Assembly (NCBI GenBank): GCA_947258435.1
Contig: CAMYID010000017.1
Location: 1-64,000, forward strand
DNA: 64,000 nt
Reading direction: 5' to 3'
Source of the DNA: an uncultured Alphaproteobacteria bacterium
Lineage (GTDB): Bacteria > Pseudomonadota > Alphaproteobacteria > UBA11222
Shown: piece by piece, positions 1-64,000 of the stretch
How the letters are laid out: the number at the start of each line of letters is the position of its first letter
Position numbering within the stretch: the stretch's first letter is position 1
Program-made: the position numbers and the translations under genes
The notes under the pieces: generated by a model
What the model saw: the letters and a program-made list of their open reading frames with translations, nothing else
Told to the model about the DNA's origin: nothing
Database searches by the model: none

Positions 1-156
1 CCCGGCCTCTTTTTTTGTTCATAAAGAGCTTATTGCCAAAAACCCGACGGCGGTTCAGTGCTTGACGGGCTGGTGCTCAATATCCCGACCGGACAGCACT
101 GAACCGCCGTCGGGTTTTTGGCAATAAGCTCTTTATGAACAAAAAAAGAGGCCGGG
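1..156. repeat. 62-bp perfect inverted repeat at the sequence edge
   Basis: Bases 1-62 are the exact reverse complement of bases 95-156, with a 32-base spacer (63-94). The arm includes half of the terminator that follows the first gene (its A/T tract and one side of the stem) plus about 45 bases beyond it. The other half of that terminator (157-178) lies outside the repeat. A perfect 62-bp arm starting exactly at base 1 is what an assembly or library fold-back at a contig end would give. A natural inverted duplication is the alternative. No gene lies in it. Confidence 0.95.
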
Positions 157-178
157 TGGAACACCAACCCGGCCTCTT
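141..178 (-). terminator. Rho-independent terminator after the DUF35 gene
   Basis: A 12-bp stem (146-157 with 167-178) with a 9-base loop is followed, in the minus-strand direction, by a run of seven T (141-147 read in reverse). It lies 20 bases after the stop of the minus-strand DUF35 gene and would end that operon. A short T run at 181-185 on the plus side makes it possibly bidirectional. Confidence 0.8.
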
Positions 179-198
179 CGTTTTTCTGAGCGATACCC

Positions 199-720
199 TC
201 ATTCAATGGGATAGCGCCAGGGCCCGTCCGGCTGCTCGGCATTTTCATCGATCGTCCAGTTCGGCGTCGCCAGCCCATCGCCCATATCGCAATAGACAAT
301 GCGCAACCGGCTGCCGATACCGACCTGTTTGACAAGCTCGGGCGGGGCCAGTTCACCTTCCGGGGTCACCAGATTTCCGGTCAGGCGGATCCCGTCATAC
401 TCACCGGGCTGTCCCTTTTGCGTGTCCAGTTCGACAAGCAGCAGCAGATAGGGTGTGTGCCCGCGGAACTGCGGCTGTATCGCATGATGAATTTCACCAT
501 AGGAATAAAGCGTCCCCTTCGCCTCAACCGGTTTCCAGGTTGCATTGGGGCTGGCGCAGAAGGGGCATGCGGTGGTGGGCGGATAGCGCAGCATATCGCA
601 ATCGTCGCAATTCTGCAGATGCAACTGATGCGCCCCGCAATGGGTGAAGAAGTCCCGGTTTTCATGGTCCAGATCGCTGATCCGAACCGGCATACCCAGA
701 TATTCGGCTTTATTGCTCAT
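199..720 (-). CDS. Zn-ribbon/OB-fold DUF35 protein, thiolase partner
   Basis: This 173-aa protein has the DUF35 layout: an N-terminal helix, a zinc ribbon with Cys38, Cys41, Cys52 and Cys55 (C-x2-C, C-x2-C), then an OB-fold domain from about residue 65. Such proteins bind acyl-CoA and pair with thiolase-like subunits; in steroid side-chain degradation the ChsH2 DUF35 domain forms an aldolase with Ltp2. The thiolase-like gene lies 16 bp upstream on the same strand, which supports a two-subunit enzyme. The start at 720 was chosen because GAGAGGGGG stands just before it; the frame stays open further upstream, but that would overlap the thiolase gene. The substrate is unknown. Confidence 0.85.
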   Translation of the reverse strand: MSNKAEYLGMPVRISDLDHENRDFFTHCGAHQLHLQNCDDCDMLRYPPTTACPFCASPNATWKPVEAKGTLYSYGEIHHAIQPQFRGHTPYLLLLVELDTQKGQPGEYDGIRLTGNLVTPEGELAPPELVKQVGIGSRLRIVYCDMGDGLATPNWTIDENAEQPDGPWRYPIE

Positions 721-736
721 TTCATTGCCCCCTCTC

Positions 737-1996
737 TCAGCCGCGCGCCATGACAAGCGACGACCCCTGCCCCGGCGTCGCCCAGCCCAGATTGGCGCTA
801 AGCGCGACATCTTTCACCTGCCGGCAGCCGCCCTCGGCATAATCATATGTATGCTGACGTTTTCCGTCTGGCCCAACAGGACAGCTGTCATCCACATCAT
901 GGCGCAACTGCCGCACATTCTCGATCACCATGGCAATGCCATGGGTATAGCCCTCGCACAAATGCCCGCCAGAGGTATTGTTGGGCCGCTTGCCGCCCAG
1001 CCGCATGGTGCCATCTGATACATATTCACCGCCCTCGCCCTTCTTGCAGAACCCGTAATCCTCAAGCTGCAGCATGGTAGTGAAAGTGAACGCGTCATAG
1101 GAGCCGGTGATGTCGATATCCTCCGGCCCGACCCCGGCATTGGGCCACAGAATATCCCTGGCGTAATGCCCCGCAACCGTCGATATCGGCCCGGACTGAT
1201 AATGCATGTCCGCGCGCGGCTTGCAGCACCGTCCGACAACGGACTGAATGACAGCCGGCGTGTGCCTGCAATCCTTTGCCCGATCGATACGGGTCACAAT
1301 GATCGCCGTGCCGTTATCGGTCTCGACGCAGCAATCAAGCAGGTGCAGCGGTTTGACGATCATGCGGCTGTTGATCACATCGTCCACGGTGACACGCTTC
1401 TTGTAATAGGCCTTGGGATTGTTGGAGGCGTGTTCGGAATGGATAACCTTCACCATCGCCACCTGTTCGGGTGTGGTGCCATAGTCGTACATATGCCGCA
1501 TGAAGGACTGGCAGAACATCTGCCCCGCGCTCATCAGCCCATAGCCGCGAGTGAACAGCCCGTCACCGCTCAACGGCGCGACCGTGCCCTTGCCACCGGT
1601 GCCCCCGATACGCACCTGGGAAAAGCCGTTCATCGCGCGATAGATCGCAACCGTATTGCACATGCCCGCTTCGATCACCCCGATGGCAATACCGATCAGC
1701 GCCTCTGTGCTCGACCCCCCGCCATAGACATCCATATAGAAATTGGGCCGGATGCCAAGCTCACCCGCAATCACCGGCGAAAAGGTGGAATCGTTGAAAC
1801 TATAGGACAGCATGCCGTCCACATCGCCTGGTTTCAGCCCGGCATCCTCAATCGCATTGCGCACAGCTTCCGTGCCAAGCGCACGCGTTGTGCGGCCCGA
1901 TCCGCGCACATAGGCTGTTTCGCCAACACCCACGATCGCATATTTTCCGCGCAGATGTTTGCCGCTTGTTGCGTCGATATCACCACTCGGTGTCAT
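737..1996 (-). CDS. Thiolase-like lipid-transfer protein / putative retro-aldolase (Ltp2-like)
   Basis: The 419-aa protein has the thiolase fold of the SCP-x/lipid-transfer family. Where thiolases carry the nucleophilic Cys (loop near residue 93) this protein reads GGGSS, so Gly replaces Cys. The C-terminal region keeps the family's GYxHG motif with a Tyr near residue 350, and a Tyr-rich stretch near 305. Loss of the Cys together with the DUF35 partner downstream fits the Ltp2-ChsH2 type of retro-aldolase, which cleaves beta-hydroxyacyl-CoA side chains, rather than a true thiolase. A strong ribosome site (AAGGGGAGGAG) precedes the ATG. No other steroid genes are in the window, so the substrate could be another branched or cyclic acyl-CoA. 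Confidence 0.85.
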   Translation of the reverse strand: MTPSGDIDATSGKHLRGKYAIVGVGETAYVRGSGRTTRALGTEAVRNAIEDAGLKPGDVDGMLSYSFNDSTFSPVIAGELGIRPNFYMDVYGGGSSTEALIGIAIGVIEAGMCNTVAIYRAMNGFSQVRIGGTGGKGTVAPLSGDGLFTRGYGLMSAGQMFCQSFMRHMYDYGTTPEQVAMVKVIHSEHASNNPKAYYKKRVTVDDVINSRMIVKPLHLLDCCVETDNGTAIIVTRIDRAKDCRHTPAVIQSVVGRCCKPRADMHYQSGPISTVAGHYARDILWPNAGVGPEDIDITGSYDAFTFTTMLQLEDYGFCKKGEGGEYVSDGTMRLGGKRPNNTSGGHLCEGYTHGIAMVIENVRQLRHDVDDSCPVGPDGKRQHTYDYAEGGCRQVKDVALSANLGWATPGQGSSLVMARG

Positions 1997-2067
1997 TTGC
2001 TCCTCCCCTTCTTATTCTGTTTTGTGGGAAATCTTACGCAGCAACCGACCACTTGTCACCCGCATGC

Positions 2068-2096
2068 TTGAACCACCCGGTCAGGCGGGTCACAAT
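2068..2096 (+). promoter_or_regulatory. Possible sigma70 promoter for the DUF411 gene
   Basis: TTGAAC at 2068-2073 and CACAAT at 2091-2096 are 17 bases apart, about 30 bases before the DUF411 start codon. The spacer holds a short ACCCG/CGGGT dyad. The region 1997-2125 is shared with the oppositely oriented thiolase gene. This is a pattern match only. Confidence 0.35.
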
Positions 2097-2125
2097 CGGC
2101 ATAGAGGAACAGTCAGGAGGAACAG

Positions 2126-2587
2126 ATGCCCTCACGCCGCAACTTCATTATAGGGCTTGTAAGTGCCGGCACCGCCGGTCTCGTCATTCGCACAGCGCCG
2201 TCTGTAGCGGCGCGCAATTTGCCTGCCATGACGATTTATAAATCGCCCAGCTGCGGCTGCTGCGTCAAATGGGCGGAACATCTGCGCGCAAACGGATTTC
2301 AGACCCTGCTTGTGGATCGCGAGGATTTGCAAACCATCAAATCAGCGCGCGCGGTTCCCGATGCATTGCAGTCCTGCCATACGGCGATTATCGGCGACTA
2401 TACGATTGAGGGCCATGTGCCCGCGCGCGATATCGAGCTGCTGCTGGCACTCGAACCCGACGCACTGGGTCTTGCGGTACCCGGCATGCCGATCGGCTCC
2501 CCCGGGATGGAGGTGGGTTCAGAAAAAGAGCCATTTGCAAGTTATCTGTTCACCGATGACGGATACGCTGTCTTCGCGCAGCATTAG
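2126..2587 (+). CDS. DUF411 family exported metal-binding protein
   Basis: This 153-aa protein starts with a twin Arg (residues 4-5) and a hydrophobic stretch to about residue 28, which fits a Tat or Sec signal peptide. The mature part opens with the DUF411 signature SCGCC (Cys43, Cys45, Cys46) followed by Lys-Trp, and has a further Cys-His pair near residue 84. DUF411 proteins are small periplasmic proteins often found with copper-resistance genes; metal binding by these Cys is likely but not shown here. No copper genes are nearby. A perfect CAGGAGG ribosome site lies 5 bases before the ATG. It is divergent from the thiolase operon and followed by convergent cysE. Confidence 0.85.
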   Translation: MPSRRNFIIGLVSAGTAGLVIRTAPSVAARNLPAMTIYKSPSCGCCVKWAEHLRANGFQTLLVDREDLQTIKSARAVPDALQSCHTAIIGDYTIEGHVPARDIELLLALEPDALGLAVPGMPIGSPGMEVGSEKEPFASYLFTDDGYAVFAQH

Positions 2588-2670
2588 GCATAAATTCGGC
2601 TGGCCGGAAGGGACGCTTCAGCCCGCCTTGTAACGCGTGGATCCGGGCCGGCGCTTACGCTGTGTCCCCC

Positions 2671-3501
2671 CTATGCGTCGTCAGATGGGTCTTCCGATTT
2701 TTCCGTGAACTGCTGCTTCATATCGCGACCCGGTTCATCAGATCCCGCGCAGCCGACAATCTGCGCCGGAACGCCAGCAGCCGTGCAATGGGCCGGCACA
2801 TCAGCCAGCACCACACTGCCCGCACCGATACGCGCGCATTCCCCGACCTCGATATTACCAAGGATGGTGGCATTCGCACCGATCAGACTGCCTTTACGCA
2901 CCTTGGGGTGCCGATCGCCGGTTTCCTTGCCCGTACCGCCAAGGGTGACACCCTGAAGCAGCGACACCCCGTCTTCCACCACAGCGGTTTCGCCGATGAC
3001 CACACCGGTCCCGTGATCGATCATGATGCCGCGACCGACCTTCGCCAGCGGATTGATATCGACGCCGAAAACTTCCGAAATCCGGTCCTGCAGATAAAGC
3101 GCAAGCCCCCGGCGCCCCTGCTCCATCAGCCAGTGCGCAATCCGGTAGCCCTGCAAAGCGTGAAAGCCCTTGAAGTAAAGCAGCGGTTCCAGATAGGAAT
3201 TGCAGGCAGGGTCGCGGTCATAGACTGCCACAATATCGCAGCGGGCGGCCGCTGCGATGTCGGGATCGGCATCATAAGCCGCCTCGAATACCTGCTGTAC
3301 AAGCAATGCAGGCACTTCAAGCGTGCCAAGCCGCTGCGACAAATGATAGGCCAGCGATTCTTCCAATCGATGCTGGTTCAGCACCGTCGCGTAAAGCAGG
3401 CTCGACAACACCGGTTCGCTTTTTGCCAGCTCTTCAGCCGCCCCCCGGATCGTCGTCCAGACCGGATCATGGGTTGCGACCTTCACAGATGTTTGCGACA
3501 T
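2671..3501 (-). CDS. cysE: Serine O-acetyltransferase
   Basis: CysE transfers acetyl from acetyl-CoA to serine, giving O-acetylserine for cysteine synthesis in the cytoplasm. The 276-aa protein has an N-terminal helical domain (to about 140) followed by left-handed beta-helix hexapeptide repeats that include the GTGVVIGETA, GVTLGGTGK and DRHPK motifs of the family. The C-terminal tail after about 245 is charged and degenerate. The start at 3501 has AAGGGAG upstream; an upstream in-frame start at 3552 would add 17 residues that look non-homologous. It is a single gene, separated from smpB by about 170 bp that could hold its promoter. Confidence 0.93.
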   Translation of the reverse strand: MSQTSVKVATHDPVWTTIRGAAEELAKSEPVLSSLLYATVLNQHRLEESLAYHLSQRLGTLEVPALLVQQVFEAAYDADPDIAAAARCDIVAVYDRDPACNSYLEPLLYFKGFHALQGYRIAHWLMEQGRRGLALYLQDRISEVFGVDINPLAKVGRGIMIDHGTGVVIGETAVVEDGVSLLQGVTLGGTGKETGDRHPKVRKGSLIGANATILGNIEVGECARIGAGSVVLADVPAHCTAAGVPAQIVGCAGSDEPGRDMKQQFTEKSEDPSDDA

Positions 3502-3672
3502 GCTGTGCTCCCTTACTAACACCTGCCTGTCAGCATAACAGGCCCTGCGCAATTACAGGCTTATCAATTAGAGATAGGCCGAACAAGCCGTACGTCAAAC
3601 GGTGTTCACGTAATTGCGATGATATCCAATTTACCGCATGGCCCACAAAAAACAACAAAGCTTTAATGTGAA

Positions 3673-4170
3673 TTAGCCGCGTTCGCGCAACAAACGGGCC
3701 TTTTGCCGATCCCAGTCGCGTTTCTTCTCCGTTTCGCGCTTATCATGCCTTTTCTTGCCACGCGCCAGCCCCAGTGCCAGCTTGGCTATGCCGCGATCAT
3801 TAAAGTAAAGGCGCAACGGCACCAGCGTCATCCCCTCTTTCTGACGCAGCCCCGCCAGCCTGCCGATCTGTCTGCGGTGCAGCAGAAGTTTGCGTTTACG
3901 GCGCGGCGGATGATTATTGTACCGGCCCGCATGGCTGTAGGGAGGGATATAGGCGTTGATCAGCCAGATCTCGTTGCCTTCTTCGGCAGCATAGGACTCG
4001 GCGATATTGGCACGTCCCTCGCGCAGGGATTTGACCTCCGAACCGGTGAGCCCAATCCCCGCCTCCACCGTTTCCTCAATCTGATAATTATATCGCGCTT
4101 TCCGGTTTTCCGCGAGAAGCCGACCGGCGTCATCGCTCCTGGCCTTTTTACCCCGGTTCTTACCCGCCAT
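3673..4170 (-). CDS. smpB: SsrA-binding protein SmpB
   Basis: SmpB carries tmRNA to stalled ribosomes in trans-translation. The 165-aa protein has the OB-fold core with the GIxLTGxEVKSLR motif (about 39-51) and the basic C-terminal tail rich in Lys/Arg ([19 protein letters not shown]), which reaches into the decoding centre. Length is normal for the family. Its start overlaps the end of dapA by 11 bases, so the two are co-transcribed; dapA-smpB adjacency is common in Alphaproteobacteria. The ssrA RNA gene itself is not in the window. Confidence 0.96.
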
Positions 4171-5059
4171 CGATCAGTCCAAGCCCCTGCATCGCATCGG
4201 CCAGCCTTTGCGCCGTTTCGGGCAGGACCGTCGACAGGGGCAGGCGGAGCTCGTTCCGGCACAGTCCGCGCAAGCTGGCCGCATATTTAACGGGTCCGGG
4301 ACTTGCCTCCACAAAAAGCGCATCATGCAAGGGCATCAGCTTGTCCTGCCACGCCAATGCCTGCCTAAAATCGCCTGCCAACAGCGCATTCTGGAACTCC
4401 GCGCATTGCCGGGGCGCAACATTGGCTGTCACCGAAATGCAGCCATGCCCGCCATGCGCCGCATGGGCCAGCGCTGTACCATCCTCCCCCGATAGCTGGA
4501 TGAAATCAGGCCCCATCGCCGCACGTTGCAAACTGGTCCGCGCCAGGTCAGCGGTTGCATCCTTCACACCGACAATATTAGTCAGTTCCGCCAGCCGGGC
4601 CATTGTAGAAACCTTCATGTCGATCACGCTCCGGCCAGGAATATTGTATATGAAAATCGGCAGATCGACAGCCTCGGCAAGCGCCTTGAAATGCAGATAA
4701 AGCCCTTCCTGGGTGGGCTTGTTGTAGTATGGCGTGACCACCAGCGCGCCGTCGGCACCTGCTTTCATTGCATGCGCGGTGAAATCGACTGCCTCGGCCG
4801 TGGAATTGGACCCCGTTCCGGCCATCACCGGAACCCGCCCCGCCGCGGCTTCGACGCAAAGCTCGACCACCCGTTTATGTTCAGCATGGCTCAATGTCGG
4901 GGACTCGCCCGTTGTACCGCAAGGTACAAGCCCATGGGTACCCTGATCGATCTGCCATTCGACAAATGACTGAAATGCCTGCTCATCCACCTTTCCCTCA
5001 CGAAAGGGGGTGATAAGCGCTGTAAAAGATCCCCGGAATTTCTGCTCTGTCGCTGACAT
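4160..5059 (-). CDS. dapA: 4-hydroxy-tetrahydrodipicolinate synthase
   Basis: DapA condenses pyruvate and aspartate semialdehyde, the first committed step to lysine and meso-diaminopimelate. The 299-aa TIM-barrel protein shows the TTGESPTL motif near residue 48, the catalytic Tyr in YNIPGR and the Schiff-base Lys in VGVKDA. Length is as expected. It is the first gene of a dapA-smpB pair, and lies back to back with the lytic transglycosylase gene, so its promoter must sit within 5060-5213. No clear ribosome site is visible before the ATG. Confidence 0.96.
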
Positions 5060-5159
5060 TATGCACGCTTTATCAACTGATACGGTTTAAAGGCGCTGGA
5101 AAATAGCGCTACCGCCGATCCGAGGCAAGCGTGACGTTCTGTCATAAAGTGTTTACCAA

Positions 5160-5192
5160 TTGACATGATGCTGGCATTGGCCGGCATGTCAA
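5160..5192. promoter_or_regulatory. Dyad TTGACATG-N17-CATGTCAA between dapA and slt
   Basis: Two perfect 8-bp inverted arms (5160-5167 and 5185-5192) flank 17 bases in the 154-bp divergent intergenic region. The left arm holds a consensus -35 box (TTGACA), but no good -10 box follows at the right distance. It could be an operator for a dimeric regulator with widely spaced half sites, or a leader hairpin of the slt mRNA ending about 20 bases before the start codon. Confidence 0.4.
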
Positions 5193-5213
5193 TGTGGTTT
5201 AGGGTGAAAACCC

Positions 5214-7340
5214 ATGCTGAGTTTGCGCATCATAGGGGCTGGAACGATGTGGCCGGGAAACTGGATTGGCCCCCTTATCGTTGGTCTGACGTGTCTTTTG
5301 ACCGGTGTGACAGCGCAGGCGGCAATGGCCGTTCCCACCCCCAAACCTGCTGTTTCCCGTTCAAACATCGTGTCACCGGAAGATTTCTCGCGATTTGACC
5401 GCGCGCTCTTTGCGGTCCGCCGGCAGAATTGGCAGGCTGCACAACGCGTAGCGGAAAGCGCAGATGCGCCGCTGATCGCGCAGATCGTTCAGCATCATAT
5501 TCTCACCTCGCCTCACAGCCGACCCGCATTCGATACGTTGACAGCGTTTCTGCGGCATCATCCCGGCTGGCCGCAGGAACATATTCTGATCCGCAAAGCC
5601 GAAATGCTGCTGAGCGAGGAGACACCACTGCAGGTTCGCCGTAACTGGTTCAGCGCCTACCCGCCAATCACGGTGGAAGCCCGGCTGCTGGCCGCCATCA
5701 CAGCCGAACAGACAAGTCAGAACAGCGCCCTGACACCGGTGATACGCGAAACCTGGCGCACGGGCGGGTTTGGCAGCAGGACAGAGCGGCTGATTCTGGA
5801 TAATTACGGGGAATTGCTCACACAAGACGATCACATAGCGCGTGTCGACGGCCTGTTGTGGCGTGGACAGGCCGCTGCCGTGAAACGCATGTTCCCCTTT
5901 GTCAGCAAGCAGCAACAATTACTCGCCCAGGCGCGGCTTGCCCTGCATCATCGCAAACCCGGTGTCGATCACGCTGTCGCACGCGTACCGGCCGAACTCA
6001 GCACAGATCCCGGTCTTGTATATGACCGGGTCCGATGGCGGCGGCAACATGGCCGTACAGAAGCCGCACTCGATCTGCTGCGCGATCACTACACAGCCAC
6101 AGACATTGACGCGGCAATTCAGGACCGCTGGTGGCGCGAGCGGCATATCCTGCTGCGCAACGCGCTTGAGACAAAGGATTATAAAACCGCTTATAATCTG
6201 GCCGCGCACCATAATTTCTCGGCGGAAAACAGTCGCCGCCTGTTGGCAGAGGCTGAATTTCTAGCCGGCTGGGTCGCCTTGCGCTTTCTGGCCGACCCTG
6301 CCGCCGCCCTGCGTCATTTTTCGACAATGTACGAAGCCGTCAGCTATCCCATCAGCCTGGCGCGCGGTGCCTACTGGTCAGCCCGCGCCGCAGAAGCCTT
6401 GGGCGACTGGGGGGCAGCCGCACGCTGGTACCGTCTGGCGGAACGCCATCCCATAACCTTCTACGGGCAGCTTGCGGCAGCAAAGACAGGCAGCGTCCCC
6501 GATATCGCCGCATCGGCCAAAATAACGTCCGGAAGCAGGGCCGATGCCCCCCATTTTTCAATCCCGCTCGCACAGGCCACGGAGTTGCTGGAGGAAGCCA
6601 GACAGGACGCCTCTGTCAGGCAATATTACGCATCCCTGATCCGTGGTCTGACAACGGCTGAGGCATATCAGGCGGCCACCCGGTTCGCCAGCCGCATCGG
6701 CCGCCCCGATTTGTCGCTTTGGGCCGCAAAACGTGCAAGCCGCGAAGGTATCTTCCTGCTTACGGAAAGCTATCCGCTGATATCCCTGCCCGATGAAATC
6801 GGACATTTGTCGGAAATCGAACCGGCGCTGATATTTGCCGTAACGCGGCAGGAAAGCGCATTCGACACTGATGCGGTCAGCCCCGCAGGCGCACGCGGGC
6901 TGATGCAACTCATGCCCGGCACGGCCCGTCAGGTCGCGCGCAAACTGGACATATCATACAGGCCGCAATGGCTGATCCAGGATCCCGCTTACAACACCTT
7001 ACTCGGCAGCAGCTTGTTAAGCGAACATGTCGCCCGGTACAACGGGTCCTATATTCTGGCGCTGGCTGCCTATAATGCGGGTACACACCGGGTCGCACGC
7101 TGGCGCAGAGAATTTGGCGATCCGCTGGATACCGAAACCGATATTATAGACTGGCTGGAGCTTATCCCGTTCGGTGAAACCCGCAACTATGTACAACGCG
7201 TGCTCGAGGCATTGCCGTTCTACCGTCTGCAAATGGGAAGCAGCGGCAGGATATTCCGGATTGAGGAGGATTTGGCCCGTGGTCGGCAGGCCGCGAAAGA
7301 GGCACCGGTGCCGGTTCCCCGCCCCAACCGGGACAGTTGA
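5214..7340 (+). CDS. slt: Soluble lytic murein transglycosylase (Slt family)
   Basis: The enzyme cleaves peptidoglycan glycan strands non-hydrolytically in the periplasm, leaving 1,6-anhydromuramyl ends. The protein (708 aa) has an export signal in the first ~40 residues ending near AQA, a long superhelical region of alpha-helical repeats (about 60-510), and a C-terminal lysozyme-like SLT domain. The catalytic Glu is residue 547 in RQESAFD, followed by GLMQLMPGTA and AAYNAG motifs. ATG at 5214 is listed; ATG at 5247 (12 residues later, with AGGGG upstream) is a realistic alternative that still keeps the hydrophobic core but loses the Arg. Single gene. Confidence 0.92.
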   Translation: MLSLRIIGAGTMWPGNWIGPLIVGLTCLLTGVTAQAAMAVPTPKPAVSRSNIVSPEDFSRFDRALFAVRRQNWQAAQRVAESADAPLIAQIVQHHILTSPHSRPAFDTLTAFLRHHPGWPQEHILIRKAEMLLSEETPLQVRRNWFSAYPPITVEARLLAAITAEQTSQNSALTPVIRETWRTGGFGSRTERLILDNYGELLTQDDHIARVDGLLWRGQAAAVKRMFPFVSKQQQLLAQARLALHHRKPGVDHAVARVPAELSTDPGLVYDRVRWRRQHGRTEAALDLLRDHYTATDIDAAIQDRWWRERHILLRNALETKDYKTAYNLAAHHNFSAENSRRLLAEAEFLAGWVALRFLADPAAALRHFSTMYEAVSYPISLARGAYWSARAAEALGDWGAAARWYRLAERHPITFYGQLAAAKTGSVPDIAASAKITSGSRADAPHFSIPLAQATELLEEARQDASVRQYYASLIRGLTTAEAYQAATRFASRIGRPDLSLWAAKRASREGIFLLTESYPLISLPDEIGHLSEIEPALIFAVTRQESAFDTDAVSPAGARGLMQLMPGTARQVARKLDISYRPQWLIQDPAYNTLLGSSLLSEHVARYNGSYILALAAYNAGTHRVARWRREFGDPLDTETDIIDWLELIPFGETRNYVQRVLEALPFYRLQMGSSGRIFRIEEDLARGRQAAKEAPVPVPRPNRDS

Positions 7341-7386
7341 TCAGCAGCATCTGCGGATGGACCGCACCGTTCAAACAGAATCCGGC

Positions 7387-9135
7387 TTACCCTGTTGCGT
7401 TTTCTTCCTGCCGCAGACGTCGTGAAATTTCCACCGACGCATGCACGATCATCGCTTCGGTCACAATGCCTGCAAGCTGCGCATCGTCCTCGTCATTGAG
7501 CACCGGGATCGTCTCCCCGACAAAGCCCGCCATTCCCTCCATCGCCTCCCAGACGGTTGTCTGCAGCGAAAACACCAGCTGCGGTGCCGCCACATGCGCA
7601 GAAACGCTCTCTTCCCGCGCCTCTGGCCGATCGCCAAGCGCCAATAGCTGACCTGCCTGCAACACACCCAGAAAACGATTATCCTGCGCGATCACATATC
7701 CCTCGCCCGCATTGCGCTCCCCCATCATCCGTTGCGCCTGCCGAATGGTCATATCAGGGGCAAGCGCCACAAAATCGGTTTGCAGATATTCGCGCAGCCT
7801 GTGCTGCTGCAACAGGATCATTTCACGCCCCTGCGACAGATCAATTCCCTGCTGCAACAGTTGCACATCAAATAAAGAACGACCGAAAAACCGACCCGCC
7901 ACAAGATTAGCCAATACCACACTGACCATAACAGCAGTTGTCAGTTCATAATTGCGTGTGAGTTCGAACACGATCAGGATCGTCGTCAGCGGCGCACCGA
8001 CCACCGGGCTTGTCACCGCCGCCAAACCGCAAATGGCATAAAAAGCCGGCACGGCCAGATCACTGCCAAGCGTTGCCGCAGCGGCCCCGCCGACAATAGC
8101 CCCGAAAAATGTGCCGATAAAAAGCGCGGGCGCGAATACGCCCCCTATCCGGGCATAACCGGCGCAGATCGCGGTGGCGAGAATTTTGGCAATCAGGATC
8201 AGCAGAAGCTGCGCCATGGGAAAGCCGTCCGCCACGATTACCGACTGCATCGGCCCGATGCCAAGCCCGGTCACCTGCGGCACACCGAGCGCGATCACCC
8301 CAAGCAACAGCCCCGCAATCCCCGGCTTGAGAGAATCATGCAGCGGAGTTTTATCGGCAAGCGCTCCCGCCTGCAGCACGGCGCGCATGCAAAGAAGCGA
8401 AACAACGCCGCCGAACAGGCCGATCACGACAAAACCGCCATAAGCGACAGGGTGCGCCCCGGCTTCGAGGGCGACAAAGAACAAAGGGGGTCTTTCGAAC
8501 AACCAGAACGAAACCAGATAGCCGGCAGTGGCGGCAATCGTCACCGGCGCGAAAGCCCGCAGTGAATAATGCCGCAGCACAACCTCATGGGCGAAAACCA
8601 CCCCGGCGATGGGCGCGCTGAAAACAGTTGCGATCGCGGCAGCCACGCCGCAGCCAAGCGCCACTGGCCCGGGCAGACGAAAATCTTCCCGCAGCCATTT
8701 ATCGACCCGCCCAAGCACGCCGCCAATCGTTGCCCCCAGATGCACCAGCGGGCCATATTGCCCCGCCGACGCCCCCGCGCCCAGCCAGATGAGACTTGAG
8801 AGTGCGGTGAAGATTCCGTTGCGCAGGGGTATTTCACCCTTGCCAAGCTGCGCCAGCTCAATCACATCGGCAGGCCCCTGGACGCGAGCGCCGTCTATCA
8901 ACCGCCGCATCTGTCCCGCGACAAGCCCTCCCGCAACCGGGACCATCAAGATCGTCAGGACCGTTGACCAGTCGATCTGTCCACCGGTCCGCCAGGCCCC
9001 CGGCAACAAAAACCGGTTGAGATAGTTGATGGCATCCACAAAGAAAACAGCACAGAAAGCCGTAACAAGGCCAATGGCAAGCGCCGCCCCGCTGATCAGC
9101 AGAATACGCATGATCATCTGCGAAATATCCGGCAT
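7387..9135 (-). CDS. ClC family chloride channel/transporter with C-terminal CBS pair
   Basis: The 582-aa integral membrane protein has the ClC fold (about 10-430) and two CBS domains (about 445-575). The motif at the N end of helix F reads GQYGP, so Tyr127 replaces the gating Glu (Glu148 of E. coli ClC). The helix H motif reads AHEVV, so Val185 sits where the internal proton-path Glu203 normally is. The GSGIP motif is also replaced (VQGPAD). The GGVFAP motif is kept. Losing both glutamates is a mark of uncoupled channels rather than Cl-/H+ exchangers; this is inference from family knowledge. It is a single gene converging on slt. Confidence 0.9.
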   Translation of the reverse strand: MPDISQMIMRILLISGAALAIGLVTAFCAVFFVDAINYLNRFLLPGAWRTGGQIDWSTVLTILMVPVAGGLVAGQMRRLIDGARVQGPADVIELAQLGKGEIPLRNGIFTALSSLIWLGAGASAGQYGPLVHLGATIGGVLGRVDKWLREDFRLPGPVALGCGVAAAIATVFSAPIAGVVFAHEVVLRHYSLRAFAPVTIAATAGYLVSFWLFERPPLFFVALEAGAHPVAYGGFVVIGLFGGVVSLLCMRAVLQAGALADKTPLHDSLKPGIAGLLLGVIALGVPQVTGLGIGPMQSVIVADGFPMAQLLLILIAKILATAICAGYARIGGVFAPALFIGTFFGAIVGGAAAATLGSDLAVPAFYAICGLAAVTSPVVGAPLTTILIVFELTRNYELTTAVMVSVVLANLVAGRFFGRSLFDVQLLQQGIDLSQGREMILLQQHRLREYLQTDFVALAPDMTIRQAQRMMGERNAGEGYVIAQDNRFLGVLQAGQLLALGDRPEAREESVSAHVAAPQLVFSLQTTVWEAMEGMAGFVGETIPVLNDEDDAQLAGIVTEAMIVHASVEISRRLRQEENATG

Positions 9136-9324
9136 AGGCAGGCCCGCACCCCTTCAGACAAAAATCGTTACTCAGCCTCTACAGGCGGGTCATTCATAGC
9201 ACATCCGGCTGCCCGCCAAAGGCACATCCGCGCAAAATGCACCCCCGCTGATTGCTTTGCATTGCCTGGACCGCTGCTAGCGCTTATCCTGTCAGAAAGC
9301 AATCTCTGATCATGGATTAAACGT

Positions 9325-10566
9325 ATGTCACACCCTGCTGTCGAGATGATCGACTATCCGCTGATCGACTGTGATCAGCATTATTACGAGCCTGACGATT
9401 GTTTCACTCGGCATATTGCGCCTGATTTCCGTGACCGGGCGATCACCGTTGTCCGTGGGCAAAGCAAATTTGCTCAGGTTCATTTCAAGGGCGAGCGCAT
9501 CGGCTTCTTCAGCGCACCGCCCGGTGAACATGCCGGCGAACCGGGCTCACTGAAGGCTTTTTTCCAGAATCCTACCGGCGGCGGCGGACTGACCAGCGGC
9601 AAGACCGTCTCCTGCTACGACTTCCCCGAATCCATGGACCGCGATGTGCGGATGAAACTGCTGCGCGAACAGAACGTGCAGGCGACAATCATACTGCCAA
9701 GCCTTGCAGTCGGGGTGGAGATGGCGCTACGCGATGACGGGCCTGAGACCGTCTTTGCCAATCTGAGCGCCTTTAACAAATGGGTCGCCGAAGATTGGGG
9801 ATGGGATTATCAGGATACGATCCTGAGCTGTGCGATGCTGTCGCTTGTGGATATCGATCTGGCGGTCGCCGAGCTTGAACGCGTGCTGAAGGAAGGGGCC
9901 AGGATCGTGCATCTGACTCCGACCCCGGTTCTGGGGCGCTCTCCCGCGGATCCGCATTTCGATCCGTTCTGGGCGCGCTGCGAGGAAGCGGGCATTCCTG
10001 TTGCCTTCCACCTTGGCGATGCCGGATTTGAGGAGCTTTACTCGACTGTATGGGGCGAAAAGGCACGACCGCAACATCACCGTATGTCTGCTTTTCAGCG
10101 GGTCATCAGCTTTGCCGAACGGCCGATCGTCGACACCATGGCAGCGCTTGTCATGCATAATCTGTTCGGTCGTTTCCGCAAGCTGCAGGTTGTTTCCATC
10201 GAGAACGGATCATCCTGGGTCGCACCGCTTCTGAAGAAGATGGATGCGACGGTACGGCTTGTCGAACCGCGCGATTTCACCTTCGGCCCGATCCATGACC
10301 GGCCACGCGAAATTTTCAGGCAGCATGTCAGCGTCGTCCCCTTCCCCGAAGATAATCTGACCGATCTTATCGCTGCGATCGGTCCTGAACGGGTACTGGG
10401 CGGATCCGACTGGCCGCACCCTGAAGGGCTCGCCGATCCGCGCGAATTTGCAGAAGGGCTGAACGGGCTGTCCTATGAACAGGTGCGCAAGGTAATGCGC
10501 GGCAATGCCGCCGCCCTGCTTGGCCTGGCAGACGCCGTGCCGGCAACCGTGCAATCGGCGGGTTGA
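9325..10566 (+). CDS. Amidohydrolase family protein (ACMSD/amidohydrolase-2 type)
   Basis: The 413-aa protein has the metal-dependent TIM-barrel hydrolase or decarboxylase pattern: an N-terminal DCDQHYYEP metal motif (about 15-23), a central FHLGD His (about residue 232), and the C-terminal GGSDWPHPEG motif whose Asp binds metal. Many such proteins act on aromatic or cyclic acids or as lactone or carboxylate hydrolases in catabolic clusters; the substrate cannot be read from sequence. No clear ribosome site is seen before the ATG. A CaiB CoA-transferase gene follows 119 bp downstream on the same strand and may share its pathway. Confidence 0.85.
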   Translation: MSHPAVEMIDYPLIDCDQHYYEPDDCFTRHIAPDFRDRAITVVRGQSKFAQVHFKGERIGFFSAPPGEHAGEPGSLKAFFQNPTGGGGLTSGKTVSCYDFPESMDRDVRMKLLREQNVQATIILPSLAVGVEMALRDDGPETVFANLSAFNKWVAEDWGWDYQDTILSCAMLSLVDIDLAVAELERVLKEGARIVHLTPTPVLGRSPADPHFDPFWARCEEAGIPVAFHLGDAGFEELYSTVWGEKARPQHHRMSAFQRVISFAERPIVDTMAALVMHNLFGRFRKLQVVSIENGSSWVAPLLKKMDATVRLVEPRDFTFGPIHDRPREIFRQHVSVVPFPEDNLTDLIAAIGPERVLGGSDWPHPEGLADPREFAEGLNGLSYEQVRKVMRGNAAALLGLADAVPATVQSAG

Positions 10567-10685
10567 TCGCCAGAGCCCGTCACCGGCCCGGAACATAGGG
10601 GAAAAGCAGTATAGCCCAGGGGCGGGGCAAACGCCCGCTGCCGCAAGGAGGCGGAATATAAACAAAAGCCAGGGAGAGAACGGAG

Positions 10686-11885
10686 ATGAGTTACGCCAAG
10701 CCTTATGCAGGCATTCGGGTCATCGATATGAGCCAGGCCATTGCGGGGCCGTACGCAGCCGCCATCCTTGCGCGGCTTGGCGCTGATGTCATCAAGATCG
10801 AACCTGAACGCGGTGACTGGGGACGCGGCGTCGGAAAAACCTATGCCGGCGGGCAGACGGTGCATACTGTGCTTGCCAATCTGGGTAAACGCAGCATCTG
10901 TGTGGATCTGAAAAATCCAAAGGGTCCGGAGGTCGTAAATACCCTGCTGCGGGATGCCGATATCTTCATCGAAAGCTTCCGCCCCGGCGTCACCAAACGG
11001 CTTGGCTTTGGCTATGAAGCGGTGAAGGCGATCAATCCGCGTATTATCTATCTTTCCGTATCAGGCTTCGGGCAACAGGGGCCTTTTGCGGAGCGGCCGG
11101 GCACCGACGGCATCATGCAGGCCTTTTCGGGCTTTATGAGCGGCAACAAGGGATTTGACGGGCTGCCGCATCGTTCAAACGTCGTTCTGATGGATTTATC
11201 CGCAGCACTTTACAATGTACAGGCCCTGCAGGCCGCGCTGTGGGCACGCCAATCGCAAGAAGAGGGGCGCTATATCGATAACAGCCTGCTGCAATCGGCC
11301 ACGGCATTCCAGAACATCAACCTTGCCGTGCAGGTCCTTGAAGGGGAACGCAGCCAACCGCCGGCTTATCCTGTCGCAACCTTTGAAACTGCCGATGGCT
11401 ATGTGGTGTGCGGCGTGCTGTTCGACCGCGAGTTCAAACCCTTTATGGAGATGCTGGGACTTGGCGAAATTGCAGATGATGAACGGCTTGCAACCGGCCT
11501 GCTGCGCTATCAGAACCGGGAGCTGATCGACACGCCGATTAAAAAAGCCGTCGCCAATTTCAAGGCTGACGATCTGTGTGCAAATCTGCGCGACCTGCGC
11601 ATGCTGCATGAACGGATCAACAGCTATGAAGATTTCATGGCGCATCCGCAAACGCTCGAAATGGAAGCCATCTATTGGCATGACTATCCCGGAATCGGGA
11701 AAATTCCGCTGGCCAATATTCCGGGCACTGCAAAACTGGGTGACGATGACGCCGAGATGCTGCATGCGCCGCTGCTTGGCGAACATACAGACGCGGTTCT
11801 GAATGAAGCCGGACTCAGCCCTGCCGAGATTGACGCGCTGGAAGGTGCAGGCGCGATCAACCGCAAACTCGCGCTTGCCGGCTGA
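10686..11885 (+). CDS. CaiB/BaiF family CoA-transferase
   Basis: Type III CoA-transferases move CoA between carboxylic acids through an aspartyl-CoA thioester. The 399-aa protein opens with the family's GIRVIDMSQAIAGPYAA stretch and the GADVIKIEP motif, and has the catalytic Asp in VLMDLSAALY (about residue 169). Length and full-length match fit the family. A GGAGAGAACGGAG ribosome site precedes the ATG. It may be co-transcribed with the amidohydrolase gene upstream, although the 119-bp gap with a small GC hairpin (no T run) leaves room for a separate promoter. Acyl substrate unknown. Confidence 0.92.
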   Translation: MSYAKPYAGIRVIDMSQAIAGPYAAAILARLGADVIKIEPERGDWGRGVGKTYAGGQTVHTVLANLGKRSICVDLKNPKGPEVVNTLLRDADIFIESFRPGVTKRLGFGYEAVKAINPRIIYLSVSGFGQQGPFAERPGTDGIMQAFSGFMSGNKGFDGLPHRSNVVLMDLSAALYNVQALQAALWARQSQEEGRYIDNSLLQSATAFQNINLAVQVLEGERSQPPAYPVATFETADGYVVCGVLFDREFKPFMEMLGLGEIADDERLATGLLRYQNRELIDTPIKKAVANFKADDLCANLRDLRMLHERINSYEDFMAHPQTLEMEAIYWHDYPGIGKIPLANIPGTAKLGDDDAEMLHAPLLGEHTDAVLNEAGLSPAEIDALEGAGAINRKLALAG

Positions 11886-12020
11886 CCCACTGCTGCGGCC
11901 TTCGCAATCTCCGGCCCGGACAATGGGCCGCCTGCCAGTTTTTGCTTCAGCTTTGACAGCGGTACTGTTAAGCATAGCCGCACCTTCTCCACATCAATAG
12001 TGTAACGGATCCTGCCTGCC

Positions 12021-12812
12021 GTGAACGACACTGAACAGCCAACGATCCGCCTGCGCGGCGTTGCAAAGCGTTTTGGCAATAACCGCGTGCTTGAAGATGT
12101 GACGCTTGATGTCTTCCGGGGCCAGCATATGGCGCTGATCGGCAATGCCGCGTCTGGCAAGACAGTGCTGCTTAAATGCATTGTCGGGCTGCACCGGATC
12201 GATGCGGGCAGTATTGAAATTGAGGGGCGGGAGATTTCGCGCCTTTCCACCTCCGATCAGGAGGAAATGCTTGATAAGTTCGGCGTGCTGTTTCAGCGTT
12301 CGGCCCTGTTTGACAGTCAGACGGTGTGGGAAAATATCACTTTCAAACGGCTTAACCGGGGGCATGTCAAACGTCGCCTTGCCCGCGACCTTGCGATTGA
12401 AAAGCTGCGCCAGGTCGGCCTGAAACCTGAAACTGCCGACCTTTTCCCCGCCGATCTGTCAGGAGGCATGCAAAAGCGGGTGGCGCTTGCGCGCGCAATT
12501 ATGGAACAACCCGATATTCTGCTGCTCGATGATCCGACAGCCGGACTTGATCCAATTCTGACCCGGGTGATCAATCAACTGATTGGTCAGCTTGCCGACG
12601 AAGCCGGGGCGACGATTCTGTCAGTGACAAGCGACATGGATGCAATGCGCCGGGATTACGATCAGACCGCCATGCTGCATGACGGGCAGATCATATGGAC
12701 AGGTGCGACCGCCGATATCGAGACGGCGGACAATCCCTACCTCGCCCAGCTCGTTCACGGCCGGGCGGAAGGGCCGATCAAGATGCGTGTCCGCGGCCCG
12801 GACCTTGTCTAG
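12021..12812 (+). CDS. Orphan Mla/Ttg2A-type ABC ATPase with altered catalytic residues
   Basis: The 263-aa ATP-binding subunit resembles MlaF-type ATPases of phospholipid/organic solvent ABC systems. Walker A (GNAASGKT, 41-48), the Q-loop Gln92 and the signature LSGGMQ (146-151) are intact. The Walker B end reads DDPTAGLDP, so Asp171 replaces the catalytic Glu, and the switch (H-loop) position reads VTSDM, so Ser204 replaces His. The ATPase may be slow or regulatory. No permease (MlaE) or MCE (MlaD) gene is in the window. The start is GTG; the next in-frame ATG falls inside the Walker A strand. A TTGACA box lies about 60 bases upstream without a clear -10. Confidence 0.85.
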   Translation: MNDTEQPTIRLRGVAKRFGNNRVLEDVTLDVFRGQHMALIGNAASGKTVLLKCIVGLHRIDAGSIEIEGREISRLSTSDQEEMLDKFGVLFQRSALFDSQTVWENITFKRLNRGHVKRRLARDLAIEKLRQVGLKPETADLFPADLSGGMQKRVALARAIMEQPDILLLDDPTAGLDPILTRVINQLIGQLADEAGATILSVTSDMDAMRRDYDQTAMLHDGQIIWTGATADIETADNPYLAQLVHGRAEGPIKMRVRGPDLV

Positions 12813-12869
12813 CGGTTTCGTCAGACCGCCGAACCTCGCCCGCCCGCTCATGCGGTCACCAAACGGCCC

Positions 12870-13730
12870 TCAGTTCAATGCCGCTTTCTCTGCCTTGAAG
12901 AAGGGCGCATCGCCATCGATGCTGACCCGATGCATCAAACGCCGTTCTGGCCAGTAATCGGCCAGCGCATAGTGCTGTGTGCAACGATTATCCCAGAAAG
13001 CGATTGAATTCTGCGCCCAACGGAATCGCACGTGAAATTCAGGCGTCTCAATATGCTGAAAGAGAAATTGCAGCAGCGCGTTACTTTCGGCGGGCTTCAT
13101 ATCATTGATCTTCACCGTGAATATCGAATTCACGAACAGACCCGTGCGACCGGTTTCAGGGTGGGTCCGCAAAACCGGGTGAACGGCTTCAGGCATATTT
13201 TCCGCCGCCTGATCGGCACCCCGGCTCTGACTGTAGCCGCCGCCGCGCCCAAATACATGACCCGATGAATGCAGCGCGGTCAGCCCGCTCAGAAACGACT
13301 GCATCTTGTCCGATAATGCTTCATAGGCTGCATACATGGATGCCCATATGGTATCGCCGCCCGCCTGTGGCATTTCGCGCGCATAAAGCACACACCCCAT
13401 CGGCGTGTTCTTCTGGAAGGTCACATCAGTATGCCAGGCATTGATTCTGGGCGGCCGTTCTTTGTCATTTTCCAGCACCACAACTTCTTCGTGCCCTTCG
13501 AGATGCGGAATATAGGCATGTGATTGCAGCGGCCCGAAGCGGCGCGAAAAATCCTTCTGCTGATCGGGAGTCAGATGCTGGTCATGAAAGAAAATTACCG
13601 AATGACGCAGCAGCGCATCGTGGATTTCATCAAACTGCTGATTGCTCAACGGCGCGGAGAGATCGACATCGCTGATTGTCGCACCGATTGCCGGGGTGCT
13701 TTTTTCCACCTTAATCGTTTGATAGTCCAT
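12870..13730 (-). CDS. TauD/TfdA family 2-oxoglutarate-dependent dioxygenase
   Basis: The 286-aa non-haem Fe(II) enzyme carries the facial triad His100-x-Asp102 (WHTDVTF) and a distal His near residue 253 (CTQHYALADY), plus the C-terminal Arg region (ERRLMHRVSIDGD) that binds 2-oxoglutarate. Family members hydroxylate taurine, aryloxyacetates, alkyl sulfates and other acids. The substrate is not clear here, and no sulfonate transporter is nearby. GGGAGAATACTTA before the ATG is a good ribosome site. It starts only 33 bp after the lipoprotein gene of the argD-argF-hslO operon, so read-through is likely. Confidence 0.9.
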   Translation of the reverse strand: MDYQTIKVEKSTPAIGATISDVDLSAPLSNQQFDEIHDALLRHSVIFFHDQHLTPDQQKDFSRRFGPLQSHAYIPHLEGHEEVVVLENDKERPPRINAWHTDVTFQKNTPMGCVLYAREMPQAGGDTIWASMYAAYEALSDKMQSFLSGLTALHSSGHVFGRGGGYSQSRGADQAAENMPEAVHPVLRTHPETGRTGLFVNSIFTVKINDMKPAESNALLQFLFQHIETPEFHVRFRWAQNSIAFWDNRCTQHYALADYWPERRLMHRVSIDGDAPFFKAEKAALN

Positions 13731-13763
13731 TAAGTATTCTCCCGATTTTCTACCAGCTTTGCC

Positions 13764-14393
13764 TTATCTTACTATATCCCCCATAAATTGGGGCAAGCTT
13801 TCTTCTACCTGCGCATCGATCTGGCCAATCAGGCTCTCAACCAGATTGAACTTTTCAAGCGCCAGCATATTGAGCGTAATATTCTGCGATGTCGTGAAAA
13901 ACCCTTCCGCCTCTGCTTCGACAAAGCTATGCACCGTGGCCTGTCCCGGCAGACGACGGGCAATACGGACCTGAATTTTTCCAGTATATTTCCAGTATTG
14001 CCTGTCCTTGAACAGCCCAGACAATCCGCCACCTTCGGCTTCGGCAATGACATTTCGCGTCAGATCGGCTCTGACCAGCTGAACCTCAAACCCGCCCGGC
14101 GCACCATTGGCAACAAAGCGACTATCAACCCAGATACTGAATGCATCGCGTAAATCGGGAGAAAACTGGTCGCCTATCTCATCAGGTACAGGTCGGGCGG
14201 GCAATACCACGGTTTTCTGGATCGCTTCTGCGGCAATCCGGATAGGCGGCTTATGCGCGAATGTAATCTTTGGCAGCCGGCCGCCGGTTGGCGGTAATGT
14301 CGGCTGGCAGCCCGCTATCGCGATCGCCATGATAACAAGAGGCAGACACATCAGAGTCCGATGCAATCGCGCGCTACGATGCGATGCAAGCAC
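13764..14393 (-). CDS. Predicted lipoprotein of unknown function
   Basis: I do not recognise the family. From a GTG at 14393 (5 bases after the hslO stop, suggesting coupled translation) the protein is 209 aa and has a basic start, a hydrophobic stretch and a lipobox ending IAIAGC, so it should be a lipid-anchored periplasmic protein. The mature part has no Cys motif and ends acidic. A later ATG at 14351 would leave a signal without positive charge, so it is less likely. The position behind hslO and ahead of tauD on the same strand makes it part of the argD operon. Confidence 0.7.
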   Translation of the reverse strand: MLASHRSARLHRTLMCLPLVIMAIAIAGCQPTLPPTGGRLPKITFAHKPPIRIAAEAIQKTVVLPARPVPDEIGDQFSPDLRDAFSIWVDSRFVANGAPGGFEVQLVRADLTRNVIAEAEGGGLSGLFKDRQYWKYTGKIQVRIARRLPGQATVHSFVEAEAEGFFTTSQNITLNMLALEKFNLVESLIGQIDAQVEESLPQFMGDIVR

Positions 14394-14397
14394 CCGG

Positions 14398-15360
14398 CTA
14401 GCGACTGACAAGCGCGTCCATATCAAACTGGTAATCGGCATTGCAGAACTCACAATTCGCTGAGATTTTGCCATTCTCAACAAGTTCCGAAAGGGTCTCA
14501 CGCGAATATTGCCGCAAGACGTTTTCAAGACGCAAGCGGCTGCACCGACAGCCGAATTTCAGCGACTGCGGCTCAAAAACCCGGACGCCATCCTCGTGAA
14601 ACAACTGATATAGCAACTTTTCAGGCGCAATTGCCGGATCGGTCAGTTCAAGGTCGGTTGCTGTTTCCATCAGCATGCGACTGCGCCGCCAATCCTCAGG
14701 CTCGTCAAATTCCGCATCGGGTGGCAAATCCAACCTGCTCTTGGGCAGATACTGGATCAAAAGCCCCCCTGCACGCCAGGCGCCTGCCGCCGCCGGTGCC
14801 GCCCTGCCCTGCGGTCGTTCGAACAGTTCGCCAACCGCCAGATGAATGGCCGTGGGTATCTGCTCGGATGTCTGAAAATAGGCCTGCGCGCAGGCGGCAA
14901 GACTATCGCCATCCAGCGCGACAATTCCCTGATAGCGGTCCATCTGCTTACCCTGATCTATGGTCATGGCAAAATGGCCCGCACCGATCAACGCCCGAAA
15001 AGATGAATCCACATCGCCGAAATCGCAATCCTTGTCGTAAATCGCATAGCCGCGCAGCGTTCCGCCGCCCGACCGGGCATGCGACACATAGTCAGCGATC
15101 AGCGCGGAAACGGGCCCGTCACTTTTCGTCTGGAGGCTGAATATACCGTCGAATTTCAGCGCACTCCCGAGTAACGCCGTCAATGCCAGCGCTTCACCCA
15201 GAAGCGCGGAAACCGGTTGCGGGTAATCATGCCTGCTCAGAATATCGTCGACAAGCGGCCCCAGCCGGACAATCCGCCCGCGCACATCCGCTTTTTCAAC
15301 GGCGAATGGCATGATTCTGTCATCGTCGGTCGCCGCAATATCCGTCACAGCCGCAGACAT
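14398..15360 (-). CDS. hslO: Hsp33 redox-regulated chaperone
   Basis: Hsp33 is a cytoplasmic holdase switched on by oxidation. The 320-aa protein keeps the redox zinc site at the C terminus: Cys271 and Cys273 (CRC) and Cys303 and Cys306 (CEFC), the CxC plus CxxC pattern of the family. The N-terminal domain starts after about 20 residues. It follows argF by 10 bp, an order that recurs in Alphaproteobacteria. Confidence 0.95.
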   Translation of the reverse strand: MSAAVTDIAATDDDRIMPFAVEKADVRGRIVRLGPLVDDILSRHDYPQPVSALLGEALALTALLGSALKFDGIFSLQTKSDGPVSALIADYVSHARSGGGTLRGYAIYDKDCDFGDVDSSFRALIGAGHFAMTIDQGKQMDRYQGIVALDGDSLAACAQAYFQTSEQIPTAIHLAVGELFERPQGRAAPAAAGAWRAGGLLIQYLPKSRLDLPPDAEFDEPEDWRRSRMLMETATDLELTDPAIAPEKLLYQLFHEDGVRVFEPQSLKFGCRCSRLRLENVLRQYSRETLSELVENGKISANCEFCNADYQFDMDALVSR

Positions 15361-15370
15361 TTACCGCTTC

Positions 15371-16303
15371 CTAGCCCAAACACCAGTTCAGAATGCTTTT
15401 CTGAGCATGCAGGCGATTTTCCGCCTCATCGAAAATCACCGATTGCGGCCCGTCGATCACCCCCACAGTTACTTCTTCCCCGCGATGGGCGGGCAGGCAG
15501 TGCATGAACACCGCATCGCCTGCCGCAAGCGCCATCAACTTTTCATTCACCTGATAGGGAGCAAGCGATTTATGGCGTTGCGCGGCATCCTTGTCGCCCA
15601 TAGAGACCCAGGTATCGGTCACAACACAATGCACATCCTCAACCGCGGCCTGCGCGTCGGTTGTCACGGAAACCCGTCCCTTGTTGTCCGCCGCCCAGCG
15701 CAACACCGCCGGGTCAGGCGCAAAATCATCGGGGCAGGCAAGGCGCAGTTCAAATCCGAACTGCACCGCGGCATGGATCCAGCTTGTCGCGACATTGTTA
15801 CCGTCGCCACACCAGGCAAAGCTACGGTCCGCAACCGGCCCGCGATGCTCTTCGAATGTCATGAGATCGGCGATAAGCTGGCAGGGGTGGCTGAAATTCG
15901 TCAGCCCGTTAATCACCGGGACCCGGGCATATTCGGCAAGTTCGAGCAGCTTATCATGCCCGCTTGTGCGGATCATGATTGCATCGACATAACGTGACAG
16001 CACCTGTGCCGTATCGGCGATGGTTTCACCGCGTCCCAGCTGCATCTCACCACCGCCCAGGTTGAGCGTCTGACCGCCCAATTGCCGCATTCCGGCATCG
16101 AATGATACCCGTGTTCGGGTTGAAGGCTTCTCGAAGATCATGGCAAGCAGCTTATCCTGCTGACGCGCATCGGGATCGGGTGCCGCCTGACCCAGACCGC
16201 GCCGCGCCGCCTTCAGCCGGTGCCCCTCATCGACGATCTCGCGCAGGGCTTCGGCTTGAACAAGGTGCAGGTCAAGAAAATCCTGTTTGACGGCGCCGCC
16301 CAT
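15371..16303 (-). CDS. argF: Ornithine carbamoyltransferase
   Basis: ArgF makes citrulline from ornithine and carbamoyl phosphate. The 310-aa protein has the carbamoyl-phosphate loop STRTR (61-65), the HPCQ motif and the ornithine-side [11 protein letters not shown] motif. The ATG at 16303 overlaps the argD TAA by one base (TAATG), so translation is coupled. A longer in-frame start at 16348 would lie inside argD and is not needed. Confidence 0.96.
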
Positions 16304-17499
16304 TACGCGCCCTCCGCCCCGTCGGACGCAGCTTTCAGCGCATGACATGCCGCATCAAGCAGGCTGATCGCCTCATCAATCTGCACATCATCAATATTCA
16401 GCGGCGGCAGAAACCGCACGATATTGTCGCCTGCTCCGACCGACAGCAGCTTCTGTTCGACAAGCGCTGCAACAAGGTCTGTGTTGGGTACCCGGCATTT
16501 CAGCCCCAGCATCAAGCCCTCACCACGAATATCCTCTATAATCTCGGGGTGATCATCGGCAATCCGGGCAAGCTTCTGCCGGAAAACAATAGCCCGTTGC
16601 TGCACCGCCTCAAGAAACCCGTCTTCCAGCACAATATCCAGAACCGCGTTCCCCACAGCAGCGGCCAGCGGATTACCCCCGAATGTCGAACCATGGGTGC
16701 CCGCGGTCATGCCTTTGGCAGCCGATTCGGTCGCAAGGCAGGCGCCCAGCGGAAAGCCGCCGCCAATCGCTTTTGCAACCGCCATGATATCCGGGGTAAT
16801 ACCGGCCCATTCATGGGCAAACAGCTTGCCCGTGCGGCCAATTCCGGTCTGCACCTCATCCATGACAAGCAGGAGACCTTCCTCATCGCATAAGGCACGC
16901 AACTGCCGCAGATAGCCAGGGCTGTTGGGCAGAATACCACCTTCGCCAAGCACGGGCTCAATCAGGATACCGGCGGTTTCGGGCCCGATTGCCGCCTTCA
17001 TGGCCGTGATATCGTCAAAGGGAACTTGATCGAATCCCGCAACCACCGGACCAAAACCGGTCAGATGCTTTTCCTGCCCGCCCGCCGCTATGGTTGCAAG
17101 CGTCCGCCCATGGAACGCACCGGCGACGGTAATCAGCCGATAGCGTTCAGGCTGACCATTGGCATGGTGATAGATGCGCGCCATCTTGATCGCGCATTCC
17201 ACGGCTTCGGCACCGCTGTTGCAGAAGAAAACTGTATCAGCAAAGCTTGCCGCGACAAGCCGCTCAGCCAGCCGCTCCTGCGCAGGAATGTGATAGAGGT
17301 TTGACACATGCCAGAGCTTCTCGGCCTGCGCCTTCAATGTTTCGACAAGATGCGGGTGCGCATGCCCCAGCGCATTCACCGCGATACCGCCACCAAAATC
17401 AAGAAATCGTTCACCGCCGGTCGTGAACAGATAGGGCCCCTCGCCCCGCTCAAAAGCGAGGTCGAACCGTCCATAGTTCGGCAGTACCGGCGTGATCAT
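16303..17499 (-). CDS. argD: Acetylornithine aminotransferase
   Basis: ArgD is a PLP enzyme that makes N-acetylornithine in arginine synthesis, and often also serves as succinyldiaminopimelate aminotransferase. The 398-aa protein has the SGAEAVE motif (95-101), [12 protein letters not shown] with the PLP-contacting Asp, and the Schiff-base Lys243 ([11 protein letters not shown]). It is the first gene of the argD-argF-hslO-lipoprotein-tauD operon, with a good ribosome site (GGGGGAG) and a near-consensus promoter at 17571-17599. Confidence 0.96.
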
Positions 17500-17570
17500 C
17501 GTTGCTCCCCCAACAAATAAGGACAGCAGCGGGATTGCGACTGTCCGAAAGCCAATTTGGGAAGCGCGGG

Positions 17571-17599
17571 ATTATTGTCGGCAAGCGCGCAACTGTCAA
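17571..17599 (-). promoter_or_regulatory. sigma70-type promoter of the argD operon
   Basis: On the minus strand TTGACA (17594-17599) and AATAAT (17571-17576) are separated by exactly 17 bases. Transcription would start near 17564, leaving a leader of about 65 bases that contains a GGACAG/CTGTCC dyad (17521-17546). This lies in the 210-bp gap between argD and fdhA; I see nothing else in the rest of that gap. Confidence 0.65.
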
Positions 17600-17709
17600 T
17601 GGCGTTAAATATGCCCTGCACGATAGGCGTGCGCCATCGCAGCCCCGGCACCATTGCCGCTCAGACGCTCATAGCCCCGCGTGCTTGCGACACACACTGA
17701 CAATATGGC

Positions 17710-20460
17710 CTAAGCGCGCGGGGTTACCCGCGCGGCACAATATTTCACTTCCGGAATCTTGCCATAAGGGTCGAGTGCGGGGTTCGTCAGCAGATTGGCG
17801 GCTGCCTCCCGATAGCAAAAGGGTATGAACAACGCCCCTTCAGGGACCGCGGGGTCGGTGCGTGCCGCGATCTCTATCGCGCCGCGCCGGGTCGCAACCT
17901 CAATCATCTCTCCGGGCGCAACCCCAAGCCGCTGCAAATCCGCCGGATTAAGGCAGGCCGCGGCTTCCGGCTCCAGCGCATCAAGCGTGCTTGCGCGCCG
18001 GGTGATCGCGCCGGTATGCCAATGTTCGAGCACCCGCCCGGTCGTCAGCACCATGGGATAATCGCGATCGGGCTGCTCGTCGGGCGGTACAATCGTCACC
18101 GGCACGAATTTGCCACGCCCGCTTGCGGTGGGGAATTTTTCATCGAGAATAACCTCATGGCCTGGCACTTCCGGTCCGTCGCATGGATAGGTCACAGCAT
18201 TTTCCGCCTGCAGCCGGTCCCAACCGATATTGTCGAGCGAGGGCATTGCCTGCATCATCTCGGCATGAATATCGGCCGGCCCGTCATAGTCCCATGCCAG
18301 GCCGAGCCGCCGGGCAATTTGCTGTGTGATCCACCAATCCGGCCGTGCATCGCCAGGCGCCTCGACCGCCTTACGTCCCATCTGCACCTGCCGGTTTGTA
18401 TTGGTAACAGTGCCGTCTTTTTCCGGCCATGCGGTCGCAGGCAGAATGACATCGGCATAGATCGCCGTTTCAGTCAGGAAAATATCCTGCACCACCAGAT
18501 GGTCGAGCTTTGCAAGCGCTGCACGCGCATGAGCCGCGTTGGGATCGGACATAGCCGGGTTTTCGCCCATGATATACATGCCGCGAATGATCCCTTCATG
18601 GATTGCCCCGGTTATTTCAACAACCGTCAGCCCCTGTTCGGGATTGAGCGGCTGCTCCCAGAGCGCTTCGAACCGCGCGCGTTTTTCCGCATGATCCACA
18701 AGCCCATAGTCAGGGTACATCATCGGAATAAGTCCGGCATCGGAAGCGCCCTGAACATTATTCTGCCCGCGCAGCGGATGCAGACCCGTCCCCGGCCGCC
18801 CGACCTGACCGCACATCAGGGCAAGCGAAATCAGGCAGCGGGCATTATCGGTCCCGTGCACATGCTGGGTGACGCCCATGCCCCAGAAGATCATCGCAGT
18901 CCGTGCACGGGCATAACTGCGCGCCACCGTGCGGATAAGATCGGGCGCGATACCGCAGATTTCAGCCATCGCCTCGGGGCTGAAGGCCGCAAGATGCTGC
19001 TTCATCCGCTCAAACCCTTCGGTACGGGCCTGGATAAACTGCGTGTCGTAAAGCTCTTCCTCGACGATCACATGCATGATCGCACTGAGCAGCGAGACAT
19101 CGCTGCCCGGATTGAATTGCAGCATATGGGTCGCCTGCTTGCGCAGCGCCTGACCGCGCGGATCCATGACGATCAGTTCGGCACCCCGCTTCGCGGCCTG
19201 CTTGAAATAGGTTGCGGCAACCGGATGATTTTCGGTCGGATTCGCGCCGATGACGATAATGACATCGGCCTTTTCCGCATCGTTGAAGGGGGCGGTCACC
19301 GCACCGGTCCCGATCGTTTCAAGCAGCGCCGCAACCGAAGAGGCGTGGCATAGCCGCGTACAGTGATCGACATTATTATTGCCGAAACCGGTGCGTACGA
19401 GCTTCTGGAAAAGATAGGCTTCCTCATTGGAACATTTCGCCGAACCGAAGCCTGCTAACGCCTGATCGCCCTCCCGCTCACGCAGCGCGCCAAACCCGCG
19501 TGCCGCATGATCGAGCGCCTCTTCCCAGCTCGCAACGCGAAAATGGCTCAACGGGTCGGCCGGGTCGATGACCGCGTCGACGGCCTTGGTCGCATCCTCG
19601 CGGCGGATCAGCGGCACAGTCAGCCGGTGCGGATGATCGACATAGTCAAAACCGAACCGGCCCTTGACGCATAACCTGTTTTCGTTTGACGGACCGTTCC
19701 CGCCATCGACAAAGGCAATTTTACCGTCGCGAATATGGTAGCTGATCTGGCAACCGACGCCGCAATAAGGACAGACGCTTGCCACTATCTGATCAGCGGT
19801 ACGATCCCCCCTGCCCGCCTCATCAATGAGCGTAGCCGGCATCAGCGCGCCGGTCGGGCAGGCCTGCACGCATTCTCCGCAGGCGACACAGCTGCTCTCG
19901 CCCATCGGATCGTCAAAGTCGAAGACAATTTTCGCCGCCGCGCCCCGCCCGGCCATACCGATCACGTCGTTGACCTGCACCTCACGGCAGGCACGGACAC
20001 ATAAATTACAGTGAATGCAGGCATCAAGCTGCACCGCCATCGCCGGATGCGACCGATCCGGCGCGGGGGCAGGCCGTGCCGGCATCCGGCTTTGATCGAT
20101 ACCCGCCTCTTCCGCCCACTGCCAGAAACGCGACGTCCGGTCATGGGCATCATCCTGTGGCGGCTGGTCGGCGGTCAGCATCTCAAGCACCATGGCACGT
20201 GCGCTGCTTGCCCTTTCCGTCCCTGTACGGACTTCCATCCCCTCTGATGGCTGACGAATACAGGAGGCTGCCAGAGTCCGCTCCCCCTCGATCTCCACCA
20301 TACAGGCCCGGCAATTGCCATCGGCGCGATAGCCTGGTTCCTCGCTATGGCACAGATGCGGGATCTCGGTTCCGTGACGTTTTGCAACCTGCCAGATGGT
20401 TTCCCCCGAAACGGCTTCAACCGGCTGCCCATCCAGAGAAAAACGGATCCTGTCGCTCAT
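17710..20460 (-). CDS. fdhA: NAD-dependent formate dehydrogenase alpha (molybdopterin) subunit
   Basis: The 916-aa subunit oxidises formate to CO2 at a bis-MGD molybdenum or tungsten centre in the cytoplasm. It carries an N-terminal 2Fe-2S domain (Cys37, 50, 53, 67), two ferredoxin-type 4Fe-4S clusters (Cys148/151/154/158 and Cys191/194/197/201), the cubane site of the catalytic domain (Cys230/233/237/264) and the metal-ligand Cys371 in RLCHASS, so it is a Cys rather than Sec enzyme. The C-terminal cytosine-like cap (WHTGAITRR) is present. It overlaps fdhB by 4 bases (ATGA). Layout matches FDH1/FdsA enzymes. Confidence 0.95.
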   Translation of the reverse strand: MSDRIRFSLDGQPVEAVSGETIWQVAKRHGTEIPHLCHSEEPGYRADGNCRACMVEIEGERTLAASCIRQPSEGMEVRTGTERASSARAMVLEMLTADQPPQDDAHDRTSRFWQWAEEAGIDQSRMPARPAPAPDRSHPAMAVQLDACIHCNLCVRACREVQVNDVIGMAGRGAAAKIVFDFDDPMGESSCVACGECVQACPTGALMPATLIDEAGRGDRTADQIVASVCPYCGVGCQISYHIRDGKIAFVDGGNGPSNENRLCVKGRFGFDYVDHPHRLTVPLIRREDATKAVDAVIDPADPLSHFRVASWEEALDHAARGFGALREREGDQALAGFGSAKCSNEEAYLFQKLVRTGFGNNNVDHCTRLCHASSVAALLETIGTGAVTAPFNDAEKADVIIVIGANPTENHPVAATYFKQAAKRGAELIVMDPRGQALRKQATHMLQFNPGSDVSLLSAIMHVIVEEELYDTQFIQARTEGFERMKQHLAAFSPEAMAEICGIAPDLIRTVARSYARARTAMIFWGMGVTQHVHGTDNARCLISLALMCGQVGRPGTGLHPLRGQNNVQGASDAGLIPMMYPDYGLVDHAEKRARFEALWEQPLNPEQGLTVVEITGAIHEGIIRGMYIMGENPAMSDPNAAHARAALAKLDHLVVQDIFLTETAIYADVILPATAWPEKDGTVTNTNRQVQMGRKAVEAPGDARPDWWITQQIARRLGLAWDYDGPADIHAEMMQAMPSLDNIGWDRLQAENAVTYPCDGPEVPGHEVILDEKFPTASGRGKFVPVTIVPPDEQPDRDYPMVLTTGRVLEHWHTGAITRRASTLDALEPEAAACLNPADLQRLGVAPGEMIEVATRRGAIEIAARTDPAVPEGALFIPFCYREAAANLLTNPALDPYGKIPEVKYCAARVTPRA

Positions 20461-22166
20461 GACGCCCCCTCAGCGGTTGGGGCAGCCTCAGGGAAAAAGC
20501 GCATGAGACAAGTGAGCGGGTTTGCCGCGGCCTGCCCCAACCCGCAGATGGACGCATCCGCCATGGCTGTCGCTATCTCATGCATCAATCCCGCATCCCA
20601 TTCAGGTGCCGCGGTCAAGGCCAGAAGCTTTTCGGTCCCCACCCGGCAGGGTGTACACTGCCCACAGCTTTCCTCAGCAAAGAAATGTAGAAGATTACGT
20701 GCGACAATCCGCAAATCGTCGCGATCCGACAGCACCACAACAGCGCCGGAACCGACAAAACAGCCTTCTGCATCAAACGCCCCGAAACCAAGTGGCGTAT
20801 CGGCTTTCGCCGCTGGCAGAATACCGCCAGAGGGACCACCGGGCAGGAATGCCTTCAACCGGTGCCCCGGCGCCATGCCACCGCAATAATCTGCAACAAG
20901 CGCGGCGAGCGTGATGCCGTTGGGCGCGATCTTGACCCCGGGTTCGGCTACCCGCCCCGAAACCGAATAGGCACGCACCCCCTGATAGCCGTTCAGCCCT
21001 TTATCTGCGAAGGCTTCAGGCCCCTGCACAAATATTTCCGGCAGCCAGTAAAGCGTTTCCACATTCTGGATCAGCGTGGGCCGGCCAAACAGTCCGACCT
21101 GCGCCGCAAAGGGCGGGCGATGGCGCGGCAGGCCGCGCTTGCCCTCGATACTTTCGAGCATCGCCGACTCCTCGCCGCAGATATAAGCACCCGCACCGCG
21201 GCGCAGGCGGATAAAGCCCGCCGGCGCAAGCCCCGCATGCTCAAGCCAGGCAATCTCGCGCATCAGAATATTACGCGCTGCCGGATATTCATCGCGCAGA
21301 TAGATATAGGCGGCCTCCGCCTCGACCGCCCAGGCGGCCAGCAACAGTCCCTCAAGCACCCGGTGCGGCGTGGCCTCAAGAAACAGTCTGTCCTTGAACG
21401 TACCCGGCTCCCCCTCATCGGCATTCATCACCACATAGCGCGGTCCGGGTTCCGCACGGACAAATTCCCATTTCCGCGCGGTGGGAAACCCGGCACCGCC
21501 AAGCCCACGCAGGCCAGACGCATGAAGCGCAGCGATAAGCCCGGTCACCGGCATTTCACCGGCCCGGCATTCACGCAACATGTGGTAACCGCCCTCCGCC
21601 ACATAAGCTTCGAAAGTCTGAAAACGCGGCAATATCGGATGCGTACGTTTTTTGGCCACAAGCTCCTGAATCTGTTCGAAATCCGCGTGATCGACGAAAC
21701 GTTGCCCCACCTTGACGGCAGGCGCGAGGTTGCAATGCCCCATGCAGGGCGCGCGCAGCACCCGCACATCGGGCCACGGCTCCTCGACCAACCGGTCGTG
21801 CAGCGCATCCGCCCCCGCAAGACAGCAACTCAGGCTTTCGCATACCCGCACAGTGACTGCTGGCGGCGGTGTCTGCGCCTCGCGCAGCACATCGAAATGT
21901 GCGTAAAAGGTCGCAACCTCATAAACTTCCGCCATGGGCAGACGCATTTCCTCGGCCAACGCCGCCAGATGCGCCGCCGAGATCGCTCCGAACCTGTCCT
22001 GAATAAGATGCAGATGCTCGATCAGCAGATCGCGCGCACGGGGCGCATCTCCCAGCAGAAGCCGAACCTCACGCCGCGCCTCGAGCGTGACCTGACGCCC
22101 GCGCGGACCGAACCTGCCGCGCCGCTTGCCGCCTTTTGACGGTGCGGTTTGTGCATTGTCTTGCAT
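20457..22166 (-). CDS. fdhB: Formate dehydrogenase beta subunit, fused NuoE-NuoF type
   Basis: This 569-aa subunit passes electrons from the alpha subunit to NAD+. Residues about 30-165 form a NuoE/FdsG-like thioredoxin domain with a 2Fe-2S site (Cys109, Cys114, Cys141, Cys145). The rest is NuoF/FdsB-like, with the GLRGLGGAGFPTARKW and NADEGEPGTFKDR flavin/NADH motifs, GAGAYICGEESAMLESIEGKRG and a 4Fe-4S site (Cys501, 504, 507, 541). The one-chain NuoE-NuoF fusion and the two-gene structure resemble the FDH1 enzyme of Methylobacterium, known to use tungsten. It starts 21 bp after moeA. Confidence 0.94.
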   Translation of the reverse strand: MQDNAQTAPSKGGKRRGRFGPRGRQVTLEARREVRLLLGDAPRARDLLIEHLHLIQDRFGAISAAHLAALAEEMRLPMAEVYEVATFYAHFDVLREAQTPPPAVTVRVCESLSCCLAGADALHDRLVEEPWPDVRVLRAPCMGHCNLAPAVKVGQRFVDHADFEQIQELVAKKRTHPILPRFQTFEAYVAEGGYHMLRECRAGEMPVTGLIAALHASGLRGLGGAGFPTARKWEFVRAEPGPRYVVMNADEGEPGTFKDRLFLEATPHRVLEGLLLAAWAVEAEAAYIYLRDEYPAARNILMREIAWLEHAGLAPAGFIRLRRGAGAYICGEESAMLESIEGKRGLPRHRPPFAAQVGLFGRPTLIQNVETLYWLPEIFVQGPEAFADKGLNGYQGVRAYSVSGRVAEPGVKIAPNGITLAALVADYCGGMAPGHRLKAFLPGGPSGGILPAAKADTPLGFGAFDAEGCFVGSGAVVVLSDRDDLRIVARNLLHFFAEESCGQCTPCRVGTEKLLALTAAPEWDAGLMHEIATAMADASICGLGQAAANPLTCLMRFFPEAAPTAEGAS

Positions 22167-22187
22167 CGCTGACCGACCCTTATCCGT

Positions 22188-23450
22188 TCACACAACACCC
22201 AGCTCGGCGAAGGGAATAAACCTTACCAGTTCCCCGGACGCGACGCGCGTGACATTTTCGCGCAACTCAATAAGGCCGTCCGAGCCGGTCAGGCCGGTAA
22301 TGATGCCCGATCCCTGCCGCGCGAAACGCCGCACGACGGTCTGCCCGTCCGGTCCGGTCATCACGCTGCCCCGCAACCATTCAAGCCGTCCGGGTTTTTT
22401 CGTGAAATCGAAATCGGCCCGCAGGGAATAACCGCGCGGTTCCTGCCATACCCCGCCCCCCAGAAGCCGCAAAACCGGCCGCACGAACATAAGAAAGCAC
22501 ACCATGGCGGCAACCGGGTTACCCGGCAGGCCGACAAACACCGCATCCCCCAACCGCCCGAAGGCCAGTGGCCGCCCCGGTTTAACCGCGATCGACCAGA
22601 AGTGCAGCGCGCCCAGATCACTGACCGCACGCACAATATGATCTTCATCCCCGACCGATGCACCGCCCGATGTCAGGACGATATGATTTTGCCGTGCCGC
22701 CACCCGCAGCGCGCTATGCACCTTGCGCGGATTATCAGGCAAAATCCCCAGATCGTTCACAATTACCCCGCGATCCCCCAGAAGCGCGGACAGCAGATAG
22801 CGGTTCACATCGAACGCGCCACCGGCCGCAAGCGCACCGCCAGGTTCGCAGAGTTCGTCGCCAGAAGAAAACAATGCGATATGCAACGGCGCAAAGACCC
22901 GCAGCTGTGCAAGGCCAAGCGCGGCTGCAAGCCCGATATCCTGCGGCCGCAGGATGCTTCCCGCCCGTAGCGCAACCTCTCCTTTACACAGATCTTCTCC
23001 GGCAAGACGGCGGTTGGCGCCCGCACGCAAACCTTGCGGGATCGTGACGTGATCGCCGTCCGCAACGACATCTTCCTGCATGACAACGCAATCGGCGCCT
23101 TCGGGCATCGGGGCCCCTGTAAAGATCCGCGCCACCGCCCCCTCCTGCAGCAACCCTGGCGGTGGGCTACCCGCAGCGACCCGCATCACGACGGGCAGCC
23201 GTGTTTCCTCCTTCGCCGCAAGGTCGGCGGCCCGCAGCGCATAGCCATCAACCGCACTATTATCGGCATTCGGGATATTACGTTCGGCCACCAGATCCTG
23301 GGCCAGAATGCGGCCGCAAGCGGTCCGCAACGGCACTGTTTCCACATCGACGATACGATCCAGCCGGTCGCGCAGCCGCTGCCATGCCTCCGTCGCGCGG
23401 ATCCGTTCAGGTCCTGCCGCAAAGCAATCATCTGCCAGCACTGCCGTCAT
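22188..23450 (-). CDS. moeA: Molybdopterin molybdenumtransferase MoeA
   Basis: MoeA inserts molybdate (or tungstate) into adenylylated molybdopterin. The 420-aa protein has the standard four-domain layout: NADNSAVDGYAL near residue 62, the FTGAPMPEGADCVV motif, the TSGGASVGDEDH motif in the MogA-like domain, and FVGLPGNPVA. The ATG overlaps mobB by 4 bases and the gene is followed by fdhB, so cofactor maturation is made together with the enzyme that uses it. Confidence 0.95.
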   Translation of the reverse strand: MTAVLADDCFAAGPERIRATEAWQRLRDRLDRIVDVETVPLRTACGRILAQDLVAERNIPNADNSAVDGYALRAADLAAKEETRLPVVMRVAAGSPPPGLLQEGAVARIFTGAPMPEGADCVVMQEDVVADGDHVTIPQGLRAGANRRLAGEDLCKGEVALRAGSILRPQDIGLAAALGLAQLRVFAPLHIALFSSGDELCEPGGALAAGGAFDVNRYLLSALLGDRGVIVNDLGILPDNPRKVHSALRVAARQNHIVLTSGGASVGDEDHIVRAVSDLGALHFWSIAVKPGRPLAFGRLGDAVFVGLPGNPVAAMVCFLMFVRPVLRLLGGGVWQEPRGYSLRADFDFTKKPGRLEWLRGSVMTGPDGQTVVRRFARQGSGIITGLTGSDGLIELRENVTRVASGELVRFIPFAELGVV

Positions 23451-23947
23451 TGCCCAAGCCCGTAGCGTGTCTCGATAAAATCAGCGATGCCGGCCACATT
23501 GTCATGGGCGAAGCGCGGCAGATCGGGCAACCACTCCCCCCCGTCGCAGGCAAAGGCCACCACCTGCTCATCCTGTTCAGCCAGGATCGGCGCCCCCTTC
23601 TCGCTCTGCCTGATTTCAAGCTTTTCGTGACTACCTTTCTTGAACCCTTCGACGAGCACAATGTCAGCCTCAGACATATGGCTGAGCAGCGCATCAAGAT
23701 CGGGCTCCGGCTCGTCGCGATTTTCATGCATCAGCGCCCAACGGCCAGCAGAAGAGATCATCACCTCCTTCGCGCCGGCGTCACGATGCTGAAAGCTGTC
23801 TTTTCCGGGCTGGTCGACATCGAATTCGTGATGCGCATGCTTGATTGTGGACACCCGATAGCCGCGCGCGCTCAATTCCTTGACGAGCCCTACGACAAGG
23901 GTGGTTTTTCCGCTATTCTTCCAGCCAACGATACCGAATATTTTCAT
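23447..23947 (-). CDS. mobB: Molybdopterin-guanine dinucleotide biosynthesis adapter MobB
   Basis: MobB is a P-loop GTP-binding protein that helps MobA make MGD. The 166-aa protein starts with MKIFGIVGWKNSGKTTL, giving Walker A (GWKNSGKT) at about 8-15, and has the TIKHAHHEFD motif and LVEGFKKG. The start at 23947 was chosen because the family begins right at that Met; the frame runs 17 codons further up into the divergent fdhD leader. First gene of mobB-moeA-fdhB-fdhA. Only 34 bp separate its start codon from that of fdhD. Confidence 0.93.
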   Translation of the reverse strand: MKIFGIVGWKNSGKTTLVVGLVKELSARGYRVSTIKHAHHEFDVDQPGKDSFQHRDAGAKEVMISSAGRWALMHENRDEPEPDLDALLSHMSEADIVLVEGFKKGSHEKLEIRQSEKGAPILAEQDEQVVAFACDGGEWLPDLPRFAHDNVAGIADFIETRYGLGQ

Positions 23948-23981
23948 CACCTCACCCACTCGCTTACCGGAAGGCAAGGAT

Positions 23982-24860
23982 ATGACCGACAGGCGCAAAA
24001 CGCCAGACCATGCCGCACAGCACGATCTAATTCTGGGGCCCGACCCTGAAGATCGGTGGCTGACCCGTCCAGTGGAAGGTATCGATCACACCGGCAAACG
24101 GATTGAAACCCGGGTGGTGACCGAACGCGCGCTGACGCTCTATCTGAACAGTCAGGAAATTGTGACCCTGATGACGATCGGCGATCACCCGGAATATCTG
24201 GCGTTGGGTTATCTCAAGAACCAGAACATGCTGCTGCCCGACGACGAGATTGCAGAGGTCGAATATGACGAAGAAGTCAATGTGGTCGTCGTCCGCACCG
24301 CGCGCGAGACCGATTATGAGGAGAAGCTGAAAAAGAAGGTGCGCACCTCCGGCTGTGCGGTAGGGACAGTTTTCGGCGATGTGATGGAACATTTTGAAAA
24401 GGCGACATTGCCGGACGATGCGGTACTCAGAACTTCCTGGCTTTATGCGCTGACCCACCGCATCAACCGCCTGCCGAGCCTTTATCTCACCGCAGGCGCA
24501 ATCCATGGCACCGTCTTATGTGAAACCGACCGGCCGCTCATCTTCATGGAAGATGTGGGCCGCCACAACGCGGTCGACAAGATTACAGGATATATGCTGC
24601 GCCACGATATACCCGCGGCGGGCAAGATCCTGTACACCACCGGCCGGCTGACCAGCGAAATGGTCATCAAGACCGTACTGATGAATATCCCCATCCTGAT
24701 CTCGCGGTCCGGCTTCACCGCCTGGGGGGTGGAGCTTGCGCGGCTTGCCGGACTGACGCTGATCGGGCGCGCGCGGGGCAAGCGTTTCATGGCACTTTCG
24801 GGGGAAGAACGGATTATCTTTGATGACGAAGCGCACGAAGATGCCCCGGGCGCGGTCTGA
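23982..24860 (+). CDS. fdhD: Formate dehydrogenase accessory sulfurtransferase FdhD
   Basis: FdhD moves sulfur from IscS-type desulfurase to the molybdenum cofactor before its insertion into formate dehydrogenase. The 292-aa protein has the conserved loop with Cys125 (RTSGCAVGT) and the C-terminal cofactor-binding part (MEDVGRHNAVDKITG, TGRLTSEMVIKT, SRSGFTAWGVELA). This loop has a single Cys rather than the CxxC of E. coli FdhD. The start has GGAAGGCAAGGAT upstream. It runs opposite the fdh operon and overlaps mobA. Confidence 0.94.
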   Translation: MTDRRKTPDHAAQHDLILGPDPEDRWLTRPVEGIDHTGKRIETRVVTERALTLYLNSQEIVTLMTIGDHPEYLALGYLKNQNMLLPDDEIAEVEYDEEVNVVVVRTARETDYEEKLKKKVRTSGCAVGTVFGDVMEHFEKATLPDDAVLRTSWLYALTHRINRLPSLYLTAGAIHGTVLCETDRPLIFMEDVGRHNAVDKITGYMLRHDIPAAGKILYTTGRLTSEMVIKTVLMNIPILISRSGFTAWGVELARLAGLTLIGRARGKRFMALSGEERIIFDDEAHEDAPGAV

Positions 24861-25473
24861 ACAGGTCCTTGGTGTACTGCTCGCGGGCGGGCAGTCACGG
24901 CGTATGGGGGGCGGCGACAAATGCCTGCAACTGCTGGACGGCAAAACGCTGCTTGCCCGCGCCATCGCCCGCGCGCAGCCGCAGGCGGATACGCTGATCC
25001 TGAACGCCAATGGCAACCCCGCCCGTTTCGCCGCGTATACGCTGCCGGTAGTGCCCGATGTGATCGACGGGCATGCAGGCCCGCTTGCAGGGGTGCTGAG
25101 CGGTATGGAATGGGCGCGGAAAAACCGCCCGGACTGCTCCCTGATCGCAACCTTTGCGACCGACGCGCCATTCTTTCCGCGCGACCTTGTCCGCAGGCTG
25201 GTAGCGGCACGCAAGAATGCCCATGCCTCCCTTGCCTGTGCGGTATCGGGGGGCCGGACACATCCGGTATTTGGACTGTGGCCGGTCGATCTGGCCGATG
25301 ATCTGCGCCACGCCATGACAACAGAAGATATACGCAAGGTCGATATCTGGACCGCGCGGCATGGCATCGCCCATACGGCATTTCCCGACAGACCCTATGA
25401 TCCCTTCTTCAATATCAACCGGCCCGAAGAACTGGCCCGCGCACAGGCCATCGCAGCCCGGACCAGCGACTAA
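24841..25473 (+). CDS. mobA: Molybdenum cofactor guanylyltransferase MobA
   Basis: MobA attaches GMP to molybdopterin, giving the MGD cofactor required by formate dehydrogenase. The 210-aa protein has the nucleotidyltransferase motif LLAGGQSRRMGGGDKCL near the N terminus, the DGHAGPLAGVLSG motif and a late FFNINRPEEL motif. The start is uncertain: ATG at 24841 (20-base overlap with fdhD) is listed, while ATGs at 24820 and 24823 would add up to 7 residues. It completes the dedicated mobA/mobB/moeA/fdhD set around fdhAB. Confidence 0.92.
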   Translation: MPRARSEQVLGVLLAGGQSRRMGGGDKCLQLLDGKTLLARAIARAQPQADTLILNANGNPARFAAYTLPVVPDVIDGHAGPLAGVLSGMEWARKNRPDCSLIATFATDAPFFPRDLVRRLVAARKNAHASLACAVSGGRTHPVFGLWPVDLADDLRHAMTTEDIRKVDIWTARHGIAHTAFPDRPYDPFFNINRPEELARAQAIAARTSD

Positions 25474-25513
25474 ACCGGCCCTTTGCCCCCCCTATCTGCG
25501 GCAAATTGCGCGA

Positions 25514-25548
25514 TTGGTGCAAAGCAGCTACAAGACTATGATCATAGT
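25514..25548 (+). promoter_or_regulatory. Promoter with overlapping palindromic operator upstream of the monooxygenase
   Basis: ACTATGATCATAGT (25535-25548) is a perfect 14-bp palindrome. It contains TATGAT (25538-25543), which makes a -10 box 18 bases after TTGGTG (25514-25519). A dimeric repressor bound there would block the promoter. It lies about 52 bases before the monooxygenase start codon. No regulator gene is adjacent. Confidence 0.55.
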
Positions 25549-25600
25549 TTAGAGACGCCTTTAACAAGCAAAGCATCAGCAGTAAGAGGAAACGGGTAGC

Positions 25601-27061
25601 ATGGCGGATAAGCGGGAATTAAGCGTCGCGATCATCGGCGCGGGCGCGGGCGGCATCATGTCCGCGATCAAATTGCGCGATTCGGGTATCAGGAAAATCG
25701 TCCTGTTCGAAAAGGCGGCCGATCTTGGCGGCACCTGGCGCGACAACACCTATCCCGGTCTTGTCTGCGACGTCCCCTCGCATCTATATCGCTTTTCTTT
25801 CGCCCCCAATCCGGACTGGAGCCAGACTTTTTCCCCCGGTTCGGAAATCTACGCCTATGTCCGCAAGGTCGCTGAAGACAATAATGTCGAGGAAATGATC
25901 CGCTATGACAGCGAGGTTACAAAACTCGCATACAAAGACAAACGCTGGCACGTCACCACGACACAGGGCGATCAGGGCGAATTCGATGTGGTCATCAGCG
26001 CGGTCGGCATTCTCCACCACCCGGTCTATCCCGATATCGAGGGGCTCGACAGTTTCAAGGGGGATTGTTTCCACAGTTCGCGCTGGAACCATGACGTTTC
26101 GCTCAAGGGCAAGCGCGTCGGCATCATCGGCACAGGCTCAACCGCGGTACAGATCGTCGGCGCGGTAGTCGACGATGTCGCGCAGCTTTCGCTGTTCCAG
26201 CGGACCCCGCAATGGGTGATGAATGCGCCCAACCTGCCTGTACCGGAAGAGGATAAGGCACATTACCGGGCGCATCCTGAAGAGATGTCAGCCATGTACG
26301 ATCAGCTTGCCGCTACGATGAATCACGGTTTCGCGGCCGCCATTGTCGGCGATAACGCCATGGCGCTGGAAAAGATCCAGGAAGGCTGCCAGCAAAGCCT
26401 TGATGAGGGTGTGCAGGATCCGGAACTGCGCGCCAGGTTACAGCCGGATTATTCGGCTGGCTGCAAGCGGCTGATCATGTCAGACCGGTTCTATCCCGCG
26501 ATCCAGAAACCCAATGCCGAGCTTGTGACCGACCCGATTGAACGGATCGAACCCGAAGGCGTGCGCACCAGGGATGGCCGTCTGCACGCGCTTGACGTGC
26601 TTGTGCTGTGCACAGGCTTTGACCCGCACCGCTTCCTTGCCGATACCGAAGTCGTCGGCCGCAACGGGCAAACCCTGAACGAAGCCTGGTCGAACGGCAA
26701 CTATGCCTACAAGACCATTTGTGTGCCGAACTTCCCCAACCTGCTTTTCCTTGGCGGGCCAAACAGCCCGATCGGCAATTTCTCCTACCTGATGACGGCG
26801 GAGCGGCAATTCGCCTATGTCGAAAAGCTTATCGGCCTGCTGCGCGACGGCACGCTGGAAGAAGTCGATCCGAAAGCGGATGTGACAAAACAGTTCAATC
26901 AGGCAATCAAGGATGCGATGCCACACACCGTCTGGGCATCGGGGGGCTGCCAGAGCTGGTACTATGACCGCTTTGGCAATGTCGCCTCCTGGCCCTGGAC
27001 GTTTGCACGCTTCGAGGAAGAGCTGAGCACCCCGCTGCTTGAGGATTTCACCGCGGCCTGA
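25601..27061 (+). CDS. Baeyer-Villiger-type flavin monooxygenase
   Basis: The 486-aa protein has two Rossmann motifs (GAGAGG at 13-18 for FAD, GTGSTAVQ at 177-184 for NADPH) and between them the Baeyer-Villiger fingerprint FxGxxxHxxxW (Phe152 to Trp162, last residues WNHD). Such enzymes insert oxygen next to a ketone to form esters or lactones in the breakdown of cyclic ketones, terpenoids or steroids. A GGxxDLGGTW motif near 43-47 is also typical. The substrate cannot be told. It is followed 181 bp later by an acyl-CoA synthetase gene on the same strand. Confidence 0.92.
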   Translation: MADKRELSVAIIGAGAGGIMSAIKLRDSGIRKIVLFEKAADLGGTWRDNTYPGLVCDVPSHLYRFSFAPNPDWSQTFSPGSEIYAYVRKVAEDNNVEEMIRYDSEVTKLAYKDKRWHVTTTQGDQGEFDVVISAVGILHHPVYPDIEGLDSFKGDCFHSSRWNHDVSLKGKRVGIIGTGSTAVQIVGAVVDDVAQLSLFQRTPQWVMNAPNLPVPEEDKAHYRAHPEEMSAMYDQLAATMNHGFAAAIVGDNAMALEKIQEGCQQSLDEGVQDPELRARLQPDYSAGCKRLIMSDRFYPAIQKPNAELVTDPIERIEPEGVRTRDGRLHALDVLVLCTGFDPHRFLADTEVVGRNGQTLNEAWSNGNYAYKTICVPNFPNLLFLGGPNSPIGNFSYLMTAERQFAYVEKLIGLLRDGTLEEVDPKADVTKQFNQAIKDAMPHTVWASGGCQSWYYDRFGNVASWPWTFARFEEELSTPLLEDFTAA

Positions 27062-27104
27062 CCCGCTCACCAGCCTCAATCCTCTCACACACTCCTCAAA
27101 CAGT

Positions 27105-27128
27105 CAGGCGCGCCCCCCGCCGCGCCTG
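27105..27128 (+). other. GC-rich perfect stem-loop between the monooxygenase and synthetase genes
   Basis: CAGGCGCG (27105-27112) pairs perfectly with CGCGCCTG (27121-27128) around an 8-base loop. No T run follows, so it is not a standard terminator. It could partly terminate, or protect the 3' end of the upstream message. Confidence 0.4.
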
Positions 27129-27242
27129 GTCCCCTGTTACATCTGCCAATCCCGACCAGAACCGCAGCGACATTCACCTTACGCCGCGGCTATGCTATCG
27201 AGATGGCGCATAACAATAAGCAATCAGGGGAGAAACAGGGTC

Positions 27243-28871
27243 ATGCGCATGCATCTGGCATCACTTTGGGAACTTGTGGCCGATACGGTCCCCGATCATC
27301 CCGCGCTCATTCACGCGCAGACACGGCGCAGCTGGGCCGAGTTTGACCGGCGCGCGGCGCAGCTTGCTTCGGCCTTTGCACGCGCGGGCCTCGGCACCGA
27401 TTCGAAAATCGGGCATTATCTCTACAATTGCGCGGAATATACCGAAGCGCATTTTGCCGCCTTCAAGATGAGCGCCTCCCCCATCAATGTGAATTACCGC
27501 TATCTCGACGAGGAACTGCGCTATCTGCTCGACAATAGCGATAGCGAGGCTGTGCTGTTCCACGGGCGGCTGGCGGAGCGGATCGACAGGGTGCGCGGGG
27601 AACTGCCCAGGCTCAGACTGCTTGTGCAGGTGGATGACGGGGAAGCACCGCTGCTTGAGGGGGCCGTGGATTACGAAACATTTCTGAACAGTGGCGACCC
27701 GATGCCGCGCAGGGACCGTTCCGAAGACGAGATCTACATGCTCTATACCGGCGGCACCACCGGCATGCCGAAGGGGGTGATGTACAGCCAGCGCGATCAA
27801 TGTATGCGGCTGATGCGGCTTGGCTTTGACTTTCGCGATGTACCGCGCCCCACAAGCGAGGCGGAGATGGCCGCCAATATCAAACGCATGGCGGCGAATG
27901 GCGAATTGCCCGTTGCGCTGACCGCCTGCCCGCTGATGCATGGCACGGGCATGTGGGCGGGCGCCATGGGGCCGATGACGGTGGGCGGCTGCGCGGTGAC
28001 GGTGCCCAATCTGCATTTCGATGCCGATGCGGTGTGGGCTGAGGTCACCCGGACAGGGGCTACCGATCTTGTCATTGTGGGCGACGCTTTCGCCAAGCCA
28101 CTGGCCGATGCGCTTGACCGGGCGAAGGCGGCCGACACGCCGCACGATCTTTCAAGCCTCAGGCTTATCGTTTCCTCCGGCGTGATGTGGACGATGGAAG
28201 TCAAGGAACGGCTGCTTGCGCATCACGATATGACGCTGATCGACGCCATGGGCTCGACCGAGGGGACGACAGGCCGGTCGGTCATGACCCGCGCGACAAA
28301 GGCCGCCACCGCCCGGTTCGAACTTGCCGATACCACAAAGGTGTTCAATGAAGATGACCAGGAAGTGGTGCCCGGCTCGGGCGAAAAAGGGCTGATCGCA
28401 ACAGGCGGTGTGGTACCCATCGGCTATTTCAAGGACCCGGAAAAATCGGCCAAAACCTTCCGCACCGTGAATGGCGTGCGCTATACATTCGGCGGTGACT
28501 GGGCAACAGTCGAAGCAGACGGCACCATTACCCTGCTCGGTCGTGGCTCGGTCTGCATCAATAGCGCGGGCGAGAAAATCTTCCCCGAAGAGGTGGAAGA
28601 GGCAGTGAAACTCAACCCCGCGGTCTATGACTGTCTGGTGGTGGGTGTGCCCGACGAACGGTTTGGCGAACGGGTGGTTGCGGTCACCTCTTCCCGCCCC
28701 GGCAGCACGACAGCCGAAGATGAGCTTGTCGCCTTTCTGCGCGACAAGCTGGCAGGCTACAAGCTGCCCAAGCATGTGGTGATGGTGGACAAGGTGCAAC
28801 GCGCGCCGAACGGCAAAGCCGACTATAAATGGGCAAAGGCCACGGCACTCGACGCGCTGGGGCTTGGTTAA
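27243..28871 (+). CDS. Acyl-CoA synthetase (AMP-forming)
   Basis: The 542-aa ANL-superfamily enzyme activates a carboxylic acid to its CoA thioester through an acyl-AMP. The P-loop reads YTGGTTGMPKGVM (about 170-182), followed by the GSTEGTTG adenine motif, FGGDWATVEADG, the hinge GRGS and the C-terminal catalytic Lys in APNGKADYKWAK. The start at 27243 has AGGGGAGAAACAGGG before it; the longer open frame upstream has no homology pattern. With the monooxygenase before it and the P450 after it, it may activate the acid released from a Baeyer-Villiger ester or terminal oxidation. Fatty, terpenoid or steroid acids are all possible. Confidence 0.92.
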   Translation: MRMHLASLWELVADTVPDHPALIHAQTRRSWAEFDRRAAQLASAFARAGLGTDSKIGHYLYNCAEYTEAHFAAFKMSASPINVNYRYLDEELRYLLDNSDSEAVLFHGRLAERIDRVRGELPRLRLLVQVDDGEAPLLEGAVDYETFLNSGDPMPRRDRSEDEIYMLYTGGTTGMPKGVMYSQRDQCMRLMRLGFDFRDVPRPTSEAEMAANIKRMAANGELPVALTACPLMHGTGMWAGAMGPMTVGGCAVTVPNLHFDADAVWAEVTRTGATDLVIVGDAFAKPLADALDRAKAADTPHDLSSLRLIVSSGVMWTMEVKERLLAHHDMTLIDAMGSTEGTTGRSVMTRATKAATARFELADTTKVFNEDDQEVVPGSGEKGLIATGGVVPIGYFKDPEKSAKTFRTVNGVRYTFGGDWATVEADGTITLLGRGSVCINSAGEKIFPEEVEEAVKLNPAVYDCLVVGVPDERFGERVVAVTSSRPGSTTAEDELVAFLRDKLAGYKLPKHVVMVDKVQRAPNGKADYKWAKATALDALGLG

Positions 28872-28930
28872 ATCACGGGGCGCAGGCAAACGACATGCCC
28901 GGCGCATCGCCAGCGCGCGCCTCACACAAA

Positions 28931-28972
28931 GAAAAACGCCCGTCTTTTCGGTAAGACGGGCGTCGCTTTTTT
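28931..28972. terminator. Bidirectional rho-independent terminator
   Basis: An 11-bp perfect stem (28936-28946 with 28953-28963) with loop TTCGGT is flanked by an A run (28932-28936) and a T run (28967-28972). It lies between the converging acyl-CoA synthetase and P450 genes and should stop transcription from both sides. Confidence 0.9.
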
Positions 28973-28975
28973 ATA

Positions 28976-28998
28976 TGACCGGTTTTACGTGACCGGTT
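28976..28998. repeat. Short direct repeat TGACCGGTT
   Basis: TGACCGGTT occurs at 28976-28984 and again at 28990-28998, 14 bases apart, between the bidirectional terminator and the P450 stop codon. No function is evident. Confidence 0.5.
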
Positions 28999-29004
28999 GG
29001 GCGC

Positions 29005-30276
29005 TCAACCCGCGATCCGCACCGGCAGTTCGAGATAGCCGTGGATCAGGTTGGAATTGGTCCGAACCGGATCGCCCACCACCTCGATAAAGTCGAAGCG
29101 TTTCATCGCCTCTTCCCAGATGATACGCAGCTGCATTTCCGCAAGCCGGTTACCGACGCAACGGTGAATACCGAAACCGAAGGACAGATGCTGCCGCGGG
29201 TTCTTACGATCAATGATGAAGCTGTAAGGATCGGGGATCACCTCATCATCCCGGTTGCCCGAGATGTACCACATGATCACCTTCTCACCCTTTTTGATCT
29301 GCTTGCCGCCAAGCTCGGTATCGGCAAGCACCGTCCGCCGCATATGGGTCAGCGGAGTCTGCCAGCGGATAATTTCGGGCACCATGGTTTCAATCAGCTT
29401 GTGATTGTCACGCAGCTTCTGATACTCATCCGGGTTCTGATTAAGCGCCAGCAGGCCGCCGGTAATCGAATTGCGCGTCGTATCGTTACCACCCACAATA
29501 AGCAGCAGCAGATTGCCGATGAATTCACCCCGGTCCATGTAGCGGGTCGATTCCCCATGTGCCAGCATGGAGATAAGATCGCCACCGGGTTCGCGCGCAT
29601 TCACCCGCTCGTTCCACAACCCCATGAAATAGTCAGCACATTCAAAAATCTTGGCGCGCCGCGCTTCTTCAAGCTCGGGCGTGGAAGCGTCTTCTTCGGA
29701 AGTTGCGGCGTCTGACCATTCGGTCAGCTTGCGCCGGTCCTCGAACGGGAAATCGAACAAGGTCGCCAGCATCTGCGTCGTCAGTTCGATGGAAACAAGA
29801 TCGACCCAGTTGAATGTTTCATTGCGCGGCAGGGAATCCAGGATAGTACCCGCACGTTCCCGAATCGTGTTTTCAAGCCTGGCAAGATTCGCCGGCGCGA
29901 CGATGGGCTGCACCACCTTACGCTGTGCATCATGCTTTGGCGGGTCCATGGCGATGAACATGGGCAGCGCCGTTTCTTCGGGCTGACCGCGCATCACCAC
30001 CCCACCAAGCTGCGAGTCGGAGGAATAAATCTGATGGTGGGTATCGACATAGACGATGTCGTTGAATTTTGTCACCGACCAGTAAGGGCCATACTGGCTG
30101 TCGGCACAATAGTGCACCGGGTCCTCGCGGCGCAGACGCTCGAAATACGCGTCCTGCTTGTCCGCGCGAAACAGTTCGGCCCCCGACACATCGATTTGTG
30201 CAAGTGGAATCGAATAGGGATCGGGAATATCGCTGTCAGGCGCCGCCGCCTCATTGAGTATTGCCGCATCACTCAT
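29005..30276 (-). CDS. Cytochrome P450, CYP153 (alkane/terminal hydroxylase) type
   Basis: The 423-aa soluble P450 has the I-helix GGNDTTRNS oxygen-binding motif, the ExxR pair in PEIIRW, and the haem loop FGFGIHRCVGNR with ligand Cys373. Stretches such as FIAMDPPKHDAQRK, SIELTTQMLATLFDFP and WQTPLTHMRRT match what I recall of CYP153A terminal alkane hydroxylases. CYP153 enzymes hydroxylate medium-chain alkanes, fatty acids or monoterpenes at the chain end. The usual ferredoxin and ferredoxin reductase partners are not next to it. A GAGGAGGG ribosome site and a consensus -10 box precede the gene. Confidence 0.93.
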   Translation of the reverse strand: MSDAAILNEAAAPDSDIPDPYSIPLAQIDVSGAELFRADKQDAYFERLRREDPVHYCADSQYGPYWSVTKFNDIVYVDTHHQIYSSDSQLGGVVMRGQPEETALPMFIAMDPPKHDAQRKVVQPIVAPANLARLENTIRERAGTILDSLPRNETFNWVDLVSIELTTQMLATLFDFPFEDRRKLTEWSDAATSEEDASTPELEEARRAKIFECADYFMGLWNERVNAREPGGDLISMLAHGESTRYMDRGEFIGNLLLLIVGGNDTTRNSITGGLLALNQNPDEYQKLRDNHKLIETMVPEIIRWQTPLTHMRRTVLADTELGGKQIKKGEKVIMWYISGNRDDEVIPDPYSFIIDRKNPRQHLSFGFGIHRCVGNRLAEMQLRIIWEEAMKRFDFIEVVGDPVRTNSNLIHGYLELPVRIAG

Positions 30277-30318
30277 CTGAAACCCTCCTCATACGCTTTC
30301 AATTTCCAGATAACCTTC

Positions 30319-30347
30319 ATTATAGACTGCCGCCCGTCCGGTTTCCA
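30319..30347 (-). promoter_or_regulatory. sigma70-type promoter of the P450 gene
   Basis: On the minus strand a perfect TATAAT (30319-30324) follows TGGAAA (30342-30347) at 17 bases. Transcription would begin near 30312 with a leader of about 36 bases. Upstream of the -35 an 8-bp inverted pair, TACATCGG (30358-30365) and CCGATGTA (30407-30414), might bind an activator. The rest of the 300-bp gap 30277-30576 shows no other clear element. Confidence 0.6.
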
Positions 30348-30576
30348 TCTAAAATGATACATCGGTATTAATTCACGGTCCTGCAAGCCGCCCCCCTATA
30401 AACGGGCCGATGTAACCTGTTCGGGCCGGGTATGTTTTGCGCCGTCGCATATTTGCAAATAGATTGGCTGTGGAAGAAAGCTGTTCACATCATTGCACGA
30501 TAGTGGCGGCGTGGTGACCGGCCATTGCAGGCATGCCACGCACAGCACAGTCATCGAGCCGGGGAAAGAATTATTG

Positions 30577-31344
30577 ATGCCATATGAGAAAATCGCATTC
30601 GTCGCCAGCGATTCCCGCCAAGCCCGCGACGCACTGCTTATTCTGAAGGACCGTTACGAAAATGTACCTGCTGCAGAAGCCGATGTGATCGTCGCATTGG
30701 GGGGCGATGGCTTCATGCTCAACACAATCCACGAGAATATGGGCCGCCACATCCCCATCTACGGAATGAATCGCGGCTCGCTCGGCTTTCTGATGAATGA
30801 GTTTCTCGTTGATAAACTTGTCGAGCGGATTGCCAAGGCCGAGCGGAGCGAACTGCACGCGCTGCGGATGCTGGCGACCGATATTCATGGCAACAAATTC
30901 GAAGGGCTTGCCATCAATGAGGTCTCGCTGCTGCGCTCGACGCGGCAAGCTGCAAAAATCAAGATCACGGTTGATGGGCGCGTGCGGATGCAGGAGCTCA
31001 ACTGCGACGGCGTACTTGTCGCAACGCCCGCGGGCAGCACCGCCTATAACCTGTCCGCACACGGGCCGATCCTGCCGATCAAGGCTGGCGTGCTTGCCCT
31101 GACCCCGATCAGCGCCTTCCGCCCGCGCCGCTGGCGTGGGGCACTTTTGCCCGATAGCGCGGTCGTCCGCTTCGATATTCTGGAAAAGGAAAAACGGCCT
31201 GTCAGCGCGGTTGCGGATATGCTGGAGGTGCGTGAGGTCGATCATGTCGAAGTGCAGATCGCAGAGGATATCGCCGTGCCGATCCTGTTCGACGAGGGCC
31301 ATGAACTCGATGAGCGCATATTGATGGAACAATTTACCGACTGA
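30577..31344 (+). CDS. nadK: NAD kinase
   Basis: NadK phosphorylates NAD to NADP in the cytoplasm. The 255-aa protein has the family GGDG motif (42-45, ALGGDGFML), the [10 protein letters not shown] motif and the C-terminal [17 protein letters not shown] block with the NAD-contacting residues. It is of the short alphaproteobacterial type, lacking an N-terminal extension. The start at 30577 fits the family; an open frame 28 codons longer is likely a shadow. An aspartoacylase-like gene starts 11 bp downstream, so the two are probably one operon. Confidence 0.94.
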
Positions 31345-31355
31345 TCACAACATCC

Positions 31356-32345
31356 ATGGCCATGGCAGTTTCTTCAACCGGTTCGTCGCCTGTGCCAGGC
31401 AGGGGCCCCGCACTTGGGGATTTTCCGCCGAGCAATTGCGGCACGGCCTATGTCTGGCGCTTCGACAGTACCGCACCGGGGCCGGTTCTGATGATCAGCG
31501 CCGCGGTGCATGGCAATGAAGTCTGTGGCGCGCAGGCGATCGGGGCGCTGCTTGATTCAGGGCTAAACCCGGCGAACGGCGCCATCATCCTCGCGCTGGC
31601 AAACCCCGACGCCTATGCCGCATATCTGAAAGGGGACAGCGTCGGCCGCTATGTCGATCAGGATATGAACCGGCTATGGGGAGCCGATATGCTGGCGCAA
31701 CCGGCAATTGATCGTGAAACCCGCCGTTGCCGGGAATTGCTGCCCTTTCTGCGTGAAACAGATTTCCTGGTCGATCTGCATTCCATGACACTTGAGGGGC
31801 CGCCGCTTGTGCTCACCGGACAGATGCCGCGCGCACGACAATTCGCCGAACAGCTCTGCATCGGTGACTTTCTGATTGCCGATACGGGGCATGCAGCAGG
31901 CCTCAGGATGCGCGACTTCGGGCCATTTTCCGACGCACAATCGCGGCAAACCGCGCTGCTGCTTGAATGCGGGCAACATCAAAGCCCGCAGGCGGGCGCC
32001 GTGGCGCTCAGGGCATGCTTGCGTCTAGTTGGGTTTTTTGGGCATAAGATTCCTGAAAAGCTGGAAAAAGACATGCAAAAGCAGTTGCGTCACGGGGCGG
32101 TGCAGGAACCGCCCCGGCCGCCGCAGGCGGTACGTATTACAGATACCATCACCGTGCGTACCGAACATTATCGCTATCTTGGTCCCGCGGCCGCGCTGAA
32201 TATCGTGGCCGAACAGGGGACGTTAATTGCGCGCGATGGCGATCAGCCGATCACCACGCCCTATCCCGACTGCGTGATATTAATGCCATCGATGCAGGCA
32301 TCACCGGGGCAGACCGCCATGCGGCTTGGCAGATTGACCGGGTGA
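31356..32345 (+). CDS. Succinylglutamate desuccinylase/aspartoacylase family protein
   Basis: The 329-aa protein is a zinc-dependent deacylase-type amidohydrolase of the AstE/aspartoacylase family. The zinc motif HGNE (AAVHGNEVCG, about 51-56) and the later His in DLHSMT are present. The C-terminal beta domain follows at about 230-329. Members release acyl groups from N-acyl amino acids; this one lacks any arginine-catabolism neighbours, so succinylglutamate is unlikely to be the true substrate. The first Met is at 31356, with a second two codons later. It overlaps the next gene by 4 bases (GTGA). Confidence 0.85.
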   Translation: MAMAVSSTGSSPVPGRGPALGDFPPSNCGTAYVWRFDSTAPGPVLMISAAVHGNEVCGAQAIGALLDSGLNPANGAIILALANPDAYAAYLKGDSVGRYVDQDMNRLWGADMLAQPAIDRETRRCRELLPFLRETDFLVDLHSMTLEGPPLVLTGQMPRARQFAEQLCIGDFLIADTGHAAGLRMRDFGPFSDAQSRQTALLLECGQHQSPQAGAVALRACLRLVGFFGHKIPEKLEKDMQKQLRHGAVQEPPRPPQAVRITDTITVRTEHYRYLGPAAALNIVAEQGTLIARDGDQPITTPYPDCVILMPSMQASPGQTAMRLGRLTG

Positions 32346-33460
32346 GCGCACCGACACCACAGATCGGCAGCACATTTAGCTGGCCCCGGCTGTGCGGCAC
32401 ACTGGCGCTGGCAGGCGGTGGCGGGGCGGTATTTGCCTGGCTTGGCGTACCACTTGCCTGGATGCTGGGCGCGATGCTGAGCGTTACGGTCGCAAGCCTG
32501 GCCGGTGCGCCCACCGTCATGGCGCAGCCGCTGCGGCGGGTGATGATCGCCATTCTGGGGATCATGCTGGGCAGCGCCTTCACACCCGAAATCCTGTCGG
32601 ATGCGCAAAAATGGTGGCCGGCCGTTATTACCATGCTGCTTTTTGTCAGCATCAGTACCGCTGCCTGCTATGTCTATTTCCGCAAGGTTGCGAAATTCGA
32701 CCCGACGACTGCCTATTTCTCAAGTGCCCCCGGCGGTTTGAGCGAGATGGCGCTGGTCGGCGAAAGCTATGGCGGCAATGTCGCCGCGATCAGCCTTGTT
32801 CACACGACGCGCATCCTGATCGTGGTTGGCACAATTCCGGTCTATTTCCGCTATATACAGGGGTGGGATGTACCGCCCAGCCCTATTGATAACGGTGTGG
32901 CGCTGCAATGGCTGGATATCGTGCTGCTGACGGGATGCGCGGTGGTGGGGGTCCCGCTGGCCGACAGGATCAGGCTGCCCGCCGGCGCATTGGTTGGCCC
33001 GATGATCCTGAGCGCGGCACTGCATATTGCCGGGCTGACCCATGCGGCCCCCCCTGCGCTGATCGTCGCAATGGCGCAGATTGTCATGGGCGCGGGGATA
33101 GGCTGCCGCTTTTCGGGGCTGTCGCTCAGCCGGGTCGGCACCATAATCCTTGCGGGCGCGGGATCGGGGCTGCTGCTTGTCGCCGGCGCGGCGCTGACCG
33201 CAATCTATTTCGCAGCGGCAGCGGGCCAGACGAGCGAGGCGCTGCTGCTCGCCCTCGCACCGGGCGGCCTTGCGGAGATGAGCCTGATTGCACTTGTCAT
33301 CGGCTCGCAGACCGCCTTTATCTCACTCATGCATATGCTGCGCATCGTATTTGTCGTGTTGATCGTACCAACCCTGTTCCGCCTGTTCAGCGGTCAAAGC
33401 CCGCAAAGCGACGCTGCGGAACCAATCGCTGAACAGTCCAACGAAAAAGCAGGCGATTGA
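32342..33460 (+). CDS. AbrB-type integral membrane protein (PF05145)
   Basis: The 372-aa protein is very hydrophobic, with about ten predicted membrane helices arranged as two similar halves. Each half has an SAPGGLSEM or LAPGGLAEM motif (near 126-134 and 307-315), the mark of the AbrB duplication family. These proteins are often misnamed 'ammonia monooxygenase' or 'transcriptional regulator'; their true role is not settled, and transport is the likeliest. The start is GTG overlapping the stop of the upstream deacylase, so the two are translationally coupled, which suggests the membrane protein may handle the deacylase substrate or product. Confidence 0.85.
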   Translation: MSAPTPQIGSTFSWPRLCGTLALAGGGGAVFAWLGVPLAWMLGAMLSVTVASLAGAPTVMAQPLRRVMIAILGIMLGSAFTPEILSDAQKWWPAVITMLLFVSISTAACYVYFRKVAKFDPTTAYFSSAPGGLSEMALVGESYGGNVAAISLVHTTRILIVVGTIPVYFRYIQGWDVPPSPIDNGVALQWLDIVLLTGCAVVGVPLADRIRLPAGALVGPMILSAALHIAGLTHAAPPALIVAMAQIVMGAGIGCRFSGLSLSRVGTIILAGAGSGLLLVAGAALTAIYFAAAAGQTSEALLLALAPGGLAEMSLIALVIGSQTAFISLMHMLRIVFVVLIVPTLFRLFSGQSPQSDAAEPIAEQSNEKAGD

Positions 33461-33492
33461 GCCGCGCGCGCCCCTGCTCTACATAGTCAGCC

Positions 33493-34650
33493 ATGGCAAG
33501 CTATGACTTTCTTATTATTGGGGCGGGCATCGTTGGGGCGGCAATAGGCTACCGCCTTGCCGCGCAGGGACGGGTTGCCATCCTGGAGATGGAGGCGCAG
33601 CCGGGCTATCACGCGACCGGTCGGTCTACCGCCACATTCGTGGAAACCTATGGTGGCCGGGCCGCACATCTCCTGACTACCGCCTCACGCCCATTTCTGG
33701 AGGATCCGCCCGTTGATTTCAGCGACACACCGCTGCTCACCCCGCGCGGTAATTTACGCTTTGCACGCCCCGGGCAGCAGGCACAGCTTGAGCAGATGCT
33801 GGCCGCCTGCGGACCGCGCATTCCGGATCTGGAGATCGTCTCGCAGCAAGCCGCGCTGGCGCTGTGCCCCTGTCTGCGGCCCGGGCTGGTCGACAGCGCC
33901 CTGTACGAACCCCGCGCAGCAGATATGGATGTTCACGCCATTCATCAGGGTTATTTGCGGGGTGCACGCGCACAAGGTGCGGAAATTTACCTGCAAACGC
34001 CCCTTGAGCATATTGAGGGGACCGGCGGGGACAACCCGCGTGGGCGGCAAGGCGGGCGAAACTGGCTTATCCGCACCAAAGACCAGATGATCGAGGCAGA
34101 CTGGCTGATCAATGCCGCTGGCGCCTGGGCCGACGACATTGCCCGGCTTACGGGTGTTCAGCCAGTAGGCATTGTGCCGAAACGGCGCACTGTGGTTACC
34201 ATCACCCCGCCCGCGGACATGATGACAGATCGATGGCCGCTTGTGCGCGATGCGGAGGAAAGCTTCTACTTTAAACCATTTGCAGGCAATCTTCTGGTGA
34301 CCCCGGCAGATGAAACCCCGTTTCCTCCCTGCGATGCACAACCCGAAGAGCTGGAAATTGCCCTCGCGCTGGAACGGATGAAGGCTGCGACCGGTATTTC
34401 CGCGCCCCGCCTGTCAAGCCGGTGGGCCGGGCTGCGCAGCTTCACCCCTGACGAACGCCCCGCCATCGGCCAAGCATCCGATCATCCGCATTTCTTCTGG
34501 GCAGCGGGTCTTGGCGGCTACGGCATCCAGACCTCCCCCGCCATCGGCATGATTACCGCATGGCTGCTTGCCGGTACACCGCTACCGGCCGCCAGTGAGG
34601 CAGAGCTCATCTCCCTGATACCCGAGATTACGCCCGCACGGTTTTCCTGA
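33493..34650 (+). CDS. FAD-dependent oxidoreductase (DAO/glycine oxidase type)
   Basis: The 385-aa protein has an N-terminal FAD Rossmann motif GAGIVGAAIGYRLA (about 8-21), the YHATGRST motif typical of D-amino acid/glycine/sarcosine oxidases and dehydrogenases, a NAAGAWAD loop, and the C-terminal GLGGYGIQTSPAIG flavin motif. It should oxidise an amine or alpha-hydroxy acid such as a D-amino acid. It starts 32 bp after the AbrB-type gene on the same strand. Substrate unknown. Confidence 0.88.
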   Translation: MASYDFLIIGAGIVGAAIGYRLAAQGRVAILEMEAQPGYHATGRSTATFVETYGGRAAHLLTTASRPFLEDPPVDFSDTPLLTPRGNLRFARPGQQAQLEQMLAACGPRIPDLEIVSQQAALALCPCLRPGLVDSALYEPRAADMDVHAIHQGYLRGARAQGAEIYLQTPLEHIEGTGGDNPRGRQGGRNWLIRTKDQMIEADWLINAAGAWADDIARLTGVQPVGIVPKRRTVVTITPPADMMTDRWPLVRDAEESFYFKPFAGNLLVTPADETPFPPCDAQPEELEIALALERMKAATGISAPRLSSRWAGLRSFTPDERPAIGQASDHPHFFWAAGLGGYGIQTSPAIGMITAWLLAGTPLPAASEAELISLIPEITPARFS

Positions 34651-34740
34651 CAGGAATGCTGTCCAGCGCCCGGAATTTAACTTATCGTTATTGGTGTGAT
34701 GATAAATTATTACACTTATAACGATAGGCTCTGTATCCAC

Positions 34741-35232
34741 ATGGAATCAAAAGATAAATATGGCGTGATCCCGCCCAACACCACACTCCAGGATCGTGTC
34801 GGTGGCCCTTTGAAGCCGCTGGACGATGCGACGGTCAGCAAGCTCGAACAGGCCATGAAAAGTCTTGAAGGCGACATGCAGGACTGGATCAAGGACGATA
34901 TGGAACGTCTGATCAAGGCGCATCGCAGCTTTACCCGCGATAGCGGCATGGGTTCGGATGTCGAGGAATTACACCGTGCCGCCCATGATCTGCGCGGACT
35001 CGGCAGCACCTATGGCTATCCGATCGTCACCGTTATCGCCGACAATCTCTGCAAGGCGATGGAAGCGACCATGGACACCGGGCGCGTGCCCGAGGACCTG
35101 ATAAAGGCCCATGTCGATGCCTTGCGCGCGGTCGTCAATCTCGACTTGCGCGACCCCGACCGCGGCCCGGCGGCTGAACTTGTCCGCGGGCTGCGCACGC
35201 TGACCGCCAGAAAAGTACCAAGCACCATATAA
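34741..35232 (+). CDS. HPt domain protein
   Basis: The 163-aa acidic, helical protein carries a histidine phosphotransfer (HPt) domain: the motif [13 protein letters not shown] has the phospho-acceptor His82 in the position typical of HPt helices. It would shuttle phosphate between a hybrid kinase and a response regulator. No kinase or regulator gene is in the window, so it is an orphan HPt. ATG at 34741 is chosen; GTG at 34696 would add 15 residues of a different, Tyr/Asn-rich type. A short AT-rich stretch with TATAACG-like repeats before it may hold the promoter. Confidence 0.8.
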
Positions 35233-35315
35233 TATCGCACCGGATATATTCCCGGCGCGCGCGAAACGCGTCGAGGGCATGGACACCATGGCCCGCATGC
35301 GGGTATGAGTGCGCC

Positions 35316-36404
35316 ATGAGCGAAGATAATCACGCCCCCGACAACCCGCGCACAGCCCTGACCTATAAACAGGCAGGTGTCGATATCGATGCCGGCGAAC
35401 GGCTGGTCGAGATGATCAAACCGCTGGCGGCGGCGACCCGGCGGCCCGGCGCCGATGCGGCATTAGGGGGATTTGGCGGGCTGTTCGATCTGAAGGCCGC
35501 GGGATTTTCAGACCCGGTTCTTGTCTCGGCCACCGATGGCGTTGGCACGAAACTGCGTCTTGCGATCGAGCTTGGTATCCATCACACCGTCGGCATCGAC
35601 CTTGTTGCCATGTGCGTCAATGACCTGGTCGTGCAGGGAGCCGAGCCACTGTTCTTTCTCGATTATTTCGCGACCGGCAAACTTGCGCCCGAGATTGCGG
35701 CCCATGTTGTGGAAGGCATTGCCGAAGGCTGCCAACGCGCGGGCTGCGCCCTGATCGGTGGCGAGACGGCGGAAATGCCCGGCATGTATGCCCCGGGCGA
35801 TTACGATCTGGCCGGTTTTTCAGTCGGCGCGGTCGAGCGGCCCGACATTCTGCCCAAAACCACCCTTGCTTCGGGTGATATGCTTATCGGACTTGCCTCA
35901 AGCGGCATACATTCAAACGGTTTTTCGCTTGTACGGCACATATTGTCATCGCGCGAAATCGCACTCGACACACCGGCCCCATTTGCACCTGCAGCAAGCT
36001 TGGGGGAAGCCCTGCTTACCCCCACCTGCATCTATGTCGCAAGCTGCCTTGCCGCCATAAAAACGGGTGGTGTGAAAGCGCTTGCCCATATCACCGGCGG
36101 CGGGCTGACCGAAAATCTGCCGCGCGTGCTGCCCGAAGGCATAAGCGCTGAAATCGATCTCGCCACATGGGAACTGCCGCCAATTTTTGCCTGGCTGGGG
36201 CAACTTGGCCATGTTGCCGATGCCGAGCTGCTCAAGACTTTCAACTGCGGTATCGGCATGATTGCCGTGAGTGCGCCAGACAGGGTGGAAGAAACCCTCA
36301 AATCCTTTGAGGCGGCAGGCGAGCGGGCATATGTTATCGGCCAGCTGACAAACGCAAGACCGGCAGCAGAAGTCGCCTATCGCGGCGAATTGCTCGGCGG
36401 GTAA
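35316..36404 (+). CDS. purM: Phosphoribosylformylglycinamidine cyclo-ligase
   Basis: PurM closes the imidazole ring to form AIR in purine synthesis. The 362-aa protein has the family motifs [12 protein letters not shown] at the N terminus, [35 protein letters not shown] and THGGLxENxPR-like [15 protein letters not shown]. It starts the purM-purN pair (25-bp gap). Confidence 0.96.
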
Positions 36405-36429
36405 AGGGCAAGGCGGGTTTGGCGGAATT

Positions 36430-37080
36430 ATGGCGCGATTGAAAGTTGCGGTACTTATTTCAGGATCGGGCACAAATCTTCAGGCCCTGATCGATGCCTG
36501 CGCGGCCCCTGCCTTCCCCGCGGAAATTACAAAAGTCATCTCCAACCGCCCCGGCGCAGGCGGGATTGCACGCGCGGAGCGGGCGGGAATTCCGGTACAG
36601 ATTATTGATCACAAGGCATTTGCCGATCGTACCGCCTTTGATACCGCGCTCAATGAAGCTTTATGCGCCTCTGGCATCGAGCTGGTTTGTCTGGCGGGTT
36701 TTATGCGTCTGCTGACTGCGGAATTTGTCACGCGCTGGCACGACCGGCTGATCAATATCCATCCCTCCCTCCTGCCGGCCTTCAAGGGGCTGCACGCGGC
36801 CCACCAGGCAGTGGACGCGGGGGTGCGGGTCGCGGGATGCACCGTGCATTTCGTACGTGCGGAAATGGATTCAGGCCCGATTATCGTTCAGGCCGCCGTG
36901 CCGGTGAGAAGCGACGATACGGGAGAGAGCCTGCAGGCACGAATCCAGCAGGCTGAGCATCTGTGCTATCCGCAGGCGCTGAAGCTGATCGCCGAGGGCC
37001 GGGTAAAGGTCGATGGCGACAAAACGCAGCTCCTGGATGAAGGATTTACCGAAGAACGCCGCCTGATCAATCCAGACTGA
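36430..37080 (+). CDS. purN: Phosphoribosylglycinamide formyltransferase
   Basis: PurN transfers a formyl group from 10-formyl-THF to GAR. The 216-aa protein has the SGSGTNLQAL substrate loop near the N terminus, the FMRLLT motif and the catalytic set Asn-His-Asp in NIHPSLLPAFKG and the VHFVRAEMDSGPII loop. It follows purM with 25 bp. Confidence 0.96.
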   Translation: MARLKVAVLISGSGTNLQALIDACAAPAFPAEITKVISNRPGAGGIARAERAGIPVQIIDHKAFADRTAFDTALNEALCASGIELVCLAGFMRLLTAEFVTRWHDRLINIHPSLLPAFKGLHAAHQAVDAGVRVAGCTVHFVRAEMDSGPIIVQAAVPVRSDDTGESLQARIQQAEHLCYPQALKLIAEGRVKVDGDKTQLLDEGFTEERRLINPD

Positions 37081-37120
37081 CCCCTTCTATCGCCGCTGTT
37101 GTCGCACGGCACCTGCGGGC

Positions 37121-37149
37121 AAAAAAAGCCGCAGCCAGCAGGCCACGGC
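37121..37149 (-). terminator. Rho-independent terminator after ndk
   Basis: Read on the minus strand, a GCCG..GCC / GGC..CGGC stem with a TG/TG mismatch and a TGCT loop is followed by TTTTTTT (37121-37127 read in reverse). It lies 24 bases past the ndk stop in the gap to convergent purN. Confidence 0.65.
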
Positions 37150-37172
37150 CTTTCTGTGCGGATTTTCGTTCC

Positions 37173-37595
37173 TTATCCGGTAATTTCAGAACCGGAAAAG
37201 AAATAGGCGATCTCCTCGGCCGCGGTTTCAGGGGCATCGGAGCCGTGTACCGAGTTACGCTCGATATTTTCGGCAAATGCCTTGCGGATGGTTCCCTCGG
37301 CCGCTTCCTCGGGATTGGTTGCGCCCATCACCTCGCGGTTACGCGCAATCGCATTGTCGCCTTCCAAGACCTGAACGACCACCGGGCCTGATGTCATGAA
37401 GGCGCACAAATCGCCAAAGAACGGACGCTCTTTATGCACCGCATAAAAGGCCTCGGCCTGTTGCCGGGTCATCTGAATGCGCTTTTGCGCCACAATGCGC
37501 AAACCGGCTTCTTCCAGCATTGCCATGATCTGTCCCGTGATATTCCGGGCCGTGGCATCGGGCTTAATGATTGAAAATGTGCGCTCTAAGGCCAT
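37173..37595 (-). CDS. ndk: Nucleoside diphosphate kinase
   Basis: Ndk moves gamma phosphate between nucleoside di- and triphosphates through a phospho-His. The 140-aa protein has normal length and the active-site block [16 protein letters not shown] with the catalytic His near residue 117, plus the N-terminal [11 protein letters not shown] motif. It is a single gene; the 235-bp gap upstream (37596-37830) should hold its promoter, and I see no further gene there. Confidence 0.97.
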
Positions 37596-37830
37596 CTACT
37601 CGTTCCAGTTTATAAAGATTTCGGCACGCCCTGCCGCGTGCCCGGATCATTCTCGTGCCGGCCCCAGCGGACCAGGCCGTGCGGTTATAGCCATGCGACG
37701 CACGGCCTTCAAGTTGTCAGGCGCGCGGGCGGCCTTACAGCGACCCACAGCCGTGTAAATTACAGGAACTCAGGTAAAAAAAGCAGGTATGGAACGACCG
37801 GCCCGCATGAGCCGGCAACCCCAACCGCCT

Positions 37831-38355
37831 CTAGATCAGCTCGGCTTCCCGCGCGGACGATGAATCGCTTTCACCAAGCGCCACCAGCAAATTTTCCCGC
37901 ATTGTCGCGATGCATCGAATAACCGCCTGCAAATCATCCTGCTGCACACCTTTTGTCAGACTGGCATTGAGGCCGTCTGTCACAAGCTGCATGCGCGGGC
38001 TGAGTTCCTGCACGCTTTCGGTGGCAAAGATCCGGCGTACCCGGCGATCACGGGGATCGAGCCGCCGTTCGACATATCCTTTGTCTTCAAGCTGATCGAT
38101 AATGCAGGCCAGCGGTGCCTTGTGAATGCCGGTATATTGCGATAATTCGGTCTGGTTGGCGCCATCGCCCAGCGTGTTTATCCCCGCCAGCACAATCGTC
38201 TGGGGACCGGTCAGTTCAAGCGACGCCACGCCTTCGTGCCAGTAGCGACGCATCAGCCGCATCAATTGATAAAGCTCGCCGCCGACATCGGTTTGCTCAA
38301 TTCCATTTGCCGATTCTGTATCCCCCGGCAAACCCGCTGCAAAAGTTTCTCCCAT
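37831..38355 (-). CDS. MarR family transcriptional regulator
   Basis: The 174-aa protein has the MarR winged helix: recognition helix region ANQTELSQYTGIHKAPLACIIDQLEDKGYVERRLDPRDRRVRR (about 65-110 in pieces) with the wing motif DPRDRR. MarR proteins are dimers that release DNA on binding phenolic, acyl-CoA or aromatic ligands. ATG at 38355 follows GGAGG by 10 bases; a TTG two codons earlier is possible. It lies next to acyl-CoA dehydrogenase and SDR genes, and may regulate them. Confidence 0.88.
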   Translation of the reverse strand: MGETFAAGLPGDTESANGIEQTDVGGELYQLMRLMRRYWHEGVASLELTGPQTIVLAGINTLGDGANQTELSQYTGIHKAPLACIIDQLEDKGYVERRLDPRDRRVRRIFATESVQELSPRMQLVTDGLNASLTKGVQQDDLQAVIRCIATMRENLLVALGESDSSSAREAELI

Positions 38356-38421
38356 GACCAACTGGCCTCCCTTCTTCTGGGGCTTTGGGTTATTTGGTCA
38401 GAGGAAAGCCTACACACTCAC

Positions 38422-38434
38422 TTGATGAATTCAA
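38422..38434. promoter_or_regulatory. TTGA-N5-TCAA dyad upstream of the MarR gene
   Basis: TTGATGAATTCAA lies about 70 bases before the MarR start, close to a possible minus-strand TTTCAA/TATGTT promoter. Sites of this size often serve autoregulation by MarR proteins. The rest of the 265-bp gap 38362-38626 is AT-rich next to the gene and shows nothing else. Confidence 0.3.
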
Positions 38435-38626
38435 ACATAAAATTCCCGCAACCTTTTGAAAGAACGTTAGAATTAGTCGCCTGAATACAAACATCTTAGT
38501 TAATGCACGGCGCAAATGCCCGCATTTCCGCACCTTGCACAGCCCGGATTGTGCTTCGGCTGCCACCCAGATCACCGGGGGTCAGGGCGGCAGCCGGTTC
38601 CAGAATTGCGGCCTGCCTGGCCTCGA

Positions 38627-39793
38627 TTAGTAGGATTTGGGTTGCCCCAGCACCTGCTCGGCCACAAAGCTCAGAATCATCTCCCGGCTGACCGGTGCAA
38701 TACGGGCAATCATGATTTCGCGGAAATAGCGTTCAACCTGATACTCCTTGGCATATCCCATCCCGCCATGGGTCAGCACAGCTTGCTCGCAGGCCCGGTA
38801 GCCAGCCTCGGACGCAAGATATTTGGCGGTATTTGCTTCCGCCCCGCAAGGTTTGCCCGCGTCATACAGGGCGGCGGCCTTCAGCATCATCAGATTGGCG
38901 GCTTCAAGATCCATCCAGCATTTGGCAAGCGGGTGCTGAATACCCTGATTCTGCCCGATGGGTCGGCCAAACACCTCCCGCTCCTTGGCATATTCAACCG
39001 CACGATTGAGCGCCACCCGGCCAAGGCCAACCGCTTCGGCGGCAATCAAGACCCGCTCGGGATTGAGCCCGTGCAGCAGATATTTAAAGCCCTTCCCCTC
39101 TTCGCCAATCAGATCTTCAGGGGGAACAGGCAAATCATCGATAAAGACAGCATTTGAATCGACACATTTCCGGCCCATCTTTTCGATTTCCTGCACCTCG
39201 ATATAATCGCGGTCGAAATCCGTATAAAACAGGCTCAGCCCGTCGGCGGGCTTGCCGCCGTCATCAGGGTCGCCCGTACGCACGATCATCAGGATCTTGT
39301 TCGCGGTCTGGGCGGTCGATGTCCATAATTTACGGCCATTGACCATATACTGATTACCGTTCCATTCCGCGCGCGTCTGCAGGGCAGAGGTGTTGAGACC
39401 CGAATTCGGCTCGGTCACCCCGAAACAGGCACGTTCCTTGCCGGCGATCAGGGGCGGCAACATCCGCTTTTTCTGCTCTTCACTGCCGAACACCACGATC
39501 GGATTGGGACCAAAAATATTCATGTGAATGGCCGATGCGCCGCTCTGCCCCGCGCCGGATTCGGCAACCGCCTGCATCATGATCGCCGCCTCGGTGACAC
39601 CAAGCCCGGAACCGCCATATTCACTTGGCATTGCGATTCCCAGCCAACCGCCTTCGGCGATATCCTTCACGAAATCCTCGGGAAATTCGCCTGAGCGATC
39701 ATGTTCGAGCCAATAGGCATCGTCATATTTTTCGCACAGCTTGAAAATACTGTCCCGAATGGCTTGCTGCTCGGCTGTAAGCTCGAAGTCCAT
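38627..39793 (-). CDS. Acyl-CoA dehydrogenase
   Basis: The 388-aa flavoenzyme introduces a 2,3 double bond into an acyl-CoA and passes electrons to ETF. It has the N-terminal helical domain, the FGVTEPNSGLNTSAL FAD/substrate motif (near 125-140), WTST, and the C-terminal HGGMGYAKEYQVERYFRE block where the catalytic Glu is found in many family members. The chain length and branching of the substrate cannot be told. Ribosome site GGGGAAGAG precedes the ATG. It is divergent from an SDR gene, with a perfect palindrome in the shared promoter region. Confidence 0.94.
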   Translation of the reverse strand: MDFELTAEQQAIRDSIFKLCEKYDDAYWLEHDRSGEFPEDFVKDIAEGGWLGIAMPSEYGGSGLGVTEAAIMMQAVAESGAGQSGASAIHMNIFGPNPIVVFGSEEQKKRMLPPLIAGKERACFGVTEPNSGLNTSALQTRAEWNGNQYMVNGRKLWTSTAQTANKILMIVRTGDPDDGGKPADGLSLFYTDFDRDYIEVQEIEKMGRKCVDSNAVFIDDLPVPPEDLIGEEGKGFKYLLHGLNPERVLIAAEAVGLGRVALNRAVEYAKEREVFGRPIGQNQGIQHPLAKCWMDLEAANLMMLKAAALYDAGKPCGAEANTAKYLASEAGYRACEQAVLTHGGMGYAKEYQVERYFREIMIARIAPVSREMILSFVAEQVLGQPKSY

Positions 39794-39858
39794 GGCTCTT
39801 CCCCGTCCAAAATTGTTACTTTACGTGGCGATCATTCCTTGTCGGTCACATACCGGCA

Positions 39859-39873
39859 ACAAGTGCCACTTGT
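39859..39873. promoter_or_regulatory. Perfect 15-bp palindrome in a divergent promoter region
   Basis: ACAAGTG-C-CACTTGT is a perfect 7-1-7 inverted repeat in the 225-bp region between the acyl-CoA dehydrogenase and SDR genes, 66 bases upstream of the former. The size and position suit an operator for a TetR, MarR or GntR-type dimer that controls both genes. A single half site (CACTTGT, 2050-2056) also lies upstream of the thiolase-like gene. Confidence 0.55.
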
Positions 39874-40018
39874 CTGTCTTATAACATTCTGGGCATCGCC
39901 TGCCAGCCAGACAAAAGGTGGGCGGCTTAACTGCGACTTGACGCGGCCGCCAGAGAACGCGAAGTTGAAGGTCAGTTGATGTATGCAAAATCAGAATGAC
40001 CAAGTCAGGGAGGAAAAT

Positions 40019-40918
40019 ATGGCAGGGTTATGTGAAGGACGCGTGGTTGTCGTTACCGGTGGCGCACGCGGAATCGGCCGCGAACATTGCCTGTTGTTCG
40101 CAAAAGAAGGCGCGAAAGTCGTGGTCAATGATCTGGGCGGCGATGTTGCGGGCGACGGGGGTGAACTTGGCCCGGCGCAAGCAGTTGCCGAAGAAATCAA
40201 GGCAATGGGCGGCGAAGCGATTGCGAATGGCGACGATGTCTCCGACTGGGATGGCGCCGGCAATATGATTCAGCAGGCCGTGGACACTTTTGGCGGCCTG
40301 GACGTGCTGGTGAACAATGCAGGCATTCTGCGCGATAAAATGATGTTCAACATGACCATCGATGAGTGGGATGCGGTCATCAAAGTGCATCTGCGCGGTA
40401 CATTCTGCCCGATGCGCCATGCTGCCTCCTTCTGGCGCCAGAATGCCAAGGACGGCAACACCAATGATGCACGTATCATCAATACCACCTCGATTTCGGG
40501 GCTTTACGGTAATCCGGGGCAGCTCAACTATGCCGCCGCAAAAGCCGGCATCGCGGCGATGACGGTTGTCGCCTCGCGGGAGCTGGCGCGTCTCAACATC
40601 ACCTGTAACGCCATTTCGCCGGGCGCATTCACCCGGATGACCGAAAATCTGATGCCCAAGCGCGATCTTGCCGCCGACAAGTTTGACTCGCAGGATCCCG
40701 CCAATATCTCGCCGCTCGTCGTATGGCTGGGCAGCGCGGAATCGAAAGAGGTTTCCGGGCGTGTGTTTGAAACCATGAATGGCCGGTTCGGTGTCTATAA
40801 CGGCTGGGAACGGGCAGCCCGGACCGACAAGGCCGAACGCCGCTACGATCCCAAGGAACTGGGTTCGGTCGTTGAAGACCTTCTGAGTCAGGCGAAACCG
40901 CTGCAGAAGGTAGGCTAA
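40019..40918 (+). CDS. SDR family oxidoreductase (3-hydroxyacyl-CoA dehydrogenase-like)
   Basis: The 299-aa short-chain dehydrogenase has the NAD(P) motif TGGARGIGREH (about 14-24), NNAGILRD, the catalytic Ser region (TTSISGLYG) and the YxxxK pair in LNYAAAKAG. The stretch VVVNDLGGDVAGDGGE is typical of the peroxisomal multifunctional-enzyme type 3-hydroxyacyl-CoA dehydrogenases. It is likely to act in beta-oxidation of the same acyl-CoA as the divergent dehydrogenase. The start has a strong AGGGAGGAAA ribosome site; the frame opens 12 codons earlier. Confidence 0.93.
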   Translation: MAGLCEGRVVVVTGGARGIGREHCLLFAKEGAKVVVNDLGGDVAGDGGELGPAQAVAEEIKAMGGEAIANGDDVSDWDGAGNMIQQAVDTFGGLDVLVNNAGILRDKMMFNMTIDEWDAVIKVHLRGTFCPMRHAASFWRQNAKDGNTNDARIINTTSISGLYGNPGQLNYAAAKAGIAAMTVVASRELARLNITCNAISPGAFTRMTENLMPKRDLAADKFDSQDPANISPLVVWLGSAESKEVSGRVFETMNGRFGVYNGWERAARTDKAERRYDPKELGSVVEDLLSQAKPLQKVG

Positions 40919-40946
40919 GCCTCAAAAAGCAGAAAACAGGATAATT

Positions 40947-40980
40947 GGCGGGCCTTATTCGCGGGCCCGCCTTTTCTTTT
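40947..40980 (+). terminator. Rho-independent terminator after the SDR gene
   Basis: GGCGGGCC (40947-40954) pairs with GGCCCGCC (40964-40971) around a 9-base loop and is followed by TTTTCTTTTT. It sits 28 bases past the SDR stop and before the convergent chemoreceptor gene. Confidence 0.85.
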
Positions 40981-40998
40981 TACCGCAACAACCAAGCG

Positions 40999-42708
40999 TC
41001 AGGCAGCGCGCAAAGTCTGCACCACCTGTTGCACGGAGCTGCGCAATTGTTGCGACTGTTGCGCGACACTGCCGATCACCTCAAGCAACTGATGTGCGGT
41101 CCGCCCTGTTGTATCAGCGGAATCATTGACACCGGACATATTCTCAAGTGCCGAGCGCGCGCCATCGGCGGCGCTGCGCACGCTTTGAGCAATGCCGCGG
41201 GTTGCCACGCTCTGCTCCTCGACCGCGGCGGTGATGGAATTCGTTACCTCATCAATACGCCCGATCGAGGAGACAACCCCCTCGATCACCATGACCGTCC
41301 GGTCGGTTACCTGCCGCATACCGTCAATCTGACGCGAAATTTCCTCGGTCGCGCTGGCAGACTGATTGGCAAGCGCCTTGACTTCGCCGGCCACCACGGC
41401 AAACCCTTTGCCAGCAGCCCCCGCACGCGCGGCCTCGATCGTGGCATTGAGAGCGAGCAGATTGGTCTTTCGCGCAATATCGGCGATCAGGCCGATAATC
41501 TCCCCAATTTTTGATGCACCGTCAGACAGCTCATTGACAGTCACGGTGCTTTCCTGCGCCATTGTCGATGCTTCACGGGTCAGGGTCACGGCTTCCGAGG
41601 TCCGTTCACTGATTTCCTGAATGGACAATGTCAGCTGATCGGTTGCAAGTGCTGCCTGATCGACATTGTGGGTCGATTCCTCGGTCGATCCTGAGGCGCT
41701 GTTTGCCTGACCGGCGGTGAAACTGGCCGCCTCGTTCATTGCCCGGGCGCTTTCCTCAAGATTGGCGACCGCCTGCAAGACAGACTCAGTTGCCGCCATC
41801 ACACTACTTTCCAGATCATCGGCAAGCGCGTGCATCGCCTCACGCTGTTCTTTTTCGGCGCGCTGCTGCACATCCTGCAGATCCTGTAATGAGGTCAGAT
41901 TGGCATTGCGTTCCTTGAATACCGCCAGCGAGGTAACGATCGTCTGCAATTCATCCCGGCGCTGCAGGCTGTCCACATCGACATCCTGCTCGCCTTCCGC
42001 AAGCTGCAATGTCGCATCGGCGATATGACGGATGGAACGTTGTGTTGAACGGCCCACCGTGAAGGCCAGAATCCCGGTCACCAATGCCGCGACCACACCG
42101 ACAAACAGCAGGAAGCGGATTGCGATGGCGCTGCGCGCGGATGCGTCGGCACCGCTTTGCCGGGCTATTTCAAGCGTATCGCTATTTATCTGGCTGATAT
42201 CAGCTTCTATGCCGTTGAAAGTCGCTTCAAAAGGCTCTGCAAAGGAAACCGCGCTCGCAAAATCGATTTCCAGCATGGATGCGACAAAGCTAATCGCCCC
42301 CTTGAATTTTTCAAGCTCCTCGGCAACCCGGGTGATTTCCGCTTCCGGCACCCGTCCCTGACCATCGAGCTGTGCCGCAGCCTGAAAATCAGCAATAATT
42401 TCATCAACTACCCGTGATAAAGCCTCGACATCGCCGGCAACATGATCACCGCCAATTCCGGCTGCTTGCGCGGTCAGAAGCCGGTATAGCTGCCCGTTCA
42501 CTTTCTGAATCCGCATCAAGACGCCAGAAAGTTCCGCTATTTGCGGTGAATCCACCTCGACAATCTGAGAAATCAGCGCTTGCTGACGCGTCAGATTAGT
42601 CGCCGCACTCCAGATCACGAACATGATCACGATGAGCGACGCCAGCGCCGGCACCGCGAATTTTACTCCGAACGGCCAGTTCGAGACCGACAAGCGTTTT
42701 AGCAACAT
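40999..42708 (-). CDS. Methyl-accepting chemotaxis protein
   Basis: The 569-aa chemoreceptor has a short cytoplasmic start, a first membrane helix (about 15-37), a helical periplasmic sensor of about 150 residues, a second helix (about 190-212), a HAMP domain and a long coiled-coil signalling domain. The highly conserved hairpin tip reads IADIARKTNLLALNATIEAARAG in part, with GKGFAVVAGEVKALA following. The C terminus lacks a CheR-docking pentapeptide. ATG at 42708 was chosen because GGAGG stands 8 bases before it; an ATG 5 codons up lacks one. No che or flagellar genes are in the window. Confidence 0.93.
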   Translation of the reverse strand: MLLKRLSVSNWPFGVKFAVPALASLIVIMFVIWSAATNLTRQQALISQIVEVDSPQIAELSGVLMRIQKVNGQLYRLLTAQAAGIGGDHVAGDVEALSRVVDEIIADFQAAAQLDGQGRVPEAEITRVAEELEKFKGAISFVASMLEIDFASAVSFAEPFEATFNGIEADISQINSDTLEIARQSGADASARSAIAIRFLLFVGVVAALVTGILAFTVGRSTQRSIRHIADATLQLAEGEQDVDVDSLQRRDELQTIVTSLAVFKERNANLTSLQDLQDVQQRAEKEQREAMHALADDLESSVMAATESVLQAVANLEESARAMNEAASFTAGQANSASGSTEESTHNVDQAALATDQLTLSIQEISERTSEAVTLTREASTMAQESTVTVNELSDGASKIGEIIGLIADIARKTNLLALNATIEAARAGAAGKGFAVVAGEVKALANQSASATEEISRQIDGMRQVTDRTVMVIEGVVSSIGRIDEVTNSITAAVEEQSVATRGIAQSVRSAADGARSALENMSGVNDSADTTGRTAHQLLEVIGSVAQQSQQLRSSVQQVVQTLRAA

Positions 42709-42724
42709 CAATACGTCCTCCATT

Positions 42725-42741
42725 CCGCATCCGATATGCGG
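42725..42741 (-). other. Hairpin in the chemoreceptor leader
   Basis: CCGCAT and ATGCGG form a perfect 6-bp stem with a 5-base loop, ending just upstream of the ribosome site used by the start at 42708. It might influence translation. Confidence 0.35.
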
Positions 42742-42795
42742 AAGATGTCCAACTCATGTTCGCTAAAATTGCACGGAATAGAAAATAAACTCTAA

Positions 42796-42823
42796 ACGTG
42801 TATTTATTTCTCACACTACACGT
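42796..42823. promoter_or_regulatory. ACGTGTA-N14-TACACGT dyad
   Basis: Perfect 7-bp inverted arms (42796-42802 and 42817-42823) flank 14 AT-rich bases about 90 bases upstream of the chemoreceptor start and 23 bases past the end of the alcohol dehydrogenase gene. It may be an operator or a weak hairpin. Confidence 0.35.
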
Positions 42824-42845
42824 ATAGGGAAAGGTCTGGAAACAT

Positions 42846-44000
42846 CTATGCAGCGGCTGTCAGGATTTCCATCACAGCATCAGGACCGGTAATCGGTCTC
42901 GGATTCGAGTGGATCCAATGATCATGCATGGATTTTTCCGCCACCTCCCTGAGTTGCGCGGATGTCACCGATACATCGGTCAGAGTACAGGGTAAACCGA
43001 GATCACGGACAAGAGCACGCACCGCATCGCAGGGCCGCAGATCAGGCTGCCCCAAGGCCGCCGCCACCTGGCGTTGGCGTTCTGCATTCGCAGGCTCGTT
43101 CCAGCGCATGACATTGGGCAACATCACACAGGAGGTATAACCATGCGGCACATTGCAGGCGCCCCCCAACACATGGCCGATCGCATGGCTTGCTCCCATC
43201 GGCACGCCCGTGGATAGCGGGATCATCGCCTGCCACACACCAATCTGACAATTCTGCCGAGCGTCGAGATCCTGTGGATCCGCCTTTACCCCACGCAATC
43301 CCTGCGCAAGCAGAATAAGTGCACTGCGCGCAATGCCGTCCGCATAGGGGTTGGAGGCAAGCGAACACAAAGTCTCGACACAATGATCCACCGCCCGAAT
43401 ACCGGTCGACAGCCACAACCATTCAGGCGTATGCACGCTGAGCGCAGGATCAAGCAGTACCGCACGCGGCACACATAACGGATGTGAATAGCCTTCCTTC
43501 ATACCCCGCGCGACATCGGTACAGCCGCCCAGCGCGTTAAATTCACCCCCCGACAGCGTCGTGGGCACGGAAATCTGCCGCACCCGGGGCGCTTTGATCG
43601 TCGGCCCGCCGCGCGTTCCGATCCGGTAAGGGTCAAGCGCTTCAACCGTGTCAATATCATTCGCAAGGCAAATTTGCACAACCTTGCCCCCATCGGTCAG
43701 GGAGCCGCCGCCAATGGTGACAAGCAGGTCTGCCGCCACGGCACGCGCCTGCCGCGCAACCTCGATCACTGCCTCGCGCGGTGTATGGGGCGGCATGCCC
43801 GAATACTGCCCCGCAAAACGCGAGCCAAGGTTATCCCGGATACGCGCAATTTCATCTGTTTGCTGATCGAGCGCCGCACTCACCATCAAAAAGACCCGTT
43901 GCGCACCCAGCCGCTCCGCCTCAGCAAGCACGGCCTCAGCGGCAGCAACGCCATAGACCACCTGCTCCATCGCATTTGTGACAACCTTCCCCTGATACAT
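42846..44000 (-). CDS. Iron-containing alcohol dehydrogenase / maleylacetate reductase-like protein
   Basis: The 384-aa group III dehydrogenase has the NAD motif GGGSLTDGGK, the TTLSGGEFNALGG stretch and the metal-binding HAIGHVLGG and NVPHG His residues. Family members include maleylacetate reductases and alcohol or lactaldehyde dehydrogenases. The precise substrate is open. ATG at 44000 has AAAGGA upstream; the frame continues upstream through a 24-bp tandem repeat and over the stop of the NTF2-like gene, but that part is not conserved-looking. Last gene of a three-gene operon. Confidence 0.88.
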   Translation of the reverse strand: MYQGKVVTNAMEQVVYGVAAAEAVLAEAERLGAQRVFLMVSAALDQQTDEIARIRDNLGSRFAGQYSGMPPHTPREAVIEVARQARAVAADLLVTIGGGSLTDGGKVVQICLANDIDTVEALDPYRIGTRGGPTIKAPRVRQISVPTTLSGGEFNALGGCTDVARGMKEGYSHPLCVPRAVLLDPALSVHTPEWLWLSTGIRAVDHCVETLCSLASNPYADGIARSALILLAQGLRGVKADPQDLDARQNCQIGVWQAMIPLSTGVPMGASHAIGHVLGGACNVPHGYTSCVMLPNVMRWNEPANAERQRQVAAALGQPDLRPCDAVRALVRDLGLPCTLTDVSVTSAQLREVAEKSMHDHWIHSNPRPITGPDAVMEILTAAA

Positions 44001-44013
44001 GGCACTTACATCC

Positions 44014-44061
44014 TTTGCCAAATCAATCCTTGCGGGCTTTTCCAATTCAATCCTTGCGGGC
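44014..44061 (-). repeat. 24-bp tandem repeat at the end of the NTF2-like gene
   Basis: Two copies of a 24-base unit (44014-44037 and 44038-44061) match at 22 of 24 positions. The upstream copy (in transcription direction) holds the last codons and stop of the NTF2-like gene; the second copy repeats that end and supplies the AAAGGA ribosome site of the alcohol dehydrogenase gene. Confidence 0.8.
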
Positions 44062-44472
44062 AAACAGGATCGTCGTCTTGCGCCGTGCAATCCGCCAACC
44101 TGACTGTGTACGGATGAATTCGTCCTCATAGTAACCGCCCATCAGCGGCCCATCGAGCGGCGCTGGCCCTTCCCCGTCATAATCTGCCCTTAGCAAAGTC
44201 AGATAAGTCAGACCACGCGCATGATCCGCATCGATGACATCGGTCGAGATATTCGTGAAAATATGCAGGCTTCTGCGGTTCTCCGGCCGTGCGGCGAGTG
44301 CCGCAAGCACTGCCTCACGGCCGCGGATTTCCTGCCCGAACAGCTCCAGCACCCCATCCTCGACAAACAGATCGGCCAATGCCCCATAGTCGCGAAAATC
44401 GACATAGCGGGCATAGGCGATGCTCAGTTTTTCGCAGGCGCGTTCGATTTCCGCGCGTTCGGCCTCTGTCAT
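44047..44472 (-). CDS. NTF2-like (SnoaL family) protein
   Basis: The 141-aa protein has the cone-shaped NTF2/SnoaL fold pattern: a helical start, YVDFRDYGALADLFVEDGVLEL, a central strand region and YYEDEFIRTQSGWRIARRK at the end. Such proteins act as isomerases, dehydratases or small-ligand binders in polyketide, steroid and aromatic catabolism. It sits between an oxidoreductase and an alcohol dehydrogenase on one transcript. No catalytic residues can be named with confidence. Confidence 0.85.
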   Translation of the reverse strand: MTEAERAEIERACEKLSIAYARYVDFRDYGALADLFVEDGVLELFGQEIRGREAVLAALAARPENRRSLHIFTNISTDVIDADHARGLTYLTLLRADYDGEGPAPLDGPLMGGYYEDEFIRTQSGWRIARRKTTILFARKD

Positions 44473-44507
44473 TTGGACACCTCCTCGATTGTGTCGGCCG
44501 CGCTTGC

Positions 44508-45545
44508 TCAGCGGGTCGGGTCGTCGCCGACCTGCACCAACTGCTTGCCGAAATTACGTCCCTCAAGCAGCCCCTGAAAAGCACCGGCCGCATTTTCAAG
44601 CCCGCTGGCAATATCCTCGCGGAAGCTTACTTTGCCCGCGCGAATCCAGCCTGCAACCTCATCCTGAAATTCATCGAACCGGTCACGGTGATCACCGATC
44701 ACAAAACCGCTTGCAGTCATGCGCCGTCCGATCAGTCCCATCACCAATGACGCGCCCGGCCCTGCAGGCCGCGCTGTCGCATTATACTGGGAGATCTGCC
44801 CGCAGAGCACGAGCCGCGAAAACAGGTTCATCTGCGGGAAGACCGCATCAAACACCTTGCCGCCGACATTTTCGAAATAGACATCGATTCCTTGGGGACA
44901 TTCCCCCTTGAGATCGGCAAACAATGTATCGGAATGGTGGCTGACGCATGCATCAAAGCCAAATTCCTGCACGACGAAATCGCATTTTTCCTGTGCACCG
45001 GCAATGCCAACAGCACGACACCCCTTAATTTTCGCGATCTGCCCGACCAACGAGCCGACGGCCCCCGCCGCCGCCGACACAACGACTGTTTCCCCGGCTT
45101 CGGGCTTGCCAAGCTCAAGCAGCCCGTACCAGGCGGTAAAGCCCGGCATGCCAAGCACACCCAGCGCGGTCGAGATCGGCGCAACCGCGGGATCGAGCTT
45201 GCGCAGCCCCAGCGCATCGCCGCGTACAATACCAAATTCCTGCCAGCCGACCGGGTCGCAGAAAACGAAATCACCGGGTGCATAGCCTTCCAGATTTGAT
45301 TCCACGACCTGGGAAACAGTCCGTCCGATCATCACATCGTCAATCTGCATCGGTGCGGCATAAGAGGGCCCATCATTCATGCGCCCCCGGAAATAGGGGT
45401 CAAGCGACAGATAAATCACCCGCACCAGCATCTCATCAGCGCCAGGAACCGGCATTTCAGATTCAACCAGCCGGAAATCGCTGTCCTTAGGCGCACCTAC
45501 GGGCCGCGCGGCCATTCTGACCTGTCGATTGATTGCATTACGCAT
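44508..45545 (-). CDS. NADP-dependent MDR oxidoreductase (CurA/leukotriene-B4 dehydrogenase-like)
   Basis: The 345-aa medium-chain reductase lacks the zinc ligands of alcohol dehydrogenases and has the SLDPYFRGRM motif and the AAAGAVGSLVGQIAK nucleotide-binding motif (about 155-170) of the NADPH-dependent alkenal/one reductase and curcumin reductase branch. It should reduce the C=C bond of an alpha,beta-unsaturated ketone or aldehyde. First gene of the operon, followed by the NTF2-like gene (35 bp) and the alcohol dehydrogenase. TATAAC in the 152-bp upstream gap may be its -10 box. Confidence 0.9.
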   Translation of the reverse strand: MRNAINRQVRMAARPVGAPKDSDFRLVESEMPVPGADEMLVRVIYLSLDPYFRGRMNDGPSYAAPMQIDDVMIGRTVSQVVESNLEGYAPGDFVFCDPVGWQEFGIVRGDALGLRKLDPAVAPISTALGVLGMPGFTAWYGLLELGKPEAGETVVVSAAAGAVGSLVGQIAKIKGCRAVGIAGAQEKCDFVVQEFGFDACVSHHSDTLFADLKGECPQGIDVYFENVGGKVFDAVFPQMNLFSRLVLCGQISQYNATARPAGPGASLVMGLIGRRMTASGFVIGDHRDRFDEFQDEVAGWIRAGKVSFREDIASGLENAAGAFQGLLEGRNFGKQLVQVGDDPTR

Positions 45546-45697
45546 CGAACATCCCTCCTGCCCTGCTGCGGCTGGAGCGGCCTTTCAGGGCGCAACAGAC
45601 AACCATCGCAGCGATCATTGTTATAATTGACAGGAATGCTAACAGGTGCCGCCGACAGTGAGAAGCCGAATAGCTGCAATTCACCTGTCGGGGCCGG

Positions 45698-46969
45698 TCA
45701 GTCGGGCCGGGTGAATTCCGCTGCAAGTTCAATATGCGCGGACCAGCGGAACTGATCCACTGGCACCACCCAGTTGAGCGTGAAACCACCGTCGATCAGA
45801 AGGCGCGCATCACGGGCAAATGTCGCGGGCGCACAGGAAACCGCCGCCACCCGCCGCACCGCTGATGCCGCGATCTCTGCCGCCTGCGCGGCACCGCCGG
45901 CGCGTGGCGGATCGAAAATCACCGCATCGAACGGCTTCAACTCATCCGCACTCAGCGGTTTGCGAAACAGATCACGGCGCAAGGCTTTGAACTTCCTGAT
46001 ACCCTGCGCATGGCGGGCTGCATGATCGAGCGCGCGGACCATCGCCTCATCGCCTTCCACAGCAACAAGCTGCGCCTGCGCGGCGGCGGGAAAGGAAAAG
46101 GTGCCGCAACCGGCAAACAGGTCGGCGATGCGACGCGCTTCACCCAACGCTTCGAGGACAAGCCCGCGCAATGCCATCTCACCCGCCCGGCTTGCCTGCA
46201 GGAAGGCACCGGGCGGTGGTGTAACCGACACCGCGCCAAACCGCATTACCGGCGGGTGCGGACACATGACCAGCGTATCATTCAGACTGAGCCGTGCAAG
46301 GTTCGGCAAGCCTCCCGCCCGTTCCGTAAGGGGCGGCAGGATCGCAAACTCATCAATCCCGTCCGCGCGCAGCAGAATATCAAGACCCGTGTCCGTGTCA
46401 TTGACCGCAATCCGCACATCGCTTTTCTTCTTGCGCCGGTCTCCTGATAGCAGCAGATCTGCCACCAGCCGCAAACCGGGCAAGGCGGCAGCAATATCAG
46501 GGTTCAGAATTTCGCATTGTTCTACCGCGACAAGCCGGTGCGATCGCGCCGCCTGAAAACCGAGTATTGTCTGCCCGGAAATCATGCGCGCAGTGAAACC
46601 AACCCGCCGCCGGGACGCCGCCGGGACGGTCCGGGTGGGCCTGATATCGACCGCTCCGATGCCGTGATGGTGAAGCGCGCGGGCAATCTGCGCGGCTTTC
46701 CAGCGGGCAACGAATATGTCAGACAAATGCTGCAGACCGCACCCACCGCAAGCACCGAAATGACCGCAGGGCGGCGTCACCCTGTCGGGTCCGGGCTGCA
46801 TCAGGGTCCAGTTTTTCGGACTGCCGGCGGTAAATTCGACCTGCAATTCATCGCCGGGCGCAGTGAGAGGAAGATAATGCTGCGCGTCACCATAGCTTAT
46901 AAGCCCCTCACCGCGATGGCCAAGCGCCGTGACGCTGAGCCGCGCGGACTGGCTGTCACTTTCGCTCAT
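45698..46969 (-). CDS. rlmD: TrmA/RlmD family 23S rRNA (uracil-5-)-methyltransferase
   Basis: The 423-aa protein methylates a uridine in RNA at C5. An N-terminal TRAM domain (to about 55) is followed by a 4Fe-4S motif (Cys68, Cys74, Cys77, with a later Cys in VEQCEIL) and a SAM-binding domain with the DPPRAGG motif and the nucleophile region SCAPATFARDARLL. The class matches RlmD/RlmC; which uridine is modified cannot be told. The start at 46969 was chosen over an upstream one that adds nine residues. It is 45 bp after dxs. Confidence 0.85.
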   Translation of the reverse strand: MSESDSQSARLSVTALGHRGEGLISYGDAQHYLPLTAPGDELQVEFTAGSPKNWTLMQPGPDRVTPPCGHFGACGGCGLQHLSDIFVARWKAAQIARALHHHGIGAVDIRPTRTVPAASRRRVGFTARMISGQTILGFQAARSHRLVAVEQCEILNPDIAAALPGLRLVADLLLSGDRRKKKSDVRIAVNDTDTGLDILLRADGIDEFAILPPLTERAGGLPNLARLSLNDTLVMCPHPPVMRFGAVSVTPPPGAFLQASRAGEMALRGLVLEALGEARRIADLFAGCGTFSFPAAAQAQLVAVEGDEAMVRALDHAARHAQGIRKFKALRRDLFRKPLSADELKPFDAVIFDPPRAGGAAQAAEIAASAVRRVAAVSCAPATFARDARLLIDGGFTLNWVVPVDQFRWSAHIELAAEFTRPD

Positions 46970-47014
46970 CGAGCTGCCCCGGAAACAACACGGCACAGAG
47001 CCTGCGCAAGGAAA

Positions 47015-48940
47015 TCAGGCGCGGCGGATTGCTGTCGTCTGACCAGCGGCACCAAGCGCCGCAAGCGCTGTCGCCACGATGTGCGGTGCATCAAGCCCTG
47101 CTTCAGCATACATATTGGCCGGGCTGTCCTGATCGATAAAATAATCGGGCAGACATAATGTGCGGATCTTCAGCCCCTCATCGAGCAAGCCTTCCCCCGC
47201 AAGGAAATGCAGAACATGCGCACCGAACCCGCCGGTCGCGCCTTCCTCGATTGTGATCAGAACCTCATGCTCGCGCGCCAGCCTTCTGATCAGCGCATGG
47301 TCGAGCGGTTTGGCAAACCGCGCATCGGCAATTGTCGTCGACAGCCCCAGCGCCTCAAGCTCACTTGCTGCAATATGCGCTTCCTGCAATCTTGCACCGA
47401 AACTCAGCAAGGCAATTTTTGTGCCTTCCGAGACAATCCGGCCACGACCGATCTCAAGCGGCACACCGGCTTCAGGAAGGTCAAGGCCCACCCCCTCGCC
47501 ACGCGGATAGCGAAACGCACTCGGCCGGTCGTCAATTGCGGTCGCGGTTGCGACCATATGCACAAGCTCCACCTCGTCAGCCGCCGCCATTACAACAAAA
47601 CCGGGCAAATTCGTCAGATAGGCAATATCGAAGGAACCCGCATGGGTCGGTCCGTCCGCGCCCACAAGCCCGGCGCGGTCGATCGCGAAACGCACCGGCA
47701 GTTTCTGAATCGCCACATCATGCACGACCTGGTCGTAACCGCGCTGCAGGAAGGTGGAATAAATTGCGGCAAACGGCTTGTACCCCTCGCTCGCAAGCCC
47801 GGCGGCAAAGGTCACCGCATGCTGCTCGGCTATACCGACATCGAAGCAGCGTTCAGGGAACGCCTTGCCAAAGACATCAAGCCCGGTCCCCGACGGCATC
47901 GCGGCAGTGACGGCAACGATCTTGTCATCCTTTTCCGCTTCCCGCACAAGGCTTTGCGCGAAAACCTTGGTATATTGCGGCGCGTTGGCGGCGGGCTTTT
48001 TCTGCGCGCCGGTCACCACATCGAACTTCGCAACGCCGTGATATTTATCGGCGGCCGCTTCCGCGGGGGCATACCCCTTGCCTTTCTGGGTCACGATATG
48101 AACCAGGATTGGCCCGCGCTTCGCATCGCGCACATTCTCAAGAACCGGTATCAGATGGTCGAGATTATGCCCGTCAATCGGACCGACATAGTAAAAGCCC
48201 ATCTCCTCGAACAGGGTGCCGCCGGTTGCCATGCCGCGGGTAAATTCCTCCGCCTTGCGTGCGGTGCGCTCCAGCCGGTCCGAAATCCGGTGTGCGATAT
48301 CCTTCGCTGTCTGCCGCAGAGACAGATAGGTGGGCCCTGACAAGCTCCGCGCGAGATAGGCGCTCATCGCACCCACAGGCGGCGCAATCGACATATCATT
48401 ATCATTGAGGATAACGATGAGCCGGCTGTCGGTGGAGCCCGCATTATTCATCGCCTCATAGGCCATGCCCGCGCTCATCGCGCCATCGCCGATCACCGCA
48501 ATGACGTTGTTATCGCCGCCGCTCAGATCACGGGCCGTCGCCATCCCCAGCGCGGCGGAAATGGACGTTGACGCATGCGCCGCGCCAAACGGGTCATAGT
48601 CGCTTTCCGCCCGTTTGGTAAAACCCGACAACCCGCCGCCCTGCCGCAAGGTGCGGATGCGATCGCGCCGACCGGTCAGGATTTTATGGGGATAGGCCTG
48701 ATGCCCGACATCCCAGATCAGCCGGTCATCAGGAGTATCGAACACATGGTGCAGCGCGACCGTCAACTCCACCACGCCAAGCCCTGCTCCCAGATGCCCG
48801 CCGGTCTGCGATACCGCATCAATCATCTCGGCCCGCAACTCATCCGTCAGCTGCCTAAGCTCATCGCGTGAAAGAGGTTTAAGGTCCTGTGGATAGGCCA
48901 ACTCGTCCAGTAACGGTGTCTTGCTCACGCTATTTCCCAT
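47015..48940 (-). CDS. dxs: 1-deoxy-D-xylulose-5-phosphate synthase
   Basis: Dxs joins pyruvate and glyceraldehyde 3-phosphate with thiamine diphosphate, the first step of the MEP isoprenoid pathway. The 641-aa protein has the [18 protein letters not shown] thiamine motif, the [17 protein letters not shown] motif, and the C-terminal transketolase domains. The start is ambiguous: TTG at 48955 would overlap ispA as TTGA, whereas ATG at 48940 gives a usual length; the latter is listed. It follows ispA directly, so two isoprenoid steps are made together. Confidence 0.94.
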
Positions 48941-48951
48941 TCCGCTGTCGA

Positions 48952-49839
48952 TCAACCGCGCCGGGTGACGGCAAACCGAGCCGCCTGGCGCAAAGGGTCC
49001 GCTTTGCTATCAAACAAATCTAGATGCTTAATCGCCTGTTGGCTAAGCATTTCCGCCTGTGCCCGCGCGCGTGCGACCCCCATCACACCCACAAAGGTCG
49101 CTTTGCCAGCCGCATCATCCTTGCCAACATGCTTGCCCAGCTCTTCAGCCGTTCCCTCGACATCGAGCAGGTCATCGGCGATCTGGAAGGCCAGCCCCAG
49201 ATCATGGGCATAAGCATGCAGCGCCTGACGCTGCGGTTGCGCGGCGCGGCCAAGCACCGCCCCTGCTTCACAGGAAAAGGCGATAAGCGCACCGGTCTTG
49301 AGCTGCTGCATCCGCGTGATCGCCCCGATATCGAGGCCACGCCGTGCCGCCTCAAGGTCGATCATCTGCCCGCCCACCATACCATGCGCGCCCGCGGCGC
49401 GGGCCAGGTCACCCACCAGCGCGCAGCAGATGCGGGCATCCTCATGGGTGCGCGGATCCGCAAGGATCTCAAACGCCTGCGTCAGCAGCGCATCGCCCGC
49501 AAGCACCGCCGTCGCCTCATCATAGGCCTTGTGGGTTGCAAGTCGGCCACGCCGCATATCGTCGTCATCCATACAGGGCAGATCGTCATGCACCAGCGAA
49601 TAGCAATGCACACACTCAACAGCTGCCGCCACCCGCAGCGCACTGTCGCGACTGACACCAAACAGGATAGCGCTCGCAGTCACGAGAAAGGGGCGCATCC
49701 GCTTACCACCATCCAGCGCGGAATAGCGGATCGCCTCAAACAGCCTGGATTCGGGATCGTGCGACAGAGGCAACAGCTCCGTCAACAGTGCTTCGACTGC
49801 CCGCGCCGTCTCGTCCAGTGCAAGCTGAAATTCCTGCAT
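48952..49839 (-). CDS. ispA: Farnesyl/geranyl diphosphate synthase (polyprenyl synthetase)
   Basis: IspA builds farnesyl diphosphate from IPP and DMAPP. The 295-aa all-helical enzyme shows the first aspartate-rich motif [10 protein letters not shown] and the second DDLLDVEG motif. Chain-length control residues near the first motif suit short-chain products. It is 1 bp after xseB and overlaps or abuts dxs. Confidence 0.94.
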
Positions 49840-49840
49840 C

Positions 49841-50101
49841 TCAACCGATTTCGGCAGATTCGGTCTTCAGGCCCCCATCCGCGCCAACGACGATCCTGTC
49901 GACTTTCGTCTGCGCTGCCTGCAGCTTTGCCTCGCAATGCGCCTTGAGCAGCGCACCGCGTTCGTAAATCCCGATCGATTCCTCAAGATCCACCTGCCCG
50001 CCTTCGAGCCGCGCCACAATCGCTTCAAGCTCAGCCAGGGCCTGCTCAAAGCTCAGCGCCACAATATCCTTGGGGATCGCCGTTTTCTTTTCTGCCGCCA
50101 T
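49841..50101 (-). CDS. xseB: Exodeoxyribonuclease VII small subunit
   Basis: The 86-aa protein has the XseB pattern LSFEQALAELEAIVARLEGGQVDLEESIGIYERG in parts, a helical bundle that binds the large subunit XseA to form a single-strand DNA exonuclease. The large subunit gene is not in the window. It is placed between the HDAC-like gene and ispA, as in many Alphaproteobacteria. Confidence 0.93.
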   Translation of the reverse strand: MAAEKKTAIPKDIVALSFEQALAELEAIVARLEGGQVDLEESIGIYERGALLKAHCEAKLQAAQTKVDRIVVGADGGLKTESAEIG

Positions 50102-50132
50102 GCGTTCTTTCCCGCCTGTGCTCCGATTTGGC

Positions 50133-51065
50133 CTAAACTCCCATCAGGGTCCGCACATGAGCGCGCACCGACGCGCCCAGCGCGTGCAAGTCATAACCGC
50201 CTTCCAGCGTCGACACCACCCTGTCATCGCAATGATCATGGGCAATCTCCATGATCTGGCGCGTCGCCCAGACGAAATCCTCCTCCCGCAGGCAGAGCCC
50301 GGCAAGCGGATCCCCCGCATGCGCATCAAACCCGGCGGAAATAAAGATCAATTCCGGCTGAAATGTGTCGAGCGCGGGCAAAACCCGCTCAGACATCGCC
50401 GCCTGAAACAGCGCGCCATCCCCGCCTGCCGGTAGCGGCGCGTTCACAATATTGCCTGCCACACCTGTTTCGCGCACCGAACCTGTGCCGGGATAGAAAT
50501 TATCCTGATGGGTCGAACCGTAAAAAAGCCCGGCGTCACGCGCAAATATCTCCTGCGTCCCATTGCCGTGATGCACATCGAAATCGATCACCGCGACACG
50601 CTTGAGTCCCCAATGCTCGCGCGCCCATTCCGCACCGACTGCCACATTATTGAACAGGCAGAACCCCATGGCGCGCCGGCTTTCGGCATGGTGCCCCGGC
50701 GGACGGACAGCGCAAAAAACATTCTGCGCCTCATCGCCCATCACCATATCAACCGCGCGCACAACCGCTCCCGCCGCACGCAGCGCCGCTTCGCCGCTAT
50801 CGGGACAGATCGGCGTGTCGCCATCGATAAAGGCAAAACCGCTTTCAGGTACCATGTCGAGGATTTCATGCACGAATGTATGCGGATGTACGCCGGCGAG
50901 CTGCTCCAGCGTCGCGGCCGGGGCCTGCTCACGGATCAGCAGGGCAAATTCCTCCGCCTCCAGCACACCAAGCACTGCCCGCAGCCGCGCGACGCTTTCC
51001 GGGTGCCGGTCCTGCAGGACATGCCGCAGGCAGGCCTCATGGGTAATCAATGCTGTCTTCATCAT
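50133..51065 (-). CDS. Histone deacetylase family / acetylpolyamine amidohydrolase-like protein
   Basis: The 310-aa zinc hydrolase has the RPPGHHAE motif with the tandem catalytic His, and DFDVHHGNGTQ with zinc ligands Asp and His, plus the later SAGFDAHAGDPL Asp. Bacterial members deacetylate polyamines, short N-acetyl compounds or proteins. Two ATGs lie at 51065 and 51062. Its place ahead of xseB-ispA-dxs is conserved in Alphaproteobacteria, so co-location with the methylthioadenosine genes further upstream (a by-product of polyamine synthesis) may be chance. Confidence 0.9.
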   Translation of the reverse strand: MMKTALITHEACLRHVLQDRHPESVARLRAVLGVLEAEEFALLIREQAPAATLEQLAGVHPHTFVHEILDMVPESGFAFIDGDTPICPDSGEAALRAAGAVVRAVDMVMGDEAQNVFCAVRPPGHHAESRRAMGFCLFNNVAVGAEWAREHWGLKRVAVIDFDVHHGNGTQEIFARDAGLFYGSTHQDNFYPGTGSVRETGVAGNIVNAPLPAGGDGALFQAAMSERVLPALDTFQPELIFISAGFDAHAGDPLAGLCLREEDFVWATRQIMEIAHDHCDDRVVSTLEGGYDLHALGASVRAHVRTLMGV

Positions 51066-51131
51066 TCCAGTCTTACGCCAGTTGGAAAGATTCTCAAGGC
51101 GGGATTGGCAAGCTTGTGACCGTCCTTTTCG

Positions 51132-51983
51132 CTAACCGCCAAGGAAAAGCCGCCCGACAGCCGGGTCGTTCAGTAATTCCTCACCCGCTGCCGCCATCGC
51201 CAGATGTCCGGATACAAGTACATAGCCGATATCGGCGAATTCGAGCCCACGCCTGGCATTCTGCTCGACCATCAGGATGGTCTTTTGTTCATTCCGCCGC
51301 AGGTCCTCGAGAATATCAAACACCATATCGATGAAACGCGGCTCAAGCCCGATCGAAGGTTCATCCACAAGCAGGATACGCGGCTCCATGATCAAGGCAC
51401 GGCTGATTTCCAGCAACCGCCGCTCGCCCCCCGACAATGCGCCCGCCCGCTGTCCGCGCCGCGCCGCCAGCCGGTCATACTTGTCGAAGATACGCTCTGT
51501 CGCCTGCTGTGCCGCACGGCGGTCAGGCAGCAGATAGCCGCCCATCAACAGATTTTCCTCAACCGTCATTTCGGGAAAGACGGAATTGTCCTGCAGAATA
51601 TAGGCGATCCCCGCATCGCGCAGTTTCTCATCGGGTTTGAGTGCCGTGATCTCACGCCCCTCAATCTCAACGCGTCCTGAGAAAATGTCCGAAAAGCCGA
51701 AGATTGCATGCAGCAAAGTGGATTTGCCCGCCCCGTTCGGCCCCACCAGGCAAAGCCCCGCACCCGCGCCCACAGCAAGATCGACGCCATGCAGAATTTC
51801 CATTTTGCCATAGCCCGCATGCAGCCCCTTGACGGTGAGAATCGGTTCTGGTCCGGCAAGGGCAAGCAGATCATCGGCACTCAATCCCCCGGCTGCAAGC
51901 GACTGCGCTTCTGCCGCAACCGCCTCGGCAGACAGGATTGCATCAACCCCGCCTTCCCCATAGCCGCGCGCGCCGCCTGTCAT
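51132..51983 (-). CDS. LivF-type ABC transporter ATP-binding protein with N-terminal extension
   Basis: The 283-aa protein has Walker A GPNGAGKS, the signature LSGGERR and Walker B ILLVDEPSIGLEP, with the switch region VEQNARRGLEFAD where Gln replaces His as in other LivF proteins. About 50 residues precede the usual start of the domain (EPILTVKGLHAGYG), an Ala/Gly-rich stretch with two EGG/LSAxD segments that is absent from ordinary LivF. The ATG at 51983 overlaps the livG-type gene by 4 bases. It is the last of four transporter genes. Confidence 0.9.
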   Translation of the reverse strand: MTGGARGYGEGGVDAILSAEAVAAEAQSLAAGGLSADDLLALAGPEPILTVKGLHAGYGKMEILHGVDLAVGAGAGLCLVGPNGAGKSTLLHAIFGFSDIFSGRVEIEGREITALKPDEKLRDAGIAYILQDNSVFPEMTVEENLLMGGYLLPDRRAAQQATERIFDKYDRLAARRGQRAGALSGGERRLLEISRALIMEPRILLVDEPSIGLEPRFIDMVFDILEDLRRNEQKTILMVEQNARRGLEFADIGYVLVSGHLAMAAAGEELLNDPAVGRLFLGG

Positions 51984-52726
51984 TGCGCCCCCAGATAGGC
52001 ATCGATCACACGCTGATCCGCACGGATTGCCTCCGCATCGCCTTCCGCCAGAATCCGCCCATGCGCCATACAATAAAGATGGTCGGCCAGATTCATGATC
52101 ACGCGCATGTTATGCTCGATAACCAGCAGGGTAATGCCAAGTTCCGCATTGGCCCGGCGGAGCTGTGCGACAAGCCCGTTGATCAGGGTGGGATTGATCC
52201 CCGCCGTCGGTTCGTCAAGCAGCAGAAGCCGCGGCTCACACATTAACGCCATCGCAAATTCAAGCAGTTTCTGCTGCCCGAAACTCAACTCGCCCGCCGC
52301 AAGCTGCCGCTTTTCCCACAGCCCGACCGAAGCAAGCAGTGACTCGGCACGCTCAATCTCTTCCCCCTTCGGTCGGCGGAAGCTTGCCAGGAACCGTTCC
52401 TGCCGCTGCGGTATCGAGATCAGCATATTGGCCAGACAGCTCATCTGCCCGTAGATATGGGTTTGCTGAAATGTCCGCACGAGCCCCATGCGGGCGATCT
52501 TCGGTACGCGGTAGCGGGTAATTTCCTCCCCCCGGAAGCGGACGGAACCGCCATCAACCGGATGAAAACCGACAATCGACCCGAACAAAGTGGATTTTCC
52601 CGATCCGTTTGGCCCGATCAATCCGATGATCGCCCCTTCAGGCACCGCAAGGCTCACCGCATCATTCGCGACAACACCGCCAAAGCGTTTGCTGACATTC
52701 TCCACCGACAGGATCGGGGCACTCAC
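51980..52726 (-). CDS. LivG-type ABC transporter ATP-binding protein
   Basis: The 248-aa protein carries Walker A GPNGSGKS, the signature LSFGQQKL and Walker B LLLLDEPTAGINP, with the H-loop His in VIEHNMRV. This is the standard LivG pattern of hydrophobic amino-acid (HAAT) importers. The start is GTG at 52726, overlapping the permease gene by 4 bases (GTGA). Confidence 0.92.
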   Translation of the reverse strand: MSAPILSVENVSKRFGGVVANDAVSLAVPEGAIIGLIGPNGSGKSTLFGSIVGFHPVDGGSVRFRGEEITRYRVPKIARMGLVRTFQQTHIYGQMSCLANMLISIPQRQERFLASFRRPKGEEIERAESLLASVGLWEKRQLAAGELSFGQQKLLEFAMALMCEPRLLLLDEPTAGINPTLINGLVAQLRRANAELGITLLVIEHNMRVIMNLADHLYCMAHGRILAEGDAEAIRADQRVIDAYLGAQ

Positions 52727-53691
52727 GCCTGCGCCTCCCCATCCCGAACCGCATGGCCCGCCCGACGCTCCCTGAGCCAACCCATAATTCCCTGTGGATA
52801 AAAGACAACGATCAACACAATCAGGCCCCCGAGCGCGACCCGTTGCCAGCCAAGCAGATACGTCCAGAACAGCTCCTGCACCAGATGGAAGATCGCCGCG
52901 CCAAGCACAGGCCCCCACAAGGTTCCCTTACCGCCCAGCACTGCCATCAGCACCATCCAGACCCCATAAGTCGCCCCGGCAAAGGCAACATCGCGCGGAT
53001 CGATAAAACCGATCATATTGCCTGCAAGCCCCCCTGCAAGCGCAAGAAAGAAGGCGGCAACGCACCAGGCGGTGATCTTGTAGCGCAGGGTATGCAGCCC
53101 CATCGCCTCTGCCTTGTCCTCATTATCGCGGATCGCATTGATGGCCATGCCGAAACGGCACTGATAGAGCGCACGCAGAAAAATAAAACAGCTCCCCGCA
53201 AGCGCGAAGAGAAGGCCATAGAAAAACAGATTACGTGTATCGACACCCCCCGGGAAGACCGGCGTCACCATGCCGGCCCCCGCACCGATATAATGCCAGC
53301 CGCCGGCAATTTCCGCTGCCGCGATACCAAGCCCCAAGGTGCCGATCGCAAAGTAATGCCCGCGCAACCCCAGTATGGCGCGCCCGATAAGCAAAGCCGC
53401 GCCCACGCCGATGAGGCCAGAAAGTCCCAGCCCTGCGCCAAGCCCGGCAAAATAATCAAACCCGAAATCGCGCTGTACAACAGCGGTCGTGTAACAGCCA
53501 ATCCCGAAGAACAGGATATTGCCGAAGGAATTATATCCCATCTGGCCGCCCATCACATCCCAGCTCAGGGCGAAAACAACCATCAGCCAGAGAAAGGCAA
53601 ACTGCGCGACAAGTGCTGGAAACAGAAACGGTGCCACGATCCCCACACACAACAGTGCCGCCATCAACCACCAGTCGCGCGCGCCGCTCAT
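52723..53691 (-). CDS. LivM-type ABC transporter permease
   Basis: The 322-aa protein has about nine membrane helices and the branched-chain permease signature (GLRGHYFAIGTLGLGIAAAEIA, and RFGMAINAIRDNEDKAEAMG, the coupling loop). It forms the membrane channel with the LivH-type partner. It overlaps both neighbours by 4 bases, so the four subunits are tightly coupled. Confidence 0.92.
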   Translation of the reverse strand: MSGARDWWLMAALLCVGIVAPFLFPALVAQFAFLWLMVVFALSWDVMGGQMGYNSFGNILFFGIGCYTTAVVQRDFGFDYFAGLGAGLGLSGLIGVGAALLIGRAILGLRGHYFAIGTLGLGIAAAEIAGGWHYIGAGAGMVTPVFPGGVDTRNLFFYGLLFALAGSCFIFLRALYQCRFGMAINAIRDNEDKAEAMGLHTLRYKITAWCVAAFFLALAGGLAGNMIGFIDPRDVAFAGATYGVWMVLMAVLGGKGTLWGPVLGAAIFHLVQELFWTYLLGWQRVALGGLIVLIVVFYPQGIMGWLRERRAGHAVRDGEAQA

Positions 53692-54590
53692 CTGAGGTAA
53701 CTCCGCCGCCGCGACAGAATCAGATTACGCACGATCAGAACAAGCACCATCAGCAGGAAGACAAAGGCCACCTGAAACTCCGCCCCCAGCACAAAGCCTG
53801 CCAGATTTTCAAGCGCCCCGAGCCCCAGCCCGGAAAACACAACCCCCGCCACATTGCCGAGACCCGCCACAATAACGATCATGAAGGCGCGCACCGTATA
53901 TTGCAGGCCGATATAGGGATGGATGGTCCAGGCCATGACAACAAGGCTGCCCGCCGCCCCGCACAGCGCGGCATTGAGCGCATAGGTCGCGGCATATGTG
54001 CGGTCGGTATCGATGCCAAGCACTCGTGCCGCACGCGGGTTCTGCGCAGTGGCGCGGATCGCCTGCCCCAGCCGCGCGCGGGACAGAAACAGCCACAGCC
54101 CCACACCGGTCAGAAGCGCCAGCCCGAAAGCAAAGAGCTTGACCTGCGCCACTGTGACCATACCGCCCATAAGCGACAAGGTGCCAAACCCGGAATCGAC
54201 AGTGCGCACATCCGCGCCGAAAACCTGATTCATCAGCTGTTGCAGCAGAATACTCATCCCGAAGGTCGCAAGGATCGAGATGAAGAGATCACGCTCGATA
54301 ATGCGGCGGATCACCGTGCCGTAAAGTCCCCAGCCAAGCAGGCCCAGCGCAAAGGCGGCAAGCGGCACGCACAGCAATGGCGGCACACCTGCGCCAACCG
54401 CGGCCCAAGCGATGTAACCGCCAAGGATCACAAGCTCACCCTGCACGATATTGATGATATTCATGACACCCCAGACGAGTGCCATCCCATAGGCTGCCAG
54501 CGCAAACACCGCCCCGATCAGCAATCCGTTCAGAATGAGATCAAGGCCAAGGACGGGATAGCCCGCAAGAAGTTCCAAATTCGCGATCAT
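53688..54590 (-). CDS. LivH-type ABC transporter permease
   Basis: The 300-aa protein has eight or so membrane helices, the LivH opening LNGLLIGAVFALAAYGMALVWGVMNIIN in parts and the coupling loop RLGQAIRATAQNPRAARVLG. It starts 31 bp after the aldolase of the methylthioadenosine cluster, on the same strand. No periplasmic binding protein gene is present in the window, so the substrate must come from context: it could be a purine, nucleoside, methylthio compound or amino acid. Confidence 0.92.
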   Translation of the reverse strand: MIANLELLAGYPVLGLDLILNGLLIGAVFALAAYGMALVWGVMNIINIVQGELVILGGYIAWAAVGAGVPPLLCVPLAAFALGLLGWGLYGTVIRRIIERDLFISILATFGMSILLQQLMNQVFGADVRTVDSGFGTLSLMGGMVTVAQVKLFAFGLALLTGVGLWLFLSRARLGQAIRATAQNPRAARVLGIDTDRTYAATYALNAALCGAAGSLVVMAWTIHPYIGLQYTVRAFMIVIVAGLGNVAGVVFSGLGLGALENLAGFVLGAEFQVAFVFLLMVLVLIVRNLILSRRRSYLR

Positions 54591-54621
54591 GCGCGCCGTT
54601 TAGCATGTTTTCGCCCGCCGA

Positions 54622-55278
54622 TCACCTGTGTTGCTGCCCGTAATCGCGGAATTTCGCCACCACCCGCGCCATTTCATCCGCATCGAGCAGCACCGGCTCG
54701 CCAAGCGTCAGCGCGGTGCAGTACTGGGCAGCAAGCGTTTCAACTTCCGCCGCCATGGCCAGCGCCTTTTCAACTGTTGCGCCAAGCGCGATCTGACCGT
54801 GATTGGCAAGCAGGCAGGCCTGCCGTGCCCGCAGCGCCGCCACCGCGTGGGTGCCAAGCGCCTCTGTCCCGAAAGTGGCATAAGGGGCGCAGCGAATGCA
54901 GTCGCCCCCCGCTACCCCCACCATATAGTGAAAGGCCGGGATTTCGCGCCGCGCGCAGGCAAGCGCTGTCGCATATCGCGAATGACAATGCACCACCGCC
55001 CCGACTTCGGGCCGCGCCGCATAGATCGCTAGATGGAACTGCCACTCGCTGGAGGGGCGCAACGCGCCGGGCGCCACCTGCCCGCCTGCATCAACCTTTA
55101 CAATGTCGCCGGGGCCCAGGTTTGCATAGGGAACACCGGTTGGTGTAATCAGCATATTGCCCGACACCCCCCGGGCTGAGACATTGCCCGACTTTCCGGG
55201 GCTCAGCCCGCTATCGGCCATGGCACAGGCTGCTTCGACAAGCGCCGCGCGCAGCGTTTTTTCATCAGGCTTATCCAT
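54622..55278 (-). CDS. ald2: Class II aldolase, likely 5-methylthioribulose-1-phosphate aldolase (Ald2-like)
   Basis: The 218-aa zinc aldolase closely follows fuculose-1-phosphate aldolase: catalytic Glu78 in PSSEWQFH, zinc ligands His97, His99 and His160, all offset by five from FucA Glu73/His92/His94/His155, and a C-terminal KFxxYG. Together with mtnP and mtnA upstream it fits the DHAP shunt, in which methylthioribulose-1-phosphate is split into methylthioacetaldehyde and DHAP. The alternative, a dehydratase (MtnB), is less likely given the aldolase Glu and the missing mtnC/mtnD/mtnE genes. It overlaps mtnA by 8 bases. Confidence 0.82.
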
Positions 55279-56395
55279 GCCCATCCCTGCCGCCTGCCAG
55301 TTCCGGGAAGAGACCGGCAAGCGCCGCCTCGCTTGCCGCGCAGACACCGCGTTCGGTAATCAACCCTGTAACAAGCCGCGCCGGTGTGACATCGAAGGCC
55401 GGGTTGGCCGCGCTACTGCCGGGTGCGGCAATCAAAACCTCCGTCAGCATGCCGGCGGGGTTACGGCCGGTGAGCGTGGTAACCTCGTCCCCCGAACGCT
55501 CCTCAATCGGGATGTCCGCAAGCCCGTCCGAAATCGTCCAGTCGATGGTGGTGGAAGGCAGGGCGACATAAAAGGGCACGCCGTTGTCACGGGCGGCCAG
55601 CGCCTTGAGGTAGGTTCCGATCTTGTTGCAAACATCCCCCCGCGCCGTTGTCCGGTCCGTGCCGACAATGCAAAGATCGACAGCACCACGCTGCATCAAA
55701 TGTCCGCCCGCATTATCGACAATCACCGTATGCGGCACGCCATGCTTGCCAAGCTCCCAGGCGGTCAGGGCAGCGCCCTGATTGCGCGGCCGGGTTTCAT
55801 CGACCCAGACATGCACCGCAATCCCGGCATCATGGGCCATATAAATCGGAGCCAGCGCGGTCCCCCAATCCACGGTGGCAAGCCAGCCTGCATTGCAATG
55901 GGTCAGGATCTGTACCGGCGCACCATCCTTTTCCGCTGCCACCTCCCGGATCAGGGCAAGCCCCTGTTCGCCGATCGCACGGCAAACCGCGACATCGGCT
56001 TCACAGATTTCCGCGGCGCGCGCATAAGCCGCGCTGACGCGTTTTCCGGAATCAGCATCAGGGCCGAACGGACGCAGCGCCGCACGCATCTGTGCCAGCG
56101 CCCAGCGCAAATTGACCGCGGTCGGCCTGCTTGCGAGCAGCCGCGCGCAGGCGGCATCAAGTGCACCATCAGACGGATAAGCCCTTAATGCGAGGCACAC
56201 ACCATAGGCTGCCATCGCGCCAATCAGCGGTGCGCCACGCACCTGCATAGCCGCGATCGCGTGAACGGCCCCGTCAAGATCCTCGATCCGCCGGGTTTCG
56301 AAGGCATGCGGCAGCCGCGTCTGGTCGATGATACCAACCGCCCAGCCGTCAGCTTCAACCCAAATGGGACGCCAGCTTTTGCCGTCGATCTTCAT
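55271..56395 (-). CDS. mtnA: S-methyl-5-thioribose-1-phosphate isomerase
   Basis: MtnA converts methylthioribose-1-phosphate to the ribulose form. The 374-aa eIF2B-like protein has the RGAPLIG substrate loop (53-59), the catalytic Cys167 in THCNAG and Asp247 in VGTDRTT. It overlaps apt by 4 bases and the aldolase by 8, so the three are coupled. Confidence 0.94.
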
Positions 56396-56916
56396 TCACC
56401 CTCAAAAGACACAAGCGTCAGCACTTCCTTGCCCAGCGCCTCCAGCCGCGCGCGACCACCCAGATCGGGCAGGTCAATCACAAAGCTGCATGCCACCACC
56501 TCGCCACCCAGCCGCTCGATTAGGCGGATCGCGGCTTCCGCCGTACCACCGGTGGCGATGAGATCATCGACAAGCAGAACCTTATCCCCCTCGACAATGG
56601 CATCCTCATGCAGTTCAAGCCGATCGGTGCCATATTCAAGCGCATATTCCTCGTGGATGACGGCTGCAGGCAGCTTGCCCGGTTTGCGCACCGGCACAAA
56701 ACCGCAGGAGAGCTGATGCGCCACCGCCCCGCCGAGGACGAAACCGCGCGCCTCGATCCCGGCGACCTGATCGATCCGCACGCCTGCGTGAAACTGTACC
56801 AGCCCATCGACCGCACGGCGAAAGCCCCGCGCATCCGACAAGAGCGTGGTGATATCGCGAAACATGATCCCCTTCTTCGGATAGTCTGGGATCGACCGGA
56901 TATAGCTTTCGAGCAT
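56392..56916 (-). CDS. apt: Adenine phosphoribosyltransferase
   Basis: Apt turns adenine and PRPP into AMP. The 174-aa protein has the PRPP motif [17 protein letters not shown] and an N-terminal [16 protein letters not shown] stretch typical of the enzyme. Placed after mtnP it would salvage the adenine that MtnP releases. ATG at 56916 has AGGGG upstream; a GTG three codons earlier would also work. Confidence 0.94.
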
Positions 56917-56927
56917 GTTCAACACCC

Positions 56928-57824
56928 CTACCGACCGCGACCAGGATCATGATGCGGCGAATTACCCAGCACGCGCCCTGCCACCGCATCAAGCTTTGCC
57001 ACAAGCGCGGCATCGCGTTTTTCCGGCGCGGTAATGAGCGCGGTATCAAGCCCGCGATCACAGCCATGGGGACATGTTTCGGGCCGCGGCGCAATTTTTT
57101 CCGCCATCCGCGCGGCAAGAGCGCGGCCATGTTCGGCATTACGGGTCAGCACCTCAAGTACCGCACTCACCTCCACCGCGTCGTGATCGTCATGCCAGCA
57201 ATCATAGTCTGTCACCATGGCGACAGTGGCAAAACAGATTTCCGCCTCCCGCGCCAGCTTGGCTTCAGGCATATTGGTCATCCCGATCACATCGCAGCCC
57301 CAGCTACGGTAGAGTTCCGATTCCGCGCGGGTGGAGAATTGCGGCCCCTCCATCGCCAGATAGGTGCCGCCTCGCCGATACGGCACGCCAAGTTCGGCAA
57401 TCGCGCTGTCCAGCAGATCGCCAAGCCGCCCGCAGACAGGGTCCGCCATCGACAGATGCGCAACAAGCCCTTCGCCAAAAAAGCTCTTTTCACGCGCGAA
57501 GGTGCGGTCGATGAACTGATCGACAATCACAAAAGTCCCCGGCGCCAGCGCCTCGCGGAACGAACCACAGGCGGAAATAGACAGAATATCGGTCACGCCA
57601 AGCCGCTTCAGCGCGTCGATATTGGCGCGATAATTGATGCTGCCCGGCGCGTGGTAATGGCCACGTCCATGGCGCGGCAGAAATACCATCTCGGTGCCGT
57701 TCAAACTGCCGCTCAGCATCGCATCAGACGGTTGCCCCCAGGGGCTTTCCACATGCTCCCAAACCGGGTTTTCGAGCCCCTCGATCTCGTACACACCGCT
57801 GCCGCCAATTATCCCTAGCTTCAT
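56928..57824 (-). CDS. mtnP: S-methyl-5'-thioadenosine phosphorylase
   Basis: MtnP splits methylthioadenosine with phosphate into adenine and methylthioribose-1-phosphate. The 298-aa protein has the [11 protein letters not shown] start, [44 protein letters not shown] and the base-binding TDYDCW motif whose Asp residues favour adenine over hypoxanthine. Ribosome site AAGGGCGAG precedes the ATG. It is the first gene of mtnP-apt-mtnA-aldolase-livHMGF. Confidence 0.95.
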
Positions 57825-57914
57825 TCACTCGCCCTTTTTCTGCCATTCTTGCCGCGGTAAACCGGCAAGCTGCGGCTGACCGGCAGGTCTGCGTACAGAA
57901 GCGCGGCGGCGCAA

Positions 57915-58835
57915 TCAACCATTTGTGCCAAGTCCGGCCGCACGCTGCGCCGTGTCAGGGGAACTGATGTCGATAAAACGCAGATGACCAAGCGCCTTGC
58001 CAAAACGGGTATCGGCCATCATCCGGACCGGCAAATGCAACCGCCCCTCGGCGAACGAGGCAATCCAGAGCGTCACCTCATGCTCCCTGCCATCGCCATG
58101 CTCGCGGGCATAGGCTTCGTCAAACCCGGCGATCCGCTCGTAAACTAGTCGGCACCGTACAGCCGGGCCTGCATAAATGCCCTGCTTGCTGGCCTTAAGC
58201 TCGTCGATGCCCAGATAGGTAAAGTTGAGATTGTAACGCCGCCGCCCGTCAAACACCGGCACAGAGCCCCCACAGCTATCCTCACCGGCTCCTGCGGCAA
58301 TGGATAACAGTGCCGCGGTTTGCGGATCGACGGTGTCGCGCCTTAATTCATCGCTCACGGGCGCGCGATTGTCGCGGTTATAGGGTGGTTCGGCGGCAAC
58401 CTGATGCGGATCGCCATCCACATAGTCAATCGTTACCTGTCGCGCACCCCAACGGCCATCGCTGGCTGTTTCAAAATTTCGCGGCCGCGGCCGGATTGCG
58501 GCAATGTCAGTTGCAGCCGCGTCGGAGGCAAAACCACCAGCGCTATGACTGCGTATCACGGAGCGGAAAAACAGATCCGTCAGCCCGCGGGTCCGCAATT
58601 CGGAACTGAGCCGGTAATCCGTCTTGCCCACGACACCATCGGCAACAAGCGACAGCACATGCAAACCGCCGAAATAGAATTCGAACCCCAGATCGACCGT
58701 CAACGGCTCTTCGGATGCGGGCCTGTCACCCATCGCCTGTTTAGCCGATGCCAGTACCGGAAAGCCCGCCAAACACATCAGCAGCAGCACACCAAGACAC
58801 GCGTTACGGACATTCCCATTCGCCGACCGCCGCAT
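57915..58835 (-). CDS. Exported DUF3108 family protein
   Basis: The 306-aa protein has a signal peptide (two Arg near the start, hydrophobic core, cleavage near ASA at about residue 31). The mature part resembles DUF3108 proteins: [21 protein letters not shown] with later beta-strand repeats and a single Cys pair (Cys near 190 and 228). The function of the family is unknown; it is predicted to be a periplasmic beta-rich protein. It is 90 bp upstream of mtnP on the same strand and divergent from meaB. Confidence 0.8.
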
Positions 58836-58957
58836 TCATCCTCTCCGTTTGTTTACGGGCACTATTAGAACCTGCCCGCCCCCCGCTTGCAAACAGCAAA
58901 ACCAAACAATGCGGTGAGCCCTTGCAGGGTTCGGTAAAGCAGGTTAGGCAAACGGTT

Positions 58958-59989
58958 ATGAGCGAACCGGGAAAATCTTCGGCGAACGGACCTGACGCAC
59001 TTGCCGCACGACTTCTGAAGGGGGAAAGGCGTGCTCTTGCCCGTGCGATCACAAAGGTCGAATCCACCCGCCTGAGCGACCGGGCCGATGCGGGTGCCAT
59101 GCTGCGCACGCTGCTGCCCCATACGGGCGGGGCCATCCGGCTTGGATTTTCAGGTGCGCCGGGGGTCGGCAAATCCACCTTTATCGAGGCATTCGGCAGC
59201 CATCTCACATCGCTCGGGCTGAAAATCGCCGTGCTGGCTATCGACCCGTCCTCAACCCGTTCAGGCGGATCGATCCTTGGCGACAAGACCCGTATGGAGC
59301 AGCTTGCACGCGATCCGAACGCGTTTGTCCGGCCCTCGCCATCGGGCGGCGCGCTTGGCGGGGTGGCACGACGCACCCGCGAAGCCATGCTGATGAGCGA
59401 GGCGGCAGGCTATGACGTGGTCATCATCGAAACGGTGGGTGTCGGCCAGTCGGAAACAGAAGTAGCCAATATGGTCGATATGTTCGTGCTGTTGCTGTCA
59501 CCGGGTGGCGGGGACGAATTACAGGGCATCAAGCGCGGCATTATGGAGCTTGCCGATCTTGTCATCGTCAATAAGGCGGATGGCGATTTCGCGGCGGCGG
59601 CAGGCCGGGCGGCGGCGGAGCATCAGGCAGCCCTGCATCTGATGCGGCCCAAGAGCCAGAACTGGCAGGTCCCTGTTCTCAAAACCTCTGCCCTGACCGG
59701 CCTTGGCCTGGCAGAAGTCTGGCAGGCAATCCAGGACTATCGCGACGCCCTTGGCGGCGAGACAGGTGAGCTGACCCAGCGGCGCGCCGAACAGGCACGT
59801 GCCTGGATGTGGTCGGAAGTGCATGACGGGTTGCTGGAAATGCTGCACGCGGATCCGAAGATTGCGGCGCGCGCACCCGCACTTGAACAGGCGGTGAAGG
59901 CAGGCGCCCTACCCGCGGGGGAAGCCGCGGCTGAGCTGCTGCACCTTTTTCGGGATGGCTATGGCAACGGGCGGGACGACGCTCAATAA
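58958..59989 (+). CDS. meaB: MeaB/ArgK-type GTPase, mutase chaperone
   Basis: The 343-aa G3E GTPase protects and reloads B12-dependent acyl-CoA mutases. It has the P-loop GAPGVGKST (about 64-72), the [21 protein letters not shown] motif, ETVGVGQSE and NKAD. The start at 58958 gives the family's usual length; the open frame runs further upstream into the divergent DUF3108 gene. No methylmalonyl-CoA or isobutyryl-CoA mutase gene is in the window. It converges with fabD with 17 bp between the stops. Confidence 0.93.
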
Positions 59990-60006
59990 CCCGACCCTTG
60001 TGATGA

Positions 60007-60954
60007 TCAAAGGGTCTTCAGAAATGCCTCGATCTCCTCAGGGGTACCGACGGCCATACCCGTCAGATCACGGTTAATCCGTTTGGCCATACCCGTCAGC
60101 ACCTTGCCGGCTCCCAGTTCAACGACTGTATCGATTCCGTTGGCCACCATGAACTCAATGCTTTCGCGCCAACGGACCATGCCAGTGACCTGGGCAACCA
60201 GAAGGCTGCGGATTTCTTCGGGATCCTCAACGATACCTGCGGTGACATTGCCGACAAGCGCGGGGATCGGTGCCTGAATTTCGATTGTGGCAAGTGCTTC
60301 GGCCATGGCATCGGCGGCAGGCTGCATCAGGGCGCAGTGGAAGGGTGCACTGACCGGCAACAACGTTCCGCGTTTGACCCCCATCTCCTTGGCTGCCGCG
60401 ATCGCCGCTTCAACCGCTGCACGCGCACCGCTGATCACGACCTGGCCGGGCGCATTGTCATTGGCAACCTGACAGACCGCCGCTTCCGCCTTTGCCCCTG
60501 CTTCCGCGGCCCCTTCAGCCTGCCCCAGATCCGCACCCAGCAAGGCAGCCATTGCCCCCTCACCCACCGGCACCGCCTTTTGCATCGACTGTCCGCGCAG
60601 CTTGAGCAACCGCGCCGTATCCGACAGGCCAAGGGCGCCGGCAGCAGTCAATGCGGAATATTCGCCAAGTGAGTGTCCGGCAACAAATTTAACCTTCTCC
60701 CCCAGATCAAGACCGCCTTCGCGCTCAAGAACGCGCGCAACCGCAACACTGACGGCCATCAGGGCGGGCTGCGCATTTTCGGTCAGCGTCAGCTCGTCTT
60801 CCGGGCCTTCCCACATCAGCCGCGTCAGATTTTGCGACAGGGCGTCATTGACTTCCTCAAATACCTCACGCGCTGCAGGCATCGCTTCGGCAAGCTGCTG
60901 CCCCATGCCGACCGCCTGACTGCCCTGCCCGGGAAATGTAAATGCACGGGCCAT
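60007..60954 (-). CDS. fabD: Malonyl-CoA-ACP transacylase
   Basis: FabD loads malonyl groups onto acyl carrier protein for fatty-acid synthesis. The 315-aa protein has the FPGQGSQ oxyanion motif (7-13), the nucleophile Ser95 in GHSLGEY and the later His in PFHCALM. Ribosome site GGGAGG lies 5 bases before the ATG at 60954; the upstream open frame is not part of the protein. FabG, acpP and fabF are not in the window downstream, unlike many genomes where they follow. Confidence 0.95.
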   Translation of the reverse strand: MARAFTFPGQGSQAVGMGQQLAEAMPAAREVFEEVNDALSQNLTRLMWEGPEDELTLTENAQPALMAVSVAVARVLEREGGLDLGEKVKFVAGHSLGEYSALTAAGALGLSDTARLLKLRGQSMQKAVPVGEGAMAALLGADLGQAEGAAEAGAKAEAAVCQVANDNAPGQVVISGARAAVEAAIAAAKEMGVKRGTLLPVSAPFHCALMQPAADAMAEALATIEIQAPIPALVGNVTAGIVEDPEEIRSLLVAQVTGMVRWRESIEFMVANGIDTVVELGAGKVLTGMAKRINRDLTGMAVGTPEEIEAFLKTL

Positions 60955-61120
60955 AATATCCTCCCAACTCTCCGCAAATTTCTGTGCTTTCTTCTTCCTG
61001 TGCCGGGTACGCATCCCCCTGTCAAGCGCAAGCACATTTTCGCACAACCGGTAATCCGCTAAGCTGCGCACAGACTTGTTCAAGAATCCCCCCATTTGTG
61101 CAGAGGATCGCTTTATCCCG

Positions 61121-61900
61121 ATGAAGATCGCCACCTGGAACGTGAACTCGATCAAGGCCCGCCTGCCTGTCGTGCTCGACTATCTCAAGCAGGCGGCGCC
61201 CGATGTCGCATTGCTGCAGGAAATCAAGTGCATGGATGAGAAGTTTCCCGCGCTGGAGATTGAGGAACTTGGCTACAACATCGCGCTGCACGGGCAGAAG
61301 ACCTATAACGGCGTGGCGATCCTGTCGAAATATCCCTTAAGCGATATCCGGTGCGGCCTGCCCGGCGACCCTGACGACGAACAGGCGCGTTATATCGAAG
61401 CGGTTGTCGAACAGGGCGAGCGACCGGTGCGTGTCGCGTCGATCTATCTGCCGAACGGCAATCCGGTCGATAGCCCGAAATTCGAGTACAAGCTCGCCTG
61501 GATGAAGCGGCTGCTTGCCCATGGGCGTGAACTGCTCAGCCATGAAGAGGCCTTTGTGCTGGGCGGTGACTATAACGTTATCCTGACCGATGACGATGTG
61601 CATGATCCGGCCGCCTGGGAAGGCGATGCCCTGTTCCGGCACGAATCAATCGCCTGGATGCGGCAACTTCTCAATCTGGGGCTGACAGATGCCTATCGCG
61701 CCTGCCATACCGAACCGCACCGTTATACCTTCTGGGATTATCAGGGCGGCGCTTGGCAGAAGGATCACGGCATCCGCATTGACTATCTGCTCTTGTCACC
61801 GCAAGCAGCCGACCGGCTGACAGGCAGCGAGATCGATAAACACACGCGCGGCTGGGAAAAACCCTCAGACCATGTGCCCGTCTGGGTAGAGCTGGATTAG
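61121..61900 (+). CDS. xth: Exodeoxyribonuclease III
   Basis: The 259-aa AP endonuclease has the family start KIATWNVNSIKARL, LLQEIKC with the catalytic Glu, GGDYNVILTDDDVHDP, and the C-terminal IDYLLLSP and KPSDHVPVW motifs. It repairs abasic sites and removes 3' blocks. The start at 61121 matches the family. It is divergent from fabD (166 bp). Confidence 0.95.
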   Translation: MKIATWNVNSIKARLPVVLDYLKQAAPDVALLQEIKCMDEKFPALEIEELGYNIALHGQKTYNGVAILSKYPLSDIRCGLPGDPDDEQARYIEAVVEQGERPVRVASIYLPNGNPVDSPKFEYKLAWMKRLLAHGRELLSHEEAFVLGGDYNVILTDDDVHDPAAWEGDALFRHESIAWMRQLLNLGLTDAYRACHTEPHRYTFWDYQGGAWQKDHGIRIDYLLLSPQAADRLTGSEIDKHTRGWEKPSDHVPVWVELD

Positions 61901-61942
61901 CGCCGCACGATCAGGAACCGGAAAACCCGAGCGGAGGAAATC

Positions 61943-62311
61943 ATGATCAAACTGACCTTTTGTCTGACCCGGCTGCCGCATCTGAGCCGTGCGGAATTTC
62001 AGGATTACTGGCGCAACCGCCATGCCCCGCTTGTGGCACAGCATAAGGATGCGCTGCGTATCAAACGCTATGTGCAGGTCCATGCCGCGCCTGAAGAGCT
62101 GAATGAACCGCTACGCGGGCCGCGTGGCGCGCCCCAGGGCTATGACGGGATCGCGGAACTCTGGTGGGACAGCCCGGAGGATGTCAACCGGGATGATCCG
62201 GCGGCACGCGAGGCAGGACGCCTCCTGCTTGAGGATGAACGCAAATTCATCGATCTGTCGAAGTCACCGCTCTGGTTCAATCAGGAGCATGAAATCATCA
62301 ATGAGCTCTAG
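61943..62311 (+). CDS. EthD domain protein (dimeric alpha-beta barrel)
   Basis: The 122-aa protein shows the EthD/ferredoxin-like layout: KLTFCLTRLPHLSRAEFQDYWRNRHAPL with the RxxH of the family, and ELWWDSPEDV near 70. Members occur with P450s and in fatty or aromatic degradation, but their reactions are poorly known. GAGCGGAGG precedes the ATG. It is 42 bp after xth on the same strand. Confidence 0.85.
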   Translation: MIKLTFCLTRLPHLSRAEFQDYWRNRHAPLVAQHKDALRIKRYVQVHAAPEELNEPLRGPRGAPQGYDGIAELWWDSPEDVNRDDPAAREAGRLLLEDERKFIDLSKSPLWFNQEHEIINEL

Positions 62312-62379
62312 GACGCCCCCGCCCACCGCGGGTAACGCGGCCAGCCCTCGCCAGGATCGCGACGGGCATTGGCGCTCAT

Positions 62380-62406
62380 AAAAAAGGCGGGGTCACCCCC
62401 GCCCTT
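62380..62406 (-). terminator. Rho-independent terminator after ilvC
   Basis: A 7-bp stem (GGCGGGG 62386-62392 with CCCCGCC 62397-62403) and a 4-base loop are followed on the minus strand by TTTTTT (62380-62385 read in reverse). It ends the ilv transcript, which converges with the EthD gene. Confidence 0.85.
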
Positions 62407-62424
62407 TCGGCATTCATTCCAACG

Positions 62425-63474
<1,050 letters not shown>

Positions 63475-63534
63475 TCATGGGTTAACCGGCGCGCGCGTCA
63501 ACAGCGATACGGCGCCAACTGTTTTGCGCCCGTC

Positions 63535-64000
63535 TTACAACGGTTCGGCGCCACGGGAAATAGCCGCAACGCCGGTACGCGATACATCGATAAGACCAAG
63601 CGGCCCCATCAACTCGATAAATGCATTGATTTTCTCCGGCGCGCCAGTGAGTTCGAAGACAAAAGAGTTCAGTGTCGAATCCACCACCCGTGCGCGAAAC
63701 GCATCAGCGAGCCGCAGGGATTCAACCCGCTTTTCGCCCGATGCCCGCAGTTTGAGCAGCGCAAGCTCACGCTCGAGCGGTACCGTTTCGACCGTCAGAT
63801 CGACCACCCTGTGCACCGGTACCAGCCGATCGAGCTGTGCCTTGATCTGCTCAATCACCTGCGCCGACCCCGATGTCACGATTGTGATGCGTGAGGTATG
63901 CTCCTCTGCATCGACTTCAGCGACAGTCAAACTCTCGATATTATAGCCGCGCCCGGAAAACAGGCCGATGACCCGGGCCAGCACCCCTGCTTCATTGTCG
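63535..64000 (-). CDS. ilvN: Acetolactate synthase small subunit, truncated by the window end
   Basis: The gene runs off the window: the 5' end lies past base 64000. The 155 codons seen begin in the ACT domain (DNEAGVLARVIGLFSGRGYNIESLTVAEVD in parts, the valine-binding region) and continue into the C-terminal ACT-like domain. The protein regulates the large subunit and mediates feedback inhibition by valine. Frame and stop are intact. Confidence 0.95.
   Translation of the reverse strand, partial: DNEAGVLARVIGLFSGRGYNIESLTVAEVDAEEHTSRITIVTSGSAQVIEQIKAQLDRLVPVHRVVDLTVETVPLERELALLKLRASGEKRVESLRLADAFRARVVDSTLNSFVFELTGAPEKINAFIELMGPLGLIDVSRTGVAAISRGAEPL

Follow-up and report, generated by a model that had tools for sequence, protein, structure and literature searches.

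Can a ClC protein that carries tyrosine in place of the gating glutamate still couple anions to protons, or does it form a passive anion pathway? The question is raised by a clc gene in a 64,000-nucleotide stretch of DNA from an uncultured alphaproteobacterium of the UBA11222 lineage (contig CAMYID010000017.1, positions 1 to 64,000), the whole of which is called the window here. The window protein (Table 1) matched the Pfam Voltage_CLC family at E=1.9e-70 (238.2 bits against a curated cut-off of 24.8) over profile positions 2-345 of 346, which places it in the ClC superfamily, and its C-terminal region matched the CBS domain at E=1.9e-9. The top NCBIfam match was NF002505 (ClcB-like) at 265.5 bits, under that model's cut-off of 482. 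Structure prediction from two sequences only gave a pLDDT of 37.1.

The gene is the sole ClC detected in its 2.9 Mb genome. It lies between two genes named by eye, a divergent amidohydrolase-like gene on its 5' side (9325-10566, plus strand) and a convergent lytic-transglycosylase-like gene on its 3' side with its end at 7340, and this order is conserved in a contig of the same genus (L032). The homologue from that genus (L003/L032) is 83% identical to the window protein and also has tyrosine at the gate. This copy was the only relative retrieved in the scan of the genome collection, and one scan of a viral collection returned zero relatives.

Table 1. Position of the clc gene and its landmarks in the window
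Feature	Position	Strand	Basis or remark
clc gene, 582 aa; ClC with a Tyr gate and a CBS region at the C-terminus	7387..9135	minus	ATG at 9135, stop ends at 7387
Voltage_CLC transmembrane domain, residues 70-413	7897..8928	minus	Pfam
GQYGP, residues 125-129; Tyr127 codon 8755-8757, at the ClcA Glu148 position	8749..8763	minus	alignment
Glu184-Val185, at the E. coli ClcA E202 and E203 (Glu_in) positions	8581..8586	minus	alignment
RVQGPAD, residues 84-90, at the GSGIP motif position; Q86 = S107, P88 = I109	8866..8886	minus	alignment
Phe422, at the Tyr445 position	7870..7872	minus	alignment
CBS domain match, residues 521-567	7435..7575	minus	Pfam
C-terminal tail RLRQEENATG	7390..7419	minus	in relatives, an overlapping solute-binding-protein gene has its start codon in the tail DNA; ATG absent in the window (AAC)

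To assign the gate and filter residues, the protein was aligned with E. coli K-12 ClcA (NC_000913, L033). Tyr127 fell at Glu148, Val185 at Glu203, Glu184 at Glu202 and Phe422 at Tyr445, and V85-Q86-G87-P88 took the place of G106-S107-G108-I109. This bears out the residue reading of the first-pass annotation, which had put Tyr127 at the gating glutamate and Val185 at the inner one. As for its concern that another glutamate might occupy the gate, the acidic residue following E101 in the stretch 1-430 is D145; there is no Glu or Asp between them, and thus no alternative glutamate substitutes at the gate. The window protein therefore has Tyr127 where exchangers carry the gating glutamate of GREGP, and Val185 at the internal glutamate, a mark of exchangers to which exceptions exist. 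It shares the absence of a glutamate gate with CLC-K-type channels.

The other arguments of that annotation did not distinguish the protein from its relatives. It had cited the joint loss of both glutamates, but the inner position was already nonacidic in Glu-gated relatives, where 99 of the 106 rows have V, L or I and only 7 have Glu, and we rejected joint loss on this ground. The missing GSGIP motif is common to Glu-gated sister rows as well, and CBS domains are in general not diagnostic. Like the Tyr-gated proteins, the Glu-gated proteobacterial sister ClCs have the ClC fold, a nonacidic Glu_in, the E202 equivalent, RxxGxADVIE in place of GSGIP and mostly Phe at the Tyr445 position; they differ in keeping GREGP where the Tyr-gated proteins have GQYGP and a set of co-changed residues. 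Judged from these alignments, the gate tyrosine is the one feature among those cited that sets the window protein apart from Glu-gated relatives. A nonacidic inner residue was widespread in the larger group before the outer glutamate was replaced in one clade.

The extent of this clade was examined in a survey of ClC ORFs that covered the relatives and the stronger matches in 385 genomes drawn from the class. Among the 124 distinct ORFs, which include E. coli ClcA and one plasmid protein, the gate residue was Glu in 106, Tyr in 16 and Ala in 1, and was absent from 1 fragment. In a tree of 91 rows thinned from the 124, with the gate and inner-glutamate columns removed from the alignment, the 16 Tyr rows lay on one side of a single branch (SH-aLRT 100), corresponding to one gate change. 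A second tree (76 of 179 rows), again leaving aside the gate columns, contained a 36-row clade of 35 Tyr proteins and 1 His protein (SH-aLRT 99); both trees were made by a quick method without bootstrap. The window protein has the gate tyrosine and lies inside the supported clade. Sampling 398 genomes across the phylum extended the set beyond the class: families f205 and f201 contributed two GQYGP proteins apiece, and there were also one GRYGP protein (G472) and one GQHGP protein (G566). More Tyr proteins came from the order of G217 and from G537's family. The signature GxYGP (x = Q, L or I) was present in 7/7 loci in f205 and in 30/30 loci read in the order of G217, the latter being the 30 top-ranked of 71 matches from 69 of 136 genomes. 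Members of the clade occur in many families of Alphaproteobacteria and in some beyond it.

Sequencing error or gene decay was rejected as the source of the substitution, since the tyrosine recurs in the same-genus copy and in many independent genomes and the dN/dS ratio between the window and L032 genes was 0.092 (dN 0.099, dS 1.08). Tyr127 is the mark of a conserved, single-origin clade under purifying selection and not an isolated mutation. Other gate variants were seen in the survey. The GQHGP protein (L198/L219) has a His gate within the Tyr clade; the GRYGP protein (L195/L218) fell outside it, at a poorly defined place, in the second tree and is a possible second origin. A single ClC of the Glu-gated group has an Ala gate, GRAGP (L140, in the 1.2 Mb genome G067). 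Further loci (L016, L018, L020, L133, L135, L141, L142 and L143) form a distinct ClC group that keeps the gate Glu and has G(M/L)EA(A/G)Y replacing GREGP.

Columns that changed along with the gate were sought by comparing 53 Tyr rows with 104 Glu-gated rows (first set) or 108 (second set); Fisher values from this comparison overstate certainty, as rows within one family are non-independent. The 108-row set was picked partly by columns 88, 129 and 185, and column 88 was judged from the 104-row set only. The gate column itself was among the most different. Next to it, position 126 changed from R147 to Q in Tyr rows, and at position 88 (I109) Pro had a weight of 0.95 in Tyr rows against V/I/M/L only in Glu rows. 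Position 188 (P206) was Arg in 52/53 Tyr rows and 8/108 Glu rows. At the D54 position, 93/108 Glu rows had R and most Tyr rows a hydrophobic residue; at the A189 position, 101/108 Glu rows had S and 48/53 Tyr rows G or A. A simulation study of E. coli ClcA describes D54 and A189 as contacting or stabilising protonated Glu_ex (PMC7274781). Phe at the Tyr445 position was found in 49/53 Tyr rows, yet also in 90/108 Glu rows, and Glu184 (E202) was invariant in both groups. Two columns of the CBS region, F538 and G540, were almost invariant in Tyr rows. Tyrosine at position 293 (ec1 F317; window residues 291-296), present in 106/108 Glu rows, was lost in Tyr rows, such that it is gone where the gate acquired Tyr.

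Several of the co-changed residues are titratable, which may permit another proton route. Position 423, beside the Tyr445 position, was D or E in 52/53 Tyr rows and mostly H, T or Q in Glu rows; position 183 (I201) was His in 43/53 Tyr rows against 12/108 Glu rows; and position 96 was His or Gln in Tyr rows, with His in 38/53 and Gln in the window protein. Asp423 and His183, with His or Gln at 96, could thus replace the glutamates and keep the protein an anion/H+ exchanger of altered mechanism. We consider this quite unlikely. Known coupling requires a protonatable residue at the outer gate, and tyrosine carries protons poorly at physiological pH. PMC3519907 speaks on both sides, as it describes antiporter homologues without a dissociable Glu_in but also reports that E. 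coli ClcA with a nonprotonatable group at Glu_ex no longer transports H+ yet still moves Cl- in an uncoupled manner. A study of CLC-1 (PMC6019066) further describes CLC-K as inert to protons owing to its missing glutamate gate. Because of these two precedents, we favor with moderate confidence the reading that the window protein is a proton-uncoupled, passive anion pathway in which Tyr has permanently replaced the gating glutamate.

In this proposed mechanism, the lack of a protonatable carboxylate at the outer gate would leave anions uncoupled from protons, and the anion, probably chloride, would move down its electrochemical gradient. Tyr127 would then be a neutral outer gate able to form hydrogen bonds, and the CBS region could provide a cytoplasmic regulatory input. 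Such a pathway would not be expected to behave as a fast channel. PMC6019066 states that CLC channels have small polar residues at the EcCLC F348 and I356 positions, unlike transporters. The Tyr clade has I/L and V/I at these positions and the window protein A325 and V333, which is transporter-like; the small polar residues are absent, and a fast channel is thus not predicted. The protein may be a slow uniporter, a channel or a sensor. The first-pass proposal of a bacterial chloride channel accordingly divides in two, with an uncoupled anion pathway as the best reading of the tyrosine and a fast channel of the eukaryotic type not supported at the F348 and I356 positions. By alignment, transporter-type residues at both channel pore positions count against a passive anion pathway to some degree, and the bulky Tyr could block the pore.

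Comparison with characterized ClC proteins gave partial likenesses. E. coli ClcA (CLC-ec1), a Cl-/H+ exchanger, resembles the window protein in its Voltage_CLC domain, alignable filter motifs and E202, and differs in that the window protein lacks equivalents of Glu148, Glu203, Ser107 and Tyr445 and carries a CBS region. CLC-ck2 of Citrobacter koseri reportedly shares a nonpolar residue at Glu_in and an atypical selectivity motif but is said to retain Glu_ex and to be an antiporter. The CLC-F fluoride/H+ antiporters have atypical filter motifs, as does the window protein. They keep a gating Glu, given as E118 in PMC12035849, where the window protein has Tyr127. Animal CLC-K channels are similar in having no glutamate gate and a nonacidic Glu_in; they differ in having Val where the bacterial protein has Tyr, and the channel-type pore positions were not seen in the latter.

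Gene neighbourhoods were compared for 16 loci with Tyr-ClC and 38 with Glu-ClC. Most of the loci spanned 13 to 19 kb; two of the Tyr loci were about 7 kb long and one Glu locus was 11 kb. Flagellar proteins adjoin clc in 9/16 Tyr loci and 0/38 Glu loci (Fisher p about 2e-6, kinship ignored); two Glu loci with a CheB-like match only were excluded from the flagellar count. FliG was present in 9/14 Tyr genomes of the class draw against 227/385 overall, from a list read by eye, and clc was inside a flagellar cluster in 8 of the 9 FliG-positive Tyr genomes. By eye, 31 of the 38 control genomes with Glu-ClC also have FliG, and clc-flagellar linkage was found in none. The co-occurrence with flagella at the genome level is therefore unremarkable, and physical linkage is what stands out. 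Genes for FliD, FliS and flagellin are the typical neighbours of clc, those for FliE, FliF, FliG and sigma-54 activators lie close by, and in the order of G217 FliD and/or FliS lay within 1.5 kb in 29/30 loci (among the best 30 of 71 matches). Plasmid pOA238_118 of Octadecabacter arcticus 238 has an annotated clc, with the protein accession WP_015497669.1, after fliD within a large flagellar cluster. Clusters of the FliD/FliS type with a Tyr clc were recorded at L069-L074, L147, L148, L222-L251 and L257 (NC_020909.1).

The linkage is not obligatory, as clc is kept in Tyr genomes without FliG. The Tyr loci of f205, f201, G472 and G566 had no flagellar cluster. In the window genome, a flagellar cluster lies at another site (L220) with no ClC in it, and no FliD match was found in that genome.

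A second association was found in the subclade of the window protein, where 10 genomes carry a gene for a secreted SBP_bac_8-type protein whose start lies within clc or at its end: seven of f205 (G537, G504, G878, G930, G931, G933 and G934), two of f201 (G731 and G458) and G282. The SBP_bac_8 assignment was made by Pfam in 3 of the 10 genomes and by similarity in the remainder. The overlap measured 14 nt in the four junctions read of f205 and f201 and in O. arcticus, and 4 nt in G282 in the reading that yields a full protein. In O. arcticus, the ORF downstream of clc had no Pfam match; it aligned over 85 columns with the binding-protein profile (hhalign, E 4.8e-6, probability 86) and with L252 (phmmer 5.5e-5), and from these matches it is probably a diverged member of the binding-protein family. 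The binding-protein gene was absent from all 38 Glu loci, and among the neighbours identified in the loci read, no ABC permease gene lay directly beside the clc-binding-protein pair. The clc-binding-protein overlap lies downstream at L214, L215, L216, L217, L067 and L252-L256, which could represent a binding-protein-linked ClC.

This association bears on what the protein carries. Tyr might mark a different substrate, such as a larger or organic anion, nitrate or sulfate, which the periplasmic binding protein would deliver in some lineages; the overlap with an SBP_bac_8 protein gene in sister lineages would fit, as would the alteration of the gate, S107, I109 and helix-H positions. We regard this as rather unlikely, since the window genome and its same-genus relative (G000, G001) keep clc with no binding protein detected at E<=1e-10, and among solved structures the one closest to the binding protein (8jv1, E 7.4e-59) binds spermidine/putrescine, a cation ligand. 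The window clc and its same-genus copy have neither a flagellar nor a solute-binding-protein neighbour; such neighbours are common for Tyr-ClC but not universal. The binding-protein gene may have been lost in the window genus or gained in its sisters.

Both linkages, together with the retained narrow, transporter-type pore positions, would also suit a protein in which Tyr plugs the pore and little or no anion is conducted, with the pore and CBS region sensing an anion or nucleotide in concert with flagellar clusters or the binding protein. Against this, the pore-motif positions are strongly conserved, with G125, Y127, G128, P129, G163, G331, G332 and P336 invariant across 12 clade rows, and we hold a sensor role to be improbable. 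A doubtful but more far-reaching possibility is that the periplasmic binding protein controls or feeds the Tyr-ClC anion pathway, which itself works together with the flagellum. If so, the ligand-bound periplasmic protein would open or supply the ClC, and the uncoupled anion current would shift membrane potential and with it motor output or export. O. arcticus would then have the full set, with fliD, clc and the binding-protein gene arranged consecutively; one alphaproteobacterial order would have kept the flagellar half, f205 and f201 the binding-protein half, and the genus of the window only the ClC.

Taken together, the data show the Tyr clade to be a variant of the known ClC family with a likely proton-uncoupled function, and its members are good candidates for an anion pathway that operates naturally in bacteria without protons. 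To our knowledge, all prokaryotic ClCs that have been assayed are proton-coupled exchangers, and we know of channel-like behaviour in the E. coli ClC only after mutation of gate and pore. A natural, conserved clade without the gating glutamate offers wild-type proteins for asking whether bacteria use uncoupled ClC pathways, what the role of a tyrosine gate is, and why clc travels with flagellar or binding-protein genes. In the open-licence literature searched, we did not encounter the Tyr clade, its flagellar linkage or the clc-binding-protein overlap.

The C-terminal tail of the window protein was also considered as a possible trace of the binding-protein partner. At the site of the partner-gene ATG, the window sequence reads AC-G (AAC, not AAT). 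We rejected the tail RLRQEENATG as proof of a relic operon with the binding protein, as EEN or EEH close to the C-terminus also occurs in 39/117 Glu-gated rows, and by this comparison the tail may simply be conserved protein.
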